A stretch of 64,000 bases of DNA from Geothrix edaphica (GTDB lineage Bacteria > Acidobacteriota > Holophagae > Holophagales > Holophagaceae): assembly GCF_030268045.1 (NCBI RefSeq), contig NZ_BSDC01000002.1, forward strand, positions 434,001-498,000. Direction: 5' to 3'. The notes under the pieces are model-generated. The model made no database searches, was not told the origin of the DNA, and saw only the letters and a list, made by a program, of their open reading frames with translations. The position numbers and the translations under genes are program-made. Below, piece by piece: positions 1 through 64,000 of this stretch (the stretch's first letter is position 1; the number at the start of each line of letters is the position of its first letter).

Positions 1-885
1 ATCGGCCGGGTGGTGGCCGATTTCAGGAAGGCCCTTCCGGAGTCATGCGTCTACGTCTATGACAACAACTCCACCGACGGCACCGCGGAAGCCGCCCGTG
101 CCGCCGGGGCCCTCCTGGGCCGCGAGACCGCCCAGGGCAAGGGCCACGTGGTGCGCCGCATGTTCGCGGACGTGGATGCCGATGTCTACGTGTTGGTGGA
201 CGGCGACGCGACCTACGAGGCCGCCAGCGCCCCCGGCATGGTGGCGCGCCTGCTGGAGGGGCAGCTGGACATGGTGGTGGGCTGCCGGGCGGAGACAGGC
301 CAGGATGTCTTCCGGCGAGGTCACCGGTTCGGGAACGCGCTGCTCAGCCTCTCCGTGGGCTTCCTCTTCCGTCAGCGAGTCACGGATATGCTATCGGGCT
401 ACCGCGTCTTCTCGCGCCGCTTCGTGAAGTCCTTCCCTGTGCTCTCGGCGGGGTTCGAGATCGAGACGGAGCTGACGGTCCACGCCCTGGAGCTGGCCAT
501 GCCCGTGGCGGAAGAGGGCACGCCCTACCGGGCGCGGCCTGCGGGCTCCGCGAGCAAACTGCGGACCTACGCGGACGGCTTCAAGATCCTCCGCCTCATC
601 CTGTCCCTCTACCGGAATGAGGAGCCCATGGCCTTCTTCTCGGCACTCTCGAGCCTGCTCGTCGCGCTCTCCCTGGTCCTGGCCGTGCCCCTCTTCCGCA
701 CCTACCTCGCCACGGGCCTGGTGCCCCGCTTTCCCACAGCCATCCTCTGCACGGGGTTCATGGTCATCGCAGCGCTCGGCTACACCTGCGGGCTCATCCT
801 CGACACCGTCACCCGCGGGCGCAAGGAGGTGAAGAAGCTCGCCTACCTGGCCGTGCCACCCTGGCCCGCTGGGGGGAACCGATGA
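1..885 (+). CDS. Family 2 glycosyltransferase, 5' end cut by window edge
   Basis: The reading frame is open from base 1, so the true start lies upstream. The first visible residues (IGRVVADFRKALP) match the region just after the usual N-terminal 'PAYNEE' strand of GT2 enzymes. A nucleotide-sugar binding pattern follows (DNNSTDGT, then DGDATYEA, the DxD equivalent). Two hydrophobic segments near the C-terminus (FFSALSSLLVALSLVLAVPLF and the segment after it) suggest membrane anchoring, as in dolichol-phosphate-mannose synthase-like GT2 proteins that build lipid-linked sugars. It overlaps the next membrane protein by ATGA, so the two are probably translated together. The acceptor cannot be told from sequence. 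Confidence 0.85.
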   Translation: MGRVVADFRKALPESCVYVYDNNSTDGTAEAARAAGALLGRETAQGKGHVVRRMFADVDADVYVLVDGDATYEAASAPGMVARLLEGQLDMVVGCRAETGQDVFRRGHRFGNALLSLSVGFLFRQRVTDMLSGYRVFSRRFVKSFPVLSAGFEIETELTVHALELAMPVAEEGTPYRARPAGSASKLRTYADGFKILRLILSLYRNEEPMAFFSALSSLLVALSLVLAVPLFRTYLATGLVPRFPTAILCTGFMVIAALGYTCGLILDTVTRGRKEVKKLAYLAVPPWPAGGNR

Positions 886-2375
886 CCCCCAGGCTTCGGC
901 GCTGGGGGCCGCTGGCTCTGCTCCTGCTCTACGTGGGCCTCTACTACGGCCTCACGGCCTGGCAGCAGGCCGGGCTATTCGAGCGGGACGGATACTTTCA
1001 CGCCCGCTTCGCGTGGATGTTGCCGGAGCGCGGCCTGTCCCGGGCCTTCCCCTGGACGCAGCTGAGCACCTGGCGCGGGCAGTTCTGCGACAAGGAGTTC
1101 CTCTTCCACCTGGCGATGGCACCCTTCGCCCGCCTCGGATCCGACCCAATCCTCGGGGCGCGGATCTTCGGCGCGCTGCTGGCCGGAGCCGTGATGGGGG
1201 CCTTCTACCTCATGCTGCGGGCCCAGCGGGTGCGCCACCCTCTGGCCTGCGCCTTCCTGCCCCTGGCCATGGGTGGACTCTTCCTCGCGCGGCTGGGCAT
1301 GCTCCGGTCCCACGTGCTGAGCATGCTGCTGCTCACCCTCGGGCTCCACCTCATGCTGGAGAAGCGCTACCGGGCCGTGTTCGTCCTGGGCTTCGTCTAC
1401 GCCTGGAGCTACACGGTACCCTTCGTGCTGTTCATGACGGCCGTGCCGATCGCCCTGGGGCGCTGGCTCGGACGAGAGGCCTTCGACTGGCGGCTGCTGC
1501 TGGCCGCCGGCGGGGGATCGGCCGCGGGTCTCGTCCTCCATCCCTACACGCCCCTCACGCTGGCGACCTTCCTCACCTATGTGCAGGTCTTCCGCCTGGG
1601 CCTCCAGGGTGCCGGGACTTCCGGCTTCGAGCTGGGCAACGAGCTGTATCCCTACCCGTGGGCGGTCCTCCTGGACATCTACCCGCTGCTGATCCTCCTC
1701 GCGGCACTGCTTCTCGTCGTGCTGGTCCTGGCGCGGAGGCGGCTGACGCCGGCCACGCTGGGCCTCGGCCTCGCCGCCCTCGCCTGGTTCGGCATGACGG
1801 CCCGGACGCCGCGCTTCGCGGAGTACTCGGTCCTGCTCGTGGCCGCCGCCTGCGCCCTCGTCTTACGGGATCTCCTGCCCCTCCTGGAAGTCCGGAGGTG
1901 GTGGGCCTCCCGCCGCTGGCTGCGCCTGGGCACGGGCGCCCTGGCGCTGGCCCTGCTGGCGGGCTTCCACGCCCGGGCCGTGTCCTTCGACCGCGTCTAT
2001 CAGTCGGCCTACGCCCCGCCCCGCTTCTTCACCGGCGCCTGCGCCTGGATGGCGCAACACCTGGCGCCAGGAGAGACGGTCATCAATCTCTTCTGGGACG
2101 ACTTCCCGGATCTCTACTATGACGGCTACCGGCAAACCTTCCTCTGGGGGCTCGATCCGACCTATTCGCTGCGCGAGGATCCTGACCGGGCCCGCCTGCT
2201 GGAGCACTACCGCCGCCACGCCGCGCCCCTCGACGCGAAGACCCTCACGCAGGCATTCCACACCCGCTGGCTCGTGCTTCGCACCGCCCGGGCCAAGGGA
2301 TTCCCGGAGCTGGAGCTACGCCCCTTCCGCGTGGCCTATCAGGACGCCTCCGCCCTCGTGGTCACCTGGGATTGA
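882..2375 (+). CDS. Polytopic membrane protein, GT-C glycosyltransferase-like
   Basis: A 497-residue protein with about ten or more hydrophobic segments, beginning with a signal-anchor right after the start. A conserved-looking acidic loop follows the first membrane segment (ERDGYFHARFA, then CDKEFLFH). It resembles the first periplasmic loop of GT-C enzymes such as STT3/PMT, where Asp/Glu residues bind the lipid-linked donor. The soluble C-terminal part contains NLFWDDFPDLYYDGY. The start overlaps the upstream GT2 stop by 4 bases, which suggests one pathway: the GT2 makes a polyprenyl-phosphate sugar and this protein transfers it on the periplasmic side. The family placement is an inference from topology and the short motif. 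Confidence 0.65.
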   Translation: MTPRLRRWGPLALLLLYVGLYYGLTAWQQAGLFERDGYFHARFAWMLPERGLSRAFPWTQLSTWRGQFCDKEFLFHLAMAPFARLGSDPILGARIFGALLAGAVMGAFYLMLRAQRVRHPLACAFLPLAMGGLFLARLGMLRSHVLSMLLLTLGLHLMLEKRYRAVFVLGFVYAWSYTVPFVLFMTAVPIALGRWLGREAFDWRLLLAAGGGSAAGLVLHPYTPLTLATFLTYVQVFRLGLQGAGTSGFELGNELYPYPWAVLLDIYPLLILLAALLLVVLVLARRRLTPATLGLGLAALAWFGMTARTPRFAEYSVLLVAAACALVLRDLLPLLEVRRWWASRRWLRLGTGALALALLAGFHARAVSFDRVYQSAYAPPRFFTGACAWMAQHLAPGETVINLFWDDFPDLYYDGYRQTFLWGLDPTYSLREDPDRARLLEHYRRHAAPLDAKTLTQAFHTRWLVLRTARAKGFPELELRPFRVAYQDASALVVTWD

Positions 2376-2435
2376 ACGGGCCCCGATCCTACGCGAGCGG
2401 ATCCCCGTCCACCGGTGAGGGGAACCACAGACACT

Positions 2436-2465
2436 AGAAGCGCGGGCCCAAGGGCCCGCGCTTCT
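2436..2465. terminator. Bidirectional hairpin between convergent genes
   Basis: Perfect inverted repeat AGAAGCGCGGGCCC / GGGCCCGCGCTTCT with a 2-base centre. It lies between the stop of the GT-C-like gene (+) and the stop of gcvPB (-). There is no long T-run, but the position and the 14-bp stem fit a shared terminator. Confidence 0.7.
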
Positions 2466-2482
2466 GCGGAAAGGGCGGTTCC

Positions 2483-4012
2483 TCAGGCCTTCGTCCACCG
2501 CAGCACGGGCTTGCGGGCGGCGGTGGTCTCGTCCATGCGGCGCAGGGGGGCGAGGGTGGGGGCCTGGTGCAGGGCCTCCGGGTCCGTCTCCACCTCCTTG
2601 GCGATGGCCAGCATGGTGTCGCAGAAGGCGTCCAGCTCGTCCTTGCCCTCGCTCTCCGTGGGCTCGATCATCAGCGCGCCGGGCACGATCAGGGGGAAGT
2701 AGATCGTGGGCGGATGGTAGCCGTGGTCGATGAGGCGCTTGGCGATGTCCAGGGTGTGGACGTCGTGCTTGGCCTGGAGGGTGTCGCTGAAGACCACCTC
2801 GTGCAGGCTGGGCGAGTCGATGTGCAGGGCGTAGGCGCCCTTGAGCCGGGCGCGGATGTAGTTGGCATTCACGATGGCGCGGAGCGTGGCTTCCTTCAGG
2901 CCGTCGGAGCCGTGGCTCAGGCAGTAGGTCAGCGCCCGCACGAGGATGCCGAAGTTTCCGTAGAAGGTGTGCACCTTGCCGATGCTCTGGGGGCGGTTCC
3001 AGTCCCAGCGGTAGCTGTGCTTCGGCACCTCGCCTTCGCCGACCTTCACGGTGTCGCGCACGACGACGGGCACGGGGAGGAAGGGCACCAGCTTCTCGAC
3101 GCAGCACACGGGGCCGGCGCCGGGGCCGCCGCCGCCGTGGGGGGTGGACATGGTCTTATGCAGGTTCAGGTGCATGACGTCCACGCCGAAGTCGCCGGGG
3201 CGGGCCACACCCACGAGGGCGTTCATGTTGGCCCCGTCCATGTAGACCAGGGCGCCCACGCTGTGCAGCAGGTCGCTGATCTCCTTGAAGCGGTACTCGA
3301 AGACGCCGACCGTGTTGGGGTTGGTGATCATGGCGCCGGCGATCTCCGCGCCCAGCTCGTTCACCAGGGTCTTCAGGCCCTTGCGGACCTTGCCGTTCAC
3401 GGGATCAGTCACATCGTCGAAGGAAATGGTGCCGTCCGGCAGCGACGGCAGTTCCACCACTTCGTAGCCTGCCATGGCGGCGGTGGCGGGGTTGGTGCCG
3501 TGGCCGCTGTCGGGGATGAGGATCACGCGACGCTTGGCGCCCTGGGCCACGTGGTAGGCGCGGATGAGCATGACGCCCGTGAGCTCGCCGGCGGCGCCGG
3601 CGCTGGGCTGGAGGGTGACGCCGGGCAGGCCCGTGATCTCCTTCAGCCACTCCTGCAGGGTGAAGAGCGTCTCCAGGTTGCCCTGGATGAGGGCATCGGG
3701 CGCCATGGGGTGGCTGTCCGTGAAGCCCGGCATTCCGGCGACCTTCTCGTTGAGCCGCGGGTTGTGCTTCATGGTGCAGGAACCCAGCGGGTAGATGCCG
3801 TCGTCCACGCCGTAGTTCCACTTGGAGAGGCGCGTGAAGTGGCGGATGACCTCCACCTCGCTCAGCTCGGGCAGGGCGTCGAAGCCGCTGCGCTTCAAGT
3901 GGGCGGGGCGGGTGTCCTTGGCGGTGGGCACGTCGAGTTTCGGCAGGTCCATGCCCCGCTTGCCGGGGACGGAGCGTTCGAAGGAGAGGGGTTCGCGCTG
4001 GCGAAGGAACAT
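2483..4012 (-). CDS. gcvPB: Glycine dehydrogenase (decarboxylating), subunit 2
   Basis: P-protein half of the glycine cleavage system, which decarboxylates glycine and loads the aminomethyl group on lipoyl-GcvH. It is the split (two-subunit) form; this 509-residue protein is the C-terminal, PLP-carrying half. The PLP lysine lies in MHLNLHKTMSTPHGGGGPG (Lys286), followed by the glycine-rich loop typical of the family. The start is chosen for AAGGAG seven bases upstream. It lies 10 bases downstream of gcvPA in the same orientation, so the two are co-transcribed. No gcvT, gcvH or lpd gene is in the window. Confidence 0.96.
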   Translation of the reverse strand: MFLRQREPLSFERSVPGKRGMDLPKLDVPTAKDTRPAHLKRSGFDALPELSEVEVIRHFTRLSKWNYGVDDGIYPLGSCTMKHNPRLNEKVAGMPGFTDSHPMAPDALIQGNLETLFTLQEWLKEITGLPGVTLQPSAGAAGELTGVMLIRAYHVAQGAKRRVILIPDSGHGTNPATAAMAGYEVVELPSLPDGTISFDDVTDPVNGKVRKGLKTLVNELGAEIAGAMITNPNTVGVFEYRFKEISDLLHSVGALVYMDGANMNALVGVARPGDFGVDVMHLNLHKTMSTPHGGGGPGAGPVCCVEKLVPFLPVPVVVRDTVKVGEGEVPKHSYRWDWNRPQSIGKVHTFYGNFGILVRALTYCLSHGSDGLKEATLRAIVNANYIRARLKGAYALHIDSPSLHEVVFSDTLQAKHDVHTLDIAKRLIDHGYHPPTIYFPLIVPGALMIEPTESEGKDELDAFCDTMLAIAKEVETDPEALHQAPTLAPLRRMDETTAARKPVLRWTKA

Positions 4013-4022
4013 GTCGCTCTCC

Positions 4023-5375
4023 TTACACAGTGGCGGGGACGCGGGCCAGGATCTCGACGAGGCTCTCGATCATCCGGCGGGTGTGGAGTTCGGTGGCGCA
4101 CCAGAGGATGCAGCCCTGGTATTCGGGATAGAAGCGGCCCAGGTCCAGGCCAGGCAGCAGGCTCTCCGCGAGGCAGGCCTCCTGCAGCGCGGCCATGTCG
4201 CCCTTGTAGCGCAGCACGAACTCGTTGAAGAAGGGGTGGTCGAAGACTGGCTCCATGTCCGGCAGCTCCAGCAGGCGCTGGCGCAGGTACTGGGCCTTGG
4301 CCACGTTCTGCTCGGCCAGGCCCTTGAGCCCCTCGGGACCCGCCACCTGCAGGTAGATGTTGGCGCGCAGGGCCACGAGGCCCTGGTTCGAGCAGATGTT
4401 GCTGGTGGCTTTGTCGCGGCGGATGTGCTGCTCGCGGGCGGTGAGCGTCAGCACATAGCCCGTGCGGCCATCCAGATCCTTGGTCTGGCCCACGACGCGG
4501 CCGGGGATCTCGCGCTTGTGGGCGTCCTTCACGGCCAGGAAGCCCAGGTAGGGCCCGCCGAAATTGGGCTTGTTGCCGAAGGACATGGCCTCGCCGCAGG
4601 CCATGTCGGCGCCGGCCTTGCCGGGCGCCTCCAGCCAGCCGAAGGCCAGGGCCTCCTGGGTGACGCTCACCAGCAGGGCGCCGGCGGCGTGGACGGGGCC
4701 GGCCAGGGCCGTGAGGTCCTCCACGGCGCCCAGGAAGTTGGGGTAGCCCACCATCACCGCGGCCACATCACCGTTGAGCTTGGCCTGCAGGTCCGCCAGG
4801 TCGGTGACGCCATCCTTCAGGTCCACTTCCACCAGCTTCAGGTCGTCGTGCGGCGCGAAGTTGGTCGCCAGCACCTGGCGGTAGAGGGGGTGCAGGCCGC
4901 GGCTCACCAGCACGGTGTTGCGCTTCTTCTGCACGCGGACGGCCATGAGGGCCGTCTCCACGCAGGCGGTGCCGCCGTCGTAGAGGCTGGCGTTGGTGAC
5001 ATCCAGGCCCGTGAGGTCGCAGATGAGGGTCTGGTATTCAAAGATGTGCTGGAGGGTGCCCTGGCTGATCTCGGGCTGGTAGGGCGTGTAGGCCGTGAAC
5101 CACTCCTGGCGGCTCACCATGGCGTCGATGGCCGACGGCACGAAGTGGTCGTAGGCGCCGGCGCCGAGGAACTGGGCGCAGAAGCGCGTGTTCCGGTTGG
5201 CCAGGTCCAGCATCTGCCAAGTCACTTCCTGCTCGGAGCCCTGGGCGGGCAGGTCCAGGCCGCCCTTCAGGCGCAGGGACTCGGGAATGCCCACGAGGAG
5301 ATCCTCGGCGCGGGGAACGCCGATCGTGTCCAGGAGGGCCCGATCTTCGGCAGGGGAGGAAGGCAGATAGCGCAT
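4023..5375 (-). CDS. gcvPA: Glycine dehydrogenase (decarboxylating), subunit 1
   Basis: N-terminal half of split P-protein, 450 residues, the usual length. Recognisable family blocks include MRYLPSSPAEDRALLDTIG at the start, GAGAYDHFVPSAIDAM, TAYTPYQPEISQGTLQ and SNICSNQGLVALRANIYL. It forms the alpha2beta2 enzyme with the adjacent gcvPB product and closes the active site. It has an ATG start with GAGG upstream. The roughly 170-base leader (5376-5545) before it was inspected for a glycine riboswitch; no convincing tandem aptamer was seen. Confidence 0.96.
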   Translation of the reverse strand: MRYLPSSPAEDRALLDTIGVPRAEDLLVGIPESLRLKGGLDLPAQGSEQEVTWQMLDLANRNTRFCAQFLGAGAYDHFVPSAIDAMVSRQEWFTAYTPYQPEISQGTLQHIFEYQTLICDLTGLDVTNASLYDGGTACVETALMAVRVQKKRNTVLVSRGLHPLYRQVLATNFAPHDDLKLVEVDLKDGVTDLADLQAKLNGDVAAVMVGYPNFLGAVEDLTALAGPVHAAGALLVSVTQEALAFGWLEAPGKAGADMACGEAMSFGNKPNFGGPYLGFLAVKDAHKREIPGRVVGQTKDLDGRTGYVLTLTAREQHIRRDKATSNICSNQGLVALRANIYLQVAGPEGLKGLAEQNVAKAQYLRQRLLELPDMEPVFDHPFFNEFVLRYKGDMAALQEACLAESLLPGLDLGRFYPEYQGCILWCATELHTRRMIESLVEILARVPATV

Positions 5376-5545
5376 GGCGGCCTCGGCAAGGAAGCGGATG
5401 GAAATGCAGCTCTTCAGCGTATCAGCCCGGGCAGCCGGGGCCTCCTGTGCAGGTGATCACAGACCGCCCATGCACAGACCACTTGACGAGGGTGGCGCAG
5501 TGGGAGGGCTCGGCCCGACCACTGCTCGGAACCCCGGGACAGCAT

Positions 5546-8296
5546 TCACCTCCGCTTCCAGAGGTCGAAGGGCTGGGTTCCGACGAGGACATCGAAGCTG
5601 CCCGTGGCCGGGCGGGTTCCCTGGGGGGTCCTCAGCTTGAGGAACCCGTAGGAAAGCTCCACATAGAACTTGGACAGGAGCGTGGTGCGCAGCAGCAGGC
5701 CCGTGCCCTGGACCTGGAAGCCCGTATCCGCATGGAAGAGGGTGTCGGCGTGCTGGGCCATCCAGGCCACATCGAAGCGGGGGACCACCTCCACGGTGAG
5801 CCCCAGACCGCCGTAGAACCGGAAGGGCAAGCCGAACCGCACGGCGCCGAAATTGGGTACCTGGTACCCGGCGGCCCGGGAGCCGATGACGAAGGAGGGC
5901 CCCCCCAGGACCCACCAGCGGTCCAGCGGCAGGCGGCGGCCCTGACCCCACTCCAGATCCAGATCGGCCCCCAGGAACTCACGGAAGGTATGCAGGCCCC
6001 GGGCGCGGAAGTAGGTCTGCTGGAAGGCCCCGCCGGGCAGCTCCCCGGCCTTCACCTCGCCCGTGCCGCCCCGGGCCCGCAGGAGGAGGCCCTCCCGGGG
6101 GAGGGTGTGGCGATCCAGGTTGTCCCACTCGGCGGAGAGGTAGACGGCATCCTGGACCTGGGTCAGGCGCAGGCCGTCCTCCTTGAAGGCCACGTTCCGG
6201 CGGCCCAGGTCGAGGGTCACCTTCCCCGTGCCCAGGCTGCTGAACCGGAAGTAGGTCCGCAGCACCAGATCCGAGGCGCTGATCCGGGCCTCCACCCCGC
6301 TGAGCGGCAGCTGGGGGGCGGGCCAGCCGAGGGGCATCTCCAGGCGCTGCTGCCAGTAGTTGCCGCTGAGCTCCAGGCCGGCCCCAGGCGAGAAGAGGGG
6401 GGCCCGCAGGGCCACGGTCGCCTGTTGCTGCAGCCGGTTGCGGGCGGCGCTCAGCTCCAGTTCGGAGCCCTTGAAGCCCAGGTTCAGGGCGTGGTACGTG
6501 AGGCCCAGCTGGCCGCCCAGCGTGCTTTCGTAGCCCAGGGACAGGTCCAGCCGGTCCTGCTGCTGGGGCACGGGGATGAAGGTGAGGATGGTTCCGCCCT
6601 GGCCATCGGGCCGGGTGAGGTAGTGCAGCTCCGCGAGGTGGAGCCGGTGCTCCGCCAGGGCGATGTGCCGCTGGAGGTCCGTGGGCCGGAAGGGGCGCCG
6701 CTCCAGGTCGCCCAGGAGCCGCCGCAGGTGGGATTCGTCCACCGCAGGTCCCGGCACGGTCCACACTTCGACCCGGGAGATCAGGGGCTCCCGGAGGATC
6801 ACCTTGAGGCACCCGGTGTCGGGGTCGAACCCGGAGCCGCGGACGTCCACCAGGGGGCTGCCCCCCATGAGCAGGCGGTAGACCAGCTGCGACATCTGGC
6901 TGCCGAAGATCTGGGGGTTGAAGGGCTCGCCGGGCTTGACCGGGCCCTCCATGGCCTGCTGGGCCAGGGGGAGCCAGGCGGCGGGCGCCTCCACGGTCAG
7001 TTCCTTCACCACCGGATAGGGCCTCAGGTGGATGGTGAGGACCCGGTCCGCATCCACCGTGGCCCAGGCCTCCCGCGCGAGCCCGTGGACGAGGATCTGC
7101 TGCAGCAGGATCTGGACATCCAGGACCCGGAAGCCGCTGGCCGCGGCCTTCAAGGTCGCGGAGAGCGTTCCTTCCAGGACCTCGCCCACGGGGACGGGGC
7201 TTTCGAACACCACCCGGTCGGCCGCCAGGATCTCCTGCCCGCCCGACTTCCCGCGGAGGAACGTGGCGAGCTCCTCCAGGCGCGCATCGAAGGCCTCGCG
7301 GCCCTGGAGCACCAGCCGGGGCGCCAGGCTTCCGTACTCGAGGAAGGGGGCGTCGCGGATGTCGGGCCGGATGAGGAAGTCCGCCGCCGCACGGCTCTCC
7401 CACTGGCGCCGCTCAACCACCAGATCGAGGCTGCGGGAGGCCACGGAGAAGATGTTCGTGGCCGGGCGCTGCTCCAGGGGGCTGCTGATGTCCACGGCAA
7501 TGATCACGTCGGGGTGAAAGGCCTCCCTCGCCGTGGTGACGGGCAGGTTCTCCACCAGGGCGCCATCCACGTACTGCTGCCCCTCGATCACCACGGGCCG
7601 GAAGCCGCCGGGGACGGCCATGGAGGCGCGCACGGCCTCCACCAGGTCGCCCTGCCCGAAGACCCGGCCCTGCCCCGTCTCCAGGTTCGTGGCCAGGATC
7701 CGGAGCGGCCGCTGCAACCGGTCGAAGTCGCCGCCCGAGAAGTAGGCGCCCCGGGCCAGGAGGCCCTGGAGGGTGCGCTGCACCTCCAGGCCGCTCCGCA
7801 GGCCCTGGGCCAGGGTGGTCTGCCCGTTCTTCCGCTCCATGGACATGAAGGTGGACTCGCGGTCCTCCTGCTCGCCCAGGGTCTCGCCCGGGTTGCGGAG
7901 GAGCGGCTCCAGGAAGGCGCGGGTCAGGTCCAGGCGGCGGAAGAGATCCTCGATCTCGCGGCCCGAGAAGCCGCAGGCGTAGAGGGCGCCCACCAGGGAA
8001 CCGGCGCTGGTGCCGGTGATGCTGTCCAGGGGAAAGCCGACCTCCTCCAGGCGCTGGAGCACGCCGATGTGGGCCAGCCCCCGGGCTCCGCCGCCGCTGA
8101 GGGCCAGACCCACGCGCGGCATGCCCGGAATCACCACCCGGGGCGCGAAGCGGAACACCATGTCCGGCGGCTGGACCGTGACCTCGATGCGCTGCGGGGC
8201 CGGAGCGGCCATCGGGGGGACGGCCTGGCCCGCCAGCAGGACGGGGAGCCCGAGCAGCGCCAGGGTCCGCGCGGGGGCCGGCAGGCTCCGTCTCAT
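5546..8296 (-). CDS. Patatin-like phospholipase with BamA-type C-terminal barrel (type Vd-like)
   Basis: A 916-residue protein with an N-terminal signal peptide (hydrophobic segment 10-25). The patatin domain spans about 60-350, with oxyanion loop GGGARGLAHIG, nucleophile elbow GTSAG (Ser97) and catalytic Asp244 in DGALVEN. A POTRA-like stretch follows (about 360-530). The last 350 residues are rich in alternating polar/aromatic beta-strands ending in DLWKRR, as in surface antigen D15/Omp85 barrels. This order (patatin, POTRA, barrel) is that of PlpD, the type Vd autotransporter, so it is likely a surface or secreted lipase. It is longer than PlpD. It overlaps the rph stop by 4 bases. Confidence 0.87.
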   Translation of the reverse strand: MRRSLPAPARTLALLGLPVLLAGQAVPPMAAPAPQRIEVTVQPPDMVFRFAPRVVIPGMPRVGLALSGGGARGLAHIGVLQRLEEVGFPLDSITGTSAGSLVGALYACGFSGREIEDLFRRLDLTRAFLEPLLRNPGETLGEQEDRESTFMSMERKNGQTTLAQGLRSGLEVQRTLQGLLARGAYFSGGDFDRLQRPLRILATNLETGQGRVFGQGDLVEAVRASMAVPGGFRPVVIEGQQYVDGALVENLPVTTAREAFHPDVIIAVDISSPLEQRPATNIFSVASRSLDLVVERRQWESRAAADFLIRPDIRDAPFLEYGSLAPRLVLQGREAFDARLEELATFLRGKSGGQEILAADRVVFESPVPVGEVLEGTLSATLKAAASGFRVLDVQILLQQILVHGLAREAWATVDADRVLTIHLRPYPVVKELTVEAPAAWLPLAQQAMEGPVKPGEPFNPQIFGSQMSQLVYRLLMGGSPLVDVRGSGFDPDTGCLKVILREPLISRVEVWTVPGPAVDESHLRRLLGDLERRPFRPTDLQRHIALAEHRLHLAELHYLTRPDGQGGTILTFIPVPQQQDRLDLSLGYESTLGGQLGLTYHALNLGFKGSELELSAARNRLQQQATVALRAPLFSPGAGLELSGNYWQQRLEMPLGWPAPQLPLSGVEARISASDLVLRTYFRFSSLGTGKVTLDLGRRNVAFKEDGLRLTQVQDAVYLSAEWDNLDRHTLPREGLLLRARGGTGEVKAGELPGGAFQQTYFRARGLHTFREFLGADLDLEWGQGRRLPLDRWWVLGGPSFVIGSRAAGYQVPNFGAVRFGLPFRFYGGLGLTVEVVPRFDVAWMAQHADTLFHADTGFQVQGTGLLLRTTLLSKFYVELSYGFLKLRTPQGTRPATGSFDVLVGTQPFDLWKRR

Positions 8297-9009
8297 GCGA
8301 GGACCGCCCGCTGCGCCTCCATGAGGGCGGCACAGCCGGCCAGGCCCAGGTCCACGAGGGCATCCGCCTCAGATCGGCTGAAGGGGCGGCCCTCGCCCGT
8401 GCCCTGGAGCTCCACCAGCAGCAGCTCCCCGCCCCCGGCAGGCCGCGCCGCCACCAGGTTGCAGTCCACGGCGGCGAGGTGGTCCTCCTCATATTCCAGA
8501 TCCAGCACTACGCCCCGGCGGCCTTCACCGGCTTCCACGACGCCCGCGCTCACGGCCGCCACCTGGCGGACCACGGCGGCCTCCAGCCCCCGGGCCTTCA
8601 GCGCCAGCGCCACGGCCACCCAGGCCCCGGTGATGGCGGCGCAGCGGGTGCCGCCGTCGGCGTTCAGCACATCGCAGTCCACCGTGAGGGTGCGCTCGCC
8701 CAGGGCCGCCAGGTCGATGGCCTGGCGCAGGCTGCGGCCGATGAGCCGCTGGATCTCCACGGTCCGGCCCTGCTGCTTCCCCCTGGCGGCCTCGCGGTCA
8801 GACCGCGTGTTCGTGGCCGCGGGCAGCATGCCGTATTCGGCCGTGAGCCAGCCCGTGCCCCGCCCCTTCATCCAGCCGGGCACCTTCTCCTCCAGGCTGG
8901 CCGAGCAGAGCACATGCGTGCGGCCCAGCTTCACCAGGCAGGATCCGGCCGCATGGAGCTGGACGCCGGTTTCAAATTCCAGGCCCCGAAGGTCGCCGTT
9001 GCCGCGCAT
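8293..9009 (-). CDS. rph: Ribonuclease PH
   Basis: Phosphorolytic 3'-to-5' exoribonuclease that trims tRNA 3' ends. Family blocks: MRGNGDLRGLEFETG, GKTHVL-like GRTHVLCSASLEEKVP, RGTGWLTAEYGMLP, QRLIGRSLR and DCDVLNADGGTR. The ATG at 9009 is preferred over the in-frame ATG at 9024. It begins with the conserved MRG, overlaps the rpiB stop as TGATG, and has GGAAGG at the right distance. That gives 238 residues, the usual size. It is translationally coupled to rpiB upstream and to the patatin gene downstream. Confidence 0.94.
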   Translation of the reverse strand: MRGNGDLRGLEFETGVQLHAAGSCLVKLGRTHVLCSASLEEKVPGWMKGRGTGWLTAEYGMLPAATNTRSDREAARGKQQGRTVEIQRLIGRSLRQAIDLAALGERTLTVDCDVLNADGGTRCAAITGAWVAVALALKARGLEAAVVRQVAAVSAGVVEAGEGRRGVVLDLEYEEDHLAAVDCNLVAARPAGGGELLLVELQGTGEGRPFSRSEADALVDLGLAGCAALMEAQRAVLA

Positions 9010-9440
9010 CAGCACCCCTTCCATTCGATCTTGTCCACCCGCCCCTGGTGGCGCCCTCCTTCAAAAGGTGTGCCCAGGAACAATTTCAGGTAGTATTCCG
9101 CCTTGAGCGGATCCGTCAGCCGCTGGCCGAAAGCGATGGCGTTCGCGTCATTGTGCTGTCGCGCCAGTGCCGCGTGCTCAGGGGAGGTCACCAGCGCGCA
9201 GCGGATGCCAGCATGGCGGTTGGCCGCGATGCTGATGCCGATGCCGGATCCGCAGACCAGCACCAGGCGCTCCCACCGGTCCCGGCCCTCCGCCGCCCGA
9301 TGCGCGAAATCCGGGTAGTCCACCGAGGCCGAACCATCCGTGCCGAAATCCACCACCTCATGTCCCTGACCCTGCGCCCAGGCCTTGAGCCTTTCCTTCA
9401 GGTCGAACCCCGCATGATCGCTTGCAAATCCGAGCTTCAT
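9009..9440 (-). CDS. rpiB: Ribose-5-phosphate isomerase B
   Basis: Interconverts ribulose-5-phosphate and ribose-5-phosphate in the pentose phosphate pathway. The 143-residue protein shows the RpiB/LacAB signatures: GFASDHAGFDLKERL at the N-terminus, the catalytic-cysteine loop VLVCGSGIGISIAANR, and HNDANAIAFGQRL near the C-terminus. It is the first gene of the rpiB-rph-patatin string and faces the SNF2 gene divergently across a 50-base gap that must hold both promoters. Confidence 0.95.
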   Translation of the reverse strand: MKLGFASDHAGFDLKERLKAWAQGQGHEVVDFGTDGSASVDYPDFAHRAAEGRDRWERLVLVCGSGIGISIAANRHAGIRCALVTSPEHAALARQHNDANAIAFGQRLTDPLKAEYYLKLFLGTPFEGGRHQGRVDKIEWKGC

Positions 9441-9490
9441 CGTCCCGCCCCCCGGCTCACTGCCCCTAGCCTACCGCCCGCCGCCCCTTC

Positions 9491-12400
9491 ATGCTGAACC
9501 CCTTCCTCCAGTACCGTCCCCAGGACCGTGGCTTCCTGCTCTGCATGCCCGAGGCGGTGGAACCCGCCGAGTGGGCGCGGGCCCTCCGCACCCTGCCGGG
9601 CGAGCTGCAGGGCCGGGAGCGCCTCACCCCCGCCAAGGCCCAGATCTTCCTGCCCGACGCCACCCTGGTGGAGATGCACGCGCTGCCCCTCCGCTGGCAG
9701 CGGGCCTACCCCTGGCTGTCCTCCCTGGCCCTGCGCCCCGGGAACGCCGGGCCCACCCTCCGCTACTGGGCCGCGGCCCTGCGCCTGCTCCAGTCCCTGG
9801 TGGTCCGCGGCGCCCTGCTGCCCCAGCTGGACACCCGCGGGAACCCCTGGAAGGCCCGCTGGGGCGTGAGCCTCACCAGCCCCTCGGACCGCACGGCCCT
9901 GCGCCAGCTGGCGGAGGCCATGCCACCGGCGGCCATGGCCTTCCCCGAGAACGACACCTGGGGCTTCACCAAGACCGTGCCCCTGGGCGAGCTGGATGCC
10001 TTCGACATCGAGGACGACCTGGCCATGCCCCCCTCCGTGGACGCCGTGCTGGGCGCCTTCCTGGAGGACGGGGCCGACTTCGTCATGCGCTTCGTGGCCG
10101 GCGGCCTCCGGGCCGGGGACGACCCGCGCCTGGGCCTCATCCACCGGCTCCGGGGGCACAAGCGCGACCGCCTGCCCTGGGACGAGCGGCTCATGGTGGC
10201 CCTGTCCCATCAGCTGCCCGAGTTCCCCACCATCGGCATCACCGAGCGCACCCTGGGCGAGCAGCTGGTCCAATGGAGCGAGGGCGCCCGGCCCCAGTGG
10301 ATGCGGCCCAGCCTGCGGCTCGAGGCCCCGCCCGTGCCCACCCACAGCCAGGAGGTCCAGGAGGCCGACCGGCTGGCGGAGGAGGGCTGGATCCTCAAGG
10401 TGGGCCTGGAGACCGAGGCCGGCGCGGACATCGGCGTGGCGAAGCTCTGGGAGCCCAGCACCGAACCTGAGGTCCTCCAGGCCCGTCAGGTGCTGCTGCG
10501 GGGCCTGGCCCGGGCCGTGCCCTTCTTCCCCGCCCTGGAGCGGGCCCTGGCGGGCCAGCGGCCCGAGGACCTCCTGCTCCGGCCCACGGAGGCCTGGGGC
10601 TTCCTGACCCGCGGCGCGGCGCAACTGAAGGAGGCCGGCTTCCTCGTCCACATCCCCGAGGCCCTGGCGGACTTCGGCGGCGCCAAGCGCCTGCGCGCCA
10701 AGGTGCGCCTGGGCGCCCGCAGCGTGGACGAGGCCGCCACCCAGATCCAGGCGGGCCTGGAGGGCAGCGTCAGCGCCGACTGGTCCCTCATGCTGGGCGA
10801 CGACGCCCTGAGCGTGGAGGACTTCGCCCAGATGGCGAGCCTCAAGCACCCGCTGGTGGCCTGGAAGGGCAAGTGGGTGGCCCTGGACCCCGAGACCCTC
10901 AAGCAGATCTCCACGGTGCTCCAGGCCAGCCGCGGCGCGGGCTTCGAGAGCATGACCAAGGGCGAGGCCCTGGCCGCCGCCCTCACGGGCACGGCCCGCA
11001 TCCCGGGCGTGAGCGAAGCCATCGAGGTCGAAGTCGCCGGCGACTTCGGCGCCGCCCTCGAGGACTTGAAGATCCTGCCCGACAAGCCCATCACCCAGCC
11101 GGCCAGCTTCCATGGGCAGCTGCGCCCCTACCAGCTGCGCGGCCTCGCCTGGCTCGAGGGCCTCTCCCGCCTGGGCCTGGGCGGCATCCTGGCCGACGAC
11201 ATGGGCCTCGGCAAGACCATCCAGGTGCTCGCCCTGCTGCTGCATCGCCAGGAGCAGAGCCCCCAGCACGGGCCCGCCACGCTATTAGTCTGTCCCACCT
11301 CGCTGCTGGGCAACTGGGAGCGGGAGCTGGCCAAGTTCGCGCCCAGCCTGCCGGTCTTCGTGCACCACGGCAACAACCGGGATCGCCTGCCGGCCACCTT
11401 CAAACCGCACACCCTGGTGCTCACCACCTACGGCGTGGTGCGGCGCGAGGAGGACACGTTCTCGACCCACGCCTGGGGCATGGTGGTGGTGGACGAGGCC
11501 CAGGCCATCAAGAACGCCGGCTCCGCCCAGGCCAAGGCCGTGCGGAAGCTGCGGGGGAACTTCCGCCTGGCCCTCACGGGCACCCCCATCGAGAACCGCC
11601 TCACCGAGCTGTGGGCCATCATGAGCGCCGGCCTCCCCGGCTACCTCGGCAGCGAATCCCAGTTCAAGGAACACTTCGCCACGCCCATCGAGAAGTACCG
11701 CGATCCCGACGTCGCCGGCGAACTGCGCCAGCGCATCGGGCCCTTCATCCTGCGGCGCCTGAAGAGTGACAAATCCATCATCCAGGACCTGCCCGAGAAG
11801 CAGGAGATGAAGGTCTTCACGACGCTCAGCCGTGAGCAGGCCGAGCTCTACCAGTACCGCGTGGCGAAGATGGACGAGGAGCTGGAGGCCACCACGGGCA
11901 TCGAGCGCCGGGGTCGCATCCTGGCCCTGCTCACGCACCTCAAACAGATCTGCAACCACCCCAGCCAGTTCTTGAAGGCCCAGGGCCCCTACCGGGGCCG
12001 CAGCGGCAAGCTGGATCGCCTCACCGAGATGCTGGAGGAAGTGGTCGAGGCCGGCGAGCGCGCCCTGGTCTTCACCCAGTTCAAGGAGATGGGCGACCGG
12101 CTCCAGATCCACCTCCAGGACGCCCTGGGCTTCGAGCCGCCCTTCCTCCACGGCGGCACCACGCGGGAAGGCCGCGACGAGCTGGTGCGGGCCTTCCAGG
12201 AGGACCCGGACTCATCACCGGTGCTGCTGCTCAGCCTGAAGGCCGGCGGTGTGGGTCTCAACCTCACGGCCGCCACCCACGTCTTCCACTTCGACCGCTG
12301 GTGGAACCCGGCCGTGGAGGACCAGGCCACGGACCGCACCTACCGCATCGGCCAGACGAAGAACGTGCAGGTCCACAAGCTGGTCACCATCGGCACCCTG

Positions 12401-12616
12401 GAGGAGAAGATCGACGCCCTGCTGGAATCCAAGCGCGACCTGGCGGACCGCGTGGTGGGCACGGGCGAGGGCTGGCTCACCGAGCTGGATGATGACGCCC
12501 TCCGGCGCCTGGTGGCGCTGGATCCAGATGCTGAGCTGATGGATCCCGATGAGGGGAACGGAGACGAGCCCGCACCAAAACCCGTCCGCCGGAAGGCCAA
12601 GGAGGTGGCGCCATGA
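9491..12616 (+). CDS. SNF2-family DEAD/DEAH-type helicase-like ATPase
   Basis: A 1041-residue SWI2/SNF2 translocase. The first ~530 residues match the bacterial SNF2-associated region. Motif I DDMGLGKT is near residue 568, motif II DEAQ (VVVDEAQAIKN) near 667, and the motif III region LTGTPIENRLTELW follows. The C-terminal RecA lobe ends in SLKAGGVGLNLTAA and DRTYRIGQTKNV (motifs V-VI). The family moves on double-stranded DNA and remodels bound protein rather than unwinding. The downstream SWIM-domain gene overlaps its stop by ATGA, so the two products probably form a functional pair. Confidence 0.94.
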   Translation: MLNPFLQYRPQDRGFLLCMPEAVEPAEWARALRTLPGELQGRERLTPAKAQIFLPDATLVEMHALPLRWQRAYPWLSSLALRPGNAGPTLRYWAAALRLLQSLVVRGALLPQLDTRGNPWKARWGVSLTSPSDRTALRQLAEAMPPAAMAFPENDTWGFTKTVPLGELDAFDIEDDLAMPPSVDAVLGAFLEDGADFVMRFVAGGLRAGDDPRLGLIHRLRGHKRDRLPWDERLMVALSHQLPEFPTIGITERTLGEQLVQWSEGARPQWMRPSLRLEAPPVPTHSQEVQEADRLAEEGWILKVGLETEAGADIGVAKLWEPSTEPEVLQARQVLLRGLARAVPFFPALERALAGQRPEDLLLRPTEAWGFLTRGAAQLKEAGFLVHIPEALADFGGAKRLRAKVRLGARSVDEAATQIQAGLEGSVSADWSLMLGDDALSVEDFAQMASLKHPLVAWKGKWVALDPETLKQISTVLQASRGAGFESMTKGEALAAALTGTARIPGVSEAIEVEVAGDFGAALEDLKILPDKPITQPASFHGQLRPYQLRGLAWLEGLSRLGLGGILADDMGLGKTIQVLALLLHRQEQSPQHGPATLLVCPTSLLGNWERELAKFAPSLPVFVHHGNNRDRLPATFKPHTLVLTTYGVVRREEDTFSTHAWGMVVVDEAQAIKNAGSAQAKAVRKLRGNFRLALTGTPIENRLTELWAIMSAGLPGYLGSESQFKEHFATPIEKYRDPDVAGELRQRIGPFILRRLKSDKSIIQDLPEKQEMKVFTTLSREQAELYQYRVAKMDEELEATTGIERRGRILALLTHLKQICNHPSQFLKAQGPYRGRSGKLDRLTEMLEEVVEAGERALVFTQFKEMGDRLQIHLQDALGFEPPFLHGGTTREGRDELVRAFQEDPDSSPVLLLSLKAGGVGLNLTAATHVFHFDRWWNPAVEDQATDRTYRIGQTKNVQVHKLVTIGTLEEKIDALLESKRDLADRVVGTGEGWLTELDDDALRRLVALDPDAELMDPDEGNGDEPAPKPVRRKAKEVAP

Positions 12617-13587
12617 TCAGCCACACCGATCGCTTCGGCGCCACCTGGTGGGGTCGCCTCTGGATCAACGGCCTCGAGAAGCTGGGGGACGACTACGAGA
12701 ACCGCCTGCCCCGCGGCAAGAAGTACGCGGAGGACGGCCACGTGTCCCACTTCGGCGTGGTGCCCGGCGAGATCCAGGCCCGGGTCCATGGCCGCAAGAC
12801 CTACAACGTGACCCTGGGCCTGCCGGCCCTCACCGCCGCCCAGTGGGAGAAGGCCCTGACCCGCATCGCCCAGGAGAGCCGCTTCGTGGCGTCGCTGCTG
12901 GCGGGCGAGATGCCGCAGGGACTGGACGAGACCTTCCGCGAAGCCGGCGCCAGCCTCTATCCGCGCGTGCCCAAGGAGCTCCAGACCCACTGCGACTGCC
13001 CGGACTGGGCCAATCCCTGCAAGCACGTGGCAGCCGTCTGCTACGTCATGGCCGAGGCCCTGGACCGCGACCCCTGGCTGCTCTTCGACCTGCGGGGGAA
13101 GTCGCGCGACGAGGTGATGCAGGCCCTCCAGTCCGCCCTGGAGGCCGCCGCCGTTGCCGCCCCCAAGAAACGCGGGCGGCCCCCGAAGAAGCAGCAGACC
13201 GTGGCGGACCTCCTCAAGCGGGAGCAGGCCCAGCCCGAGCCCTGGCGCCACCTTCCGGATGAGGCCTATGACGCCCTGCCCATGCCCCTCCCCGAGATCA
13301 GCATCCCCCGTGTGATCCCGCCGGACCCCTCCGTGTTCACCCAGCTGGGGCCCCTGCCCCACGCCCGCATCGAGACCAGCCTCTGCCTGGCGGCCCTCAT
13401 GCACCGCACCGCCCAGTGGGTGCTACAGCAGATCGAGGAAGGCCCCCGCCGCCTGGATGACGGTGAATCCGAGGCCGAGTTCGAGCAGCCCGCCTCCCCC
13501 TTCGACACCCCCCTCCCGCCCCCGGCCAAGCCCGGCCGCAACTGGCGCCACAAGAAGCGGCGCTGGGGGAAAAAGGGCGGACAATAA
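12613..13587 (+). CDS. SWIM zinc-finger protein with AT-hook-like motif
   Basis: A 324-residue protein. A SWIM zinc-binding motif (CDCPDWANPCKHVAAVCY, CxCx(n)CxH) lies around residues 127-138. A strongly basic KKRGRPPKK stretch near residue 186 matches the GRP core of AT-hook DNA minor-groove binders. The C-terminal end is Pro- and Lys/Arg-rich. SWIM proteins commonly sit next to SNF2 ATPases in bacteria, and the 4-base overlap here supports a joint chromatin- or repair-related role. The biochemical function is not established from sequence. Confidence 0.9.
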   Translation: MISHTDRFGATWWGRLWINGLEKLGDDYENRLPRGKKYAEDGHVSHFGVVPGEIQARVHGRKTYNVTLGLPALTAAQWEKALTRIAQESRFVASLLAGEMPQGLDETFREAGASLYPRVPKELQTHCDCPDWANPCKHVAAVCYVMAEALDRDPWLLFDLRGKSRDEVMQALQSALEAAAVAAPKKRGRPPKKQQTVADLLKREQAQPEPWRHLPDEAYDALPMPLPEISIPRVIPPDPSVFTQLGPLPHARIETSLCLAALMHRTAQWVLQQIEEGPRRLDDGESEAEFEQPASPFDTPLPPPAKPGRNWRHKKRRWGKKGGQ

Positions 13588-13590
13588 TCA

Positions 13591-13605
13591 GGGCCTGTCT
13601 TCAAA
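13591..13605. repeat. Left terminal inverted repeat of the 13591-13901 element
   Basis: GGGCCTGTCTTCAAA, beginning 4 bases after the SWIM-gene stop codon. Confidence 0.8.
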
Positions 13606-13664
13606 ATGGGGTGTGGCCGCGCAAGAGGCGCCGCCCAAGCGAGACAGGTATCATTTTGTCTCGT

Positions 13665-13683
13665 GTATCACCAAAGGTGATAC
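13665..13683. other. Small perfect hairpin inside the MITE-like element
   Basis: GTATCACC-AAA-GGTGATAC, an 8-bp stem with a 3-base loop. It follows a 7-bp stem CGAGACA/TGTCTCG at 13640-13663. Such internal palindromes are common in MITEs. A protein-binding site is also possible. Confidence 0.5.
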
Positions 13684-13886
13684 CGAGAAGGAAAGCGACG
13701 ATGGCAATAGCGGCACCATTGACGAGGAGCTTGACGCAGTATCGCGCCGGGCGCCGCCCCTTGCCCTTCGGGACGGGCCCAGCCGCGCGCCCAGGTGCGT
13801 TGGTGGCCTTGAACGATGTCCCGCATCACCCTGCGGCCACCGCCTTCCTGGATCACGCGGCTGGACCCGCCGCGGCTCGCATCCAA

Positions 13887-13901
13887 TTTGAAGACAGGCC
13901 C
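13887..13901. repeat. Right terminal inverted repeat of the 13591-13901 element
   Basis: TTTGAAGACAGGCCC, the exact reverse complement of 13591-13605. It lies 20 bases before the ridA start, so the insertion sits directly in the ridA upstream region and may supply or displace its promoter. Confidence 0.8.
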
Positions 13902-13921
13902 TAGTTCCAGGAGTTGTTCCC

Positions 13922-14296
13922 ATGCGCACCATCGCCACCCCGAACGCCCCCGCCGCCATCGGCCCCTACAGCCAGGCCCAGATCTCGGGCAGCCACCTGT
14001 TCACCTCCGGCCAGATCCCCCTCGTCCCCGAGACCATGGAGATGGTGACGGGGCCCATCGAAGCCCAGGCCGAGCAGGTGCTGAAGAACCTGGCCGCGGT
14101 CCTGGCCGCCGCCAACACGGGCTGGGACCGCGTGGTGAAGACCACGGTGTTCCTCACAGACATGGCCGACTTCGCCGCCTTCAACGCCATCTATGAGCAG
14201 GTCCTCGGCGGCGCCAAGCCCGCCCGCAGCACCGTGGCCGTGGCGGCCCTGCCCCGCGGGGCGAAGGTCGAGATCGAGCTGATCGCGGAAGTCTAG
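13922..14296 (+). CDS. ridA: RidA family enamine/imine deaminase
   Basis: A 124-residue RidA/YjgF/UK114 protein, which hydrolyses reactive 2-aminoacrylate-type enamines formed by PLP enzymes. Diagnostic features are APAAIGPYSQA at the N-terminus, LFTSGQIPL, and PARSTVAVAALPRGAKVEIE with the active-site Arg in ARSTV. Length and motifs are canonical. A GGAG-like sequence (CAGGAGTTGTTCCC) precedes the ATG. The MITE-like element ends only 20 bases upstream. Confidence 0.95.
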   Translation: MRTIATPNAPAAIGPYSQAQISGSHLFTSGQIPLVPETMEMVTGPIEAQAEQVLKNLAAVLAAANTGWDRVVKTTVFLTDMADFAAFNAIYEQVLGGAKPARSTVAVAALPRGAKVEIELIAEV

Positions 14297-14358
14297 CCGG
14301 AGCCCATCCTCTTCACGCAGCCTCGTCGTTGATCTTTCCGGAGCCATGGAGGACCGCC

Positions 14359-14709
14359 ATGCCATCCCTCATCGAAGGTCTGTTCTCTCTCGCACCTGAC
14401 ATCCGCTATATCGCCACCTACCTGGATGGCGTCCATCAGACCGCGCAGCGCCCGGGAATCGATGGCGCGAGCAGCTCGGAATCAGACAAGTACGAAGAGC
14501 TCATCGTGAACCCGACCCTGTTGAAGCTCGTGACCCAGCGCGGCAACATCGACTGCGGCGGGGCGCACTGGGTCATCATCCGATACGGCAACTTCTACGA
14601 GCTGGTAGTACCTGTTCCCACGGGCCACGTATCGGTCGGCATCGAACTGGCCGGCAACCCGCTCGCGATCGCCGAACAGGTCCTCGCCTTCGTGGAAGCG
14701 CCCCGTTAG
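14359..14709 (+). CDS. Small protein of unknown function, possibly Roadblock/LC7-like fold
   Basis: ATG 14359 is chosen because GGAGG (14348-14352) lies 6 bases upstream; an in-frame TTG at 14329 lacks this. The 116-residue product starts MPSLIEGLFSLAPDIRY. Its beta-alpha pattern (HWVIIRYGNFYELVVPVPTGHVSVGIEL, then a helix AIAEQVLAFVE) resembles the Roadblock/LC7 layout. No catalytic motif, signal peptide or membrane segment is visible. The fold suggestion is tentative. Confidence 0.6.
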   Translation: MPSLIEGLFSLAPDIRYIATYLDGVHQTAQRPGIDGASSSESDKYEELIVNPTLLKLVTQRGNIDCGGAHWVIIRYGNFYELVVPVPTGHVSVGIELAGNPLAIAEQVLAFVEAPR

Positions 14710-14737
14710 CCGCCCCCGCCTCCGGCTCTCATAGAGG

Positions 14738-14775
14738 CACGGGAAAGGCGCGGGAGCTCCCGCGCCTTTCCCGTG
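14738..14775. terminator. Perfect 38-bp palindrome between convergent genes
   Basis: CACGGGAAAGGCGCGGGAG is followed immediately by its exact reverse complement, giving a 19-bp stem with no spacer. It sits between the stop of the 116-residue unknown (+) and the stop of the PstS-like gene (-). It most likely acts as a shared terminator. Confidence 0.75.
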
Positions 14776-14786
14776 TTCCGCCCTGC

Positions 14787-15767
14787 TCAGTTGGCGCGCA
14801 GCCGCTTCCGGTACAGCTGGGCGATGTCGGCGGGCACCGGGTAGAGGGAGGCCTGGGCCACGGCCGTCTGCCCCTGGCGGGAGAGAAGATACTGCAGAAA
14901 CTCCAAGATCGCCGGGGCGAGCGGCTTGCCGGGGGCCCGGTTCACATAGAAGTAGTAGGTCCGAGCCAGGGGGTACTTGCCCGAGACCACGTTCTCCTGG
15001 GTCGGGGGCACCGGGTCCTTGGCCTGCAGCGGCGTCACCGCCAGGGTCTTGTTCCGGGCCAGCCAGTTGGACAGCGTGGCGATGCCGATGCCGTTGGCGT
15101 CGGTCATCACGGCTTCCGCAATGCTCGGCCAGTCCACTTCGTCATGGACGGTAGGCTTGTACTTGCCCTTCAGGAGCACCAGGTCGCGGATGGCCGAGCG
15201 CGAGGCCGTACCCTCGGCGCGCATGTAGGGGTGGATGGGGCGCCTGGCGAAGTCGCCCCGGACGCCCAGGTCCCCCCAGGTGTCCACGGGCATGTCTCTC
15301 CTGTAGCCGGCGTTGTGGGTGGTGGAGAAGGCCGCGTCCAGCTGGTCCATCCCGATGTCCTTGATGGGATTGCCGGCATTGACGAAGACGATGAACGCGT
15401 CGTAGCAGACCACCAGCTTGGTGGGGGTGTAGCCGAACTTCTTCTCGAAGGCCTGGTGCTCCTCCAGCGTGAGCTCGCGGGCCAGGTGGATCATGGGCGC
15501 CGTGTTGTCCAGCAGGGCCTTCACGGCGGTGGTGGAGAGGCCGTTGGTGACCTTGAACTGGGCCTGGGGCTGGAGGACCTTGAACCCGGCCTTCCACTCC
15601 TCCCACACATCCGTCAGGGAATCGGCGCCGAGGCTTTCGATCACCGTGTTGACACCCTGGACCGGCACGTAGGCGGGTAGGCCCGGATCCACTTTGGGGG
15701 CGTACTGGGGGATGCCCTGGCCGAGCAGCAGCGTGCTGGCCACGAGGGCGAAGAGCAAGGGACGCAT
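14787..15767 (-). CDS. PstS-like periplasmic phosphate/anion-binding protein, copy 1
   Basis: The ATG at 15767 (MRPLLFALVASTLLLGQG) is preferred: AGGAG lies 7 bases upstream and it opens directly on a signal peptide. The 326-residue product has the type-2 periplasmic binding fold of PBP-like/PstS proteins: DVWEEWKAGFKVLQPQAQFKV, LVVCYDAFIVFVNAGNPI, EGTASRSAIRDLVL, YPLARTYYFYVNR. The serine/threonine-rich EGTASRS loop is where PstS binds phosphate. No pstCAB or phoU genes are nearby, so a role in sensing, scavenging or adhesion is as likely as transport. It is clearly paralogous to the next gene upstream. Confidence 0.82.
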   Translation of the reverse strand: MRPLLFALVASTLLLGQGIPQYAPKVDPGLPAYVPVQGVNTVIESLGADSLTDVWEEWKAGFKVLQPQAQFKVTNGLSTTAVKALLDNTAPMIHLARELTLEEHQAFEKKFGYTPTKLVVCYDAFIVFVNAGNPIKDIGMDQLDAAFSTTHNAGYRRDMPVDTWGDLGVRGDFARRPIHPYMRAEGTASRSAIRDLVLLKGKYKPTVHDEVDWPSIAEAVMTDANGIGIATLSNWLARNKTLAVTPLQAKDPVPPTQENVVSGKYPLARTYYFYVNRAPGKPLAPAILEFLQYLLSRQGQTAVAQASLYPVPADIAQLYRKRLRAN

Positions 15768-15845
15768 GGGGACTCCTGGAGGCATGGCGGACGAGGCTCC
15801 CGGCAAGGTCGGCCGGGCACTCATCCCGAAGCGGAACGCTCTCCT

Positions 15846-15945
15846 GAGTCTAGTATATTTTGCCTAAATTGCTATAATTTTTACCAATCGAGGCTATAGC
15901 ATAACTATTTTATTATTAATTTTTATACAAAAAGCGAAGCCGTCG
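15846..15945. promoter_or_regulatory. A+T-rich intergenic island, probable promoter region
   Basis: About 100 bases consisting mostly of A and T (for example CTATTTTATTATTAATTTTT) in an otherwise very G+C-rich window. It lies upstream of PstS-like copy 1 and just downstream of copy 2 (both on -). It holds several TATAAT-like hexamers on the minus strand and a T-run just after the copy 2 stop. Promoter and terminator functions are inferred. No canonical -35/-10 pair with correct spacing could be fixed by eye. Confidence 0.45.
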
Positions 15946-15960
15946 TGCCCGCCTGGATGC

Positions 15961-16947
15961 CTAATTCGCCCGGAGCCGCTTCCGGTTCATCTGGGCGATC
16001 TCGGCAGGCAGGGGATACAGCATGGCCTGGGCCACGGCCCCCTGGCCCTCCCGCGACAGCACGAAGGACAGGAATTCCGCCACCACCGGGGGTAGGTCCT
16101 TGCCGGGGGCGCGGTTCACATACAGGTAGTAGGTGCGCGACAGGGGATACCGGCCGGTCACCACGTTCTCCTGGGTGGGGGCCACGGCCTCCTTCGCGTG
16201 GAGCGGCGTCAGCGCCAAGGTCTTGTTGCGGCTCAGCCAGCTGGCGAGGGTGCCGATGCCCAGACCCGAGGCATCGGTCATGACCGCTTCCGCGATGCCG
16301 GACCAGTCCGGGCTTTCCAGGACGGTGGGCTTGTACTTCCCCTTCAGGAGCACCATCTCCTGGATGGTGGTCCGGGAGGCGAGGCCTTCGGCCCGCATGT
16401 AGGCATTGATCGGCCGCCGGCTGTAGTCCCCGTTCCGGACGCCCAGGTCACCCCAGGTCTCCACGGTGGCATCGGAGGACCGGTAGCCGGCGAGCCTGGT
16501 GGAGGAATAGGCCGCATCCAGCTGGTCCATGCCCATCTCCTTGATGGGGTTGGCCGCATTCACGAAGACGATGAAGGCGTCGTAGCACACGACCAGCTTG
16601 GTGGGTTGGTAGCCGTACTTCTTCTGGAAGGCCTGGGCCTCCTCCACCTTCATCTCCCGGGGCAGGTGCACCAGGGGGGCGCTGCCCTCCAGGAAGCCCT
16701 TGAGCGCCTGCGGCACGGGCAGGTGGGTGACCTTGAACTGGGCCTTGGGCTGGGCCTTCCTGAAGGCGACGCGCCATTCCTCCCACACGTCCGCCAGCGA
16801 ATCCGCCCCGATGCTCTCCACCAGCCCCTCCACCTGGGCGGCGGGAGCATAGGCCTGGAAGCTCGGATCCACTTTCGGGGCGTACTGGGCCACCCCCTGG
16901 CCCACCAGAGCGGTGCAGGCCGCGAGCAATAAGGCGAAGTGGCGCAT
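15961..16947 (-). CDS. PstS-like periplasmic phosphate/anion-binding protein, copy 2
   Basis: Paralogue of the neighbouring PstS-like gene, sharing blocks such as QYAPKVDP, ESIGADSLADVWEEWR, KLVVCYDAFIVFVNAANPIKEMGMDQLDAAYSS (split here), PTQENVV and the C-terminal RKRLRAN. The ATG at 16947 (MRHFALLLAACTALVGQG) is chosen because GAAGGAG lies upstream and it starts a signal peptide; a longer frame to 17097 adds only low-complexity residues. It is 328 residues. The pair arose by tandem duplication and then diverged. Ligand and partner are unknown. Confidence 0.82.
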   Translation of the reverse strand: MRHFALLLAACTALVGQGVAQYAPKVDPSFQAYAPAAQVEGLVESIGADSLADVWEEWRVAFRKAQPKAQFKVTHLPVPQALKGFLEGSAPLVHLPREMKVEEAQAFQKKYGYQPTKLVVCYDAFIVFVNAANPIKEMGMDQLDAAYSSTRLAGYRSSDATVETWGDLGVRNGDYSRRPINAYMRAEGLASRTTIQEMVLLKGKYKPTVLESPDWSGIAEAVMTDASGLGIGTLASWLSRNKTLALTPLHAKEAVAPTQENVVTGRYPLSRTYYLYVNRAPGKDLPPVVAEFLSFVLSREGQGAVAQAMLYPLPAEIAQMNRKRLRAN

Positions 16948-17131
16948 GGCGACTCCTTCTGTGTGGAAACCCAGGTTCCTCACGGGAGGCACGGACCTCC
17001 CGGAAATCCCGGGGATGGACCAAAGGACCGCCATTACTTTACCACAAGATCTTCTACACCTGCAGGGATCCCTCGGGCCCTGGCCGGGGGCCTCCACCCT
17101 GGAGCCGGGTTCAGGTGGAGCCGCTGGGGCC

Positions 17132-17605
17132 CTACTCCTCCTCCGTCTCCCCGATGTCCTCCTCGACGGCCTCCCAGCGCCGGTGGGCCTGGAAGGCCGG
17201 CTCCTCCAGATGGGTGAGGAAGTCCGTCATGCGGGGGCCCCAGGCGGATCCCGCCACGCAGCCCTCCGGCGCGTGGGGCAGCAGCTCCGCCGGGGCCTCC
17301 TCCAGGCAGAGCTGGGTGAGGATCAGGCTCTGCCGGTAGCTTTCCCCCACGGGGGTGAGGTTCGCCGCCAGGGTCTCCAGGGCCTCGGCCAGGGGGCTCT
17401 CGTCCGGAAGGCCCTCGGCCTCCGCCTCGAGCAGGGCCACGGTCTTGAGGCGGGCCGCCAGCAGCTTGAGGTGCAGGCGCTCCAGATCGCGCCGGGCCGC
17501 CCCCTTGGCCAGGGCGTGGGCCGCATCCTCCAGGTGGGGGTGCAGCTTGCGGAACAACAGGGAGAGGGCGGTTTCCGCGGCGGACAGGGGGCGGGCTTCG
17601 GTCAT
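17132..17605 (-). CDS. Helical protein of unknown function
   Basis: A 157-residue soluble protein, rich in Leu, Ala and Glu and predicted largely alpha-helical from its heptad-like pattern (FRKLHPHLEDAAHALAKGAA, LERLHLKLLAARLKTVALL). It ends in an acidic tail (EDIGETEEE). No signal peptide, Cys cluster or catalytic motif is visible. It faces the HPt gene divergently across 85 bases. I do not recognise a family. Confidence 0.6.
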   Translation of the reverse strand: MTEARPLSAAETALSLLFRKLHPHLEDAAHALAKGAARRDLERLHLKLLAARLKTVALLEAEAEGLPDESPLAEALETLAANLTPVGESYRQSLILTQLCLEEAPAELLPHAPEGCVAGSAWGPRMTDFLTHLEEPAFQAHRRWEAVEEDIGETEEE

Positions 17606-17690
17606 GGTTCCAGCCTACTACCGCCTGGGATCGGCGCCTCCCATTGGACGGACGGGCCTCCCTGGTTCAGCATGGAGGCCAGGAGTTCCC

Positions 17691-18065
17691 GTGGCCCCTT
17701 CGGACCTGCTCGATCTGACGACCCTCCAGAACCTGGTGGAACTGGATGACGGCAGCCATGGCCTGGTGCAGGAGATGATCGGCATCTTCCGGGAGGACAC
17801 CCCACACCGGATCGAGGACATCCTGCAGGCCGTGACGGATCGGGATGCCGAGGCCTTCTCCCGCGCCGCCCATGCCCTCAAGGGGGGCTCCGGCGCCCTG
17901 GGCGCCAGGTCTCTGCGCGCCCGGGCTGCGGAGCTGGAAGCCCTGGGCCGCGGCGGTTCCCTGGAGGTCGGCCCGGACCTGCGGGCCCAGCTGGAAGCGC
18001 TCTTCCAGGCCAGCCTCGCGGCCCTGGAGGCCTACGTGCGCGAGGGCGAATCCCGGCAGGCCTGA
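17691..18065 (+). CDS. HPt-domain phosphotransfer protein
   Basis: A single 124-residue histidine phosphotransfer domain. The phospho-accepting His61 sits in AAHALKGGSGALGA, the signature of HPt modules. Flanking helices carry EMIGIFREDTPHRIEDI and RARAAELEAL. The GTG at 17691 is chosen for AGGAG at 17681-17685; longer in-frame extensions are low-complexity. It would relay phosphate between a hybrid histidine kinase and a response regulator. Neither partner is encoded in this window, so it probably works with distant genes. It converges with the transglycosylase gene, with 6 bases between the stops. Confidence 0.85.
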   Translation: MAPSDLLDLTTLQNLVELDDGSHGLVQEMIGIFREDTPHRIEDILQAVTDRDAEAFSRAAHALKGGSGALGARSLRARAAELEALGRGGSLEVGPDLRAQLEALFQASLAALEAYVREGESRQA

Positions 18066-18071
18066 TCCCGC

Positions 18072-18917
18072 TCAGGGCGCCCCGAAGGACTTCACGCCGC
18101 TCGTGCCCTTGGGCGGGGGCTGATCGCTGATCTGGACCCGGCCCGTGGCATCGGTCCACTGGTAGATGCGCGTGGCGGCCCGCTGCTGGGCCGTGGGTTC
18201 CGCCACGGCCTTCTGCTCCTCCACTTCGAAGCCGCCCCGGCCCCGCTTCAGCAGGGCCATGCTGCCAGCCAGCTTGGGATCAGGCTGCACCGCCTTGCGC
18301 TGGTAGAGGTCGAGCACCTTCGGCACGTAGGCCCGGGTCTCGCGGAACGGCGGGACCCCCTTGTAGCGGTTCACGGCGCCCTCCCCTGCGTTGTAGGCCG
18401 CCACCACCTTGTGCAGGTCACCCTCGTAGTAGCCGTGGAGCCATTTCAGGTACTTCACGCCGCCGCTGATGTTCTGGCGGGGATCGAAGGGATCCAGTAC
18501 GCCGAAGCGCTCGGCCGTGGAGGGCATGAGCTGCATGAGGCCCAGAGCGCCGGCCTTGGAGCGGGCCTTGTAGTTGAAGGCGCTCTCCGCCTGGATGATG
18601 GCCCGCGCCAGGTGGATGTCCACGCCCTCGGTCTGGGCGATCTCATCCACCAGGGCAATGAGCTCGGGGCTCTTCAGGGCCCGGGCCATCTCCGCGGAAG
18701 TGACGGCAAGGCGCACCTTGCCGACGCCCACATGCTTGAGGATCAGCCCCTGTCCCTTCATGTAGCTGGGCGGCAGGTTGTTGATCACCAGCCGGCCCTG
18801 GCGGTCGTAGTAGGTGTAGAGGTAGGTGACCCCGGGCTTCGCTGCCCTGGAAGCCCTCGGCATCCCGGCGGACAGAGCCAAGGCGACGAAGGGGAGGATG
18901 AGGACCGGGCGGACCAT
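18072..18917 (-). CDS. Lytic transglycosylase (SLT) flanked by DUF4124-like modules
   Basis: ATG 18917 opens on a signal peptide (MVRPVLILPFVALALSAG) and has GGAG upstream; the frame runs further but without coding character. The product is 281 residues. An SLT family-1 domain is at about 100-215: catalytic Glu in AIIQAESAFNYKA, then GALGLMQLMPSTAERFGV, DPRQNISGGVKYL and VVAAYNAGEGAV. It cleaves peptidoglycan glycan strands to 1,6-anhydro-muropeptides. Two similar short modules bracket it: YLYTYYDRQGRLVINNLPP and IYQWTDATGRVQISDQPPP, both like DUF4124. Confidence 0.9.
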   Translation of the reverse strand: MVRPVLILPFVALALSAGMPRASRAAKPGVTYLYTYYDRQGRLVINNLPPSYMKGQGLILKHVGVGKVRLAVTSAEMARALKSPELIALVDEIAQTEGVDIHLARAIIQAESAFNYKARSKAGALGLMQLMPSTAERFGVLDPFDPRQNISGGVKYLKWLHGYYEGDLHKVVAAYNAGEGAVNRYKGVPPFRETRAYVPKVLDLYQRKAVQPDPKLAGSMALLKRGRGGFEVEEQKAVAEPTAQQRAATRIYQWTDATGRVQISDQPPPKGTSGVKSFGAP

Positions 18918-19113
18918 CGCACTCCATGATACGTGCACGGAGTTTTCCATGCCCATCCCGGGGCGGTCTCGTGGCATAGCCTCCTTGGAGGACACTGACC
19001 CGGAACAGCTCCGATCGGCTGCGTGGCCAACCTGGTGGCTATGCTCAGCCCGACGGGTGCCCGGCTCGGAACGCGGCACTGCCGCGTCCCTCGCCACCCG
19101 TCTGGGCTTCGCC

Positions 19114-22100
19114 TTACATGTTCCTTCGGTACTGCCCGCCCACTTCGTAGAGGGCTTGGCTGATCTGGCCGAGGCTGCAGACCTTGGCGGCGCCCAGGAG
19201 GGCGTCGAAGAGGTTGCCGCCACCGCGGGCCGTCTCCTTGAGGCGCGCCAGGGCCGCGGGGGCCCTGTCGGCGTTGCGGGCGTGGAAGGCGGCCAGGTTG
19301 TCGATCTGCTGGCGCTTCTCCGCCTCGGTGCTGCGGATCAGCTCCGGCGTGCCCGGCTCGACGGCCTGGGGGTTCAGGAAGGTGTTCACCCCCACGATGG
19401 GCAGCTCGCCGCTGTGCTTGAGGTGCTCGTAGTGCATGGACTCTTCCTGGATCTTGCCGCGCTGGTACATGGTCTCCATGGCACCCAGCACGCCGCCCCG
19501 GTCGGCGAGGCGGCGGAACTCGGCCAGCACGGCCTCCTCCACCAGCTCGGTCATCTGCTCGATGAGGAAGGCGCCCTGGAGCGGGTTCTCGTTCTTCGCC
19601 CCGCCCAGCTCCCGGTTGATGATGAGCTGGATGGCGATGGCCCGCCGCACGCTCTCCTCGGTGGGCGTGGTGATGGCCTCGTCGTAGGCGTTGGTGTGCA
19701 GGCTGTTGCAGTTGTCGTAGATGGCGTAGAGCGCCTGCAGCGTCGTGCGGATGTCGTTGAAGTCGATCTCCTGGGCGTGGAGCGAGCGGCCCGAGGTCTG
19801 GATGTGGTACTTCAGCTTCTGGCTGCGGTCATTGGCGCCGTACTTCTCCTTCATGGCCACGGCCCAGATGCGGCGGGCCACGCGGCCGATGACGCTGTAC
19901 TCGGGGTCGAGGCCATTGCTGAAGAAGAAAGAGAGGTTCGGCGCGAAGTCGTCGATGTGCATGCCGCGGGACAGGTAGTACTCGACGAAGGTGAAGCCGT
20001 TGGCCAGCGTGAAGGCCAACTGGGTGATGGGATTCGCCCCGGCCTCGGCGATGTGGTAGCCGCTGATGCTGACGGAGTAGAAGTTGCGGACCTTCTCCTC
20101 GATGAAGGTCTGCTGGATGTCGCCCATGACCTTGAGGCTGAACTCCGTGCTGAAGATGCAGGTGTTCTGGGCCTGGTCTTCCTTGAGGATGTCGGCCTGC
20201 ACCGTGCCGCGCACGGTCTGGAGGGCCTCGGTCCGCAGCTTGGCGTAGACCTCCGGCGGCAGCACCTCGTCGGCGGTGGCCCCCAGCAGCGCCAGGCCCA
20301 GGCCATGGTTGCCTTCGGGCAGCGTTTCGCCATAGCGGGGGCGGGTCAGGCCCTTGGCCGCGTACTTCGCGTCGATCTTGGCCTGGGCGGCTTCCAGCTG
20401 GCCGTGCTCCTTCAGCCACAGCTCGGCCCGCTGGTCGATGGCGGCGTTGAGGAAGAAGGCCAGCATGGTGGGGGCGGGCCCGTTGATGGTCATGCTCACG
20501 CTGGTGGTGGGGCAGAGCAGGTCGAAGCCGGAGTAGAGCTTCTTGGCGTCATCCACGGTGCAGACGGACACGCCGCTGTTGCCGACCTTGCCGTAGATGT
20601 CGGGGCGGACGTGGGGATCCTCGCCGTAGAGGGTCACGCTGTCGAAGGCGGTGCTGAGGCGGACGGCCGGCTGGCCCTTGCTCACGTAGTGGAAGCGCTT
20701 GTTGGTGCGCTCGGGCGTGCCTTCGCCGGCGAACATGCGGGTGGGATCCTCGCCCACGCGCTTGTACTCGAAGACGCCGGCCGTGAAGGGGAAGCGGCCC
20801 GGCAGGTTCTCCAGCAGCTGCCAGCGAAGCAGCTCGCCCCAGCCCGAGTAGGGCGGCAGGGCCACCTTGGGCACCAGGGAGCCGCTGAGGGACACGGTGT
20901 AGTTGGCGGTCCGGATCTCCCTGCCGCGCACCACGTAGATGTTCTCGGGTTCCGTGTAGCTGCGCTTCAGCTCCGTCCAGTCGTGGATGAGGCGGCGGCT
21001 CTCGGCATGCAGCTCGCCCAGGTGCTCCTGGTAGCGCTGCCGGAGCAGGAGGATGGCCACGCCCTGATCGCCCTCGCCGGCTTCGGTCAGGTGCGCCGAA
21101 TCGTAGAAGGCCCCGGCGGGCGGCACCTTGTCGCCCAGGGCCAGGAGGCTGGTCCGCAGGGCGTGGGCCAGCTCGGCGGTCTCCGCCTGACGTCGGGCCC
21201 AGGCCTTGTAGCCCTGCACCGTGTCGGCGATCTCCGCCAGGTAGCGCACCCGCTCGGGCGGGATGATGGCGGAGCGGCGGGGGCTCCCGGGCTCGGCCTC
21301 CATCAGCGACACCCAGTCCACCCCGGTCTTCGCCGCCAGGGCCTTCACCAGGTTCACGAAGAGCCAGTTGGTGGCGGGGTCGTTGAACTGGCTGGCGCAG
21401 GTGGCGTAGACCGGCATGTCCTCGGTGGGCTCGCTGAACCGCTTGTGGGCGCGCTGGTACTGCTTGCGGACATCGCGCAGGGCATCCTCGGCGCCGCGCT
21501 TGTCGGCCTTGTTCAGCACCACGAGGTCCGCGAAGTCCAGCATGTCGATCTTCTCGAGCTGGCTGGCAGCGCCGTATTCCGGCGTCATCACGTACATGGA
21601 CAGGTCCACCAGGTCCGCGATCTCGCTGTCGCTCTGGCCGATGCCGGCCGTCTCCACGATCACCAGGTCATAGCCCTCGGCCTTGGCCGCGGCGATGCTG
21701 GCGACGAGGGCCTCGCTGGTGGCCCGGTGGGCGGCGGCGCGGGTGGCGAGGCTGCGCATGAAGACGCGGTCGCGCAGCTCGGGGTGGTAGAGAGAGTTCA
21801 TGCGGATGCGGTCGCCCAGCAAGGCGCCACCCGTCTTGCGCTTGGTGGGGTCCACGCTGAGCACCGCAACGCGCTTCTCGGCGAAATCAACCAGGAACCG
21901 GCGGAGCAGCTCGTCAATGAGGGAGGACTTGCCGGCGCCGCCCGTCCCGGTGATTCCGAGAACAGGCACCTTTCTCGCGGGCTTTCCGGAGATACCCGCG
22001 GCGCCAAGCTCGATCTCGGTGATCTTGCGGGCCAACGGCATCGCCGCAGGCTGAGTGCGCGGGTCGAAATCGCAGCGCGCCACCATCTCGTCGATCATGC

Positions 22101-22530
22101 CCTGGAGGCCCATGTGGCGGCCGTCTTCGGGGCTGTAGATGCGCGCCACGCCGTAGGCTTCCAGCTCCCGGATCTCCTCGGGCACGATGACGCCCCCGCC
22201 CCCGCCGAAGACCTGGATGTGGCCGGCGCCCCGCTCCCGGAGCAGGTCCACCATGTACTTGAAGAACTCCATGTGGCCGCCCTGGTAGCTGGAGAGGGCG
22301 ATGCCCTGGGCGTCCTCCTGGATGGCCGTCTCCACGATGTCCTGCACCGAGCGGTTGTGGCCGAGGTGGATCACCTCGCAGCCCGTGGCCTGGATGATGC
22401 GCCGCATGATGTTGATGGCCGCGTCGTGGCCGTCGAAGAGGCTGGCGGCCGTGACGAAACGCACCTTGTGCCTGGGCGTGTAGCCCTCGGCTGTGTGGAC
22501 GGTGTCAGGCGTGGTGGCGAGTGTGGACAT
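19114..22530 (-). CDS. icmF: Fused isobutyryl-CoA/methylmalonyl-CoA mutase (IcmF)
   Basis: A 1138-residue adenosylcobalamin enzyme. Domain order: B12-binding domain at about 20-155 ([15 protein letters not shown], then HLG); a MeaB-type G-protein chaperone domain with Walker [10 protein letters not shown] near 195 and NKAD near 337; and the mutase barrel from about 560 (YSGWGE, TGVFEY-like [21 protein letters not shown]). This order (small subunit, GTPase, large subunit) defines IcmF, which isomerises isobutyryl-CoA and n-butyryl-CoA and carries its own chaperone. Substrate range cannot be fixed from sequence alone. No meaB or epimerase gene is adjacent. Confidence 0.95.
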
Positions 22531-22602
22531 GGATCCCCCGTTCGGGCGAAACCTCAGTCTACCGGGGCCCCTGCTCCTTCCGAAGCGCTGTTCACCCCCG
22601 GG

Positions 22603-24120
22603 TCAGTTGTCCTCCAGCAGCCCGATGGGGAAGCGGTCCTCCATGAGGCTCTGCCGCTCCCGCAGGTGCTGCATGAGGGCCTTCCACTTGGGCAGGCCCC
22701 GGAGGGGCTCCAGCATGGGGCTGCGCTCGTACCAGGTGGTGCAGCCGAAGCCCCGGGCGAAGGCGCGTCCCGTCATGTCCATGGCACTGGCCCGGTCGCC
22801 GATCAGCGCATAGGCTTCCGCCAGCCGGAGGGTGAACTCGCCATCGGGCTCGCGCATGCCGATGCGCTCCTGGTCGTACTCCCGCAGCTTCTTCCAGGCC
22901 TCGTCCTTCTGCCCTTCCAGGATCAGGCCGTAGATCTGGCTCAGGCGGAGGATGTTCGGATAGCCGTTGGCCAGGGTTGCCGCAGTCTTGAACTCCTGGC
23001 GGGCCAGCCCCTGGTCCCCCCGCACCAGGGCCAGGTAGCCCCGGTAGAAGGGCAGTACGCCGGAGGTGCTGCGCAGATGCCCCGGCTGCTCCTGGAGGCT
23101 GGCCTCGAAGTGCTGGACCTCGCCGGTATACAGACAGGTGATGTCCACGGCCTGGGGCTGGAGGCTGGCGAAGGCCAGGTGGTCCCGCAGATCCATGGCG
23201 CGCCGGGCCAGGGGCAGCAGGCCGGCCCCCCGGGCGGCATAGGCGATGCCCGTCAGCAGGGTGGGGTTGTGCGGCTGCAAGCGCCGGGCCTGCATCAACA
23301 GGGACAGGGCCTCGGCCTGGTTGCCCCCGTCGGCCTTGAGCAGCGACAGGAGGAAGGTGCCCCTGGGGTGGTACGGCGCCAGGGCCAGCCCGCGCTGGAT
23401 CAGGACCTCGGTTTCCGCCTGCTCCTGTCGGAACGCCGCCGGGCAGTTCAGCATACGGCGATAGCGCAGGTTGCCGAGGAGGATCCACGGCGTGGCGCAG
23501 GAGGGTTCCGCCGCGACGGACCGCTCCGCCAGCGCCATGGCTTCTTCCAGCTGCTCGTTCCTGAACCGGCGGGCACTCGCTCCCATCAGGTCCCAGAAGC
23601 AGGCGGGCTGCCTGGGGACCAGCGGCGGGCCGCCGGCCATGCGGATGCGCCTGGGGAACCCGCCCAGGAAGGCCTCGAAGGCTGCCGCGGGCTCCAGCGG
23701 CTGCCCTTGGCACCGGACCCAGGCCGGGGGCGCGCCCTTGACCAACCTGTCCCCCCAGACATACCGGTAGGAGAGGACCAGCGCCTCCCCCTGGCGGGAG
23801 GGTTCGAGCACCACCATCAGGCTCCGGGGCTGGGCGCGGATGACTTCCAGATCGCCCGGCAGCTCCGTGACGCTGGTGACGGCCGCCTGGCCGAAGGATT
23901 CCAGGTGGTCCTGGACCAGGGCCCCGATGGCCCGGCAGGTGGCGGCATCCAGTTCCCCGGCGCCCCCCTGCGAAGGGGTGATCAGCAGCACGCGGAGGGG
24001 GCTGCGCAGCCCGCGCGCGGCCAGGAGCCAGGCCACGCCGCCCCCCGCTCCAAGGACCAGGAGGAACAGGAGGCCCAGCACCAGGGCCGGGCGGCGGGGA
24101 TTGGAGGTAGATTCGCGCAT
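22603..24120 (-). CDS. Membrane-anchored TPR-repeat protein
   Basis: A 505-residue protein with one N-terminal transmembrane segment (about residues 12-35), then a periplasmic part. Residues 40-170 form an alpha/beta region (RVLLITPSQGGAGELDAATCRAIG). From ~190 to the end there are helix-turn-helix TPR-like repeats (AERSVAAEPSCATPWILLGNL, RGLALAPYHPRGTF, EFKTAATLANGYPNILRLSQI). TPR scaffolds mediate protein-protein contacts. The partner is not evident from the neighbours (icmF downstream, a divergent protease upstream). Function unknown. Confidence 0.75.
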   Translation of the reverse strand: MRESTSNPRRPALVLGLLFLLVLGAGGGVAWLLAARGLRSPLRVLLITPSQGGAGELDAATCRAIGALVQDHLESFGQAAVTSVTELPGDLEVIRAQPRSLMVVLEPSRQGEALVLSYRYVWGDRLVKGAPPAWVRCQGQPLEPAAAFEAFLGGFPRRIRMAGGPPLVPRQPACFWDLMGASARRFRNEQLEEAMALAERSVAAEPSCATPWILLGNLRYRRMLNCPAAFRQEQAETEVLIQRGLALAPYHPRGTFLLSLLKADGGNQAEALSLLMQARRLQPHNPTLLTGIAYAARGAGLLPLARRAMDLRDHLAFASLQPQAVDITCLYTGEVQHFEASLQEQPGHLRSTSGVLPFYRGYLALVRGDQGLARQEFKTAATLANGYPNILRLSQIYGLILEGQKDEAWKKLREYDQERIGMREPDGEFTLRLAEAYALIGDRASAMDMTGRAFARGFGCTTWYERSPMLEPLRGLPKWKALMQHLRERQSLMEDRFPIGLLEDN

Positions 24121-24257
24121 AGATTCACTTCAGATTACGGGGATTCCCGGAAGCCCCAAAGGGCGAAGGTTGCCGGGGCCGCCCTCATTCAGCACCTTGA
24201 TCCGTCAGCATCTGGCCCGGGACTCCGGCGAAGCCGCATACTCTCCGAGGAGCCGCC

Positions 24258-25451
24258 ATGATCCCCAGCCCCCGCCGTTTCCCCCCGGGTCTCGCCATCC
24301 TCCTGGCCCTGCCCCTCCTGGCCCAGGCCCCCGCGCCGACTCCTGCGCAGCCCCCCAGCGAGGACGCCACCATCCAGCGCTTCCGGGCCCATGCGGCCCC
24401 CCGCGCCGTGGCGCAGCGTCCGCCCCTCAGCGCCGAGGAGCGCAACACCATCCGGCGCTTCAAGGAGGCCAAACCGAGCGTGGTGTACGTCTCGGCCATC
24501 GCGCCCGTTCAGGACCTCCGCACCCTTGACATCACCAAGATCCCCACGGGCACGGGGACCGGATTCGTGTGGGATGAGTGGGGCCACGTGGTCACGAATC
24601 ACCACGTGATCACCGTGGAGGATCAGGGCAAGCGGGTGGCCGAAGTGGACGAGGTGGAGGTCACCCTCGCGGACGGCAAGACCTACAAGGGGCGGGTGAT
24701 CGGCACGAGCTTCGCCTACGACATCTCCGTGCTCCAGGTCTTCGCCCCCCTCGGCGCCATGCGCCCCATCCCCATCGGACGCAGCTCCGACCTCCAGGTA
24801 GGCCAGGCGGTATCGGCCATCGGCAACCCCTTCGGCCTGGACCACACCCTCACGAAGGGCGTCATCTCCGCCCTGGGCCGGGAGATCGGCACGGGCTACA
24901 ACACGAAGATCCTGAACGTGATCCAGACGGATGCGGCCGTGAATCCAGGCAACTCCGGCGGCCCCCTCCTGGACAGTGCCGGGCGCCTGGTGGGCATGAA
25001 CACGGCCATTGCCGCCGCCACCGGCGCCTCCGTGGGCATCGGCTTCGCCATCCCCGTGGACACCCTGAACCGCGTGGTGCCCCTGCTCATCGCCCGGAGC
25101 CGCCTGGAGCCGCCCCGCATGGGCTTCGAGACCATGGGCAGCTACGAGGCCCAGCAGGTCTTCGGCATCACCCGGGGCCTGGTGGTGAGGGCGGTGGAGC
25201 CGGATTCGCCCGCGGGCCGGGCCGGCCTTCGTGCCCTGGAAGTCGATGCCGCGGGCCGCGTCAAGGCCATGGGGGATGTCCTCCTCGGCTACCAGGGGCG
25301 GCAGATCGAGAACGAGGGCCAGTTCATGGCCATGCTGGAGCTCGAGTCGCCGGCCGACGAGGTGGTCTTCGACGTCCTCCGCGACGGCCGGGTCATCAAG
25401 GTCAAGCTGCAGCTCAAGGCCACGAGGAAGGCCGAGCCCACCAGCATCTGA
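24258..25451 (+). CDS. HtrA/DegP-like trypsin family serine protease with PDZ domain
   Basis: A 397-residue envelope protease with a signal peptide (FPPGLAILLALPLLAQAPA). The S1C catalytic triad is visible: His in VVTNHHVI (about 115), Asp in FAYDISVL (about 154) and Ser in NPGNSGGPLL (about 234). A single PDZ domain follows (about 290-390: GLVVRAVEPDSPAGRAGL). It degrades or refolds misfolded periplasmic proteins. GAGGAG precedes the ATG. It is divergent from the TPR gene and convergent with the DUF1573-like gene. Confidence 0.93.
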   Translation: MIPSPRRFPPGLAILLALPLLAQAPAPTPAQPPSEDATIQRFRAHAAPRAVAQRPPLSAEERNTIRRFKEAKPSVVYVSAIAPVQDLRTLDITKIPTGTGTGFVWDEWGHVVTNHHVITVEDQGKRVAEVDEVEVTLADGKTYKGRVIGTSFAYDISVLQVFAPLGAMRPIPIGRSSDLQVGQAVSAIGNPFGLDHTLTKGVISALGREIGTGYNTKILNVIQTDAAVNPGNSGGPLLDSAGRLVGMNTAIAAATGASVGIGFAIPVDTLNRVVPLLIARSRLEPPRMGFETMGSYEAQQVFGITRGLVVRAVEPDSPAGRAGLRALEVDAAGRVKAMGDVLLGYQGRQIENEGQFMAMLELESPADEVVFDVLRDGRVIKVKLQLKATRKAEPTSI

Positions 25452-25462
25452 CCTGTTCAGCT

Positions 25463-26500
25463 CTAGTGGTGGTGGTGTTCCTCCGCCGGCGGCGGGGCGG
25501 GCACCGTGCCCTTCGCCGGCCGCGCCTTGGGATCGAGGAAGCGCAGGGGCACCTGGAGGGGTTCCTCCAGGTTGGAGCAGTGGACCAGCAGGAGGGCTTC
25601 GACCGCGGTCCCCGTGCGCCGCACCCGCAGGACCTGCCGGGGGGCTTCCGCCGCAGGCGCATCCAGCACCTGGAAACCACGCCCCCGGACCTCCGACTTC
25701 AGGATGCGGAAGGGCTTCCCGTCCCGGGCGCGGAGCTCCAGGGTCAGCAGGGTGGTCTTCGGTTCCGTGAACACCAGCCGCGAGGGCTCGGGCACCACCG
25801 GCAGGGCGATCCGCCAGTCCAGGTACAGCGTGAAGAGGGGCTGCTTCGGGGCGTTGGTCGCCACCTTCAGCACCTCCAGGCCGGCGGTGACGCCCGGTTT
25901 CAGGCGCCGGGGCCGCAGGGTCACCCGCAAGTCCGAGCCGCCCTCTCCGGGAACCAGCTCCGCATCGAGGTAGGCTGCCGGCTCTGACGCGAGCGCCAGC
26001 TTCAGGGGGTCGCCTCCCTCCCGCCGGAAGCGGAAGCTCAGCTCCGGGCTCTCGTGGGGGGCCACCTCGCCGAGGCTCTTCCGCTCGGCGTCCACCGTCA
26101 CCTCGGGCCGCACCATCATGTCGTAGCGCAGGATGTAGTTGGGCTGGCCGGGATCGTCGGTGCCCAGGCGCACCGCCCCCTTGATGGGCCCCACCAGGCC
26201 CGTGGGATCCACCTTCACCGTCACCAGGCGGACCTCGCCCGGCTGCAGGGGTGTGGCCAGCTGCGCCTCGTCCAGGCTGAGCCCCAGCGACAGGTCCAGC
26301 ACCCGTAGGTGGAAGGGCCGGTCATGGATGCTCTTGATGCCGAAGGCCGCCTCGCGGGCCTCCCGCGGGCCCACGCTGCCGAGGTGGACGGGGAACGGGG
26401 TGGTGAGCTCGATGCGGGCGGGCGGCACCGGGTCGGGCCTGGCCGGCGCCGGCACCGGCGGGACCTGCATCAGAAGGAGGAGAACGGGCAGGAGCAGCAT
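25463..26500 (-). CDS. Secreted DUF1573-like protein with natural His tail
   Basis: ATG 26500 (MLLLPVLLLLMQVPPVPAPA) begins a signal peptide, with AGGA upstream; the 15 extra codons upstream look non-coding. The 345-residue product has repeated immunoglobulin-like beta-sandwich segments with DUF1573-type wording: FGSV-like VHLGSVGPREAREAAF, VTVDAERKSLGEVAP, VLKVATNAPKQP. The C-terminus is proline-rich and ends EEHHHH. DUF1573-like domains are found in exported proteins of unknown function. The terminal histidines could bind metal. Confidence 0.7.
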   Translation of the reverse strand: MLLLPVLLLLMQVPPVPAPARPDPVPPARIELTTPFPVHLGSVGPREAREAAFGIKSIHDRPFHLRVLDLSLGLSLDEAQLATPLQPGEVRLVTVKVDPTGLVGPIKGAVRLGTDDPGQPNYILRYDMMVRPEVTVDAERKSLGEVAPHESPELSFRFRREGGDPLKLALASEPAAYLDAELVPGEGGSDLRVTLRPRRLKPGVTAGLEVLKVATNAPKQPLFTLYLDWRIALPVVPEPSRLVFTEPKTTLLTLELRARDGKPFRILKSEVRGRGFQVLDAPAAEAPRQVLRVRRTGTAVEALLLVHCSNLEEPLQVPLRFLDPKARPAKGTVPAPPPAEEHHHH

Positions 26501-26525
26501 GTCGGATCCTGGAGGAGTTCTTTCA

Positions 26526-26547
26526 GTGTGCCGCGAGCGAGGCACAC
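26526..26547. promoter_or_regulatory. Inverted repeat in the divergent promoter region
   Basis: GTGTGCC-8 bases-GGCACAC lies between two divergent exported-protein genes (starts at 26500 and 26646), next to an A+T-rich stretch (GATGTTAATTGTTGTTAAG). It could be an operator or an RNA hairpin. No regulator is identified. Confidence 0.35.
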
Positions 26548-26645
26548 CGCTGGGATGTTAATTGTTGTTAAGTGCAGCGAATTCACCTCGCAGTCACGCC
26601 CGGTCTGGGTGGAATGGGGAGGAACCCCTTTCCCACGAGGTGACC

Positions 26646-28499
26646 ATGTCCGCCTTCCGCATCCTCCTGAGCCTGGCCCTGGCCGTGGCGCTCGGGGCCC
26701 AGACCCCGAAGAAGGTCCTGTTCGACCACACCCGCCACGAGGAGGCCGGCACCTCCGCCGAGTGGGTCATCTGCTCCGCGAGCGAGCCCAATCCGAGCCC
26801 CGCGGCCCCGGCGTCCGAGGCCGACTGGAACGGCGGCATCAGCGCCTGGGCCTTCGACCTCTACAAGGCCGGCTACACCGTCCAGACCCTTCCCCCCACC
26901 GGCCGCGTCACCTACGGGGACGCCACCAACGCCCAGGACCTCGCCAACGACGCGGTCTACATCATCCCCGAGCCCTATCTCAAGTTCACGGCCGCGGAAA
27001 AGCAGGCCATCCTCACCTTCGTCCAGAATGGCGGCGGCCTGTTCATGGTGGGCAACCACCCCGGCGCCATCCGCTACAGCGGCACCGGCGGCACGGATGC
27101 CTACACCGTGTTCAACGACCTGGTGGCCGTGAACGGCGGCAACCCCTTCGGCTTCACCTTCGTCCCGGGCCATGGCCCCGGCGACACACTGGCCAACACC
27201 ACCAGCACCGCCTTCAGCACCAGCACCTCCCCGGCAGCCCAGGCCATCGTCCACGGCGCCTACGGCGGGCTGGGCCTCATGGACTTCCACTCCTACTCGT
27301 ACCTGAACTTCAGCACGGCCCAGAACCCCAGCGTGCAGGAGATCCTGCACACCCAGATCAGCGGCGACACGGGCTCCTTCATCGTGACCTGCACCGTGGG
27401 CTCCGGCCGCGTGGTCGCCATCAGCGACAGCTCCCCTTCTGATGACGGCACCACCACCACCTCCGGGAAATCGCTCCACGCCAGCTACGGCATCAACAGC
27501 AACCGGGCTTTCTACCTGAACGCCACGACCTACCTCGCGGGAGATGCCGGTCCCGCGGCTCCCACCCCCGTGGTGAGCATCGCCTCTCCGACCTCCAACC
27601 CCACGATCCTGGCGGGCGGATCCATCAGCTTCCAGGGCAGCGCCAGCATCTCCGACGGCAGCGCCCTCACCTACACCTGGTCCTTCGGCGACGGCTCCAG
27701 CGCCGCCGTGCTGGGACCCGTGAACCACACCTACACCACCGTCGGCACCTACGCGGCCACCTTCACGGCCACCAGCAACCAGGGCAAGGCCGCCTCGGCC
27801 ACCCGCACCGTCACCGTGAACCCGGCCTCGTACACGATCACCGCCAGCGCCGGCACCGGTGGCACCATCAGCCCCTCGGGCGCGGTCACCGTCACCAGCG
27901 GCGGCAGCCAGACCTTCGCCATCGCCCCGACCGCCGGCTACGTCATCAGCAGCGTCACCGTGGACGGCGTGAACCAGGGGGCCCTCAGCTCGTACACCTT
28001 CAGCAACGTCCTGGCCGGCCACACCATCGCCGCCGCCTTCGCCGCCAGCGCCGGCAGCAGCCTGAAGGAGACCTTCGACAGCGGTACCAAGACCGCCTAC
28101 GCCACGGGCACCGTCGCCCTGCCCACCGGCACCTGGACCCTGAATGACGCCCTGCTGGGCAACACCACGGCCGATCCCAAGGTGGGCACCCAGAGCGTGC
28201 GCACCCGGAACAGCGGCAAGGTGACGATGAACTTCAACTTCGCCACCGGCGCCAAGACCGTCTCGGTCAAGCATGCCAAGTACGGAACGGACGGCAGCTC
28301 CACCTGGGGCCTCTGGTACTCCACCAACAGCGGCTCCACCTGGACCCAGGCCGGGAGCACCGTGACCACCTCCTCCACCACCCTGGCCACGGCCTCCTTC
28401 ACCGTGAACGTGGCGGGCGCCATCCGCTTCGAGCTCCGCAAGACGGACGGCAGCGCCAACCGGGTGAACTTCGACGACTTCCAGATCGCCGGCTACTGA
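26646..28499 (+). CDS. Secreted PKD-domain surface protein
   Basis: ATG 26646 ([19 protein letters not shown]) starts a signal peptide, with GAGGTG 5 bases upstream. The product is 617 residues. The N-terminal ~300 residues form an alpha/beta domain resembling ThuA/glutamine-amidotransferase-like folds ([41 protein letters not shown]). A PKD domain follows (about 306-393, with [11 protein letters not shown]), then an InlB-type B-repeat-like module (about 395-468, [10 protein letters not shown]) and a C-terminal beta-sandwich (LKETFDSG to the end, WTLNDALLG). Composition shifts to Ser/Thr/Gly-rich, typical of exported adhesins or glycan-binding proteins. Enzymatic activity is not demonstrable. 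Confidence 0.82.
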
Positions 28500-28515
28500 G
28501 CATCTCCGACCCGAG

Positions 28516-28542
28516 AACCCCGGGCCCCGGCCCGGGGTTTTT
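28516..28542 (+). terminator. Rho-independent terminator after the PKD gene
   Basis: AACCCCGGGCC-CC-GGCCCGGGGTT followed by TTT: an 11-bp stem with a 2-base loop and a T-run, 16 bases after the stop codon. This is the clearest intrinsic terminator in the window. Confidence 0.9.
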
Positions 28543-28557
28543 CGTTATGCTTCGCCC

Positions 28558-28992
28558 ATGAAGAGCCATCGCCAGGTCCTCACCGTCCATCTCCCCGGCC
28601 GCACCGGCTTCGCGAACATCACGGCGGAGGTGGCCGCCGCCGTCCGGGAGAGCGGCGTGCGCGAGGGCCTCTGCCTGGTCAACTCCATGCACATCACCTC
28701 CAGCGTCTTCATCAACGACGAGGAATCCGGCCTCAAGCAGGACTACCTGCGCTGGCTGGAGAAACTGGCTCCCTTCAACGCCGGCAGCGACCCGGCCACG
28801 GGCGGCTACCTCCACAACCGGACGGGCGAGGACAACGGGGACGCCCACCACAAGCGCCAGATCATGGGCCGCGAGGTGGTGGTGGCTATCACCGGCGGGC
28901 AGCTCGATTTCGGCACCTGGGAGCAGATCTTCTACGGGGAGTTCGACGGCCGCCGCGACAAGCGCATCCTTATTAAGATCATCGGGGAATGA
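28558..28992 (+). CDS. YjbQ/UPF0047 family protein
   Basis: A 144-residue protein of the YjbQ (UPF0047) family. Family blocks: [39 protein letters not shown], and the histidine-rich [17 protein letters not shown] followed by [15 protein letters not shown]. The conserved His residues are thought to bind metal. YjbQ proteins have weak thiamine-phosphate synthase activity, but the physiological role is unsettled. It is followed after a 1-base gap by the flavin reductase gene. Confidence 0.92.
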
Positions 28993-28993
28993 C

Positions 28994-29611
28994 ATGATCA
29001 CTCGCGACCTCGCCTCCCTGCCCAAGCGCGATGTCTACCGCATCCTGTCCAGCCTGGTGATCCCCCGGCCCATCGCCTGGATCACGACGGTGGATGAGGC
29101 TGGGCGGGTGAACCTCGCCCCCTTCAGCAGCTTCATGGGCATCTTCGGGCCGCCCATGGTGGCCTTCACGGCGGGGCGCCGCCGGGACGGCTCCCTGAAG
29201 GACACCCACCGCAACCTGAGGGCGAACGGTCAGGCCGTGGTCCACCTGGCGGACCTGCCCCTCCTGCAACCCCTGCACGCCAGCGGGGCCGAGGCGGAGC
29301 CGGACATCAGCGAAGTCGAGCGCCTGGCCCTCGCCACGGAAGCCTCCCTCCAGGTGGCGCCGCCCCGCCTGAGGGAGGCGCCGGTGGCCCTGGAGTGCCG
29401 GCTGAACCGGGAGCTGGACCTGGGTCCCGCCAGCACCCTCATCCTGCTGGATGTGGTGGTGGCGCATGCCGCGGAACGCATCTGGAACGCCGATCACGAC
29501 TGCGCTGATGCCAGCCAGTGGACGCCCATCGTGCGGCTGGCCTCGGTGGTGGGGCCCAACTACGGCGCCCTGGGCGAGACCTTCCGCCTCGGTCCCTCCG
29601 AGCTGCCCTGA
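28994..29611 (+). CDS. Flavin reductase-like FMN-binding protein
   Basis: A 205-residue split-barrel flavoprotein of the flavin reductase-like family. It begins with the characteristic RILSSLVIPRPIAWITTVDEAGRVNLAPFSSFMGIFGPPMVAF (broken here for length), where the PRPIAW and NLAPFSxF blocks bind FMN. The C-terminal part WTPIVRLASVVGPNYGALGE is also family-typical. It probably reduces flavin with NAD(P)H or acts as an FMN oxidoreductase; the substrate is unknown. It is translated together with the YjbQ gene, and its stop abuts the stop of the convergent cation transporter gene. Confidence 0.9.
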   Translation: MITRDLASLPKRDVYRILSSLVIPRPIAWITTVDEAGRVNLAPFSSFMGIFGPPMVAFTAGRRRDGSLKDTHRNLRANGQAVVHLADLPLLQPLHASGAEAEPDISEVERLALATEASLQVAPPRLREAPVALECRLNRELDLGPASTLILLDVVVAHAAERIWNADHDCADASQWTPIVRLASVVGPNYGALGETFRLGPSELP

Positions 29612-30514
29612 TCAGGCCTCGTCCGGCTCCACAAACAAGTGCTGGATCTGGGGGAAGCGTTGGTGGAGCTCCCGCTCCAGGGCGTTGATGGCCGCCACCA
29701 GGGCCGCCCCGCTGGGCTGATCCCGGAACTTCACCTTCAGGGCCACCATGAGCCGATCGCTGCCGACGATGACGGCCACCAGGTTCAGCACCTGGTCGAC
29801 GGCTGGATCCTCATCCACCGCGGCGCGGATGGCGGCCCGCAGGGCCAGGGGCGGGGCCTCGTTCAACAGCAGGCTCGTCACCTCCGTGCCCACAAAGGCC
29901 GCCACGGCGATCAGCAGGAGGCCGATGGCCACGCTGCCGATGCCGTCCCACACGGGATTGCCCGTGGCCAGGGTCAGCAGCACGGCGGCCAGGGCGAACG
30001 CCAGGCCCAGCAGCGCCGCGATGTCCTCGGCCACGACCACCACCAGTTCCGTACTGCTGGATTGGCGCAGGTACCGCAGCAGGGACCGGCCCCGGCGCTC
30101 GGGCTTGGCCGCGCGGAGGGCCCCCCGCAGGGACCAGCCCTCCAGGGCGATGGCGAAGACCAGGAGGGCCACGGCCCAACCCAGATGATGCGGCTGCTCG
30201 GGATGGCGGATCTTGTGGAGGCCCTCTACCAGGGAGTAGAGGCCGCCCACACTGAAGAGCAGCAGGGCCACGAGAAAGCTGGCCACGAAGGCCGCCTGGC
30301 CGTGGCCCAGTGGGTGCTTGGGTCCCGCGGGCTTCGATCCCTGGCGCATGCCCAGGAAGAGCAGCACCTGGTTCGCGCAATCAGCCGATGAGTGGATCGC
30401 CTCCGTCAGGAGGCTGGAGCTGCCCGTCAGGAGGAACACGCCGAACTTGGAGACCGCGATGCCGCCGTTGGCGGCGAGGGCCAGGGCGATGGCGCGGGAG
30501 GATCCGGTGGACAT
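29612..30514 (-). CDS. Cation diffusion facilitator family transporter
   Basis: A 300-residue membrane protein with six hydrophobic segments and a C-terminal cytoplasmic domain (KVKFRDQPSGAALVAAINALERELHQRFP). The TM2 metal motif is HSSAD (HxxxD). In TM5 the usual HxxxD is replaced by EDIAALLG, a pattern seen in the SLC30A9-like branch of the family, so metal choice may differ from classic zinc exporters. KHPLGHGQAAF matches the loop after TM2. It is last in the eno-folC operon, 50 bases after folC. The ion is not determinable by eye. Confidence 0.9.
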   Translation of the reverse strand: MSTGSSRAIALALAANGGIAVSKFGVFLLTGSSSLLTEAIHSSADCANQVLLFLGMRQGSKPAGPKHPLGHGQAAFVASFLVALLLFSVGGLYSLVEGLHKIRHPEQPHHLGWAVALLVFAIALEGWSLRGALRAAKPERRGRSLLRYLRQSSSTELVVVVAEDIAALLGLAFALAAVLLTLATGNPVWDGIGSVAIGLLLIAVAAFVGTEVTSLLLNEAPPLALRAAIRAAVDEDPAVDQVLNLVAVIVGSDRLMVALKVKFRDQPSGAALVAAINALERELHQRFPQIQHLFVEPDEA

Positions 30515-30564
30515 GGCTCCAGGTTAACGGCTCTCCCGGCCGCACGGGCCCGGGCCGCGGAGCC

Positions 30565-31794
30565 TCAGGACACCCGGACGCCCAGCTCCCGCAGCAGATC
30601 CCCGAGCAGGTAGAGGGAGCCCGTCACCAGGCGGGGAGCCTCCGCCGGGGCCCTCAGGAGGTAGGCCGCCTCCCGCAGGTCGAACAGGGGTGCCTCCAGA
30701 TCCCAGGCCTCCTGGAGGGCCGCGGCCTTGGCATAGCGCGGGGCGTCCCCCTGGATGAAGGAGACGGACAGGGGCCGCATGCGCTTCAGCTCCCGGGCCA
30801 CGCCGGCCAGGTCCTTGTCGCCCATGGCACCGAAGAACAGGTGGGGCCTCACGCCGCAGGCCAGGGCGTGGTCCGCCAGGGCGCGGGCGCCATCCGGGTT
30901 GTGGGCGCCATCCATCCACAGGCTCTGGAGGCCGGGCGGGGCCCAGAGACGGCCGGGCCAGCGGGTGGCCGCCGCGCCTTCCCACAGAGGCTCCTCCGGG
31001 ATGGGGAAGCCCAGTTCCCGCAGCTGCCGGATCGTCTCGAAGGCCGTGGCCAGATTGTCCAGCTGGTGGAGACCCGCCAGGCCCACCCGGCGGCCCTCCA
31101 CGCGGGAGTGGTCCCAGCGGATGTCCGCGGGCCCCAGGCGCGGGGCGGGACAGAGCACCGGCTCGTTCGACAGCAGGGGGCGGATCCACTCGGGGTCGAG
31201 GCCGGGACCCAGGACCAGCGGTCGACCGTCCCGGGCGGTGCAGAGCTTCTCCCGGGCGATGGCCTCCCGCGTGTCCCCCAGGTACTGCTGGTGGTCGAGG
31301 CCCACGCTGGTGAGCACGGTGAGGATGGGATCGGTGGCGTTGGTGGCGTCCCAGCGGCCGCCCAGGCCCACCTCCACCAGGGCCACCTCGACGCCGGTCA
31401 TGCGGAAGGCCGACAAGGCGGCCGTGATCATCAGCTCGAAGTAGGTGGCGTTGATCCCGGCCCGGGCCTCGGAGTCAAAGGCCTCGCCCAGCAGCAGCTC
31501 CAGGGCCCCCTCGCCGATGGGGTCCCCGTCCACCCAGATCCGCTCGGTGACGTCCACCAGGTGGGGCGACGTGGTCCAGCCCACCACGAAGCCGGCGGCC
31601 TTCAGCATGTGGGCCAGGAAGGCCCCGGTGCTGCCCTTGCCGTTGGTGCCCGCGATGAGGATGACGGGGAAGTTCGCGTCGGGACGGCCCAGGCCGTCGA
31701 GCAGGGCGTGGATGTTCTCCAGGCCGCACTTGATCCCCAGGTGGCCGCGCTCCTGGAGCCGCGGGATGAAGACAGGGTCCAGATCGCCGCGCAT
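30565..31794 (-). CDS. folC: Bifunctional folylpolyglutamate/dihydrofolate synthase
   Basis: A Mur-ligase-family enzyme that adds glutamate to folates. The P-loop GTNGKGSTGAF is at residues 49-59. TSPHLVDVTERI, VGLGGRWDATNA and the C-terminal WMDGAHNPDGARAL with GAMGDKDL are all FolC signatures. The ATG at 31794 overlaps the accD stop as TGATG; the frame stays open into accD but those codons belong to accD in another frame. At 409 residues it is close to the usual length. The accD-folC pair is conserved in many bacteria. Confidence 0.95.
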   Translation of the reverse strand: MRGDLDPVFIPRLQERGHLGIKCGLENIHALLDGLGRPDANFPVILIAGTNGKGSTGAFLAHMLKAAGFVVGWTTSPHLVDVTERIWVDGDPIGEGALELLLGEAFDSEARAGINATYFELMITAALSAFRMTGVEVALVEVGLGGRWDATNATDPILTVLTSVGLDHQQYLGDTREAIAREKLCTARDGRPLVLGPGLDPEWIRPLLSNEPVLCPAPRLGPADIRWDHSRVEGRRVGLAGLHQLDNLATAFETIRQLRELGFPIPEEPLWEGAAATRWPGRLWAPPGLQSLWMDGAHNPDGARALADHALACGVRPHLFFGAMGDKDLAGVARELKRMRPLSVSFIQGDAPRYAKAAALQEAWDLEAPLFDLREAAYLLRAPAEAPRLVTGSLYLLGDLLRELGVRVS

Positions 31795-32648
31795 CAGTCC
31801 CTGGGCGCGGGCGTCATCCAAGCCAGGCAGGCGGCGATGAAGTCCTTGAGGTGGTCGCGCGTGACGACCTTGTCCACCATGCCGTGGGTCTGGAGGAACT
31901 CCGAACGCTGGAAGCCTTCCGGAAGGCTCTGCTTGATGGTCTGCTCGATGACGCGGGGGCCCGCGAAGCCGATGAGCGCCTTGGGCTCGGCGATGTTCAG
32001 GTCGCCCAGCATGGCGTAGCTGGCGCTGACGCCGCCCGTGGTGGGGTCCGTCAGGAGGCTCAGGTAGGGCAGGCCCGCCTTGTCCAGCTTGGCCAGGGCG
32101 GCGCTCACCTTGGCCATCTGCATGAGGGACAGGGTGCCCTCCTGCATGCGGGCCCCGCCGCTGCAGCTCACGATGATGAAGGCGCACTGCTTCTCGAGGG
32201 CCCGCTCGGCGCCCAGGCGCAGCTTCTCGCCCACCACACTGCCCATGCTGGCGGCCAGGAAGTCGAAGTTCATGACGGCCGTCACCACCGGCTGGCCGGA
32301 CAGGGTGCCCTCGACCACCACGACGGCATCCTCGGTCTGGCCCGCCTGCTCCAGCTTCTTCAGCTGGTCCTTGTAGCTCTTGGTCGACACGAACCCCAGG
32401 GGGTCCCCGCTCTGCAAGTGGCTGAAGAGCGTCGTCCAGCCCTCGTCCATCAGGTTCTCGAGCCGCTCGTCCACGCCGATCCGGAAGTGGTAGCCGCACT
32501 TGGGGCAGACGTTGTGGGTGTTGACCAGCTCCTTGCGGTAGATCAGCTCCTTGCAGGCCTCGCACTTGATCCAGAGGCCCTCGGGTACCCGGACGGTCTT
32601 CTCTTCGACGGCGGTCTTCTGTTGACGCTTCTTGACGAACCAGGACAT
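31794..32648 (-). CDS. accD: Acetyl-CoA carboxylase carboxyltransferase subunit beta
   Basis: Transfers the carboxyl group from biotin to acetyl-CoA in the first step of fatty acid synthesis. The 284-residue protein has the N-terminal zinc ribbon (Cys29, Cys32, Cys48, Cys51 in CEAC and CPKC). Its carboxyltransferase core includes SCSGGARMQEGTLSLMQMAK, TDPTTGGVSASYAMLGD and GFAGPRVIEQTI. AGGAG lies 5-6 bases before the ATG. accA is not in the window. Confidence 0.96.
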   Translation of the reverse strand: MSWFVKKRQQKTAVEEKTVRVPEGLWIKCEACKELIYRKELVNTHNVCPKCGYHFRIGVDERLENLMDEGWTTLFSHLQSGDPLGFVSTKSYKDQLKKLEQAGQTEDAVVVVEGTLSGQPVVTAVMNFDFLAASMGSVVGEKLRLGAERALEKQCAFIIVSCSGGARMQEGTLSLMQMAKVSAALAKLDKAGLPYLSLLTDPTTGGVSASYAMLGDLNIAEPKALIGFAGPRVIEQTIKQSLPEGFQRSEFLQTHGMVDKVVTRDHLKDFIAACLAWMTPAPRD

Positions 32649-32656
32649 GGAAACTC

Positions 32657-33526
32657 CTACCGGCCCTTGGCCGGACCGTGCTTGAGGGCCTCGAAGAGCC
32701 GGTCCAGCTCCGCTTCGCTGCCGTAGTGCATCACCAGAGCACCCGCCTTCCCCTTGGCCTTGATCTCGATGCGAGTGCCCCAGGACTGGGTCAGTTCCTC
32801 CGCAGCCGCCTTGATGAACAGCTCCTGGGGATGCTTCTTCCGCCCCCCCTTGGCCTTGGCCTGCTTCTGGAGCTGCTGGATGCGGGCCTCCAGGGCGCGC
32901 ACGCTGAGCTGCTGGGCCACCACCTCGTGGGCCAGCTGCTCCTGGAGCCGCGGATCGGGAACGCCTAGCAGCACCTTGGCGTGGCCCGTGCTGAGCCGAC
33001 CGTGGGCCACATCCGCCTTGAGTTCCGCGGGCAGGCGGAGCAGCCGCAGGGTGTTGGCCACCTGGGGGCGGGATTTGCCCACGCGATCGGCCACCTGCTC
33101 CTGGGTGAGGCGCAGATGCTCGCCCAGCTGCCAGTAGGCCGTGGCCTCCTCGATGGGATTGAGCTCCTGCCGCTGGATGTTCTCCACCAGGGCGAACTCC
33201 AGCAACCGGTCGTCCGGCACTTCCTTGATGACCACGGGGGCCATGGCGAGCCCCGCCAGCCGCGCCGCCCGCCAGCGGCGCTCGCCGGCGATGATCTCGA
33301 ACTGCTGACCCACCTTGCGCACGACGATGGGCTGGACCATGCCGTGCTGCTTCAGGCTCTCGGCCAGCTCGGCCAGGGCCGCCTCGTCGAAGTGCGTGCG
33401 GGGCTGGGCCCGGTTGGGCACCAGGCTGCCGAGGGGCAGCTCCCGCTGGTTGGCATCCTCCGGCGCCATCTGGCTCATGAGCGAAGTGAGTCCCCGGCCC
33501 AGGGCCGGACGCTTCAGCTGGGTCAT
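32657..33526 (-). CDS. parB: Chromosome-partitioning protein ParB
   Basis: A ParB/Spo0J-family CTPase that binds parS and spreads on DNA. The 289-residue product begins [16 protein letters not shown], the usual ParB start. LPLGSLVPNRAQPRTHF and GERRWRAARLAG follow (the CTP-binding motif). The central KorB-type helix-turn-helix (TQEQVADRVGKSRPQVANTLRL) reads parS, and a C-terminal dimerisation segment ends the protein. The start overlaps the parA stop as TGATG. A palindromic parS site (TGTTTCACGTGAAACA-like) was looked for by eye and not seen. Confidence 0.96.
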   Translation of the reverse strand: MTQLKRPALGRGLTSLMSQMAPEDANQRELPLGSLVPNRAQPRTHFDEAALAELAESLKQHGMVQPIVVRKVGQQFEIIAGERRWRAARLAGLAMAPVVIKEVPDDRLLEFALVENIQRQELNPIEEATAYWQLGEHLRLTQEQVADRVGKSRPQVANTLRLLRLPAELKADVAHGRLSTGHAKVLLGVPDPRLQEQLAHEVVAQQLSVRALEARIQQLQKQAKAKGGRKKHPQELFIKAAAEELTQSWGTRIEIKAKGKAGALVMHYGSEAELDRLFEALKHGPAKGR

Positions 33527-34305
33527 CAGGCTTCCCTCCTCGCGGGGATCTCCAGGCCCAGCCATTCCTTCGCGAGGCTGAGGTAGGCCTGGGCGCCCTT
33601 GGAACGCAGGTCATAGAAGGCCACGGGCTTGCCATGGCTGGGTGCCTCGGCGAGCCGGATGTTGCGCGGGATCATGGTCTGGAAGACCTTCCCCGGGAAG
33701 GCGTGGCGCACTTCACTGGCCACCGCGGCGCCCAGGTTGGTGCGCTCCTCCGCCATGGTCAGGAGGATGCCGCCCAGCTGCAGGCGGGGATTCGGGCCGG
33801 CCTGGATGCGGCGCAGGGTCTCGGTCAGTTCCGCCAGGCCGTCCAGGGCGAAGAACTCGCAGGGCATGGGCACGATCACCTCGTCCGCCGCCGTCAGCGC
33901 GTTCAGGGTGATCATGCCGAGGCTCGGAGGCGGGTCGATCAGGATGTAGTCGAAGCGATCCATGAGCGGGGCCAGGCCCTGCTTCAGCACCTGGAGCTGG
34001 GGCAGCTCGAAGAGCTCGAACTCCAGCTGCGCGAGATCCTTGCCCGCGGGGATCACCTGCATCATGGGGACTTCGGTGCTCAGCACCAGGGCCTCGGCGG
34101 GCGCGCCCTTCATCAGCGCATAGGCGCCGGCCCGGTGGTCCGGCTTGGGGAAGCCCAGGCCCGTGGTGCTGTGGCCCTGGGGATCGAAGTCCACCAGCAG
34201 CACCATCTTCTCCATCATCGCCAGGGACGCGGCGAGGTTGATGGCCGTGGTGGTCTTGCCGACCCCGCCCTTCTGGTTCGCCAATGCCACCACCCGGGCG
34301 CGCAT
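33526..34305 (-). CDS. parA: Chromosome-partitioning ATPase ParA/Soj
   Basis: A deviant Walker A ATPase that drives origin segregation with ParB. The start at 34305 ([19 protein letters not shown]) matches the family N-terminus and has GAGGG upstream; 32 upstream codons look spurious. [14 protein letters not shown] is the P-loop, [13 protein letters not shown] the Walker A' strand and [15 protein letters not shown] the Walker B region. The 259-residue length is normal. It sits in an operon with cell-wall, lipid and folate genes rather than next to gidA/rnpA. Confidence 0.95.
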
Positions 34306-34419
34306 CAGGCGGCCCTCATCATCGCGCAGGCGCTGGTCAAACCACGCATCTCGGCATCCCCTCGGGTGTGGAACACGCCAGTCTAGCAGGTCGGGTTCCA
34401 CGGCGAAGAGCCCGTGTGG

Positions 34420-35211
34420 TCAGGGCCGGAGCGAGGGATCGGGCTGCACGATGCCCAGCCGTCGGACGGGGCCGGAAAGCCACAAGTCGCGCCAACCACC
34501 GTCCGCCTCCGGGACCACGGTCACGGAGACCTCCTCGCCTCCCGCCGTGTGGAACCGCCATGCGGAGGGTCCCTCCGTCTGGGCGAGCCAGGCGGCCGCG
34601 ACGGCGCAACCGGTCCCGCAGCAGAGGGTCTCGCCTTCGACGCCGCGCTCCCAGGAGCGGATCCTCGCCTCGCCGGGCACGACCACCTCGACCACGTTCA
34701 CGTTCGTGCCGCCGGCGATCGCCGAGTGATGGCGGAGCGGCGGCGCGAAGGCCGGAAGATCCACGGCGGCCACCGAGGGCACGCGCAGCACCAGCTGGGG
34801 ATTGCCGATCCATCCGAAGCCCGCGGGCAGATCCGTTGAGAGAGGAACATGGCGCAGACCGAAACCTTCGCCCTCGGGGAGGCGGATGCCCACCTCCTGG
34901 TTCCGGCGGCGGAGGAAAATGCGCTCGCCGTTGGAGATCGCCTCGACCAGCGTCTCCCCGGGGGCCCCAGGAACAGCCAGGGCCGCCCTACTACCGTTGG
35001 AACAGAAGGACTTGGATCCATCCGTATCCCAGTGCTCCAGGATCCAGGGCCCCATTCCGGGCCTTTGCATCAAAAAAAGGCCATCTAAACCGAACCCCCG
35101 CCCCCTGGGACAGAGGATCCTAGCCCAATCCGAGCCTGTACAATCTTTAACCTCGTCCACCCAGAGGTAGCCGAACACATTGCCCGCGGCTGAGGCGAGG
35201 AAGAGCTCCAC
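34420..35211 (-). CDS. dapF: Diaminopimelate epimerase
   Basis: A 263-residue PLP-independent epimerase that makes meso-diaminopimelate for lysine and peptidoglycan. Both catalytic cysteines are in recognisable contexts: Cys70 in DGSKSFCSNGSRAAL (usual form DGS..MCGNG.R) and Cys198 in GETLCCGTGCAVAA. Overall identity to textbook DapF looks modest, and the N-terminus (NVFGYLWVDE) differs from the common FTKMHGLGND. The GTG start immediately follows the ftsB-like stop. It is a divergent member but has both active-site residues. Confidence 0.86.
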   Translation of the reverse strand: MELFLASAAGNVFGYLWVDEVKDCTGSDWARILCPRGRGFGLDGLFLMQRPGMGPWILEHWDTDGSKSFCSNGSRAALAVPGAPGETLVEAISNGERIFLRRRNQEVGIRLPEGEGFGLRHVPLSTDLPAGFGWIGNPQLVLRVPSVAAVDLPAFAPPLRHHSAIAGGTNVNVVEVVVPGEARIRSWERGVEGETLCCGTGCAVAAAWLAQTEGPSAWRFHTAGGEEVSVTVVPEADGGWRDLWLSGPVRRLGIVQPDPSLRP

Positions 35212-35514
35212 CTACTTCTCGCGGTTGCCGAAGGTGTACACAGTCTCGCCGGGCCGCGCATAACCCTGCCGCCGGGCGAGGGCCTCCATCAGCTCAGGGT
35301 CCTTCGCGGCGAGCCGCTGGACCTCCTCCAGCAGCTCGCGGTTGCGCCGGTTCAGCTCCACCAGGCGCGTGCGGGTCGCGGCCAGTTCGGCCTCGCGCTT
35401 GCGCAGCTCGGGCAGCCCGCCCTGGGAGAAGAGCAGGGCCAGGAGGGACAGGAAGCCCGAGGCCCCGAGCACGCCCCACAGGGTGGAGGACTTCAGGAGC
35501 CAGTTGGCGTTCAT
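35212..35514 (-). CDS. FtsB/DivIC-like septum formation initiator
   Basis: ATG 35514 with GGAGG upstream gives a 100-residue protein with one transmembrane helix (LWGVLGASGFLSLLALLF) followed by a coiled coil (ELRKREAELAATRTRLVELNRRNRELLEEVQRL). A short C-terminal piece ends in QGYARPGETVYTF, the FtsB/DivIC family ending. It would act in the FtsQBL division complex in the inner membrane. Its position directly after eno is the conserved eno-ftsB synteny, which supports the call. Confidence 0.87.
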   Translation of the reverse strand: MNANWLLKSSTLWGVLGASGFLSLLALLFSQGGLPELRKREAELAATRTRLVELNRRNRELLEEVQRLAAKDPELMEALARRQGYARPGETVYTFGNREK

Positions 35515-35527
35515 GCCGGGGTCCTCC

Positions 35528-36853
<1,326 letters not shown>

Positions 36854-36890
36854 TTAGCCAGGTTGTGCAGATGGATTCCGTGGAATCCGT

Positions 36891-37364
36891 CTACTTCTTC
36901 GCGGCCTTCTTCGGCGCGGCCTTCTTCACGACCTTCTTGGCGGCCGGCTTCTTGGCGGCGGTCTTCTTCGGCGCGGCCTTCTTCACGACCTTCTTGGCGG
37001 CCGGCTTCTTGGCGGCGGCCTTCTTCGGCGCGGCCTTCTTCACGGCCTTCTTGACGACCTTCTTGGCGGCGGCCTTCTTCGGCGCGGCCTTCTTGGCGGC
37101 GGCCTTCTTCGGCGCGGCCTTCTTCACGACCTTCTTAGCGGCCGGCTTCTTGGCGGCGGCCTTCTTCGGCGCGGCCTTCTTCACGACCTTCTTAGCGGCC
37201 GGCTTCTTGGCGGCAGCCTTCTTCGGCGCGGCCTTCTTGGCAGCCGGCTTCTTGGCGGCGGCCTTCTTCTTCGGCGCGGCCTTCTTCGCGGCCGGCTTCT
37301 TGGCGGCGGGCTTCGCGGCCGCGGGGGCGGCAGGGGTGGCGACCATGTTGGTCAGTTCGGCCAT
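36891..37364 (-). CDS. Histone H1-like DNA-binding protein, probable internal-start product
   Basis: The same frame as the 3' third of the IGPS-like fusion gene, starting at ATG 37364 (MAELTNMVATPAAPAAAKP) with AAAGGAG placed 6 bases upstream, one of the best Shine-Dalgarno sites in the region. It would yield a 157-residue protein made of Lys, Ala, Pro and Val repeats, like Chlamydia Hc1/Hc2 and Bordetella BpH1 tails that compact DNA. PAAKKVVKKAAPKK occurs four times. A deep annotation could treat this as the real gene and the upstream part as a separate one, but no stop codon divides them. Confidence 0.72.
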   Translation of the reverse strand: MAELTNMVATPAAPAAAKPAAKKPAAKKAAPKKKAAAKKPAAKKAAPKKAAAKKPAAKKVVKKAAPKKAAAKKPAAKKVVKKAAPKKAAAKKAAPKKAAAKKVVKKAVKKAAPKKAAAKKPAAKKVVKKAAPKKTAAKKPAAKKVVKKAAPKKAAKK

Positions 37365-38333
37365 GGGTGGCTCCTTTACGCCCTTTTGGGCGAGGTTGGA
37401 AGGGGTCGTGCGGGAAGATGGCTTACCAGTAGCACCTTTTGTGCCAGTCTGGGTTGCCTCTTTCCGCTGGGTGGATATGCGTTCCTTGGCTGCGGCAGCA
37501 GCCGCGGGGGGATGCGCCGCATCGGCGGCAGAGCCGGTCTTGCCCTTGGGCTTCGCGGCTTTTTTCGGGGGCTCAACGCCTGCCAGGATCTGCGCCAGGC
37601 GCTTGCCGGGATAGTAGTCATCGAGGAGGGCGTCGCCGATCAGCAGGCCATGGATGCCCATGGCCTCCATCTGCTTGATCTGGTCCAGCCGGTGGATGCC
37701 GCCCTCAACCAGCTTCAGGCAGCTCTTGGGGATCTTCTTGACCAGGGCCACGGCCAGGTCCCAGGAGGCCTCCCAGGTGTCGAGGTTCCGACCCACGGCG
37801 CAGATGATGTCGGCTCCGGCGTCCACCGCGCGCTGAAGCTCGACCTCGGAGGTCACTTCGACCACCACGTCGAGACCCTTGCTCATGGCGAACTTCAGCA
37901 GGGTCTCCAGCCGCTCCTGGCCCAGGAGGGCGGGCATGAGGAAGATCGCGTCGGCACCGAGGATCTTGCTCTCTTCGACCTGGTACTCCTCGAAGATGAA
38001 ATCGCGGCGGATCAGGGGGAGCTTCACCTGGCTGCGGACCTCGGACAGGTGCTTGTCCTCGCCGTGATAGAGGAACTTGTCCGTGGCGATGGACAGGGCC
38101 CGGGCCCCGTTTTCGGCCAAGCTCTTGGCGTGGGTGGAGGCCTTATAGGCTTCCCGGACCTGCCCCCGGCCGGGATCGCCCCCGGCAACTTCACCCAAAA
38201 TAGTGATTCCAGGCTGGCTGAGCTCTTCCTTCAGGGAGTGGTGCCCCTTGTAGGCATCTTTCACCGCCACGGGGCCCCTCTGCTTCTTGATTTCCACGTC
38301 GAGGGCCTTGAAGATGGCGACTTTCTTTAGCAT
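36891..38333 (-). CDS. IGPS (TrpC)-like barrel fused to histone H1-like Lys/Ala/Pro tail
   Basis: A single 480-codon frame. Residues ~1-255 align with indole-3-glycerol-phosphate synthase: ALSIATDKFLYHG, LPLIRRDFIFEEYQ, GADAIFLMPALL, VVEVTSEVELQRA, GLLIGDALL. The hallmark catalytic positions differ: AE(V/I)K.aSPS reads GEVAGGDPG (Lys to Ala), LRKDF reads IRRDF (Lys to Arg), NNRNL reads VGRNL and SESGI reads VEGGI. A linker (256-323) leads to a 157-residue tail of 19-residue KKAAPKKAAAKKPAAKKVV-type repeats like bacterial H1 histones. AAAGGAG precedes Met324, so the tail can also be made separately. True IGPS activity is doubtful. Confidence 0.88.
   Translation of the reverse strand: MLKKVAIFKALDVEIKKQRGPVAVKDAYKGHHSLKEELSQPGITILGEVAGGDPGRGQVREAYKASTHAKSLAENGARALSIATDKFLYHGEDKHLSEVRSQVKLPLIRRDFIFEEYQVEESKILGADAIFLMPALLGQERLETLLKFAMSKGLDVVVEVTSEVELQRAVDAGADIICAVGRNLDTWEASWDLAVALVKKIPKSCLKLVEGGIHRLDQIKQMEAMGIHGLLIGDALLDDYYPGKRLAQILAGVEPPKKAAKPKGKTGSAADAAHPPAAAAAAKERISTQRKEATQTGTKGATGKPSSRTTPSNLAQKGVKEPPMAELTNMVATPAAPAAAKPAAKKPAAKKAAPKKKAAAKKPAAKKAAPKKAAAKKPAAKKVVKKAAPKKAAAKKPAAKKVVKKAAPKKAAAKKAAPKKAAAKKVVKKAVKKAAPKKAAAKKPAAKKVVKKAAPKKTAAKKPAAKKVVKKAAPKKAAKK
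36897..37310. repeat. Tandem 57-bp repeats coding the H1-like tail
   Basis: About four copies, some partial, of a 57-bp unit. It is built from 12-15 bp sub-units (CTTCTTGGCGGCC, CTTCTTCGGCGCGGCC on the plus strand). Each unit encodes 19 residues of the Lys/Ala/Pro tail. Near-identity of copies at the DNA level suggests recent slippage or unequal recombination, so tail length may vary between strains. Confidence 0.8.
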
Positions 38334-38823
38334 TTCCCACGCTCCAAATCTCAGATACCTCGCTGCTGGCCCTATGGGGAAGATGATCGGTCGTTTTTCC
38401 TCTGATTCAACATCAAACCAGTGATTCGGATGAGGTCAACAGAGAAATCTTAAAAATCTTCATTTTTTTTGACGCTACCTCTCCGCATCCCCCCCATTCG
38501 TTTCCGCCCCCGGGAACCCCCACTTCCGCGTCACCCTCCGGATGTCGATAGCCGCGACGAGCCGGGACCGCGACGCAACGCACCGCGATCGAGATCACCG
38601 GAAACCCCCACCAACAGGCGTTCCGCGTCGATCCGTACACGACCCGGAGCATCCCGCTCCGTAGGATCACGCACGCGAAAACGCCCACCGCGGAGGGAGG
38701 TCGCGCCGGGGTGTTCGTGTCCCGCGTCGCAGTCCCCGCCTGCTACGCTTTTCCTTGCGCCTTCCGCCCCGGGGCCAGTGCACACGGCCTTCGAGGTCCC
38801 GCCGGAAGCGTCGAGAGGCCCCC
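38334..38823. other. 490-base gene-free region between divergent genes
   Basis: The left part (about 38395-38470) is relatively A+T-rich with a T8 run and, on the minus strand, a TTGACC hexamer that could be a -35 for the fusion gene. The right part is G+C-rich with many CG dinucleotides and no convincing ORF. A 91-codon minus-strand frame (38413-38688) has poor codon character. It must contain the promoters of the fusion gene and of upp. Confidence 0.5.
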
Positions 38824-39450
38824 ATGACGATCCAAGTGCTCGACCACCCCCTGGTGCACCACAAGCTCTCCCTCATCCGGGACCGGAAGACTCCCGGCAG
38901 CCTCTTCCGTTCGCTCATCGAGGAGGTCGGCCTGATCCTCGCGACCGAATCCACGCGCCAGCTCCCGGTGGAGACGGTGGTCGTGGAGACGCCGCTGGAA
39001 CGCACGGGGACGCTCCGGCTCAAGTCGCTGGATCCCGTGCTGGTGCCCGTCCTGCGGGCAGGCCTCGGCCTCCTCCCCTCGTTCCTCAAGCTCCTGCCCA
39101 CGGCGAAGGTGGGGCACCTCGGGCTCTACCGCGACCACGACTCGCTCGTGCCGGTCCCCTACTACCGGAACTTCCCCCCCATGCTCGAGGCCCGTCCCGT
39201 CTTCGTGCTGGATCCCATGCTCGCCACCGGCGGCAGCGCCTCCGAGGCCGTGCGCCAGCTGAAGAGCGCAGGGGCGGTGAACCTCTCTCTCGTCGCCTTG
39301 CTCGCAGCCCCGGAGGGCCTGGAGCGGCTGCATGGTGACCACCCGGACCTGACCATCGTCGTCGGCGCCGTGGACCGCCAGCTCAACGAGAAGGGCTACA
39401 TCCTCCCTGGGCTCGGCGATGCGGGGGACCGGCTCTTCGGAACGGCCTAG
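38824..39450 (+). CDS. upp: Uracil phosphoribosyltransferase
   Basis: Salvages uracil to UMP with PRPP. ATG 38824 (MTIQVLDHPLVHHKLSLIRD) is the conserved Upp start with AGAGG upstream; a longer frame to 38755 adds non-family residues. The product is 208 residues, the usual size. VPVLRAGLGLLPSF, the PRPP loop VLDPMLATGGSA and the uracil-binding C-terminal GYILPGLGDAGDRLFGT are all present. It stands alone, convergent with the DUF4388/TPR gene. Confidence 0.97.
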   Translation: MTIQVLDHPLVHHKLSLIRDRKTPGSLFRSLIEEVGLILATESTRQLPVETVVVETPLERTGTLRLKSLDPVLVPVLRAGLGLLPSFLKLLPTAKVGHLGLYRDHDSLVPVPYYRNFPPMLEARPVFVLDPMLATGGSASEAVRQLKSAGAVNLSLVALLAAPEGLERLHGDHPDLTIVVGAVDRQLNEKGYILPGLGDAGDRLFGTA

Positions 39451-39481
39451 GATCGTCCACGGCCGTCGGGCCGCCGCTCGA

Positions 39482-40909
39482 TCAGCTCTTTTCGCGCCCC
39501 AGCATGGCCCGCAGGCGCCCCATGATGCCGCCCTCGCTCCGGGTGGCATCGGGGCCGCCCTCTCCCTCCAGACCGGAAGGCACCGCCACCGAGGGATCCA
39601 GCTCGAGCGCACGGCGGAAGCAGCCCTGCGCGTTGGCGCGGAAGCCCTTGCGATGGTAGAGCTCGCCCATCAGGGCCCAGGGTTCGGCCGCCTGGGGCCG
39701 GATGCGCGAGGCCACCTGGAGGGCCTCGACCGCGCGGGTGGACCAGGCTGGATTTCCCATCCGCAACCGGCCGAGCAGCAGCCAGGCTTCGTAGGCCGCC
39801 GGGGAATCGCCGTCCAGCTTGATGGACTGTTCGAGGGACCGGATGGCCTCGCTGGTGCGGTCCTGCATCACATAGGACTTGGCCTTGATCAGCAGGTGGT
39901 GGGCCCGGTCCATCGCCGGAAGCGACTCTTCCTCTGTCTTGGAATGGAGGAGGGGCAGGACCGCAGGCGTAGGCTCGGAAAAGGCCCGCTCCACGGCTTC
40001 CGGTGGCAGAGGGGGCAGGGAACGCGGCGTGCGCGCCCGCGGTGGGGGGAAGTCGCCCTCTTCGATCAGGAGGATCGGCTCCGGCTCTGCCTCCGGTGCG
40101 GGCTCGGGAATCGGAACGGGCTCGAAGACGGGCTCGGGGATCTCTCGAGGTTCAAGGGCCCGGAACGGTGTCGCAGGTTCCCTGGGGAGCAACGGGAGGT
40201 CGCCCCGGACCAGGTTCAGGCCGCCCAGGGCCCACAGGGTGGCGACCAGGCGGGCTGATTCCTCCGGGGACAGGCCGGAGAGCGAACCGATGGTCTCGTA
40301 GCCGAGCGGTTCGGAGCCAAGCAGAGACAGGGCGTAGGCCAGGGTGGGCGTGAGGGGCAGGTCACTGAGGGAATCCAGGAGATCCGGCCGCGCCTCCCAC
40401 CGCCAGTCCGGTTCGCTGCGGAACATCTCCACCAGCTCCTGGTCGATCTTCGCGCTCCGGAAGATGTCCCACACGAGCCGCCGGTGATCCAGCCAGAACT
40501 GGAGATCCCCGCTGAGGTTGTCCTCCAGCACGCCGGGAAGCCAGGACATCTTCAGGATGGTGTGCTCCATGGCGTGGAGGAGCACCGACTCCAGCAGCTC
40601 ATTGAGGTGCTTGTCCCGCTCCGCCACGGTCATGAGCCCGCCCTGCACCACGCGGTCGCCCATGCGGGAGCCCTCGCCGTCGGCCAGCATCTCCTTGAGG
40701 GAGGCCATGTCCAGCACGCCGCGGCGGATGAGGAAGTTCCCGAACTGCTCTCCGACAGCATCACTCCGGAGGTAGACGAGGTCGCCCCCCCGCCAGTAGA
40801 GCCGCCGGGTCCCATCATTCTGTTCAAGGACGAGTTCACCCTCGGCATGCTGCTGATGCAGTGATCCCATGAGGGCTGGCAGGAAGTGTCGAAGGCGTAC
40901 TTCGGGCAC
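39482..40909 (-). CDS. DUF4388-like N-terminal domain protein with TPR tail
   Basis: A 475-residue cytoplasmic protein. Residues ~1-120 look like the DUF4388/PATAN type (GELVLEQNDGTRRLYWRGGDLVYLRSDA, FGNFLIRRGVLD), common in delta-proteobacterial and acidobacterial signalling proteins. A winged-helix-like region follows (LGYETIGSLSGLSPEESARLVATL), then a Pro/Glu-rich linker (about 245-300) and TPR-like helices to the end (SIKLDGDSPAAYEAWLLLGRLR, CFRRALELDPSVAV). The GTG start has GGAG upstream. It is divergent from the Ser/Thr kinase gene, so a shared signalling role is possible but unproven. Confidence 0.75.
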   Translation of the reverse strand: MPEVRLRHFLPALMGSLHQQHAEGELVLEQNDGTRRLYWRGGDLVYLRSDAVGEQFGNFLIRRGVLDMASLKEMLADGEGSRMGDRVVQGGLMTVAERDKHLNELLESVLLHAMEHTILKMSWLPGVLEDNLSGDLQFWLDHRRLVWDIFRSAKIDQELVEMFRSEPDWRWEARPDLLDSLSDLPLTPTLAYALSLLGSEPLGYETIGSLSGLSPEESARLVATLWALGGLNLVRGDLPLLPREPATPFRALEPREIPEPVFEPVPIPEPAPEAEPEPILLIEEGDFPPPRARTPRSLPPLPPEAVERAFSEPTPAVLPLLHSKTEEESLPAMDRAHHLLIKAKSYVMQDRTSEAIRSLEQSIKLDGDSPAAYEAWLLLGRLRMGNPAWSTRAVEALQVASRIRPQAAEPWALMGELYHRKGFRANAQGCFRRALELDPSVAVPSGLEGEGGPDATRSEGGIMGRLRAMLGREKS

Positions 40910-41067
40910 CGATGGCTCCGGAGGGTGTTCCTAGTTTGCATGTTCCTTGCCTGGACGCCAGCCCAAACGGGGGCCCGGAATGCCGCAATATCCCAACTCT
41001 CTTGGCCAGGGAGGGGACAGGACCTATGCTGTCCCTCCATCCACCATCCCTCCCGGGAGACGTCCCC

Positions 41068-42735
41068 ATGTTCGAAAAGCTCGGGAAGTTCGAGATCAAG
41101 CGTGTCCTCGGCAATGGCGCCATGGGCGAGGTGTACCTCGGCGTGGATCCCTCCATCGGGCGCGAGGTGGCCATCAAGACCATCCTCCCCGCCGCCGCCC
41201 AGGGCGGTGAGGCCAAGGAGCGCTTCGCCCGGGAGGCCCGCGCCGCCGGGGTGCTGAACCACCCGAACCTGGTGACCATCTACGAGTTCGGCGAGGACCA
41301 GGGCGTGCTCTACATCGCCATGGAATTCGTGAAGGGCCACGACCTGGACGAGCTGCTCCAGGAGCAGTCCCTCACCCGCTCCGAGGCCCTCGAGATCCTG
41401 GCCCAGGTCTGCGACGGCCTCGGCTTCGCCCACCGCCAGCACATCGTCCATCGCGACATCAAGCCCACCAACGTGCGCGTCCAGCGCGACGGCCGACGCC
41501 TCCATGCCAAGGTCATGGACTTCGGCGTGGCCAAGATCAGCAACTCCGACATGACCGCCACGGGCATGGTCATGGGGACCGTGAGCTACATGGCGCCGGA
41601 GTACATCCGCACGGGCAAGCCCGATCCCCGCAGCGACCTCTTCGCCGTGGGCGTGATGCTCTATGAGTGCCTGAGCGGCCGCAAGCCCTTCTCCGGCGAC
41701 ACCACCCCCACCGTCCTGTACAAGATCGTGAACGAGCCCCCCGAGCCCATCGAGCTCGGGAAGGTCCAGGGCATCAGCCCCGCCATCCGCTCCGTCCTGG
41801 ACCGCGCCCTGGAGAAGAATCCGGACGACCGCTTCCAGACCGCGGAGGATCTCGCCAAGGCCCTGCGCGCGGCGAAGGATCCCTCGTGGACGGGCCAGCT
41901 GGAGGAGACCACCTCGCTCCTCCAGGCCGCCGCGCCCACGGCCCCGGCCAGGCCCGCTGACTCCGCTTCCGCTCCCACCCTGCAGGCTCCAGCCGCCATC
42001 ATCCCCCCGCCGGTGGTGGCCGCCTCTCCGACCAGGCCCTCCGGCGCGAAGGCCGGACGCTGGCTCGGCCTCGCGGCCCTGGTCCTCGCCGGCGCCGGCG
42101 GCACCGGCTGGTGGGCCCTCCACCGGACCAGCGCCCCGGCCCTCGAGGCCAAGCCTGCCGTCGTCCCCCCCGCGGAAGCCAGATCGGAGGCACCACGCCC
42201 CACGGCGGAGGCCCAGGCAGCCGCCCCCGGCAGCCCCGGCAGCGTCGCCCCCTCCGAGCCGAAGGCCCCGCGGCCAGCCGCATCCGAGCCCTCCCGTTCC
42301 GCCTCCCAGTCCCTTCCGCAAGGGGACAGCCGGGGGCAGGAACCCACGTCCCCCGGGCCCAGGGCCGCCGAGCCGCGCGCCATCGATCAGCCCGAGCTCT
42401 ACCACCCCGAGAAGCTCGACAAGCTGCAGACCCACGAACGGCTGAACCTCGGCAACATCTCCATGAGCGAGGCCATCCAGCTCGCCGACAAGGAGCCGGA
42501 CAAGGCCATCCACGGCTTCCGGCAGGCCATCAAGGCGGATCCCGGCAACGTGAACGCCCATGCCTGGCTCGCCACCGTGCTCCACGACCAGGGGCGTCAC
42601 GCGGAATTCGTCCAGGAGCTGCGCGAGGCTCGCCGCCAGGGCATCCTGGGTCAGATGATGCGCAATGTCCGCTTCAAGTCCGCCCTCACCCAGGCCCGCC
42701 TGAACCGGAAGCTCCCCGCTGATCTGGCGGACTGA
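41068..42735 (+). CDS. Serine/threonine protein kinase (PknB type), membrane-anchored
   Basis: ATG 41068 (MFEKLGKFEIKRVLG) is preferred over the longer frame from 40912 because GGGAGA precedes it and the kinase fold starts at once. It is 555 residues. The kinase domain is at 8-275: G-loop LGNGAMGEV, VAIK Lys37, HRDIKPTN Asp130, DFG Asp151 and MAPEY. A Pro/Ala-rich linker and one membrane helix (about 330-350) follow, then an extracytoplasmic Pro/Ala/Ser-rich stretch and a C-terminal TPR-like segment (AIHGFRQAIKADPGNVNAHAWL). The external part probably senses or binds a partner. Confidence 0.93.
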   Translation: MFEKLGKFEIKRVLGNGAMGEVYLGVDPSIGREVAIKTILPAAAQGGEAKERFAREARAAGVLNHPNLVTIYEFGEDQGVLYIAMEFVKGHDLDELLQEQSLTRSEALEILAQVCDGLGFAHRQHIVHRDIKPTNVRVQRDGRRLHAKVMDFGVAKISNSDMTATGMVMGTVSYMAPEYIRTGKPDPRSDLFAVGVMLYECLSGRKPFSGDTTPTVLYKIVNEPPEPIELGKVQGISPAIRSVLDRALEKNPDDRFQTAEDLAKALRAAKDPSWTGQLEETTSLLQAAAPTAPARPADSASAPTLQAPAAIIPPPVVAASPTRPSGAKAGRWLGLAALVLAGAGGTGWWALHRTSAPALEAKPAVVPPAEARSEAPRPTAEAQAAAPGSPGSVAPSEPKAPRPAASEPSRSASQSLPQGDSRGQEPTSPGPRAAEPRAIDQPELYHPEKLDKLQTHERLNLGNISMSEAIQLADKEPDKAIHGFRQAIKADPGNVNAHAWLATVLHDQGRHAEFVQELREARRQGILGQMMRNVRFKSALTQARLNRKLPADLAD

Positions 42736-42737
42736 CC

Positions 42738-43445
42738 ATGGCGAAGCGCAGCGATGAGCTGGCCGAGCTGGAGGCCGGGCTTGGGTACCGGTTCGCGGAC
42801 CGCACCCTCCTCCGGGAGGCCCTGACGCACACCTCCGCCGGCAAGGGCCGGGACAATCAGCGGCTGGAGTTCCTCGGCGACGCCCTGCTGAACTTCTCCG
42901 TGGCGCTGCTGCTCCACCGGGAGCGCCCGGACTGGCAGGAGGGCCCCATGAGCAAGTTCCGGGGCGTGCTGGTGCGGACGGATTCCCTGCATCAGTGGGC
43001 CCTGGACCTGGGCCTGGATCGGGCCCTGAGCGCCGCCCATCCGCGGAAGGCCCCGCCCATGGGGCCCAAGCCCCTGGCCGATGCCCTGGAGGCCCTGCTG
43101 GCCGCCATCTACCTGGATGCGGAACAGTCCGGCCGCGACGGCAGCGCCGCCGCCATGGGCCTGGTGGAGGCGCGCTTCCTGGACCCCATCCGCCAGGCCC
43201 GCCCGGAGGCCTGGTCCCGCCTGGACCCCAAGACAACCCTCCAGGAGACCGCCGCCCGGCTAGGTTTGCCCGCTCCATCCTATGCCCAGGTCGACCAGTC
43301 CGGTCCGGGCCACGCGCCCCTCTTCACCGTGCGCGCCACCGTGGGTGATCTCGGGGCCGAGGCCCAGGGCTCCTCCCGCAAGCGGGCGGAAAGCGATGCG
43401 GCCCGCCGGCTCCTGGACCTGCTGACGGAATCCTCACAGGCCTGA
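42738..43445 (+). CDS. rnc: Ribonuclease III
   Basis: Cleaves double-stranded RNA in rRNA processing and mRNA decay. The 235-residue protein has the RNase III signature NQRLEFLGDALL (usual NERLEFLGD) and the second metal-site block DALEALLAAIYLD. A C-terminal double-stranded RNA-binding domain follows (KTTLQETAARLGLPAPSY to SSRKRAESDAARRLL). The start lies 2 bases after the kinase stop. Confidence 0.95.
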   Translation: MAKRSDELAELEAGLGYRFADRTLLREALTHTSAGKGRDNQRLEFLGDALLNFSVALLLHRERPDWQEGPMSKFRGVLVRTDSLHQWALDLGLDRALSAAHPRKAPPMGPKPLADALEALLAAIYLDAEQSGRDGSAAAMGLVEARFLDPIRQARPEAWSRLDPKTTLQETAARLGLPAPSYAQVDQSGPGHAPLFTVRATVGDLGAEAQGSSRKRAESDAARRLLDLLTESSQA

Positions 43446-43489
43446 CCCTTGCGCTACACTCCCATCTACCGGTCTACCGGGGTGTCCGC

Positions 43490-44206
43490 TTGAAGATCTA
43501 CCCAACCTTGAACCTCCAGCATGGCCGTGTCATCCCCACCACGGGACAGGGCGGCCCCTCTGCGGAAGCACCGCTGGACCTGGCCGCCCGTCTGCTCGAC
43601 GAGGGCGCCACGCGCATGGCCCTGGTGGATGTGGATGCCGCCATGGGCAAGGGCAACAACCGCGAACTCATCGCCCAGATCCTCCAGCGCTGCCATGCCA
43701 GGGACCGCAAGGTCTGCATCCAGGTGGCCGGGGGCATCCGCAGCTCGGACCAGGCGCAGTTCTTCATCGACCAGGGCGCGGCCTGGCTCGTGGCGGGCAC
43801 CATCCTCCACAAGTCCTCCCTCGTCTCCGAGCAGCTCATGGCGCGCTTCCAGCCCTTCCTCACCGCGGCCATCGACGCCCGGGGCGGCCAGGTGCATCGC
43901 TCCGGCTGGGTGGACACCACCAACCTCAGCGCCCTCGACCTGGCCCTGCGGGCCAAGAGCTATGGCTTCAAGCGGCTGCTCTTCGTGGACATCCCCGACG
44001 TTCCCAACGCCGATCCCGATTTCGACACCGCCGATGCCCTGGCCGCGGCCACGGGCCTGCCCCTGATCATGGGGGGAAGCATCACCTCCCTCCGGCATCT
44101 GGACGCGGCCCCCGCCCACCTCGGCCTCAAGGGCGCCCTCGTCGACGCGCTGCTCTTCCGCGAAGATCCCGGACTTCTGGCCCTCCTCCAAGCCGCCTGC
44201 GCCTGA
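43490..44206 (+). CDS. HisA-family (beta/alpha)8 protein, probably not canonical HisA
   Basis: A 238-residue HisA/HisF-type barrel with a TTG start. Family blocks are present (MALVDVDAAMGKGNN, IQVAGGIRSSDQAQFFIDQGA, VAGTILHKSS, FVDIPDVPNADPDFDTADALAAATGLPLIMGGSI). The second catalytic-type Asp is kept (IDARGG, Asp129), but the first, Asp8 in IPAIDL, is Asn8 here (IYPTLNLQHG). No other histidine gene is near. It may be a HisA-derived enzyme with another role. ProFAR isomerase activity cannot be assumed. Confidence 0.8.
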   Translation: MKIYPTLNLQHGRVIPTTGQGGPSAEAPLDLAARLLDEGATRMALVDVDAAMGKGNNRELIAQILQRCHARDRKVCIQVAGGIRSSDQAQFFIDQGAAWLVAGTILHKSSLVSEQLMARFQPFLTAAIDARGGQVHRSGWVDTTNLSALDLALRAKSYGFKRLLFVDIPDVPNADPDFDTADALAAATGLPLIMGGSITSLRHLDAAPAHLGLKGALVDALLFREDPGLLALLQAACA

Positions 44207-44218
44207 CCGGAGGGGATC

Positions 44219-46003
44219 GTGACGGAAGCGGAAGCCGCGTTCCTCGCCAGCCTCGCGGAACCTGAACGGATCCACTTCCGCCACCTGGCCCTGATCCGCC
44301 CCCAGCTGCCCACGGAGAGCCAGGTGTACATGCTGGAGGGGCTGGCCCGGTCGCTGGCCTCGCCCCGGCTGCTGACCCTCATGGCCCGCACGCCCCACTG
44401 GCTGGCCCACTGGCCCATCCTCCTGGGCCTGGCCGAGAATGAGGCCACGCCCGAAGCCATCCGCCGCGACCTGGAGATGGTGGTCTCCCTCTTCGGCCAG
44501 ATGAGGGAGATGGATCTGGCCCCTCCGGGGGAGAAGGACGAGCGCTCCGAGGCCGTCAAGGCGCTCTACTCACAGCTGAAGCCCGACCTGAAGCCCGTGG
44601 CCAAGCTCCTTGCGAAGCTGATCGCCAAGTCTGTCTCCGCCACGGGCACCACCCAGGAACTGCCGCCCCTGCCTGGCGATGCCCCGGACTGGGAGGCCCT
44701 GACGGCCCTTCCGGATGCGCCCCCCCCGCAAGCCTCGACCCATGTCCTCAACAAGGAGGATCGCCTCGCCCGGGCCCAGCAGACAGCCCAACCCGACGAG
44801 CTTCTGGGCTTCCTCGTGGATGCGGATGCAGACCTCCGCCTGGCCGCCCTCCAGAACCCGCTGATCTCTGAAGACCTCCTCCGCCGGGCCCTGGGGCAGA
44901 GCGCGGTGCCGGAGCTCTTCGAAGAGGTCTACGCCGAGGCCCGCTGGTACTTCCGGGAGCCCGTGCGGGACAGCATCCGGGAGGCGCCGGGCTGTCCGGC
45001 AGACCTCTCGCGGCGCCTGGCCCTCTCCGGCCACCTCGTGGCGGCGCTGGAGCGGGGCGCGCCAAACGCGGCCGCCCTCCGCCGCATCGTGAGCCTCTTC
45101 ACCCAGCTGGAGGAGGGCGAGTACCAGTTCGTCACCTACTGGGCCAAGCGGCAGTCGCCGCAGCTGCTCCGGGTGGTGAAGTACTTCTACGACCGCCTGG
45201 TGCGCCAGCGATCCGGCCTCTCCTCGGTGCTTCCGGAGCGCGGCGAGGACGGCCGCTGGGCCTCGCTGGAGGAGCGGGTGTTCCTGGCCACCCAGGCCAC
45301 CCAGGAGGACCAGATCATCCCTGTGCTCAAGGACCCGGATCCCCAGGTCTTCCGCCTGGCCCTGGAGAACCCGGCCCTCACCCCACGGATGCTGGCCTCC
45401 ACCCTGCCCTCCCTGGACCGCGGGCGCGCCGAGCAGGTGGCCGCCCACGCCACCTGGCAGGAGGATCCGCTGGTGGCCGAGACCCTGATCCACCATCCGC
45501 ACCTGACGGAGGCCACGGCCCTCCGCCTCCTGGCGAACCTGCCCGGCCTCAGGCCCGCCATCGAGATCCTGCGGGATCCCCGGCTCCAGCACCTGGAGGT
45601 CAAGCGCCGAGCCCTGGAGACCCTCCGCAGCCTGTACATGGGCATGGACGTTTCCGAGCGGATCACCGCCCTCCGGACCTCCGGGGGCGAGCTGATGCGC
45701 CACCTGCCCCAGGAGGTCCTCCAGGACGAGGAAACCCTGCGGCGCATGGTGTCCGACCGCCAGCTGGACCCGGGCATCCTCCTCCGGCTGGCCCGCAACA
45801 AGCTGACCCCCCGCGCCGTGCTGGAACAGATCGCCAGCCACCCGGTGCTCCTGGCCCACGCCGCGATCATGTCCGAGCTGCTGCTGAACCCCAAGACCCC
45901 CCGGGAAGCCTCCGCCCGCATCTGGGGCCTGCTGTCCGAGACCGAGCAGCAGCAGCTCCTCCGCAGCCCCCACCTTCCCGCGACCCTGCGGACCCTCGGG
46001 TAA
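44219..46003 (+). CDS. Repeat-rich helical scaffold protein of unknown function
   Basis: A 594-residue all-helical protein with irregular repeats around NPLISEDLLRRALG, NPALTPRMLASTLP, HPHLTEATALRLLANLP, RQLDPGILLRLARNKLTPRAVLEQIASHP and LNPKTPREASARIWGLL. These resemble HEAT or leucine-rich-variant repeats. The first ~180 residues are a separate helical region (LARSLASPRLLTLMARTPHW). The GTG start has GGAGGGG upstream. No signal peptide or membrane helix is seen. It lies between the HisA-like and lipoprotein genes. Function unknown. Confidence 0.7.
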   Translation: MTEAEAAFLASLAEPERIHFRHLALIRPQLPTESQVYMLEGLARSLASPRLLTLMARTPHWLAHWPILLGLAENEATPEAIRRDLEMVVSLFGQMREMDLAPPGEKDERSEAVKALYSQLKPDLKPVAKLLAKLIAKSVSATGTTQELPPLPGDAPDWEALTALPDAPPPQASTHVLNKEDRLARAQQTAQPDELLGFLVDADADLRLAALQNPLISEDLLRRALGQSAVPELFEEVYAEARWYFREPVRDSIREAPGCPADLSRRLALSGHLVAALERGAPNAAALRRIVSLFTQLEEGEYQFVTYWAKRQSPQLLRVVKYFYDRLVRQRSGLSSVLPERGEDGRWASLEERVFLATQATQEDQIIPVLKDPDPQVFRLALENPALTPRMLASTLPSLDRGRAEQVAAHATWQEDPLVAETLIHHPHLTEATALRLLANLPGLRPAIEILRDPRLQHLEVKRRALETLRSLYMGMDVSERITALRTSGGELMRHLPQEVLQDEETLRRMVSDRQLDPGILLRLARNKLTPRAVLEQIASHPVLLAHAAIMSELLLNPKTPREASARIWGLLSETEQQQLLRSPHLPATLRTLG

Positions 46004-46045
46004 ACGGGAGCGGCACCGCCCCGTAACCCAAGTCCAGGAGCCCCC

Positions 46046-47053
46046 ATGCGCCGCCCCGCCGCCATTCTGATACCCGCTGCGGTGGTGCTGCTTGGGCTCC
46101 CCTTCGTCGCCTGCCGGCCCAAGCCGCGGGTCCCCGGCTGGGTGCAGGCCGCCCCCGCCGACAGCGTGGCCGCCTTTTCCGGCGAGGCGGGGTGGATGCT
46201 CACCCACAAGGAGATCCAGTCCCTCATCTCCCGCGATCCCATGGTGGAGCGCGCCCTCGACCTCTTCCTCCAGAAGGCCCGCATCAATCCGCGCACCGAA
46301 ACCGGCCGGGTGACCTTCCATGTCATGGGCATGCCGCAGGAGGGCGAGCAGAACCTCCAGAAGGGCCTCGAGCACGTCCTCATCCAGCTGAACCAGTTCG
46401 CGGATCCCACCGCCCTGGTGGCCGCACTGGCCGAGTCCTTCCCCCAGGAGGGGAGCCTCCACCTCCAGGGCCGGGACTGGCCGCTCCATGTGATCCTCGA
46501 CCTGGAAACCCAGGGGACCAAGGCCCACATCCGCGCCGCCAGCGATGAGAAGGGTCAGATCTGGATCGGCTCGCTGGAGGCCCTCCAGCGCATGGCCGCC
46601 AAGGACAGCCTCGCCACCCAGCCGGACGCGGCGCTCGCCGCCGAGTGGATCAGCGCCCGGGCGCCCTTCCAGGGCTACCTCCAGCCCGAGGCCCTGCTGG
46701 ACGGATTGCGCCGGAACCTGGAGGGCAGCCTCATCAAGGACCTGCCCCAGGGCGTCCGCGCGCTCTTCTGGAGCATCACCCCGTCGGCCCAGAAGGATCA
46801 GCCCATCCGCTTCGAGCTGGCCCTGGCGGGCTCGACCGAGGGCATCAACCAGGTCACGCCCTGGCTGCAGCGCCTGGTGGCCGCCGCCAACGCCGTGCAG
46901 GCCGCCCCGGGCGCGGCCCCCCAGCTGATGCAGGAGAAGCACCGGGTGGGCCTGCGCTGCGCCCTCACCCCGGAGCAGCTCAAGCTGGTGATGGAGAAGC
47001 TTGGGCAGCCGGGCTTCTCCCTCACCCTGCCGACCGGGATCCCCAAGGCATGA
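46046..47053 (+). CDS. Putative lipoprotein of unknown function
   Basis: A 335-residue exported protein. The N-terminal hydrophobic segment ends in a lipobox-like LPFVAC, then a proline-rich start of the mature chain (RPKPRVPGW), so it is probably lipid-anchored to the outer membrane. The rest is a mixed alpha/beta protein (AAFSGEAGWMLTHKEIQSLI, WPLHVILDLETQGTKAHIRA). No family is recognised. It overlaps the sigma-factor gene by ATGA, hinting at a linked envelope-stress role. Confidence 0.72.
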   Translation: MRRPAAILIPAAVVLLGLPFVACRPKPRVPGWVQAAPADSVAAFSGEAGWMLTHKEIQSLISRDPMVERALDLFLQKARINPRTETGRVTFHVMGMPQEGEQNLQKGLEHVLIQLNQFADPTALVAALAESFPQEGSLHLQGRDWPLHVILDLETQGTKAHIRAASDEKGQIWIGSLEALQRMAAKDSLATQPDAALAAEWISARAPFQGYLQPEALLDGLRRNLEGSLIKDLPQGVRALFWSITPSAQKDQPIRFELALAGSTEGINQVTPWLQRLVAAANAVQAAPGAAPQLMQEKHRVGLRCALTPEQLKLVMEKLGQPGFSLTLPTGIPKA

Positions 47054-47643
47054 GCGCGGCGTCTCCCCAGCCCGTGGACACCTCCGGGTCTCTCCCGCCG
47101 GAGACGGAGTCCCCTGAGTACTGGATGGCCCAGCTCAAGGCCGGGCGCGAGGAGGCCCTGGCCCACCTCATGGCCCGCTTCGAGCGGCCCCTCTGCGCCT
47201 TCCTGCACCGCCGCCTCCAGGGCGAGGCCGGGGTGGTCCAGGAGCTGGCCCAGGAGGTGTTCCTCAAGTGTCTCCAGCATTGCCAGCGGTTCGAGGAGGG
47301 CCGTCCGGTGGCCGCCTGGCTTTTTACACTGGCGGCTAATGCGGCAACGGACCATCTGCGTAGACGAGGGCGAGAGGTATCCCCTCCCGAGACCTTTGAT
47401 GCTCCGGACCCCCACCAGGCTTCACCCTGGGAATCCGTGGACCAAGGCAGGCGGATCCAGGCCCTTCGCGGAGCCCTGGACGGCCTGACCCCCCGCCAGC
47501 GAGCCATGGTGCTCGCCTACTACGTCCACGAACACCCGGTGAAGCGGATCGCCCTCGATCTGGGCTGCGCAGAGGGCACCGTGAAAGCCACCTTGTTCCA
47601 AAGCCTCCAGAAACTCCGCAAGACCCTTGGACCCCAGCCATGA
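47050..47643 (+). CDS. ECF-family RNA polymerase sigma factor
   Basis: A 197-residue sigma-70 ECF factor. Region 2 is at about 45-110 (REEALAHLMARFERPL, QELAQEVFLKCLQHCQRF, VAAWLFTLAANAATDHLRRR). Region 4 is at about 140-195 (LRGALDGLTPRQRAMVLAYYVHEHPVKRIALDLGCAEGTVKATLFQSLQKLRK), shown here in split view. The start ATG overlaps the lipoprotein stop. The next gene overlaps in turn and encodes a one-helix protein likely to be its anti-sigma factor. Confidence 0.92.
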   Translation: MSAASPQPVDTSGSLPPETESPEYWMAQLKAGREEALAHLMARFERPLCAFLHRRLQGEAGVVQELAQEVFLKCLQHCQRFEEGRPVAAWLFTLAANAATDHLRRRGREVSPPETFDAPDPHQASPWESVDQGRRIQALRGALDGLTPRQRAMVLAYYVHEHPVKRIALDLGCAEGTVKATLFQSLQKLRKTLGPQP

Positions 47644-48329
47644 CCCCCGCCGACTCCCACCGAACCGATCCCAGCCTCCTCGACGAGGCCCGGGGCTTCG
47701 AGCTGCTCGAGCAGCCCGAGCTCTGGCCGGAGGATCCGGCCCGGCAGGCCGAGCTGGCCGAGCTGCTGGAGCTCCACCTGGCCCTCCGCAGCCACGGCCC
47801 GGCCCTGGCCGAGAGCCTCGCCCCCGCGCCCCGCACCCGCTGGACCGGCTCCTGGACCCTGGCCGCCGCCGCCGTCCTCCTGGTGGCCCTGGTCCCGGCC
47901 GCCTACACCATGCAGCACACCCAGAGTCTCCGCGCCCAGGCCCGGGACACGGCCCGCCTCGAGCAGCTGGCCCGCAAGCGCACCCAGGACCGCGCCTGGA
48001 TCGCCTTCTTCCGCCAGAGCTCCACCCTGCTCCAGGACTTCGAGCAGAACCCCGCCCTCTGCAAGAAGGGCGAGGAGGATCGCCGCCAGGAGCGCGAGAC
48101 GGCCATGACCCTGCTGGAGGCCAGCCATCAGCTCGCCGCCCAGGGGGCGCCTCTCCAGGAGGCCGAAGCCATCCGCGCCAGCCTGCACACCTGGCTGTCC
48201 GAGGTGGCCTTCGAGGAGGACTGCCTCAGCGTCGAGCGCGCCCGCGAGCTCCGCCAGTGGGCCGCCGCCCACAACCTGGAAGGCCAGGCCGAGCGCATGG
48301 AGCGCCGCCTGAGGGGAGACGGCGCATGA
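47640..48329 (+). CDS. One-helix membrane protein, probable anti-sigma factor
   Basis: A 229-residue protein with a short N-terminal cytoplasmic part (1-65), one transmembrane helix (TWTLAAAAVLLVALVPAAYTM approx. residues 67-88) and a periplasmic coiled-coil-like region (RDTARLEQLARKRTQDRAW) that continues in helices. It has no zinc motif, so it is not a ZAS-type anti-sigma. The 4-base overlap with the ECF sigma gene makes regulation of that sigma the likeliest role. It could also be an unrelated envelope protein. Confidence 0.7.
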   Translation: MTPADSHRTDPSLLDEARGFELLEQPELWPEDPARQAELAELLELHLALRSHGPALAESLAPAPRTRWTGSWTLAAAAVLLVALVPAAYTMQHTQSLRAQARDTARLEQLARKRTQDRAWIAFFRQSSTLLQDFEQNPALCKKGEEDRRQERETAMTLLEASHQLAAQGAPLQEAEAIRASLHTWLSEVAFEEDCLSVERARELRQWAAAHNLEGQAERMERRLRGDGA

Positions 48330-49144
48330 CCCTGGCCCTCCTGCTGGCCGTACCCGCCCTGGTGGCACCCGCCTCCCCGGAGCCCGCCGCCATCCTGCTG
48401 GCGGCCCCGGAAAGCCCCGTGGAGACCCTGTTCCGGCAGGGCCGCGACCTCCGCTACGCCCAGCGCTGGTATCAGGCCGCCCAAGCCTACCGTTCGCTCA
48501 TCCGGGAGTTCCCCGGGTCCTCCCGCGTGCCGGACGCCCGCTACTGGCTGGCCTCCAGCCTGGAGCAGGACCAGCGCTGGGACGAGGCCGCCGAGGCCTA
48601 CACCGAGTTCCTCGCGAAGCATCCCGACCAGCGGCTGCTGGGCAAGGAGGCCCGGTTGAACCGCGTGCGCTGCTGGGGCGTCCGGCAGTGGGACAGCCCC
48701 GGTGCCCAGGCGGGCCTGGCAGGGGCCCTGTCCGACGATCGCGAGGAGGTCCGCATCGCGGCCGCCCTCCAGCTGGCCAAGCGCCGGGATGGCCGCGCCG
48801 TCCCCGTACTCCAGGCCGGCCTCCGGGCCGATGCCTCCTCCGAGGCCTGCCGCCTCGCCCTGCAGGCCATGGGCGTCCAGCCCCAGGCCGCGGGCCCCGC
48901 CCAGGGCCGCTTCCTGGTGATCCGCGTGAAGGAGCGGGCCAAGGCCGAGGCCCTGACCGTGCGGCTGACCCTGGGCCTCGCCCGGGCCGTGGGCGGCTAC
49001 CTCTCGGACGAACAGCTGCGCCAGGCCCGCAGGAAGGGCGTGGACTTGGAACGCCTCATGGACCAGGCCATCAACTCCCCCAAGGGCACGGAGCTCTTCA
49101 GCCTCGATGACGGCAAGAGCACGGTCACGGTGACCGTCGAGTAG
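48326..49144 (+). CDS. Exported TPR/HEAT-repeat protein
   Basis: A 272-residue protein with a signal peptide (MTLALLLAVPALVAPASP). TPR-like helices follow (ETLFRQGRDLRYAQRWYQAAQAYRSLIREFPGSSRV, split, and DEAAEAYTEFLAKHPDQR), resembling BamD/YbgF-like tetratricopeptides. A HEAT-like repeat follows (SDDREEVRIAAALQLAKRRDGRAVPVLQAGL), then a C-terminal beta-rich end. The start overlaps the anti-sigma-like gene. It is probably a periplasmic scaffold in the same operon. Confidence 0.75.
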   Translation: MTLALLLAVPALVAPASPEPAAILLAAPESPVETLFRQGRDLRYAQRWYQAAQAYRSLIREFPGSSRVPDARYWLASSLEQDQRWDEAAEAYTEFLAKHPDQRLLGKEARLNRVRCWGVRQWDSPGAQAGLAGALSDDREEVRIAAALQLAKRRDGRAVPVLQAGLRADASSEACRLALQAMGVQPQAAGPAQGRFLVIRVKERAKAEALTVRLTLGLARAVGGYLSDEQLRQARRKGVDLERLMDQAINSPKGTELFSLDDGKSTVTVTVE

Positions 49145-49193
49145 CCGGGGCGACAGCAGGGCCGGGCCAGAGCGGCTAAGCTGATCGCTGACC

Positions 49194-50999
<1,806 letters not shown>

Positions 51000-51009
51000 T
51001 GCTGGCCTG

Positions 51010-52068
51010 ATGCTCCGCTCCGCCTTCCACTTCGACCTGCCCCCGGAACTCATCGCGCAACACCCGGCCCCGGACCGGGATGGAGCGCGGTTGCTGGTGG
51101 TGGACGCGCAGACGGGTGCCTGGTCCCATCGCGCCATCCGCGATCTGCCGCAGCTCGTGCCCGCGGGCAGCCTCTGCGTCCCCAACGACGTGCGGGTGCG
51201 CCACGCGCGCCTCTTCCTGCGGCGTAGCGGCGGCGGCGCGGGCGAGGCCCTCCTGCTGCGCAGCCTGGGCGGGGGGCGCTTCGAAGCGATGGTGAAGCCC
51301 GGGGCGCGGCTGAAGCCCGGAGCCACCGCCGCCGTGGTGGATCCCGTCTCTGGTGCCGAGCTGGCCCGCCTCGACATCCTCGAGACCCTGCCCGAAGGTC
51401 TCCGCGCCGTGCGGGTGCACGCCGAGCACGGCCTGGACTGGGACGAGATCGACCGTATCGGCCGCCTGCCCCTGCCGCCCTACATCGAGCACCTGGCTGA
51501 GGCCGAGGACGAGACCCGCTACCAGACGGTCTTCGCCGCCCGGGAAGGGGAAGCCGTGGCGGCGCCCACGGCGGGCCTCCACTTCACACCGGAGCTCATC
51601 TCAGCCCTGGAGGCCCGCGGCTGCGGCTGGCATCCGGTGCGGCTCCATGTGGGCCTCGGCACCTTCCGGCCCATGACCGCCGAGCGCCTGGAAGACCACG
51701 CCATGCACGAGGAGCGCTTCGAGATCCCCGACGCCACGGCGGGCCGGCTGGAGCCTGTCCTGCGGGATCGCTCCCGCCCCGTGCTCTGCGTGGGCACCAC
51801 CTCGCTGCGCACCCTCGAAGGCGCCTGGGATGGCTCCCGCCTCGCCCGGGAGGGTGCCACGCGGCTGTTCATCACGCCCGGCTACCGGCTGCGCACCGCC
51901 GACCACCTGCTCACCAACTTCCACCTGCCGGAAAGCACCCTCTTCGTGCTGGTGTCCGCGCTGCTAAGCCTCGAGCTCGCCCGGGCCGCCTATGCGGAGG
52001 CTGTGAGGGAGCGGTACCGCTTTTTCAGCTACGGCGATGCGATGCTGATCTTGAACGCCTATAGGTAG
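51010..52068 (+). CDS. queA: tRNA preQ1(34) S-adenosylmethionine ribosyltransferase-isomerase
   Basis: Transfers the ribosyl moiety of AdoMet to preQ1 in tRNA to make epoxyqueuosine. The 352-residue protein has the expected blocks: FDLPPELIAQHPAPDRDGARLL, VPNDVRVRHARLF, LPPYIEH, the substrate loop VAAPTAGLHFT, VGLGTFRPM and LLTNFHLPESTL. tgt and other queuosine genes are absent from the window. Its 3' end overlaps the convergent membrane-protein gene by 10 bases. Confidence 0.95.
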   Translation: MLRSAFHFDLPPELIAQHPAPDRDGARLLVVDAQTGAWSHRAIRDLPQLVPAGSLCVPNDVRVRHARLFLRRSGGGAGEALLLRSLGGGRFEAMVKPGARLKPGATAAVVDPVSGAELARLDILETLPEGLRAVRVHAEHGLDWDEIDRIGRLPLPPYIEHLAEAEDETRYQTVFAAREGEAVAAPTAGLHFTPELISALEARGCGWHPVRLHVGLGTFRPMTAERLEDHAMHEERFEIPDATAGRLEPVLRDRSRPVLCVGTTSLRTLEGAWDGSRLAREGATRLFITPGYRLRTADHLLTNFHLPESTLFVLVSALLSLELARAAYAEAVRERYRFFSYGDAMLILNAYR

Positions 52069-52406
52069 TCCACAAACTGGTGGATCACCGGGATGCGGTG
52101 CTTCTTGCCCTTGGTGGCCTGGAGAATGCTCGTCACCGACATGCCCAGGCACCAGAGCAGCCAGAGGGGCAGGAGGAACCGGATGGAGACAGCGCCGAAG
52201 ATGGGGAAGAGGCCCAGGATGAGCATGGCCAGGGTCACGGCGCACTCGGCGAAGGCCAGGATGACGCCCTGGCGCGCATGCCAGAGCAGCTCTGAATCCT
52301 CGCGGTTCCGCATGTAGGGCAGGAAGGCCCAGGGCCCCGCGTAGCACAGGATCAGGTCTCGCAGGCGCTCCCCCACGTACAGGGGGGTCGGGACATCCAG
52401 GGGCAC
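52059..52406 (-). CDS. Small DUF4870-like membrane protein
   Basis: A 115-residue protein with GTG start and GGAGG upstream. It has two or three hydrophobic segments (LILCYAGPWAFLPYM, AFAECAVTLAMLILGLFPI, LLPLWLLWCLGMSVTSIL) and DSELLWHARQGVILAFAE between the first two, a pattern typical of DUF4870/YIP1-type small membrane proteins. Function unknown. Convergent overlap with queA. Confidence 0.75.
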   Translation of the reverse strand: MPLDVPTPLYVGERLRDLILCYAGPWAFLPYMRNREDSELLWHARQGVILAFAECAVTLAMLILGLFPIFGAVSIRFLLPLWLLWCLGMSVTSILQATKGKKHRIPVIHQFVDYL

Positions 52407-52441
52407 GGCAACCTCCGGGTCGAGGATAGCCTAAGCGACGG

Positions 52442-53230
52442 TCAGCGTCCCCGCAGGACCACCAGCAGGGCCATGAGGAGCACCACCACGGCGTAGCTCT
52501 GCTTCAGCTTCGCCCCGTGCACGCGGGTGGCCACCCGGGCGCCGGCCAGGGCCCCGATGGCGAATCCCAGGGCCACACCCGCGATGACCCCCCAGGGCAG
52601 GCCGCCCTGGGCCTTGGCGTAGACGTACACGCCCGGCAGGCCGATGGGCGGCAGCAGCATGGCGAGGCTCGTGAGCTGGGCCTCGTGCTGGGTCATGCGG
52701 AACCGCGAGGCCAGCAGGGGGATCACCACCACCGCGCCGCCCAGGCCCGTGAGTCCGGAGACCACCCCGGCCAGCAGGCCGATGGGCGCCCCGGCGGTCC
52801 AGAGACCGGTAGACAGGTCCAGGGGCTCCACCGTCCGGTCCACGGGCTCCAGCTCACGCCGGAAAAAGGTCTTGAGGGCCAGGAGCACCAGGAAGGCCGC
52901 ATAGCCCCAGCGCAGGGGCTCCGAGGGAATGAGGTTGGCCACCCGGGCCCCGCCGTAGATGCCGAAGAGGAAGGCCAGCACCAGCACCCCCACCAGGCGC
53001 AGGCTCGTGTGGATGCCCCGGCTGCGGTACTGGAGCACCGCCGGCAGGCCCGTGGGCAGCAGCATGGCCGCCAGGGTGGCGCCCTGGGCGCGGTGCTGAT
53101 CCAGATGCAGCACGAGACCCAGCAGGGGCACCATCACGACGCCGCCCCCCACGCCGAAGAGGCCCGACAGCACGCCACCGCAGAGGCCTGTGCCGAGACC
53201 CGCCAGCAGATGATTTGCCTCCGGGCTCAC
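52442..53230 (-). CDS. Sulfite exporter TauE/SafE family (TSUP) permease
   Basis: A 262-residue polytopic protein with about eight membrane segments in two similar halves, each opening with a glycine-rich signature: FGVGGGVVMVPLLGL in the first and TGLGGAVVVIPLLAS in the second. TSUP proteins move sulfite, sulfoacetate, taurine or other organosulfur anions. The GTG start overlaps the esterase gene by 4 bases. Substrate unknown. Confidence 0.92.
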   Translation of the reverse strand: MSPEANHLLAGLGTGLCGGVLSGLFGVGGGVVMVPLLGLVLHLDQHRAQGATLAAMLLPTGLPAVLQYRSRGIHTSLRLVGVLVLAFLFGIYGGARVANLIPSEPLRWGYAAFLVLLALKTFFRRELEPVDRTVEPLDLSTGLWTAGAPIGLLAGVVSGLTGLGGAVVVIPLLASRFRMTQHEAQLTSLAMLLPPIGLPGVYVYAKAQGGLPWGVIAGVALGFAIGALAGARVATRVHGAKLKQSYAVVVLLMALLVVLRGR

Positions 53231-54072
53231 AGCGCCTCCAGGGGGTGGGCTTCGAAGAAGGCCCAGATGAGGTGGCTGGCGGAGAGGTCCGGCACGGGCC
53301 GATCCGCCCCCGCCACGTAGGGCCGGCCGCCGGGCCAGGCGTGCCCCATGCCCGCCACGGTCCAGAGGCCCACCTCGCAGTCGCCGCCCGTCCAGACCCG
53401 CAGGTCGTGGGCTTCCAGGGAATCCCGGACCGGCCCCTCGTGGCAGCCCATCAGGGCCGCCCAGCGGGCCAGGGCCTCCGGGGCGGCCAGGGCCGGGACG
53501 CGCCGGCCCTGGGGCCCCACGCCCCCGCCGTAGGGGATGTGCCGATCCTCCGTCCCGTGGAAGGCCAGGGTGGGCACGGGCCGGGCCGGAGCCGGGCCCC
53601 AGACCGGGGCTCCCGCCACCGCGGCGATGGCGGCCACCCAGGGCGCTTCGAGGGCCAGCCGGTAGGCCATGCGGGCCCCGTTGGAGAAGCCCGCCACGAA
53701 GAGGCGCCGGGGGTCCACCGGTGCGTGGCGATCCACCCGGTCCACCACGGCCGAGAGGAAGGCCACGTCATCCGTGTCCGGGTGCAGGGGGCAGCCCAGC
53801 CCCGGGCCGACATTCCACGCGGAGCCGCGCTCGGGATCCTCGAGGCCCGCCTCGCCGAGGGCCTGGGGGTAGGCCACCCGGAAGCCCCGCTCGTCGGCCA
53901 GGCGGCTCAGACCCGAGAGCGAGGCCATGATGCGCGCCGTGCCGCCCGTGCCGTGCAGGGCGACCACCAGGGGCAGGAACCGGCCCGCGGCTCCGGGCGG
54001 GTCGTGGACCAGGACCCGGCGGCTCTCGCCCTGCCATTCGAGCTTCAGGTAGTGGCCCTGGCCGTGCTGCAC
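53227..54072 (-). CDS. PHB depolymerase/feruloyl esterase-family hydrolase
   Basis: GTG 54072 with GGGGGA upstream is chosen; the frame stays open far upstream but that part is the shadow of the opposite gene. The 281-residue alpha/beta-hydrolase has ALHGTGG (oxyanion loop), nucleophile elbow GFSNGARMAY (Ser), Asp in HGTEDRHIPYGGG and His in GMGHAWPGG, the LpqC/esterase pattern. No signal peptide is visible, so it is cytosolic or non-classically exported. It shares its promoter region with the divergent phosphoesterase-like gene. Confidence 0.88.
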   Translation of the reverse strand: MQHGQGHYLKLEWQGESRRVLVHDPPGAAGRFLPLVVALHGTGGTARIMASLSGLSRLADERGFRVAYPQALGEAGLEDPERGSAWNVGPGLGCPLHPDTDDVAFLSAVVDRVDRHAPVDPRRLFVAGFSNGARMAYRLALEAPWVAAIAAVAGAPVWGPAPARPVPTLAFHGTEDRHIPYGGGVGPQGRRVPALAAPEALARWAALMGCHEGPVRDSLEAHDLRVWTGGDCEVGLWTVAGMGHAWPGGRPYVAGADRPVPDLSASHLIWAFFEAHPLEAL

Positions 54073-54132
54073 CGATCCCCCCCACCCGGATTCTGGGACC
54101 CCCTGTGTTCCAATGGAAGGTTGGAGGTCCCC

Positions 54133-54903
54133 GTGCAGGTCCAGCTCAACCAGGATGTGGTGCTCGACAGCCGGCGGGCCGTGTGGCTGCCCCGGCAGAA
54201 GACGCTGGTGTTGGCGGACCTCTTCTTCGGCATGGGCGCCGCCCGGCGCCGCCGGCCGGACCCCCTGCCTCCTCCGCAGCAGACGGAGATCTGGGAGCGG
54301 GTGTTCAGCCTCATCGACGACTACGCTCCCGTCCAGATCGCCCTGCTGGGGGACCTCAAGCCCAGCCAGGGCACGGTGGAAGGCGACGAGGCCGAGGAAC
54401 TGCGCACCATCTTCCGCAAGCTCAAAGGCGGCGGACGCCAGGTGGTGCAGGTGGTGGGGCACCCGGACCGCAGTGTCGGCCCCGCCCTCGAGGGCACCGG
54501 CATCCAGCCCGTGGAGCAGCACCGGGTGGGGCCCTTCACCCTGATGCACCGCCGCCGCATCTTCGTCTACCCCCGCCATGACTCGTCCCAGGGCTTCTGG
54601 ATCAATGGCGGCGTGCACCCCCTCTTCGCCGTGCCCAGCCCCGGGCCCGCGGCGGAGCCGGACTGGATGCGGCTTCCCGCCTTCCTCTACACGGGCTTCG
54701 CCCTGGTGATGCCGCCCTTCGTGAGCTACGCCCAGGGCTTCGAGGTCATCCAGGCCGAGCGCCTGCCCCGCCAGGCCCGCGCCTGGAAGCTGCTGGCGGA
54801 CCGCCTCAGTCCCCTGGAGCTGGCGGAGCTGCCGCCGGCCCCGGAGCACCTGCGCACCCTCACCCGCCCACCCCGCAAGGGCGCCCCCAAGAACGGGGAC
54901 TAG
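54133..54903 (+). CDS. Degenerate PdeM-like metallophosphoesterase
   Basis: GTG 54133 has GGAGG at 54123-54127. The 256-residue product follows the ligase-associated PdeM/metallophosphoesterase layout: VVLDSRRAVWLPRQKTLVLADL at the start, LLGDLKPSQG (Asp74) and a later WINGGVHP block. Metal-ligand positions have changed: the DxH motif reads DLF (His lost), GNHD reads VGHPD, and the late GH.H reads GGVH. It may bind but not hydrolyse phosphodiesters. No ligase gene is adjacent. Confidence 0.78.
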   Translation: MQVQLNQDVVLDSRRAVWLPRQKTLVLADLFFGMGAARRRRPDPLPPPQQTEIWERVFSLIDDYAPVQIALLGDLKPSQGTVEGDEAEELRTIFRKLKGGGRQVVQVVGHPDRSVGPALEGTGIQPVEQHRVGPFTLMHRRRIFVYPRHDSSQGFWINGGVHPLFAVPSPGPAAEPDWMRLPAFLYTGFALVMPPFVSYAQGFEVIQAERLPRQARAWKLLADRLSPLELAELPPAPEHLRTLTRPPRKGAPKNGD

Positions 54904-54909
54904 GACCGG

Positions 54910-55392
54910 CTACTTCTTCCTGGCCTTGGGCATGGGCGCGCCGCCCCGGAAGCCGCGGCCATCGTCCAGAACCAAGTCCCAGCCCAGCCGGTCGCCCTTC
55001 TTCAGGCCGATGCGCTTGAAGGTGCCCGCGGGAAACTCGACGAAGTGGCGCGCGGGGACGGTCCCCCCGTAGGTGGGGCAGTCATCGCCGCGCATGGGGC
55101 TGCACGGGGGGACATGCTCGGCCGTCTCCACCACGCGGCCCTCGGCGTCCACCCAGGCCACGTCCAGGGCGATGAGGCAGTTCTTCATCCAGATGGCGTG
55201 GCTGCCCTCCTCGCCGTAGATGAAGAACATGCAGCGGTCCTTGGCCAGGCTCTGGCGGTACATCAGGCCCTTCGCCTTCTCCTGGTCCGTGGCGGCCACC
55301 TCGGCCAGGAAGGCCGTCTGCTTGAAGGCCACGGTGCCCCCGCCCCCCGCCAGCAGGGGCAGGGACAGCAGGGCGGCGAACAGCATGCGCAT
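54910..55392 (-). CDS. DUF192 family secreted protein
   Basis: A 160-residue protein with a short signal peptide (MRMLFAALLSLPLLAGGG) and GAGGAG upstream. DUF192 signatures: EKAKGLMYRQSLAKDRCMFFIY, HAIWMKNCLIALDVAWVDAEGRV and HFVEFPAGTFKRIGLKKGDRL. Four Cys suggest a disulfide-bonded periplasmic protein. The family is widespread in bacteria and archaea without an agreed function. Confidence 0.92.
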   Translation of the reverse strand: MRMLFAALLSLPLLAGGGGTVAFKQTAFLAEVAATDQEKAKGLMYRQSLAKDRCMFFIYGEEGSHAIWMKNCLIALDVAWVDAEGRVVETAEHVPPCSPMRGDDCPTYGGTVPARHFVEFPAGTFKRIGLKKGDRLGWDLVLDDGRGFRGGAPMPKARKK

Positions 55393-55510
55393 GTCTACTC
55401 CTCAGAAGGCCATTATCAATGAAGTGCCTGCAGGCGGGCGAAGGCTTCAGGGGCCGATGATACCTCGCAGGTTGTGGCCACATGCTTCGAGCTTCCCGGC
55501 GGCCGGGGGG

Positions 55511-56719
55511 TCAGGGGCTCTCGAGCCACTCCGCCACGCGATCCACATCCCGCTCCGTGTGGAAGCCGTGGAAGGCCACCCGCAGGTAGCCCTCGCGGAC
55601 GGAGGCGAAGACGCCTCGGTGGTAGCCGGACCGGAGCAGGGCCTGGAGATGGTCCGCACCGGCGCCGCCATGGTGGAAGGCCAGGATGGACCCCAGTCGC
55701 CCCGCTTCCAGCAGGTCCCGCAGCCGGCGGCATTCCGCGGTCCAGGCTGAGTCTGCCAGCGCCTCCAGGAGCCGGACCTGGAGCCCGGCCGCATGGGCGG
55801 CGATGGCCGGGACCCCGGCCCCGTTGAGCAGACGGAGGGATTCCAGGAGGGCCGAGGCCTGGAGCAGGTTCGGCCCGCCCGGCTCCAGGGCCCGGCCATC
55901 CGGCAGCCAGGCCCGGTCGAAGTCCGTGGAGGGTCGCGAGAAGTCCGTGGCCTGCTCCACCGACAGCCAGGTGCCCGTGGGCGCCAGCGACTGCCGGAAG
56001 GCCTCGTCCGTCCACAGGAAGCCCATGCCCTGGGGCGCCAGCAGGCCCTTGTGGCCGCCCGTGGCGAAGGCCGAGAGGCCCTGCAGATCGGCTGGCACCG
56101 TGCCGGCGGCCTGGATGCCGTCCACCACGAGCCGGACCCCGCGGTCCACGCAGGCCCGCCCCAGGCGCTGAAGATCCAGCTTGAGGCCATCCTGGAAGCG
56201 CACCCAGGAAAGGGCCAGGAGGCGGGTGCGGGAACCGAGGGCGGCGATGAGCCTGGCCTCGGGGTCCGCTGCCACCGTGGGCGGCAGGCTCGACCAGGCG
56301 TCGGCCCCGGCCTGGTGCCCTTCCCAGAGGGGCACTTCGCGGAAGGTCACGCCCCGCCCCTTCAGGGCGAGCCAGGGCCAGGCGTTGGACGGGAACTCAC
56401 CCAGGGGCGCCACCACCTCGTCGCCCGGCCGCCAGGGGAAGCCCTGGGCCACCGAGACGAGGCCCGTGGAGGTGCTGGGACTGAGGCTGATGTCCTCGGA
56501 GCGGCCGCCCAGCAGGGCTGCGGCCTCGGCGCGCAGCGCCACGGGGATGCCCAGGAAGTCCTCCTCCCAGCGCACCTCCCAGGGGCGCAGCTCCTTGTGC
56601 ATGAAGGCCCGCACCGTGCGCAGCGAAGCCCGCGGCACGGGGCCCTCGGAGCAGTGCATGATCCAGAGGTGCTCCCGGTCGAGGTGGAACAGGGCGGGGT
56701 TGAGGGGCGGGGTGCTCAT
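55511..56719 (-). CDS. Class V aminotransferase (PLP-dependent)
   Basis: ATG 56719 overlaps the thyX stop (ATGA). The 402-residue protein has a fold-type I PLP layout: SLSPSTSTGLVSVAQG (phosphate-binding region), VVDGIQAAGTVPADL (PLP-ring Asp) and the Schiff-base lysine in FATGGHKGLLAPQGMGF. C-terminal helices end in the small domain. It is related to cysteine desulfurase/kynureninase-like class V enzymes. The substrate is not evident. The apparent extension of this frame to 58135 is a shadow of thyX and the transaldolase gene. Confidence 0.88.
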   Translation of the reverse strand: MSTPPLNPALFHLDREHLWIMHCSEGPVPRASLRTVRAFMHKELRPWEVRWEEDFLGIPVALRAEAAALLGGRSEDISLSPSTSTGLVSVAQGFPWRPGDEVVAPLGEFPSNAWPWLALKGRGVTFREVPLWEGHQAGADAWSSLPPTVAADPEARLIAALGSRTRLLALSWVRFQDGLKLDLQRLGRACVDRGVRLVVDGIQAAGTVPADLQGLSAFATGGHKGLLAPQGMGFLWTDEAFRQSLAPTGTWLSVEQATDFSRPSTDFDRAWLPDGRALEPGGPNLLQASALLESLRLLNGAGVPAIAAHAAGLQVRLLEALADSAWTAECRRLRDLLEAGRLGSILAFHHGGAGADHLQALLRSGYHRGVFASVREGYLRVAFHGFHTERDVDRVAEWLESP

Positions 56720-57396
56720 CCCTTCCCGGAGGTCAGCAGGGCCTTGAGCCCCACGGGGTAGATCGGCTCCACCACGGACCGCACGGCGGCGGCGTACTGC
56801 TGGATCTCCCACTGGGCGTGGCTGTCGGCCCGCAGGCGGATGAAGTGGGCCGCGGCCTGGAGGCTCACGGTCCAGTAGACCTCGGAGTAGAGCCCCAGGG
56901 GCAGCACGCAGCGGGCCTGCTCTCGGCAGACTCCCAGCGACAGCAGCTCCTTGTAGTGGGCCACGGCACCCCGGCAGCTCTCCAGGTAGCTCTCCATTGC
57001 CCGGGCGCGGCCGGTCTCGTCGATCTCGCCCTCGCTGCCCTGCTTGTTCACCTTGGCCTGCCGCCGGAAGGCTGCGGGCACGAAGAACTCGTCCTCGGGG
57101 AACTCCACGTAGCGGCCGCTGATCTCGTTGAACTCCGAGCCGATCCGGTGCTTCATCCACTGGCGGAACACGAAGATGGGCGCCTTCACGTGCAGCGTCA
57201 GAGCCGTGTGGCGGAAGGGCGAGGTGTGCTCGTGCTCGGCCAGGTAGCCGATCAGCTTGGCATCGCCCTCCTCGAAGGCCTCCCTCCGCTTGCCGAAGGA
57301 CACCCGGGCCGCATTCACCACGGATAGGTCCGACCCCATGTGGTCGATGAGACGGACGAAACCTTTGTCGAGGACTCGAATTTCCGGGCTGGCCAT
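56716..57396 (-). CDS. thyX: FAD-dependent thymidylate synthase ThyX
   Basis: Makes dTMP from dUMP with FAD and methylene-THF. The 226-residue protein carries the ThyX motif in the form KHRIGSEFNEISGRY (usual (R/K)HRxGxSxNExSxRY), preceded by FRQWM and EHEHTSPFRH, the family's nucleotide/FAD-binding blocks. thyA is not present nearby. It is divergent from the transaldolase-family gene across 151 bases. Confidence 0.96.
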   Translation of the reverse strand: MASPEIRVLDKGFVRLIDHMGSDLSVVNAARVSFGKRREAFEEGDAKLIGYLAEHEHTSPFRHTALTLHVKAPIFVFRQWMKHRIGSEFNEISGRYVEFPEDEFFVPAAFRRQAKVNKQGSEGEIDETGRARAMESYLESCRGAVAHYKELLSLGVCREQARCVLPLGLYSEVYWTVSLQAAAHFIRLRADSHAQWEIQQYAAAVRSVVEPIYPVGLKALLTSGKG

Positions 57397-57547
57397 TCAG
57401 CTTCACTCCGCAGTCCGGATAGTGTAGCCCTGGTCTGGGCCCTTCGGCTTTCCCGGGGACCATGGGAGAATGGGACCCGGGCCCCACAGGACCGCCGGCT
57501 GGTTTGCGCCAGCCCGGAGGTGAGGTCCTCCCTTTCCGGAGACCCAG

Positions 57548-58195
57548 ATGAAGTTTTTTATCGACACCGCCAACATCGACGAGATCAAGCGCATCAACGC
57601 CCTGGGCGTGCTGGACGGAGTGACCACCAATCCGAGCCTCATCGCCAAGGAGACCGGCAAGCCCTTCGAGGAGATCATCGCGGAGATCTGCCAGATCGTG
57701 GACGGCCCCATCAGCGCCGAGGTCATCGGCCTGGAGGCCCCCGCCATGATCGAGGAGGGCCGCCGCCTGTCGAAGATCCACAAGAACGTGGTGGTGAAGC
57801 TGCCGCTCATCGCCGAGGGCCTCAAGGCCTGCAAGGCGCTCAGCGCCGAGGGCATCCACACCAACGTGACCCTCTGCTTCAGCGCCACCCAGGCCCTCAT
57901 GGCCGCCAAGGCCGGCGCCACCTACGTATCCCCCTTCGTGGGCCGCCTCGATGACATCAACCTCGATGGCATGGAGCTCATCCGCGAGATCGTGGCCATC
58001 TTCGAGAACTACGGCTTCGCCACCCAGTGCCTGGCGGCTTCCATCCGCCAGCCCCGCCACGTCACCGACGCGGCCCTGGCCGGCGCCCACGTGGCCACCA
58101 TCCCCACCAAGGTCTTCGACCAGATGCTGAAGCACCCCCTCACAGACAAGGGCGTGGAAGGGTTCCTCGCTGATTGGAAGAAGAGCGGGAGATGA
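57548..58195 (+). CDS. tal: Transaldolase/fructose-6-phosphate aldolase family protein
   Basis: A 215-residue short (TalC/Fsa-type) aldolase. Signatures: [32 protein letters not shown] (shown split) at the start, NVVVKLPL with the Schiff-base lysine, [31 protein letters not shown] and [18 protein letters not shown]. The length fits a small transaldolase rather than the 320-residue TalA/B. It acts in the non-oxidative pentose phosphate pathway with distant rpiB partners. GGAG precedes the ATG. It overlaps the HIT gene by ATGA. Confidence 0.95.
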
Positions 58196-58668
58196 TCCGC
58201 TCCAGCCTGCGGGCCGCCGTCGCCGTCCTCACCCTCATCCTCGGCACCACCCTGGCGGCCCAGGTTGCGCCCCCCTCCACCGCGGCTCCGGCTCCCGTCC
58301 CGCACCCCGACTGTGTCTTCTGCCGCATCATCGCCGGCACCGCGCCCTCACGGAAGGTGTACGAGAACCAGTACGTGCTGGCCTTCTGGGACATCCGGCC
58401 CCGGGCCAAGGTGCATCTGCTGGTGATCCCCAAGCAGCACGTGGCCAGCCTCAAGGAGCTGGATGACCTGTCCGTGGAGACCCGGGCGGCCCTGCTCAGC
58501 GCCTGCGTGAAGGTGGCCAGGGACCAGGGCATCCTCGAGGACGGCTTCCGGCTCATCTCCAATTCGGGCACGAACGCCAGCCAGAGCGTGTTCCACCTCC
58601 ACTTCCACGTGGTGGGCGGCGAGCGGCTCCGCGAGGACGCCATCACGAAAGACCCGGCAGCGCGCTGA
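58192..58668 (+). CDS. HIT-family protein with N-terminal signal peptide
   Basis: A 158-residue protein. ATG 58192 overlaps the transaldolase stop and has GGGAG upstream. The HIT (histidine triad) domain includes [42 protein letters not shown] and the triad motif [11 protein letters not shown], which binds nucleoside monophosphates. A hydrophobic segment ([19 protein letters not shown]) before the domain looks like a signal peptide, unusual for this mostly cytosolic family. Confidence 0.9.
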
Positions 58669-58742
58669 ACCCACCGGGGAAGGCCCCCGATACCAGTAGC
58701 CAGGCTCCTGTTCCGCAAGGTATCGTTCCTCCATCTGCCCTT

Positions 58743-58762
58743 TCCCGACCCTTCGGTCGGGA
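58743..58762. other. 8-bp stem hairpin in the HIT-58827 spacer
   Basis: TCCCGACC-CTTC-GGTCGGGA in the 158-base spacer after the HIT gene. There is no T-run. It may terminate or attenuate transcription before the next gene. Confidence 0.4.
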
Positions 58763-58826
58763 CACGGATGCGGGCCTCCGGTACCGCCTGCCCCTGGGCC
58801 GGTGCCCGCCCTTCCAAGGAGCCCCC

Positions 58827-59453
58827 ATGCGCCTCCGCTCACCCCTCCGTTTCCTCCTCCTCTGCGCCGGCCTGATGCCCGGGCTCCTGGCCGCAGATGG
58901 CCCGACCATCGACACGCCCCTGGTGTGGAAGCCGACGTCGAAGCTCCTGGAGGCCACGGGAACCCTCAATCTCACGCCCTTCGCCGCCAGGAAGATCGTC
59001 TTCCTGCCCATCACGGACACCCGCAAGGACAAGACCGTGATCGGCGAGAACCGGGAGAAGTCCTACACCCGGTACGTGAGCACCACGGATGATGTCCCGG
59101 CCTTCCTGACCAAGCAGCTGATCGAGCAGATGAAGGATCTCGGCCTTCCCGTCGTGGACAAGCCCGCCGAGGGCGGCGCCGTGGTCAGCTGCGAGCTGGT
59201 CCGGTTCTCCGTCATCGAGACGGGCACCTACCAGGGCGAGCTGAGGCTCATCATCCAGGTGCGGTCCGGCGACAAGGTCGTGTGGCGCGGCGTGGTGGCA
59301 GGCAAGGCCACGCGGTTCGGCCGCTCCTACAAGCTGGAGAATTACCACGAAGTGCTCAGCGACACCGTGATGGACGTCCTCACCCGCCTGCTGTCGGACG
59401 AGGTCTTCATGAGCGTGCTCGCCGGCAAGGCCATGGTCGTGGCCGTTCCCTAG
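58827..59453 (+). CDS. Exported protein of unknown function
   Basis: A 208-residue protein with a signal peptide (MRLRSPLRFLLLCAGLMPGLLAA) and AGGAG upstream. The mature part is alpha/beta (KIVFLPITDTRKDKTVIGENR, VSCELVRFSVIETGTYQGELRLII), with a distant look of YajG/curli-type secreted lipoproteins. There is no lipobox Cys. It lies just before the polyene-like cluster but is separated by its own start signals, so membership is uncertain. Confidence 0.7.
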   Translation: MRLRSPLRFLLLCAGLMPGLLAADGPTIDTPLVWKPTSKLLEATGTLNLTPFAARKIVFLPITDTRKDKTVIGENREKSYTRYVSTTDDVPAFLTKQLIEQMKDLGLPVVDKPAEGGAVVSCELVRFSVIETGTYQGELRLIIQVRSGDKVVWRGVVAGKATRFGRSYKLENYHEVLSDTVMDVLTRLLSDEVFMSVLAGKAMVVAVP

Positions 59454-59493
59454 GCCCGCCGGTTCCTTCCCCCCGGCCCTCCGGGACCACCCG

Positions 59494-60189
59494 ATGCCCC
59501 ACACCTTCACGATCCCCCTGCTTAGGGCCTCGATCTGGTCCCAGGAGGGTCCGGAGGTCCGGTCTCCGTTCCTGGACCGGGCCTCCGGCCCCCCGGACGT
59601 GGCCTACCTCGATCCCCTGATCCGCCGGCGCCTCAGCCCCCTGGGTCGGGCCATGCTGCACTGCGCCCACCGGGCCGCCGGCGACCGGGGACCGATGCCC
59701 TCGGTCTTCACCTCCCGGCACGGCGAGGCGGTCCGGACCGTGCCCGTGCTGGAGGATCTGGCCCAAGGACTGCTCCCCTCCCCCACGCAGTTCTCCATGA
59801 ACGTCCACAACGCCACCGCTGGCATCTGGTCCATCGCGCGGCGGGATCCCAGCCCCTCCAGCTCGCTGGCCGCCGGACCGGAGTCTTTCGCCTGGGGGCT
59901 GGTGGAAGCCCAGGCCATCCACGCGGCGGATCCTGGAAGGCCTGTCCTCTTCGTCCACGGAGACGCCCCTCTTCCGCCCCTGCTCGCCGACTTCGACGAG
60001 GCTCCGCGTCCGCTGCACGCGCTGGCCCTGCTGATCGGCCTCCCCGCGATCCACCACCTGATCCTGACCTGGTCGCCGGAAGACCGCCCGCCGGAAGTCG
60101 ACGGATCAAGGGAAGGCCCCGACGCCCTCGCCTTCGAGGTGCCCGGAGGGCCCTGGGTGACCGGCGCGTGGGCCTGGCGCGTGGCGTAG
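59494..60189 (+). CDS. Beta-ketoacyl synthase-like (chain-length-factor type) protein
   Basis: A 231-residue protein resembling the short ketoacyl-synthase N-terminal domain family found in aryl polyene clusters. PLIRRRLSPLGRAMLHCAHRAA, VFTSRHGEAVRT and FSMNVHNATAGIWSIA match, the last occupying the place of the KS active-site loop. No complete C-terminal KS half or Cys-His-His triad is present, so it likely pairs with a full KS encoded further right. It is first gene of a tight operon. Confidence 0.8.
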   Translation: MPHTFTIPLLRASIWSQEGPEVRSPFLDRASGPPDVAYLDPLIRRRLSPLGRAMLHCAHRAAGDRGPMPSVFTSRHGEAVRTVPVLEDLAQGLLPSPTQFSMNVHNATAGIWSIARRDPSPSSSLAAGPESFAWGLVEAQAIHAADPGRPVLFVHGDAPLPPLLADFDEAPRPLHALALLIGLPAIHHLILTWSPEDRPPEVDGSREGPDALAFEVPGGPWVTGAWAWRVA

Positions 60190-60193
60190 CCCC

Positions 60194-60970
60194 ATGCGCC
60201 GGATCATCAAGATCCCCGCCAGCGCCGTGGGATTCACGGCCCTGGGCGTGGGGGGAATCCTCTTCTCGCTGCTGGGCCTGCCCCTGCTGCGGCTGGGCCC
60301 CGGGGGTCCCGCCGCCCTCCAGCGCCGCACGCGCTGGGTCATCCACCGGTTCTTCAAGGGGATGGTCTGGTTCCTCTCCACGGCCGGGCTTTTCCGTCTC
60401 CGGACCGAGCGCCTGCCGGAACGCAGGGCCCTGGACGGCACCCTGATCCTGGCGACGCACCCTGGCTACCTCGATGTCGTCCTGCTGCTGGCCCTGCTGG
60501 AGCGGCTCACCTGCGTGGTGAAGGAGGGCATCTGGACCAACCCGCTGTTCGGCCGGGTGGTGCGGGCCGCGGGGTACATCCCCGCCCTGGGTCCCGAGTC
60601 CGTCCTCGAAGCCGGGACCCGGGCCCTGGAACGGGGCGAGGCCCTGCTCCTCTTCCCCGAGGGCACCCGGACGGATCCGCACCAGCCGCACGCCTTCCAC
60701 CGGGGGGCAGCCCACTTGGTCCTCCGGTCCAGGCCCCCCGTCCTGCCCCTCTTGCTCAGCTGCACTCCACCGCTGCTGGCCAAGGGTCACAGGTGGTTCG
60801 AGATCCCCCGGGATTCATGCGATTATTGCATTCGAGCCACTGAGCAGCTGGAGGTGCCCTGGTCGGACCTTGAGGGTCTACCGGTGCCTTTGGCCGCTCG
60901 AAAGCTGACCCGCTGGCTCGAAGGTCGCTTCAACCAGGAAACCACCCATGCAGGACATCACGCCGACTGA
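60194..60970 (+). CDS. 1-acylglycerol-3-phosphate acyltransferase-like protein
   Basis: A 258-residue PlsC-family acyltransferase with an N-terminal hydrophobic segment (ALGVGGILFSLLGLPLL). Motif I is HPGYLD (HX4D, near 89) and motif III is FPEGTRTDPH (near 155), both at family spacing. In polyene clusters such enzymes attach the acyl chain to a lipid or head group. It starts 4 bases after the ketoacyl synthase-like gene. Its 3' end overlaps the first acyl carrier protein by 23 bases. Confidence 0.87.
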   Translation: MRRIIKIPASAVGFTALGVGGILFSLLGLPLLRLGPGGPAALQRRTRWVIHRFFKGMVWFLSTAGLFRLRTERLPERRALDGTLILATHPGYLDVVLLLALLERLTCVVKEGIWTNPLFGRVVRAAGYIPALGPESVLEAGTRALERGEALLLFPEGTRTDPHQPHAFHRGAAHLVLRSRPPVLPLLLSCTPPLLAKGHRWFEIPRDSCDYCIRATEQLEVPWSDLEGLPVPLAARKLTRWLEGRFNQETTHAGHHAD

Positions 60971-61220
60971 GATCAAGCAGTTCATCGTCCGAACCCTTGA
61001 CCTCGAAGACATCCGGCCCGAAGAGATCGGCGACGAGCAGCCCTTGTTCAAGGATGGCCTCGGCCTCGACTCCATCGATGCCTTCGAGCTGGGATTGGCC
61101 CTCAAGAAGGCCTACAAGCTCAACCTCGAAAGCGAGGAGACCTCCACCTTCGCCCACCATTTCCGCACGGCCGCCAGCCTCGCGGCCTTCGTCTCGAGCC
61201 ACCGCCAGGTGACCATCTGA
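60948..61220 (+). CDS. Acyl carrier protein, first copy
   Basis: A 90-residue ACP with the phosphopantetheine site in GLDSIDAFEL (Ser42, usual DSL/DSI). Acidic helix II follows, then the C-terminal helix. AGGAAA precedes the ATG, which lies inside the 3' end of the acyltransferase gene. It is paired with a second ACP 17 bases later, the twin-ACP arrangement of aryl polyene clusters. Confidence 0.92.
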   Translation: MQDITPTEIKQFIVRTLDLEDIRPEEIGDEQPLFKDGLGLDSIDAFELGLALKKAYKLNLESEETSTFAHHFRTAASLAAFVSSHRQVTI

Positions 61221-61237
61221 ACTCCGGAGTACCCCCC

Positions 61238-61486
61238 ATGGTGATGACCGAGCAGGACATCCTCGTCAAGCTGCGCGAAGTCCTTTCCGATTCCTTCCAG
61301 CTCGATCCCGCCTCCATCCACCTCGACTCGCACCTGTTCAAGGATCTGGACCTGGACAGCATCGATGCCGTGGAGCTCGCCATCCAGCTCCAGGAGTTCA
61401 CGGGCCGCCGCGTGAGCGCCCAGGACTTCAAGGACGTGCGGACCGTGCGGGACGTGGTGGCGGCGATCCACAAGATGCTGTCGTGA
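61238..61486 (+). CDS. Acyl carrier protein, second copy
   Basis: An 82-residue ACP with DLDSIDAVEL (Ser41) and the typical C-terminal RTVRDVVAAI helix. The ATG at 61238 has GGAG 8 bases upstream; an in-frame ATG two codons later is possible. It differs clearly from the first ACP, so the two probably carry different intermediates. Overlaps the dehydratase gene by 4 bases. Confidence 0.92.
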   Translation: MVMTEQDILVKLREVLSDSFQLDPASIHLDSHLFKDLDLDSIDAVELAIQLQEFTGRRVSAQDFKDVRTVRDVVAAIHKMLS

Positions 61487-61830
61487 TCCCCTACCCCCAG
61501 GCGCTGAAGGCGCTGCCTTCCACCCCCGGGGGCTACTCGCTGCGCGTGGAACCCAGGCATCCGGCCTTCGACGGCCACTTCCCCGGCCAACCCATCCTCT
61601 CCGGCCTCATCCAGGTCGACTGGGCCGCCCGCCTGGGGCAGGACACCTTCGGCCCCCTGGGAACCTTCCAGGGCGTGGAGCACCTGAAGTTCCAGGCCCC
61701 CATCCGGCCGGACGAACCCCTGGAGCTGCACCTCGACTGGACGCCAGACGCACGGCAATTGCGGTTCCGGTACACGGGAAGCCAGGGACCGAAATCTGCG
61801 GGGATCCTCGTCTTCACGCCGGCCCCATGA
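61483..61830 (+). CDS. FabZ/ApeI-like hotdog 3-hydroxyacyl-ACP dehydratase
   Basis: A 115-residue hotdog protein with GTG start. The FabZ-like active-site block HPAFDGHFPGQPILSGLIQVDWA (split here) holds His32 and the gating loop. A second conserved block, VEHLKFQAPIRPDEPLEL, follows. It would dehydrate 3-hydroxyacyl-ACP to the trans-enoyl form so that conjugated double bonds accumulate. No enoyl reductase is in the visible part. Confidence 0.85.
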   Translation: MIPYPQALKALPSTPGGYSLRVEPRHPAFDGHFPGQPILSGLIQVDWAARLGQDTFGPLGTFQGVEHLKFQAPIRPDEPLELHLDWTPDARQLRFRYTGSQGPKSAGILVFTPAP

Positions 61831-63551
61831 CCTTCCGTCCCTGCCTCGTCGTGCCGGTGTACAACCCCGGGCCCGCCCTGGGCCGGACCCTCGACGCCCT
61901 CCTGGCCTGCGGGCATCCCCTCTTCATTCACGACGATGGCAGCGATGAGGCCACCCGGCGCCAGCTCGAGGCGGCGGCCGCGGCCCAGCCCGGCCTCCGG
62001 CTGTCCCGGTGGCCCGTGAACCGGGGCAAGGGCGCGGCCGTGGTGGAGGCCCTCCGCCGCGCCCGGGCCGAGGGCTTCACCCATGCCCTCCAGGTGGATG
62101 CGGACGGCCAGCACGATGCCGCCGCGGTCGCCCCGTTCCTGGTGCTCGGCGAGGCGCGGCCGGACGCCGTCATCGCCGGAGTGCCGGTCTACGATGCCTC
62201 CGTGCCCGCCGCCCGGAAATTCGGCCGCCGCTTCACCCATGCCTGGGTCTGGCTGGAGACCCTCTCCTTCGACATCGGGGACTCCCTCTGCGGCTTCCGG
62301 CTCTATCCCCTCGAAGCCGTGGGCCGGCTCCTCGCGCACACCACCCTGCCGGCCCGCATGGACTTCGACACGGCGGCCATCGTGCGCCTCCACTGGGCGG
62401 GGGTGCCGGTGGTGAACGCCCCGGTCCGGGTGGTCTATCCCGAGGACGGCGTCTCCCACTTCCACCTGGTCCGCGACAACCTGCGGCTGACGCGGATGCA
62501 CACCCGGCTGGTGCTGGGCATGCTCCTCCGCCTGCCGGTCCTGCTTGGGCGGCGCTTCCGGCGCGAGGCCCCCCGGGACCACCGGTGGACCAGGATCCGG
62601 GAGCGGGGCACGGCCCTCGGCCTGCGCACCGCCCACCTGATCTTCCGCCTGACGGGGGCACGCGGCCTCCGCTGGCTCACGGAGATCCTGGCCGCCTATT
62701 TCTTCCTGACGGGCCGCGCCGCGCGCCGGGCCTCGAGCCAGTACCTCGACCGCCTCTTCCGCCATGCGGGGCCCCTCCCGGACCTGCCCGTGAAACCCGG
62801 GCTCCGGGCCCAGTACCGGCACATCCGGACCTTCGCCCTCTCCTATGTGGACCGCTTCCTGGCCTGGATGGACGCCAGCGACGCCGAGCTGGTCTTCCCC
62901 GAAGAGCAGGCCTTCCAGGACCTCATCCGCTCGGGCCGCGGCGCCCTCTTCCTCAGCGCCCACCTGGGCCACCTGGACATGCTGCGGGGCCTCGGCGCCG
63001 CCCGCGGGATTCAAGGCCTGAACGCGGTGATCTACTCTGAGCACGTCATCCGGTTCCAGGAGCTCCTGGGGCGGATCAATCCGAACTACAACGCCAACCT
63101 GATCCATGTGGCGGAGGCCGGACCCGAGACCGCCCTGCTGCTGGAGGAGCGCATCGCCCGAGGGGAGAGCCTCTTCATCGTCGGAGACCGCCCCCCCGCC
63201 TCCGAGAATGGCCGCACCCTGGACATCCCCTTCCTGGGGCGGGACGCGCCGTTCCCCATCGGCCCCCTCTTCCTGGCGCACCTGCTCCAGTGCCCCGTCT
63301 ACCTCTTCTTCTGCATCAAGGACGGCCCCCGGTACCGGATCCACATGGAGCCCTTCGCCGAGCGCGTGGACCTGCCGCGGAAGGGGCGGGAGGTGGCCCT
63401 CCGCAGCTGGCTCGGGCGGTATGCCCAGGCCATCGAGGCGCGGTGCCGGGAGACGCCGTTCCAGTGGTTTAATTTCTATGACTTCTGGGGAGAGGCGGAG
63501 CCCCTTCCACTCCCGCCGATCGCACCGCCCGCCGGATCCCCCCGACCATGA
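61827..63551 (+). CDS. GT2 glycosyltransferase fused to LpxL-like acyltransferase
   Basis: A 574-residue two-domain protein. The N-terminal GT2 domain (about 1-230) has HDDGSDE and VDADGQHD (Asp91-Asp93). A membrane-type segment and a C-terminal lysophospholipid acyltransferase domain follow (about 330-560) with SAHLGHLDMLRGL (HX4D, His379-Asp384) and VGDRPPASE. This fusion is known from aryl polyene clusters, where it is thought to join the polyene to a sugar-lipid anchor. The exact substrates are unknown. Overlaps neighbours by 4 bases on both sides. Confidence 0.87.
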   Translation: MTFRPCLVVPVYNPGPALGRTLDALLACGHPLFIHDDGSDEATRRQLEAAAAAQPGLRLSRWPVNRGKGAAVVEALRRARAEGFTHALQVDADGQHDAAAVAPFLVLGEARPDAVIAGVPVYDASVPAARKFGRRFTHAWVWLETLSFDIGDSLCGFRLYPLEAVGRLLAHTTLPARMDFDTAAIVRLHWAGVPVVNAPVRVVYPEDGVSHFHLVRDNLRLTRMHTRLVLGMLLRLPVLLGRRFRREAPRDHRWTRIRERGTALGLRTAHLIFRLTGARGLRWLTEILAAYFFLTGRAARRASSQYLDRLFRHAGPLPDLPVKPGLRAQYRHIRTFALSYVDRFLAWMDASDAELVFPEEQAFQDLIRSGRGALFLSAHLGHLDMLRGLGAARGIQGLNAVIYSEHVIRFQELLGRINPNYNANLIHVAEAGPETALLLEERIARGESLFIVGDRPPASENGRTLDIPFLGRDAPFPIGPLFLAHLLQCPVYLFFCIKDGPRYRIHMEPFAERVDLPRKGREVALRSWLGRYAQAIEARCRETPFQWFNFYDFWGEAEPLPLPPIAPPAGSPRP

Positions 63552-63964
63552 CCTTCCTGCAGACTTCCGTGAGCCTGGAAATCCCCTTCCATGATGTGGA
63601 TTCGATGGGGGTCGTCTGGCATGGGCACTACCTGAAATATTTCGAGATCGCCCGCACCGCCCTCATGCGCCGCGCCGGTCTGGACGTGGCCGACATGCTG
63701 GCCAGCGGGTGCGCCTGGCCCGTGGTCACCTGCGAGGTGAAGTACATCCGCCCCCTCCGCTACGGTCAGCGGATCCTGGTGGAGGCCCGGCTCGAGGAGT
63801 ACGAGGCCCGCATCGGCATCGCCTACACCGTGCGCGACGAGGCCACCGGCGAGCGCCTCACCCGGGGCCGAACCCGGCAGCTGCCCGTCGATTCGGCCAC
63901 CGGGGAGCTCTGCCCGGGAACCCCCCTTGGCATGGTCGCCGCCATCGAGCGGGCCCTCCCATGA
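63548..63964 (+). CDS. 4HBT hotdog thioesterase (YbgC type)
   Basis: A 138-residue acyl-CoA/ACP thioesterase. PFHDVDSMGVVWHGHYLKYFE carries the catalytic Asp18 and the HGHY motif. CEVKYIRPLRYGQRILVEARL and the family C-terminus are present. In the cluster it would release or edit acyl-ACP intermediates. ATGA overlap with the glycosyltransferase-acyltransferase gene. Confidence 0.9.
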   Translation: MTFLQTSVSLEIPFHDVDSMGVVWHGHYLKYFEIARTALMRRAGLDVADMLASGCAWPVVTCEVKYIRPLRYGQRILVEARLEEYEARIGIAYTVRDEATGERLTRGRTRQLPVDSATGELCPGTPLGMVAAIERALP

Positions 63965-64000
63965 CGCCGGTCGCGCCCTGCCACCTCTCCGCCCTGGGTC
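63961..64000 (+). CDS. Start of a probable beta-ketoacyl-ACP synthase, cut by window edge
   Basis: ATG 63961 overlaps the thioesterase stop. Only 13 codons are visible (MTPVAPCHLSALG). The ending xHLSALG is how many ketoacyl synthases of polyene clusters begin, before the usual VCALG. This is the weakest of the cluster calls because almost nothing can be read. Confidence 0.4.
   Translation, partial: MTPVAPCHLSALG

Follow-up and report, generated by a model that had tools for sequence, protein, structure and literature searches.

At the right-hand end of a 64,000-nucleotide stretch of Geothrix edaphica DNA (positions 434,001 to 498,000 of contig NZ_BSDC01000002.1; hereafter the window) lies a run of forward-strand genes whose products resemble the enzymes of aryl polyene (APE) biosynthesis, the route to a class of yellow membrane pigments. 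The host belongs to the Holophagaceae (Acidobacteriota); its genome comprises 3.16 Mb in six contigs and is 99% complete.

Gene layout of the cluster

The first gene of the run, apeC (59494–60189, +), encodes a half-size, ketosynthase-like chain length factor (Ketoacyl-synt_2, E 3.8e-46). It is followed by apeD (60194–60970, +), a PlsC-family acyltransferase matching the Acyltransferase model with 62.4 bits, in which HPGYLD and FPEGTR motifs can be read from the sequence. Two acyl carrier protein (ACP) genes come next: apeE (ACP1; 60948–61220, +), which scores over the cut-off of PRK09184, and apeF (ACP2; 61238–61486, +), which does so for both PP-binding and PRK05350. The hotdog dehydratase subunit encoded by apeI (61483–61830, +) matches the Pfam ApeI-like family with 51.7 bits against a cut-off of 28.5. 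The product of apeJ (61827–63551, +) is a fusion of a GT2 domain (Glycos_transf_2) to an LpxL-type acyltransferase, with a C-terminal match to lauroyl acyltransferase models and an HLGHLD motif, and apeK (63548–63964, +) encodes a 4HBT thioesterase (4HBT_2 and 4HBT). The catalytic ketosynthase gene apeO (63961–64000, +; PRK09185 over cut-off) runs off the window. All eight genes are thus present in the order and spacing given by an earlier sequence-only reading, as judged by gene calls and domain matches.

The contig was extended past the window, and gene calling there used a codon model trained on window sequence; positions in the extended locus, L003, equal the window position minus 56000. 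There, apeO continues (L003:7961-9154) and is followed by the dehydratase gene apeP (L003:9151-9579; Pfam ApeP-like over cut-off), the ketoreductase gene apeQ (L003:9576-10322; FabG2 model over cut-off) and a second ketosynthase gene, apeR (L003:10322-11551), whose best PDB matches are 4ewg and 7f27. The sequence-only reading had looked to this flank for ketosynthase, ketoreductase, LolA-like, MMPL exporter and ligase genes. It holds the ketosynthases and the ketoreductase, together with the ApeP dehydratase, and lacks LolA, the exporter and the ligase; of the ketoreductase, ketosynthase and exporter genes whose absence was to count against an APE assignment, only the exporter is missing. Nor do the missing genes lie just past the window edge. 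apeR is the end of the cluster, and the genes 3′ of it, a fumarase-type lyase and an acyl-CoA carboxylase subunit, both also occur in cluster-less relatives.

Neighboring genes overlap by 4 nt at the F-I, I-J, J-K, K-O, O-P and P-Q junctions, by 1 nt at Q-R and by 23 nt at D-E. Because most junctions overlap and the run is unbroken, the ape genes look like one coupled operon. The identical gene set recurs in the same order in related genomes, so the order is not due to chance. The left end had been placed at 59494. The cluster itself is real, but its edge is better drawn at 58827, which takes in a co-travelling gene (58827–59453, +; labelled Lpp16) discussed below.

Enzyme identity and conserved residues

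The closest solved structures point to APE enzymes throughout. ApeC matches only two PDB chains, the ApeC proteins of A. baumannii (7f28_A) and X. doucetiae (6qsp_B), and the best matches of ApeO are likewise ApeO chains (top match 6qsp_A, E 2e-104). The ketosynthase/half-size chain length factor pair is therefore present, with 6qsp and 7f28 as its nearest structures. It retains the active-site Cys and the conserved Arg pair, as well as the cavity residues (Ala and the equivalents of Phe205, Phe85 and Val89). ApeI and ApeP each match one chain of the ApeI-ApeP structure from X. doucetiae (6qsr_A, the top match, and 6qsr_B, respectively), and for ApeR the top matches are its Paraburkholderia and A. 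baumannii counterparts (4ewg and 7f27). ApeE, which corresponds to the starter-loaded ACP of known systems, has as its top match an 86-residue acyl carrier protein (9ls6, E 4.9e-19).

In A. baumannii ApeR, Tyr135 is important for activity and has been proposed to stack the aryl group together with Phe202 (PMC8358021). The Tyr135/Phe202 pair, Leu229 and a second cavity leucine are identical in 8/8 clusters of the type described here and in 47/47 others. With the ApeI/ApeP dehydratases, the ApeQ ketoreductase and two ACPs all present, the cluster is, on sequence grounds, of the APE type at the enzyme level. The earlier assignment to an APE-like cluster is borne out by the Pfam ApeI- and ApeP-like families and by the APE enzymes that are the best PDB relatives of ApeC, ApeO, ApeR, ApeI and ApeP.

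Genes absent from the cluster and, for ApeH and ApeM, from the genome

In known pathways ApeH is the 4-HBA-ACP ligase, ApeM an MMPL/RND exporter and ApeL a LolA-like protein. Neither the window cluster nor its closest relatives, referred to here as stripped clusters, contain ApeG, ApeH, an ammonia-lyase, ApeL, ApeM or ApeN within the cluster. No ligase or ammonia-lyase gene lies between apeF and apeI, which overlap. This version of the cluster was found in nine Holophagaceae genomes, in eight of which the locus is complete and has 11 genes; an orphan ApeJ (L046) and a locus on a low-GC, possibly mis-binned contig (L048) were excluded from the count.

Loci for comparison were gathered from named genomes with the ApeJ protein as probe, using the present cluster and that of E. 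coli CFT073 as references; the comparison covers the nearest 80 of 555 loci, more distant clusters falling outside its scope. Within this set there are 78 non-stripped loci. ApeH is present in 77 of them, the contig of the remaining locus ending before the site, and ApeM in 75, the other three contigs ending first. Every non-stripped cluster among the nearest 80 whose contig covers the sites therefore carries both genes. Most non-stripped loci in this set have a gap of ~1.6 kb between apeJ and apeK. As an ammonia-lyase fills the corresponding gap before apeK in two Holophagaceae loci (L211 and L212), the gap in the other loci probably also holds one.

Relocation of ApeH or ApeM elsewhere in the genome was ruled out at the HMM level. 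Profiles built from ApeH of 19 clusters and ApeM of 16 were run on 77 genomes of the family. True homologues score about 290-765 bits in four genera (g3, g7, g9 and g11), fragmentary copies apart. In the nine stripped-cluster genomes the best scores were about 53 bits for ApeH and about 64 bits for ApeM, from partial, generic matches, and no true homologue of either was found. The absence of a ligase and an ammonia-lyase from the cluster, already noted from the window, is thus strengthened by the absence of any ApeH homologue from the genome. The single 850-residue MMPL protein of the window's genome (C2:604264-606816) and the other MMPL matches there were considered as ApeM and rejected, as they do not match the ApeM profile. 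For aromatic supply, the UbiC chorismate lyase is absent from all 77 family genomes. The one PF00221 ammonia-lyase is not linked to the cluster, since almost every family member has one copy of it, and was rejected as the aromatic source.

Distribution, phylogeny and selection

Nine of the 77 family genomes, from two genera, carry the stripped cluster. An ApeJ search of a phylum sample of 396 genomes found the cluster only in those nine, although this probe misses sister clusters without ApeJ in place. Most of the genus has no cluster at all. In cluster-less congeners the genes for a transaldolase, a HIT hydrolase and a fumarase-type lyase are adjacent, marking an empty site.

In the ApeO tree a single clade (support 100/99) unites the stripped clusters. 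Its sister group consists of Holophagaceae clusters that have retained the ligase, lyase and exporter, and it is nested among Pseudomonadota sequences. Tree rows L049 and L056 are a stripped, truncated copy that had been left unlabelled, and account for the two label changes on the tree. The simplest reading of these sequences is that the starter and export genes were lost once, in this Holophagaceae lineage.

Such losses might also mark a decaying APE remnant that no longer makes any product, as suggested by the genes missing relative to a full cluster and by the many congeners with no cluster. All of the remaining genes, however, are intact and tightly coupled, the same gene set is found in two genera, and dN/dS lies well below 1, at 0.04-0.36 for every cluster gene (five pairs). 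These values reflect purifying selection, and the genes are therefore in use. Decay, ruled out by the dN/dS values, is given very little credence here.

A co-travelling PqiC-like gene

The protein encoded at 58827–59453 matches PF03923 below threshold (22.3 bits vs a cut-off of 25). Homologues of its gene are found in 9 of 9 stripped-cluster genomes and in 2 of the 68 other family genomes (Fisher p 3e-10, kinship ignored); in one genome of genus g5 the gene lies at the opposite end of the cluster, adjoining the carboxylase gene. Canonical APE loci contain no homologue. The idea that the protein is an unrecognized ApeN or ApeL was rejected on profile comparison, which gave probabilities of 2.7% and 0.4%, respectively.

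The AlphaFold model (pLDDT 85) aligns best with the DUF330 protein XCC0632 (Foldseek E 5.5e-8; VIA Z 14.5), and also with PqiC (Z 12.4), and the predicted fold is PqiC/DUF330-like. In a putative system for phospholipid transport, PqiC is the component at the outer membrane (PMC10897342). The resemblance to the PqiC/DUF330 lipoproteins of PqiABC lipid transport is one of predicted fold; in contrast to them, the protein shares only about 6-12% identity, has no lipobox and is encoded without adjoining PqiA/PqiB-type genes. As none of the 11 homologues carries a lipobox, the protein is more likely to be secreted and soluble in the periplasm. The genome also has two MCE-domain loci. The PqiC-like protein may replace the ApeL/ApeM/ApeN route, and offers a concrete starting point for studying transport. 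The presence of the gene in two cluster-less genomes counts against the overall explanation given below.

The starter unit

The conserved aryl pocket of ApeR argues for an aromatic starter, while the absence of the ligase speaks against the usual one, at least as far as the sequences can tell. Five substitutions at otherwise invariant positions are specific to the stripped clusters: ApeE Leu46Phe, ApeC Ser103Asn, ApeO Glu245Ala, ApeQ Thr117Val and ApeD Asn88Thr. Some of these lie next to the cavity or within helix II of ACP1. ApeE Leu46Phe lies four residues after the phosphopantetheine serine, at a position that is Leu in 80/80 other ApeE proteins, and ApeC Ser103Asn adjoins the cavity-lining valine and is Ser in 77/77 others. 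A starter switch was not deduced from these changes, as control clades show between 0 and 11 of them and a total of five is thus unexceptional.

Two routes may be envisaged. A standard aryl polyene could be made from a starter produced and loaded in trans, for example by an Aas-type acyl-ACP ligase or an MbcS-like acyl-CoA synthetase acting on an aromatic acid. The genome encodes seven AMP-binding proteins, among them a PlsC + acyl-ACP-ligase fusion (Aas-type) and an MbcS-like enzyme that matches benzoate-CoA ligase below threshold, and both ApeE and the ApeR aryl pocket are retained. These enzymes are not cluster-linked, however; cluster-less members of the genus have similar AMP-binding matches, and no candidate resembles ApeH beyond generic adenylation-domain scores. 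We rate this route as plausible, at somewhat less than even odds. Alternatively, acetyl or fatty acyl groups from fatty acid synthesis could serve as a non-aryl starter, yielding a plain polyene fatty acyl lipid with no aromatic head. The lack of ApeH, of an ammonia-lyase in the cluster and of UbiC in the family is consistent with this, as is the restriction of ApeE Leu46Phe and ApeC Ser103Asn to the stripped group. Against it, all compared residues of the ApeR aryl pocket are kept, the highly conserved positions of ApeR are free of group-specific changes, and the substitution count does not exceed that of control clades. A non-aryl starter is possible but rather unlikely, and loading in trans is slightly preferred. 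The odds given to the two routes sit within those of the overall explanation below and overlap with them.

Proposed pathway

We favor a working, reduced APE pathway in which other proteins carry out the starter and transport steps (probability roughly 0.7). ApeO-ApeC and ApeR would lengthen an ACP-bound starter with malonyl units, with ApeQ reducing and ApeI-ApeP dehydrating in each round to give a conjugated polyene chain, which ApeK, ApeD and ApeJ would release and attach to a membrane lipid. An ancestor of the Holophagaceae lineage would have lost the starter-supply genes (ammonia-lyase and ApeH) along with those for cross-envelope transport (ApeG, ApeL, ApeM and ApeN). Loading may have passed to a general acyl-CoA or acyl-ACP synthetase encoded elsewhere, and transport to the PqiC-like protein, probably with a chromosomal MCE-type lipid system. 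The phyletic pattern singled out no substitute ligase or transporter.

In E. coli, pigmentation needs most of the core and transport genes (PMC8253772), and a cluster without ApeH and ApeM might therefore make nothing resembling a standard APE. A more thoroughly rewired system, in which a polyene lipid is built on another starter, perhaps a non-aromatic one, and is moved by the PqiC-like protein with an MCE-type system in place of the MMPL/Lol module, is a tentative proposal that we consider improbable on balance. In the reduced APE pathway preferred here, starter supply and envelope transport of the pigment must in any case differ from the textbook scheme.

Comparison with known systems

Among bacterial gene cluster families, that of the APE clusters has been described as the most widespread, and both loading by ApeH and export through MMPL/Lol are treated as belonging to the pathway. 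A standard APE product is an aryl polyene carboxylic acid lipid with absorption near 440-460 nm. Literature drawn mostly from outside subscription journals describes neither a ligase-less APE cluster nor an APE in this group. With the Pseudomonadota clusters (E. coli CFT073 c1186-c1204, X. doucetiae, A. baumannii and Paraburkholderia), the stripped cluster shares ApeC, D, E, F, I, J, K, O, P, Q and R in common order, including the dehydratase pair and the ketosynthase/chain-length-factor pair, both APE-specific. It differs from them in lacking ApeG, ApeH, the ammonia-lyase, ApeL, ApeM and ApeN, and in carrying the PqiC-like gene instead. The APE enzymes themselves are already known; what is new here is the missing genes. 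A conserved, selected cluster without ApeH and the exporter amounts to a natural experiment that shows which genes form the minimal machine.

The canonical-type Holophagaceae clusters (L211, L212 and L217) belong to the same family and form the sister group on the ApeO tree. They keep ApeH, ApeL, ApeM and ApeN, and in L211 and L212 also the ammonia-lyase, whereas the stripped clusters have none of these; conversely, ApeJ is missing from its usual place in the three sister clusters and is in place in the stripped ones. Comparison with these ligase- and exporter-bearing sisters within one family opens both the choice of starter and transport across the envelope to direct test.

Flanking genes and related loci

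Immediately to the right of the window's aryl polyene (APE) cluster lies a gene for a lyase of the fumarase/aspartase type that carries a cyclic-nucleotide-binding domain at its N terminus (L003:11613-13472, on the extended contig around the cluster). Its pairing with the adjoining acyl-CoA carboxylase subunit gene is conserved, including in genomes that lack this cluster.

Lone homologs of the PqiC-like gene that travels with the stripped cluster are present in two genomes lacking that cluster (one each, L184 and L185), and in both loci, too, the homolog is adjoined by a HIT-family gene. An orphan ApeJ-like gene (L046:9209-10831), 56-58% identical to the window ApeJ, has no APE cluster nearby; its host genome has a contamination of 8%.

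The canonical-type APE clusters of the Holophagaceae genus g9 (L212, L213, and L214) carry, between apeR and apeQ, an additional ApeE-like ACP gene together with divergent ketosynthase genes on the opposite strand. Two sister Holophagaceae APE clusters (L211 and L217) retain the ligase and exporter but have no apeJ in its normal position; the window cluster shows the opposite pattern, with apeJ present and the ligase and exporter absent.
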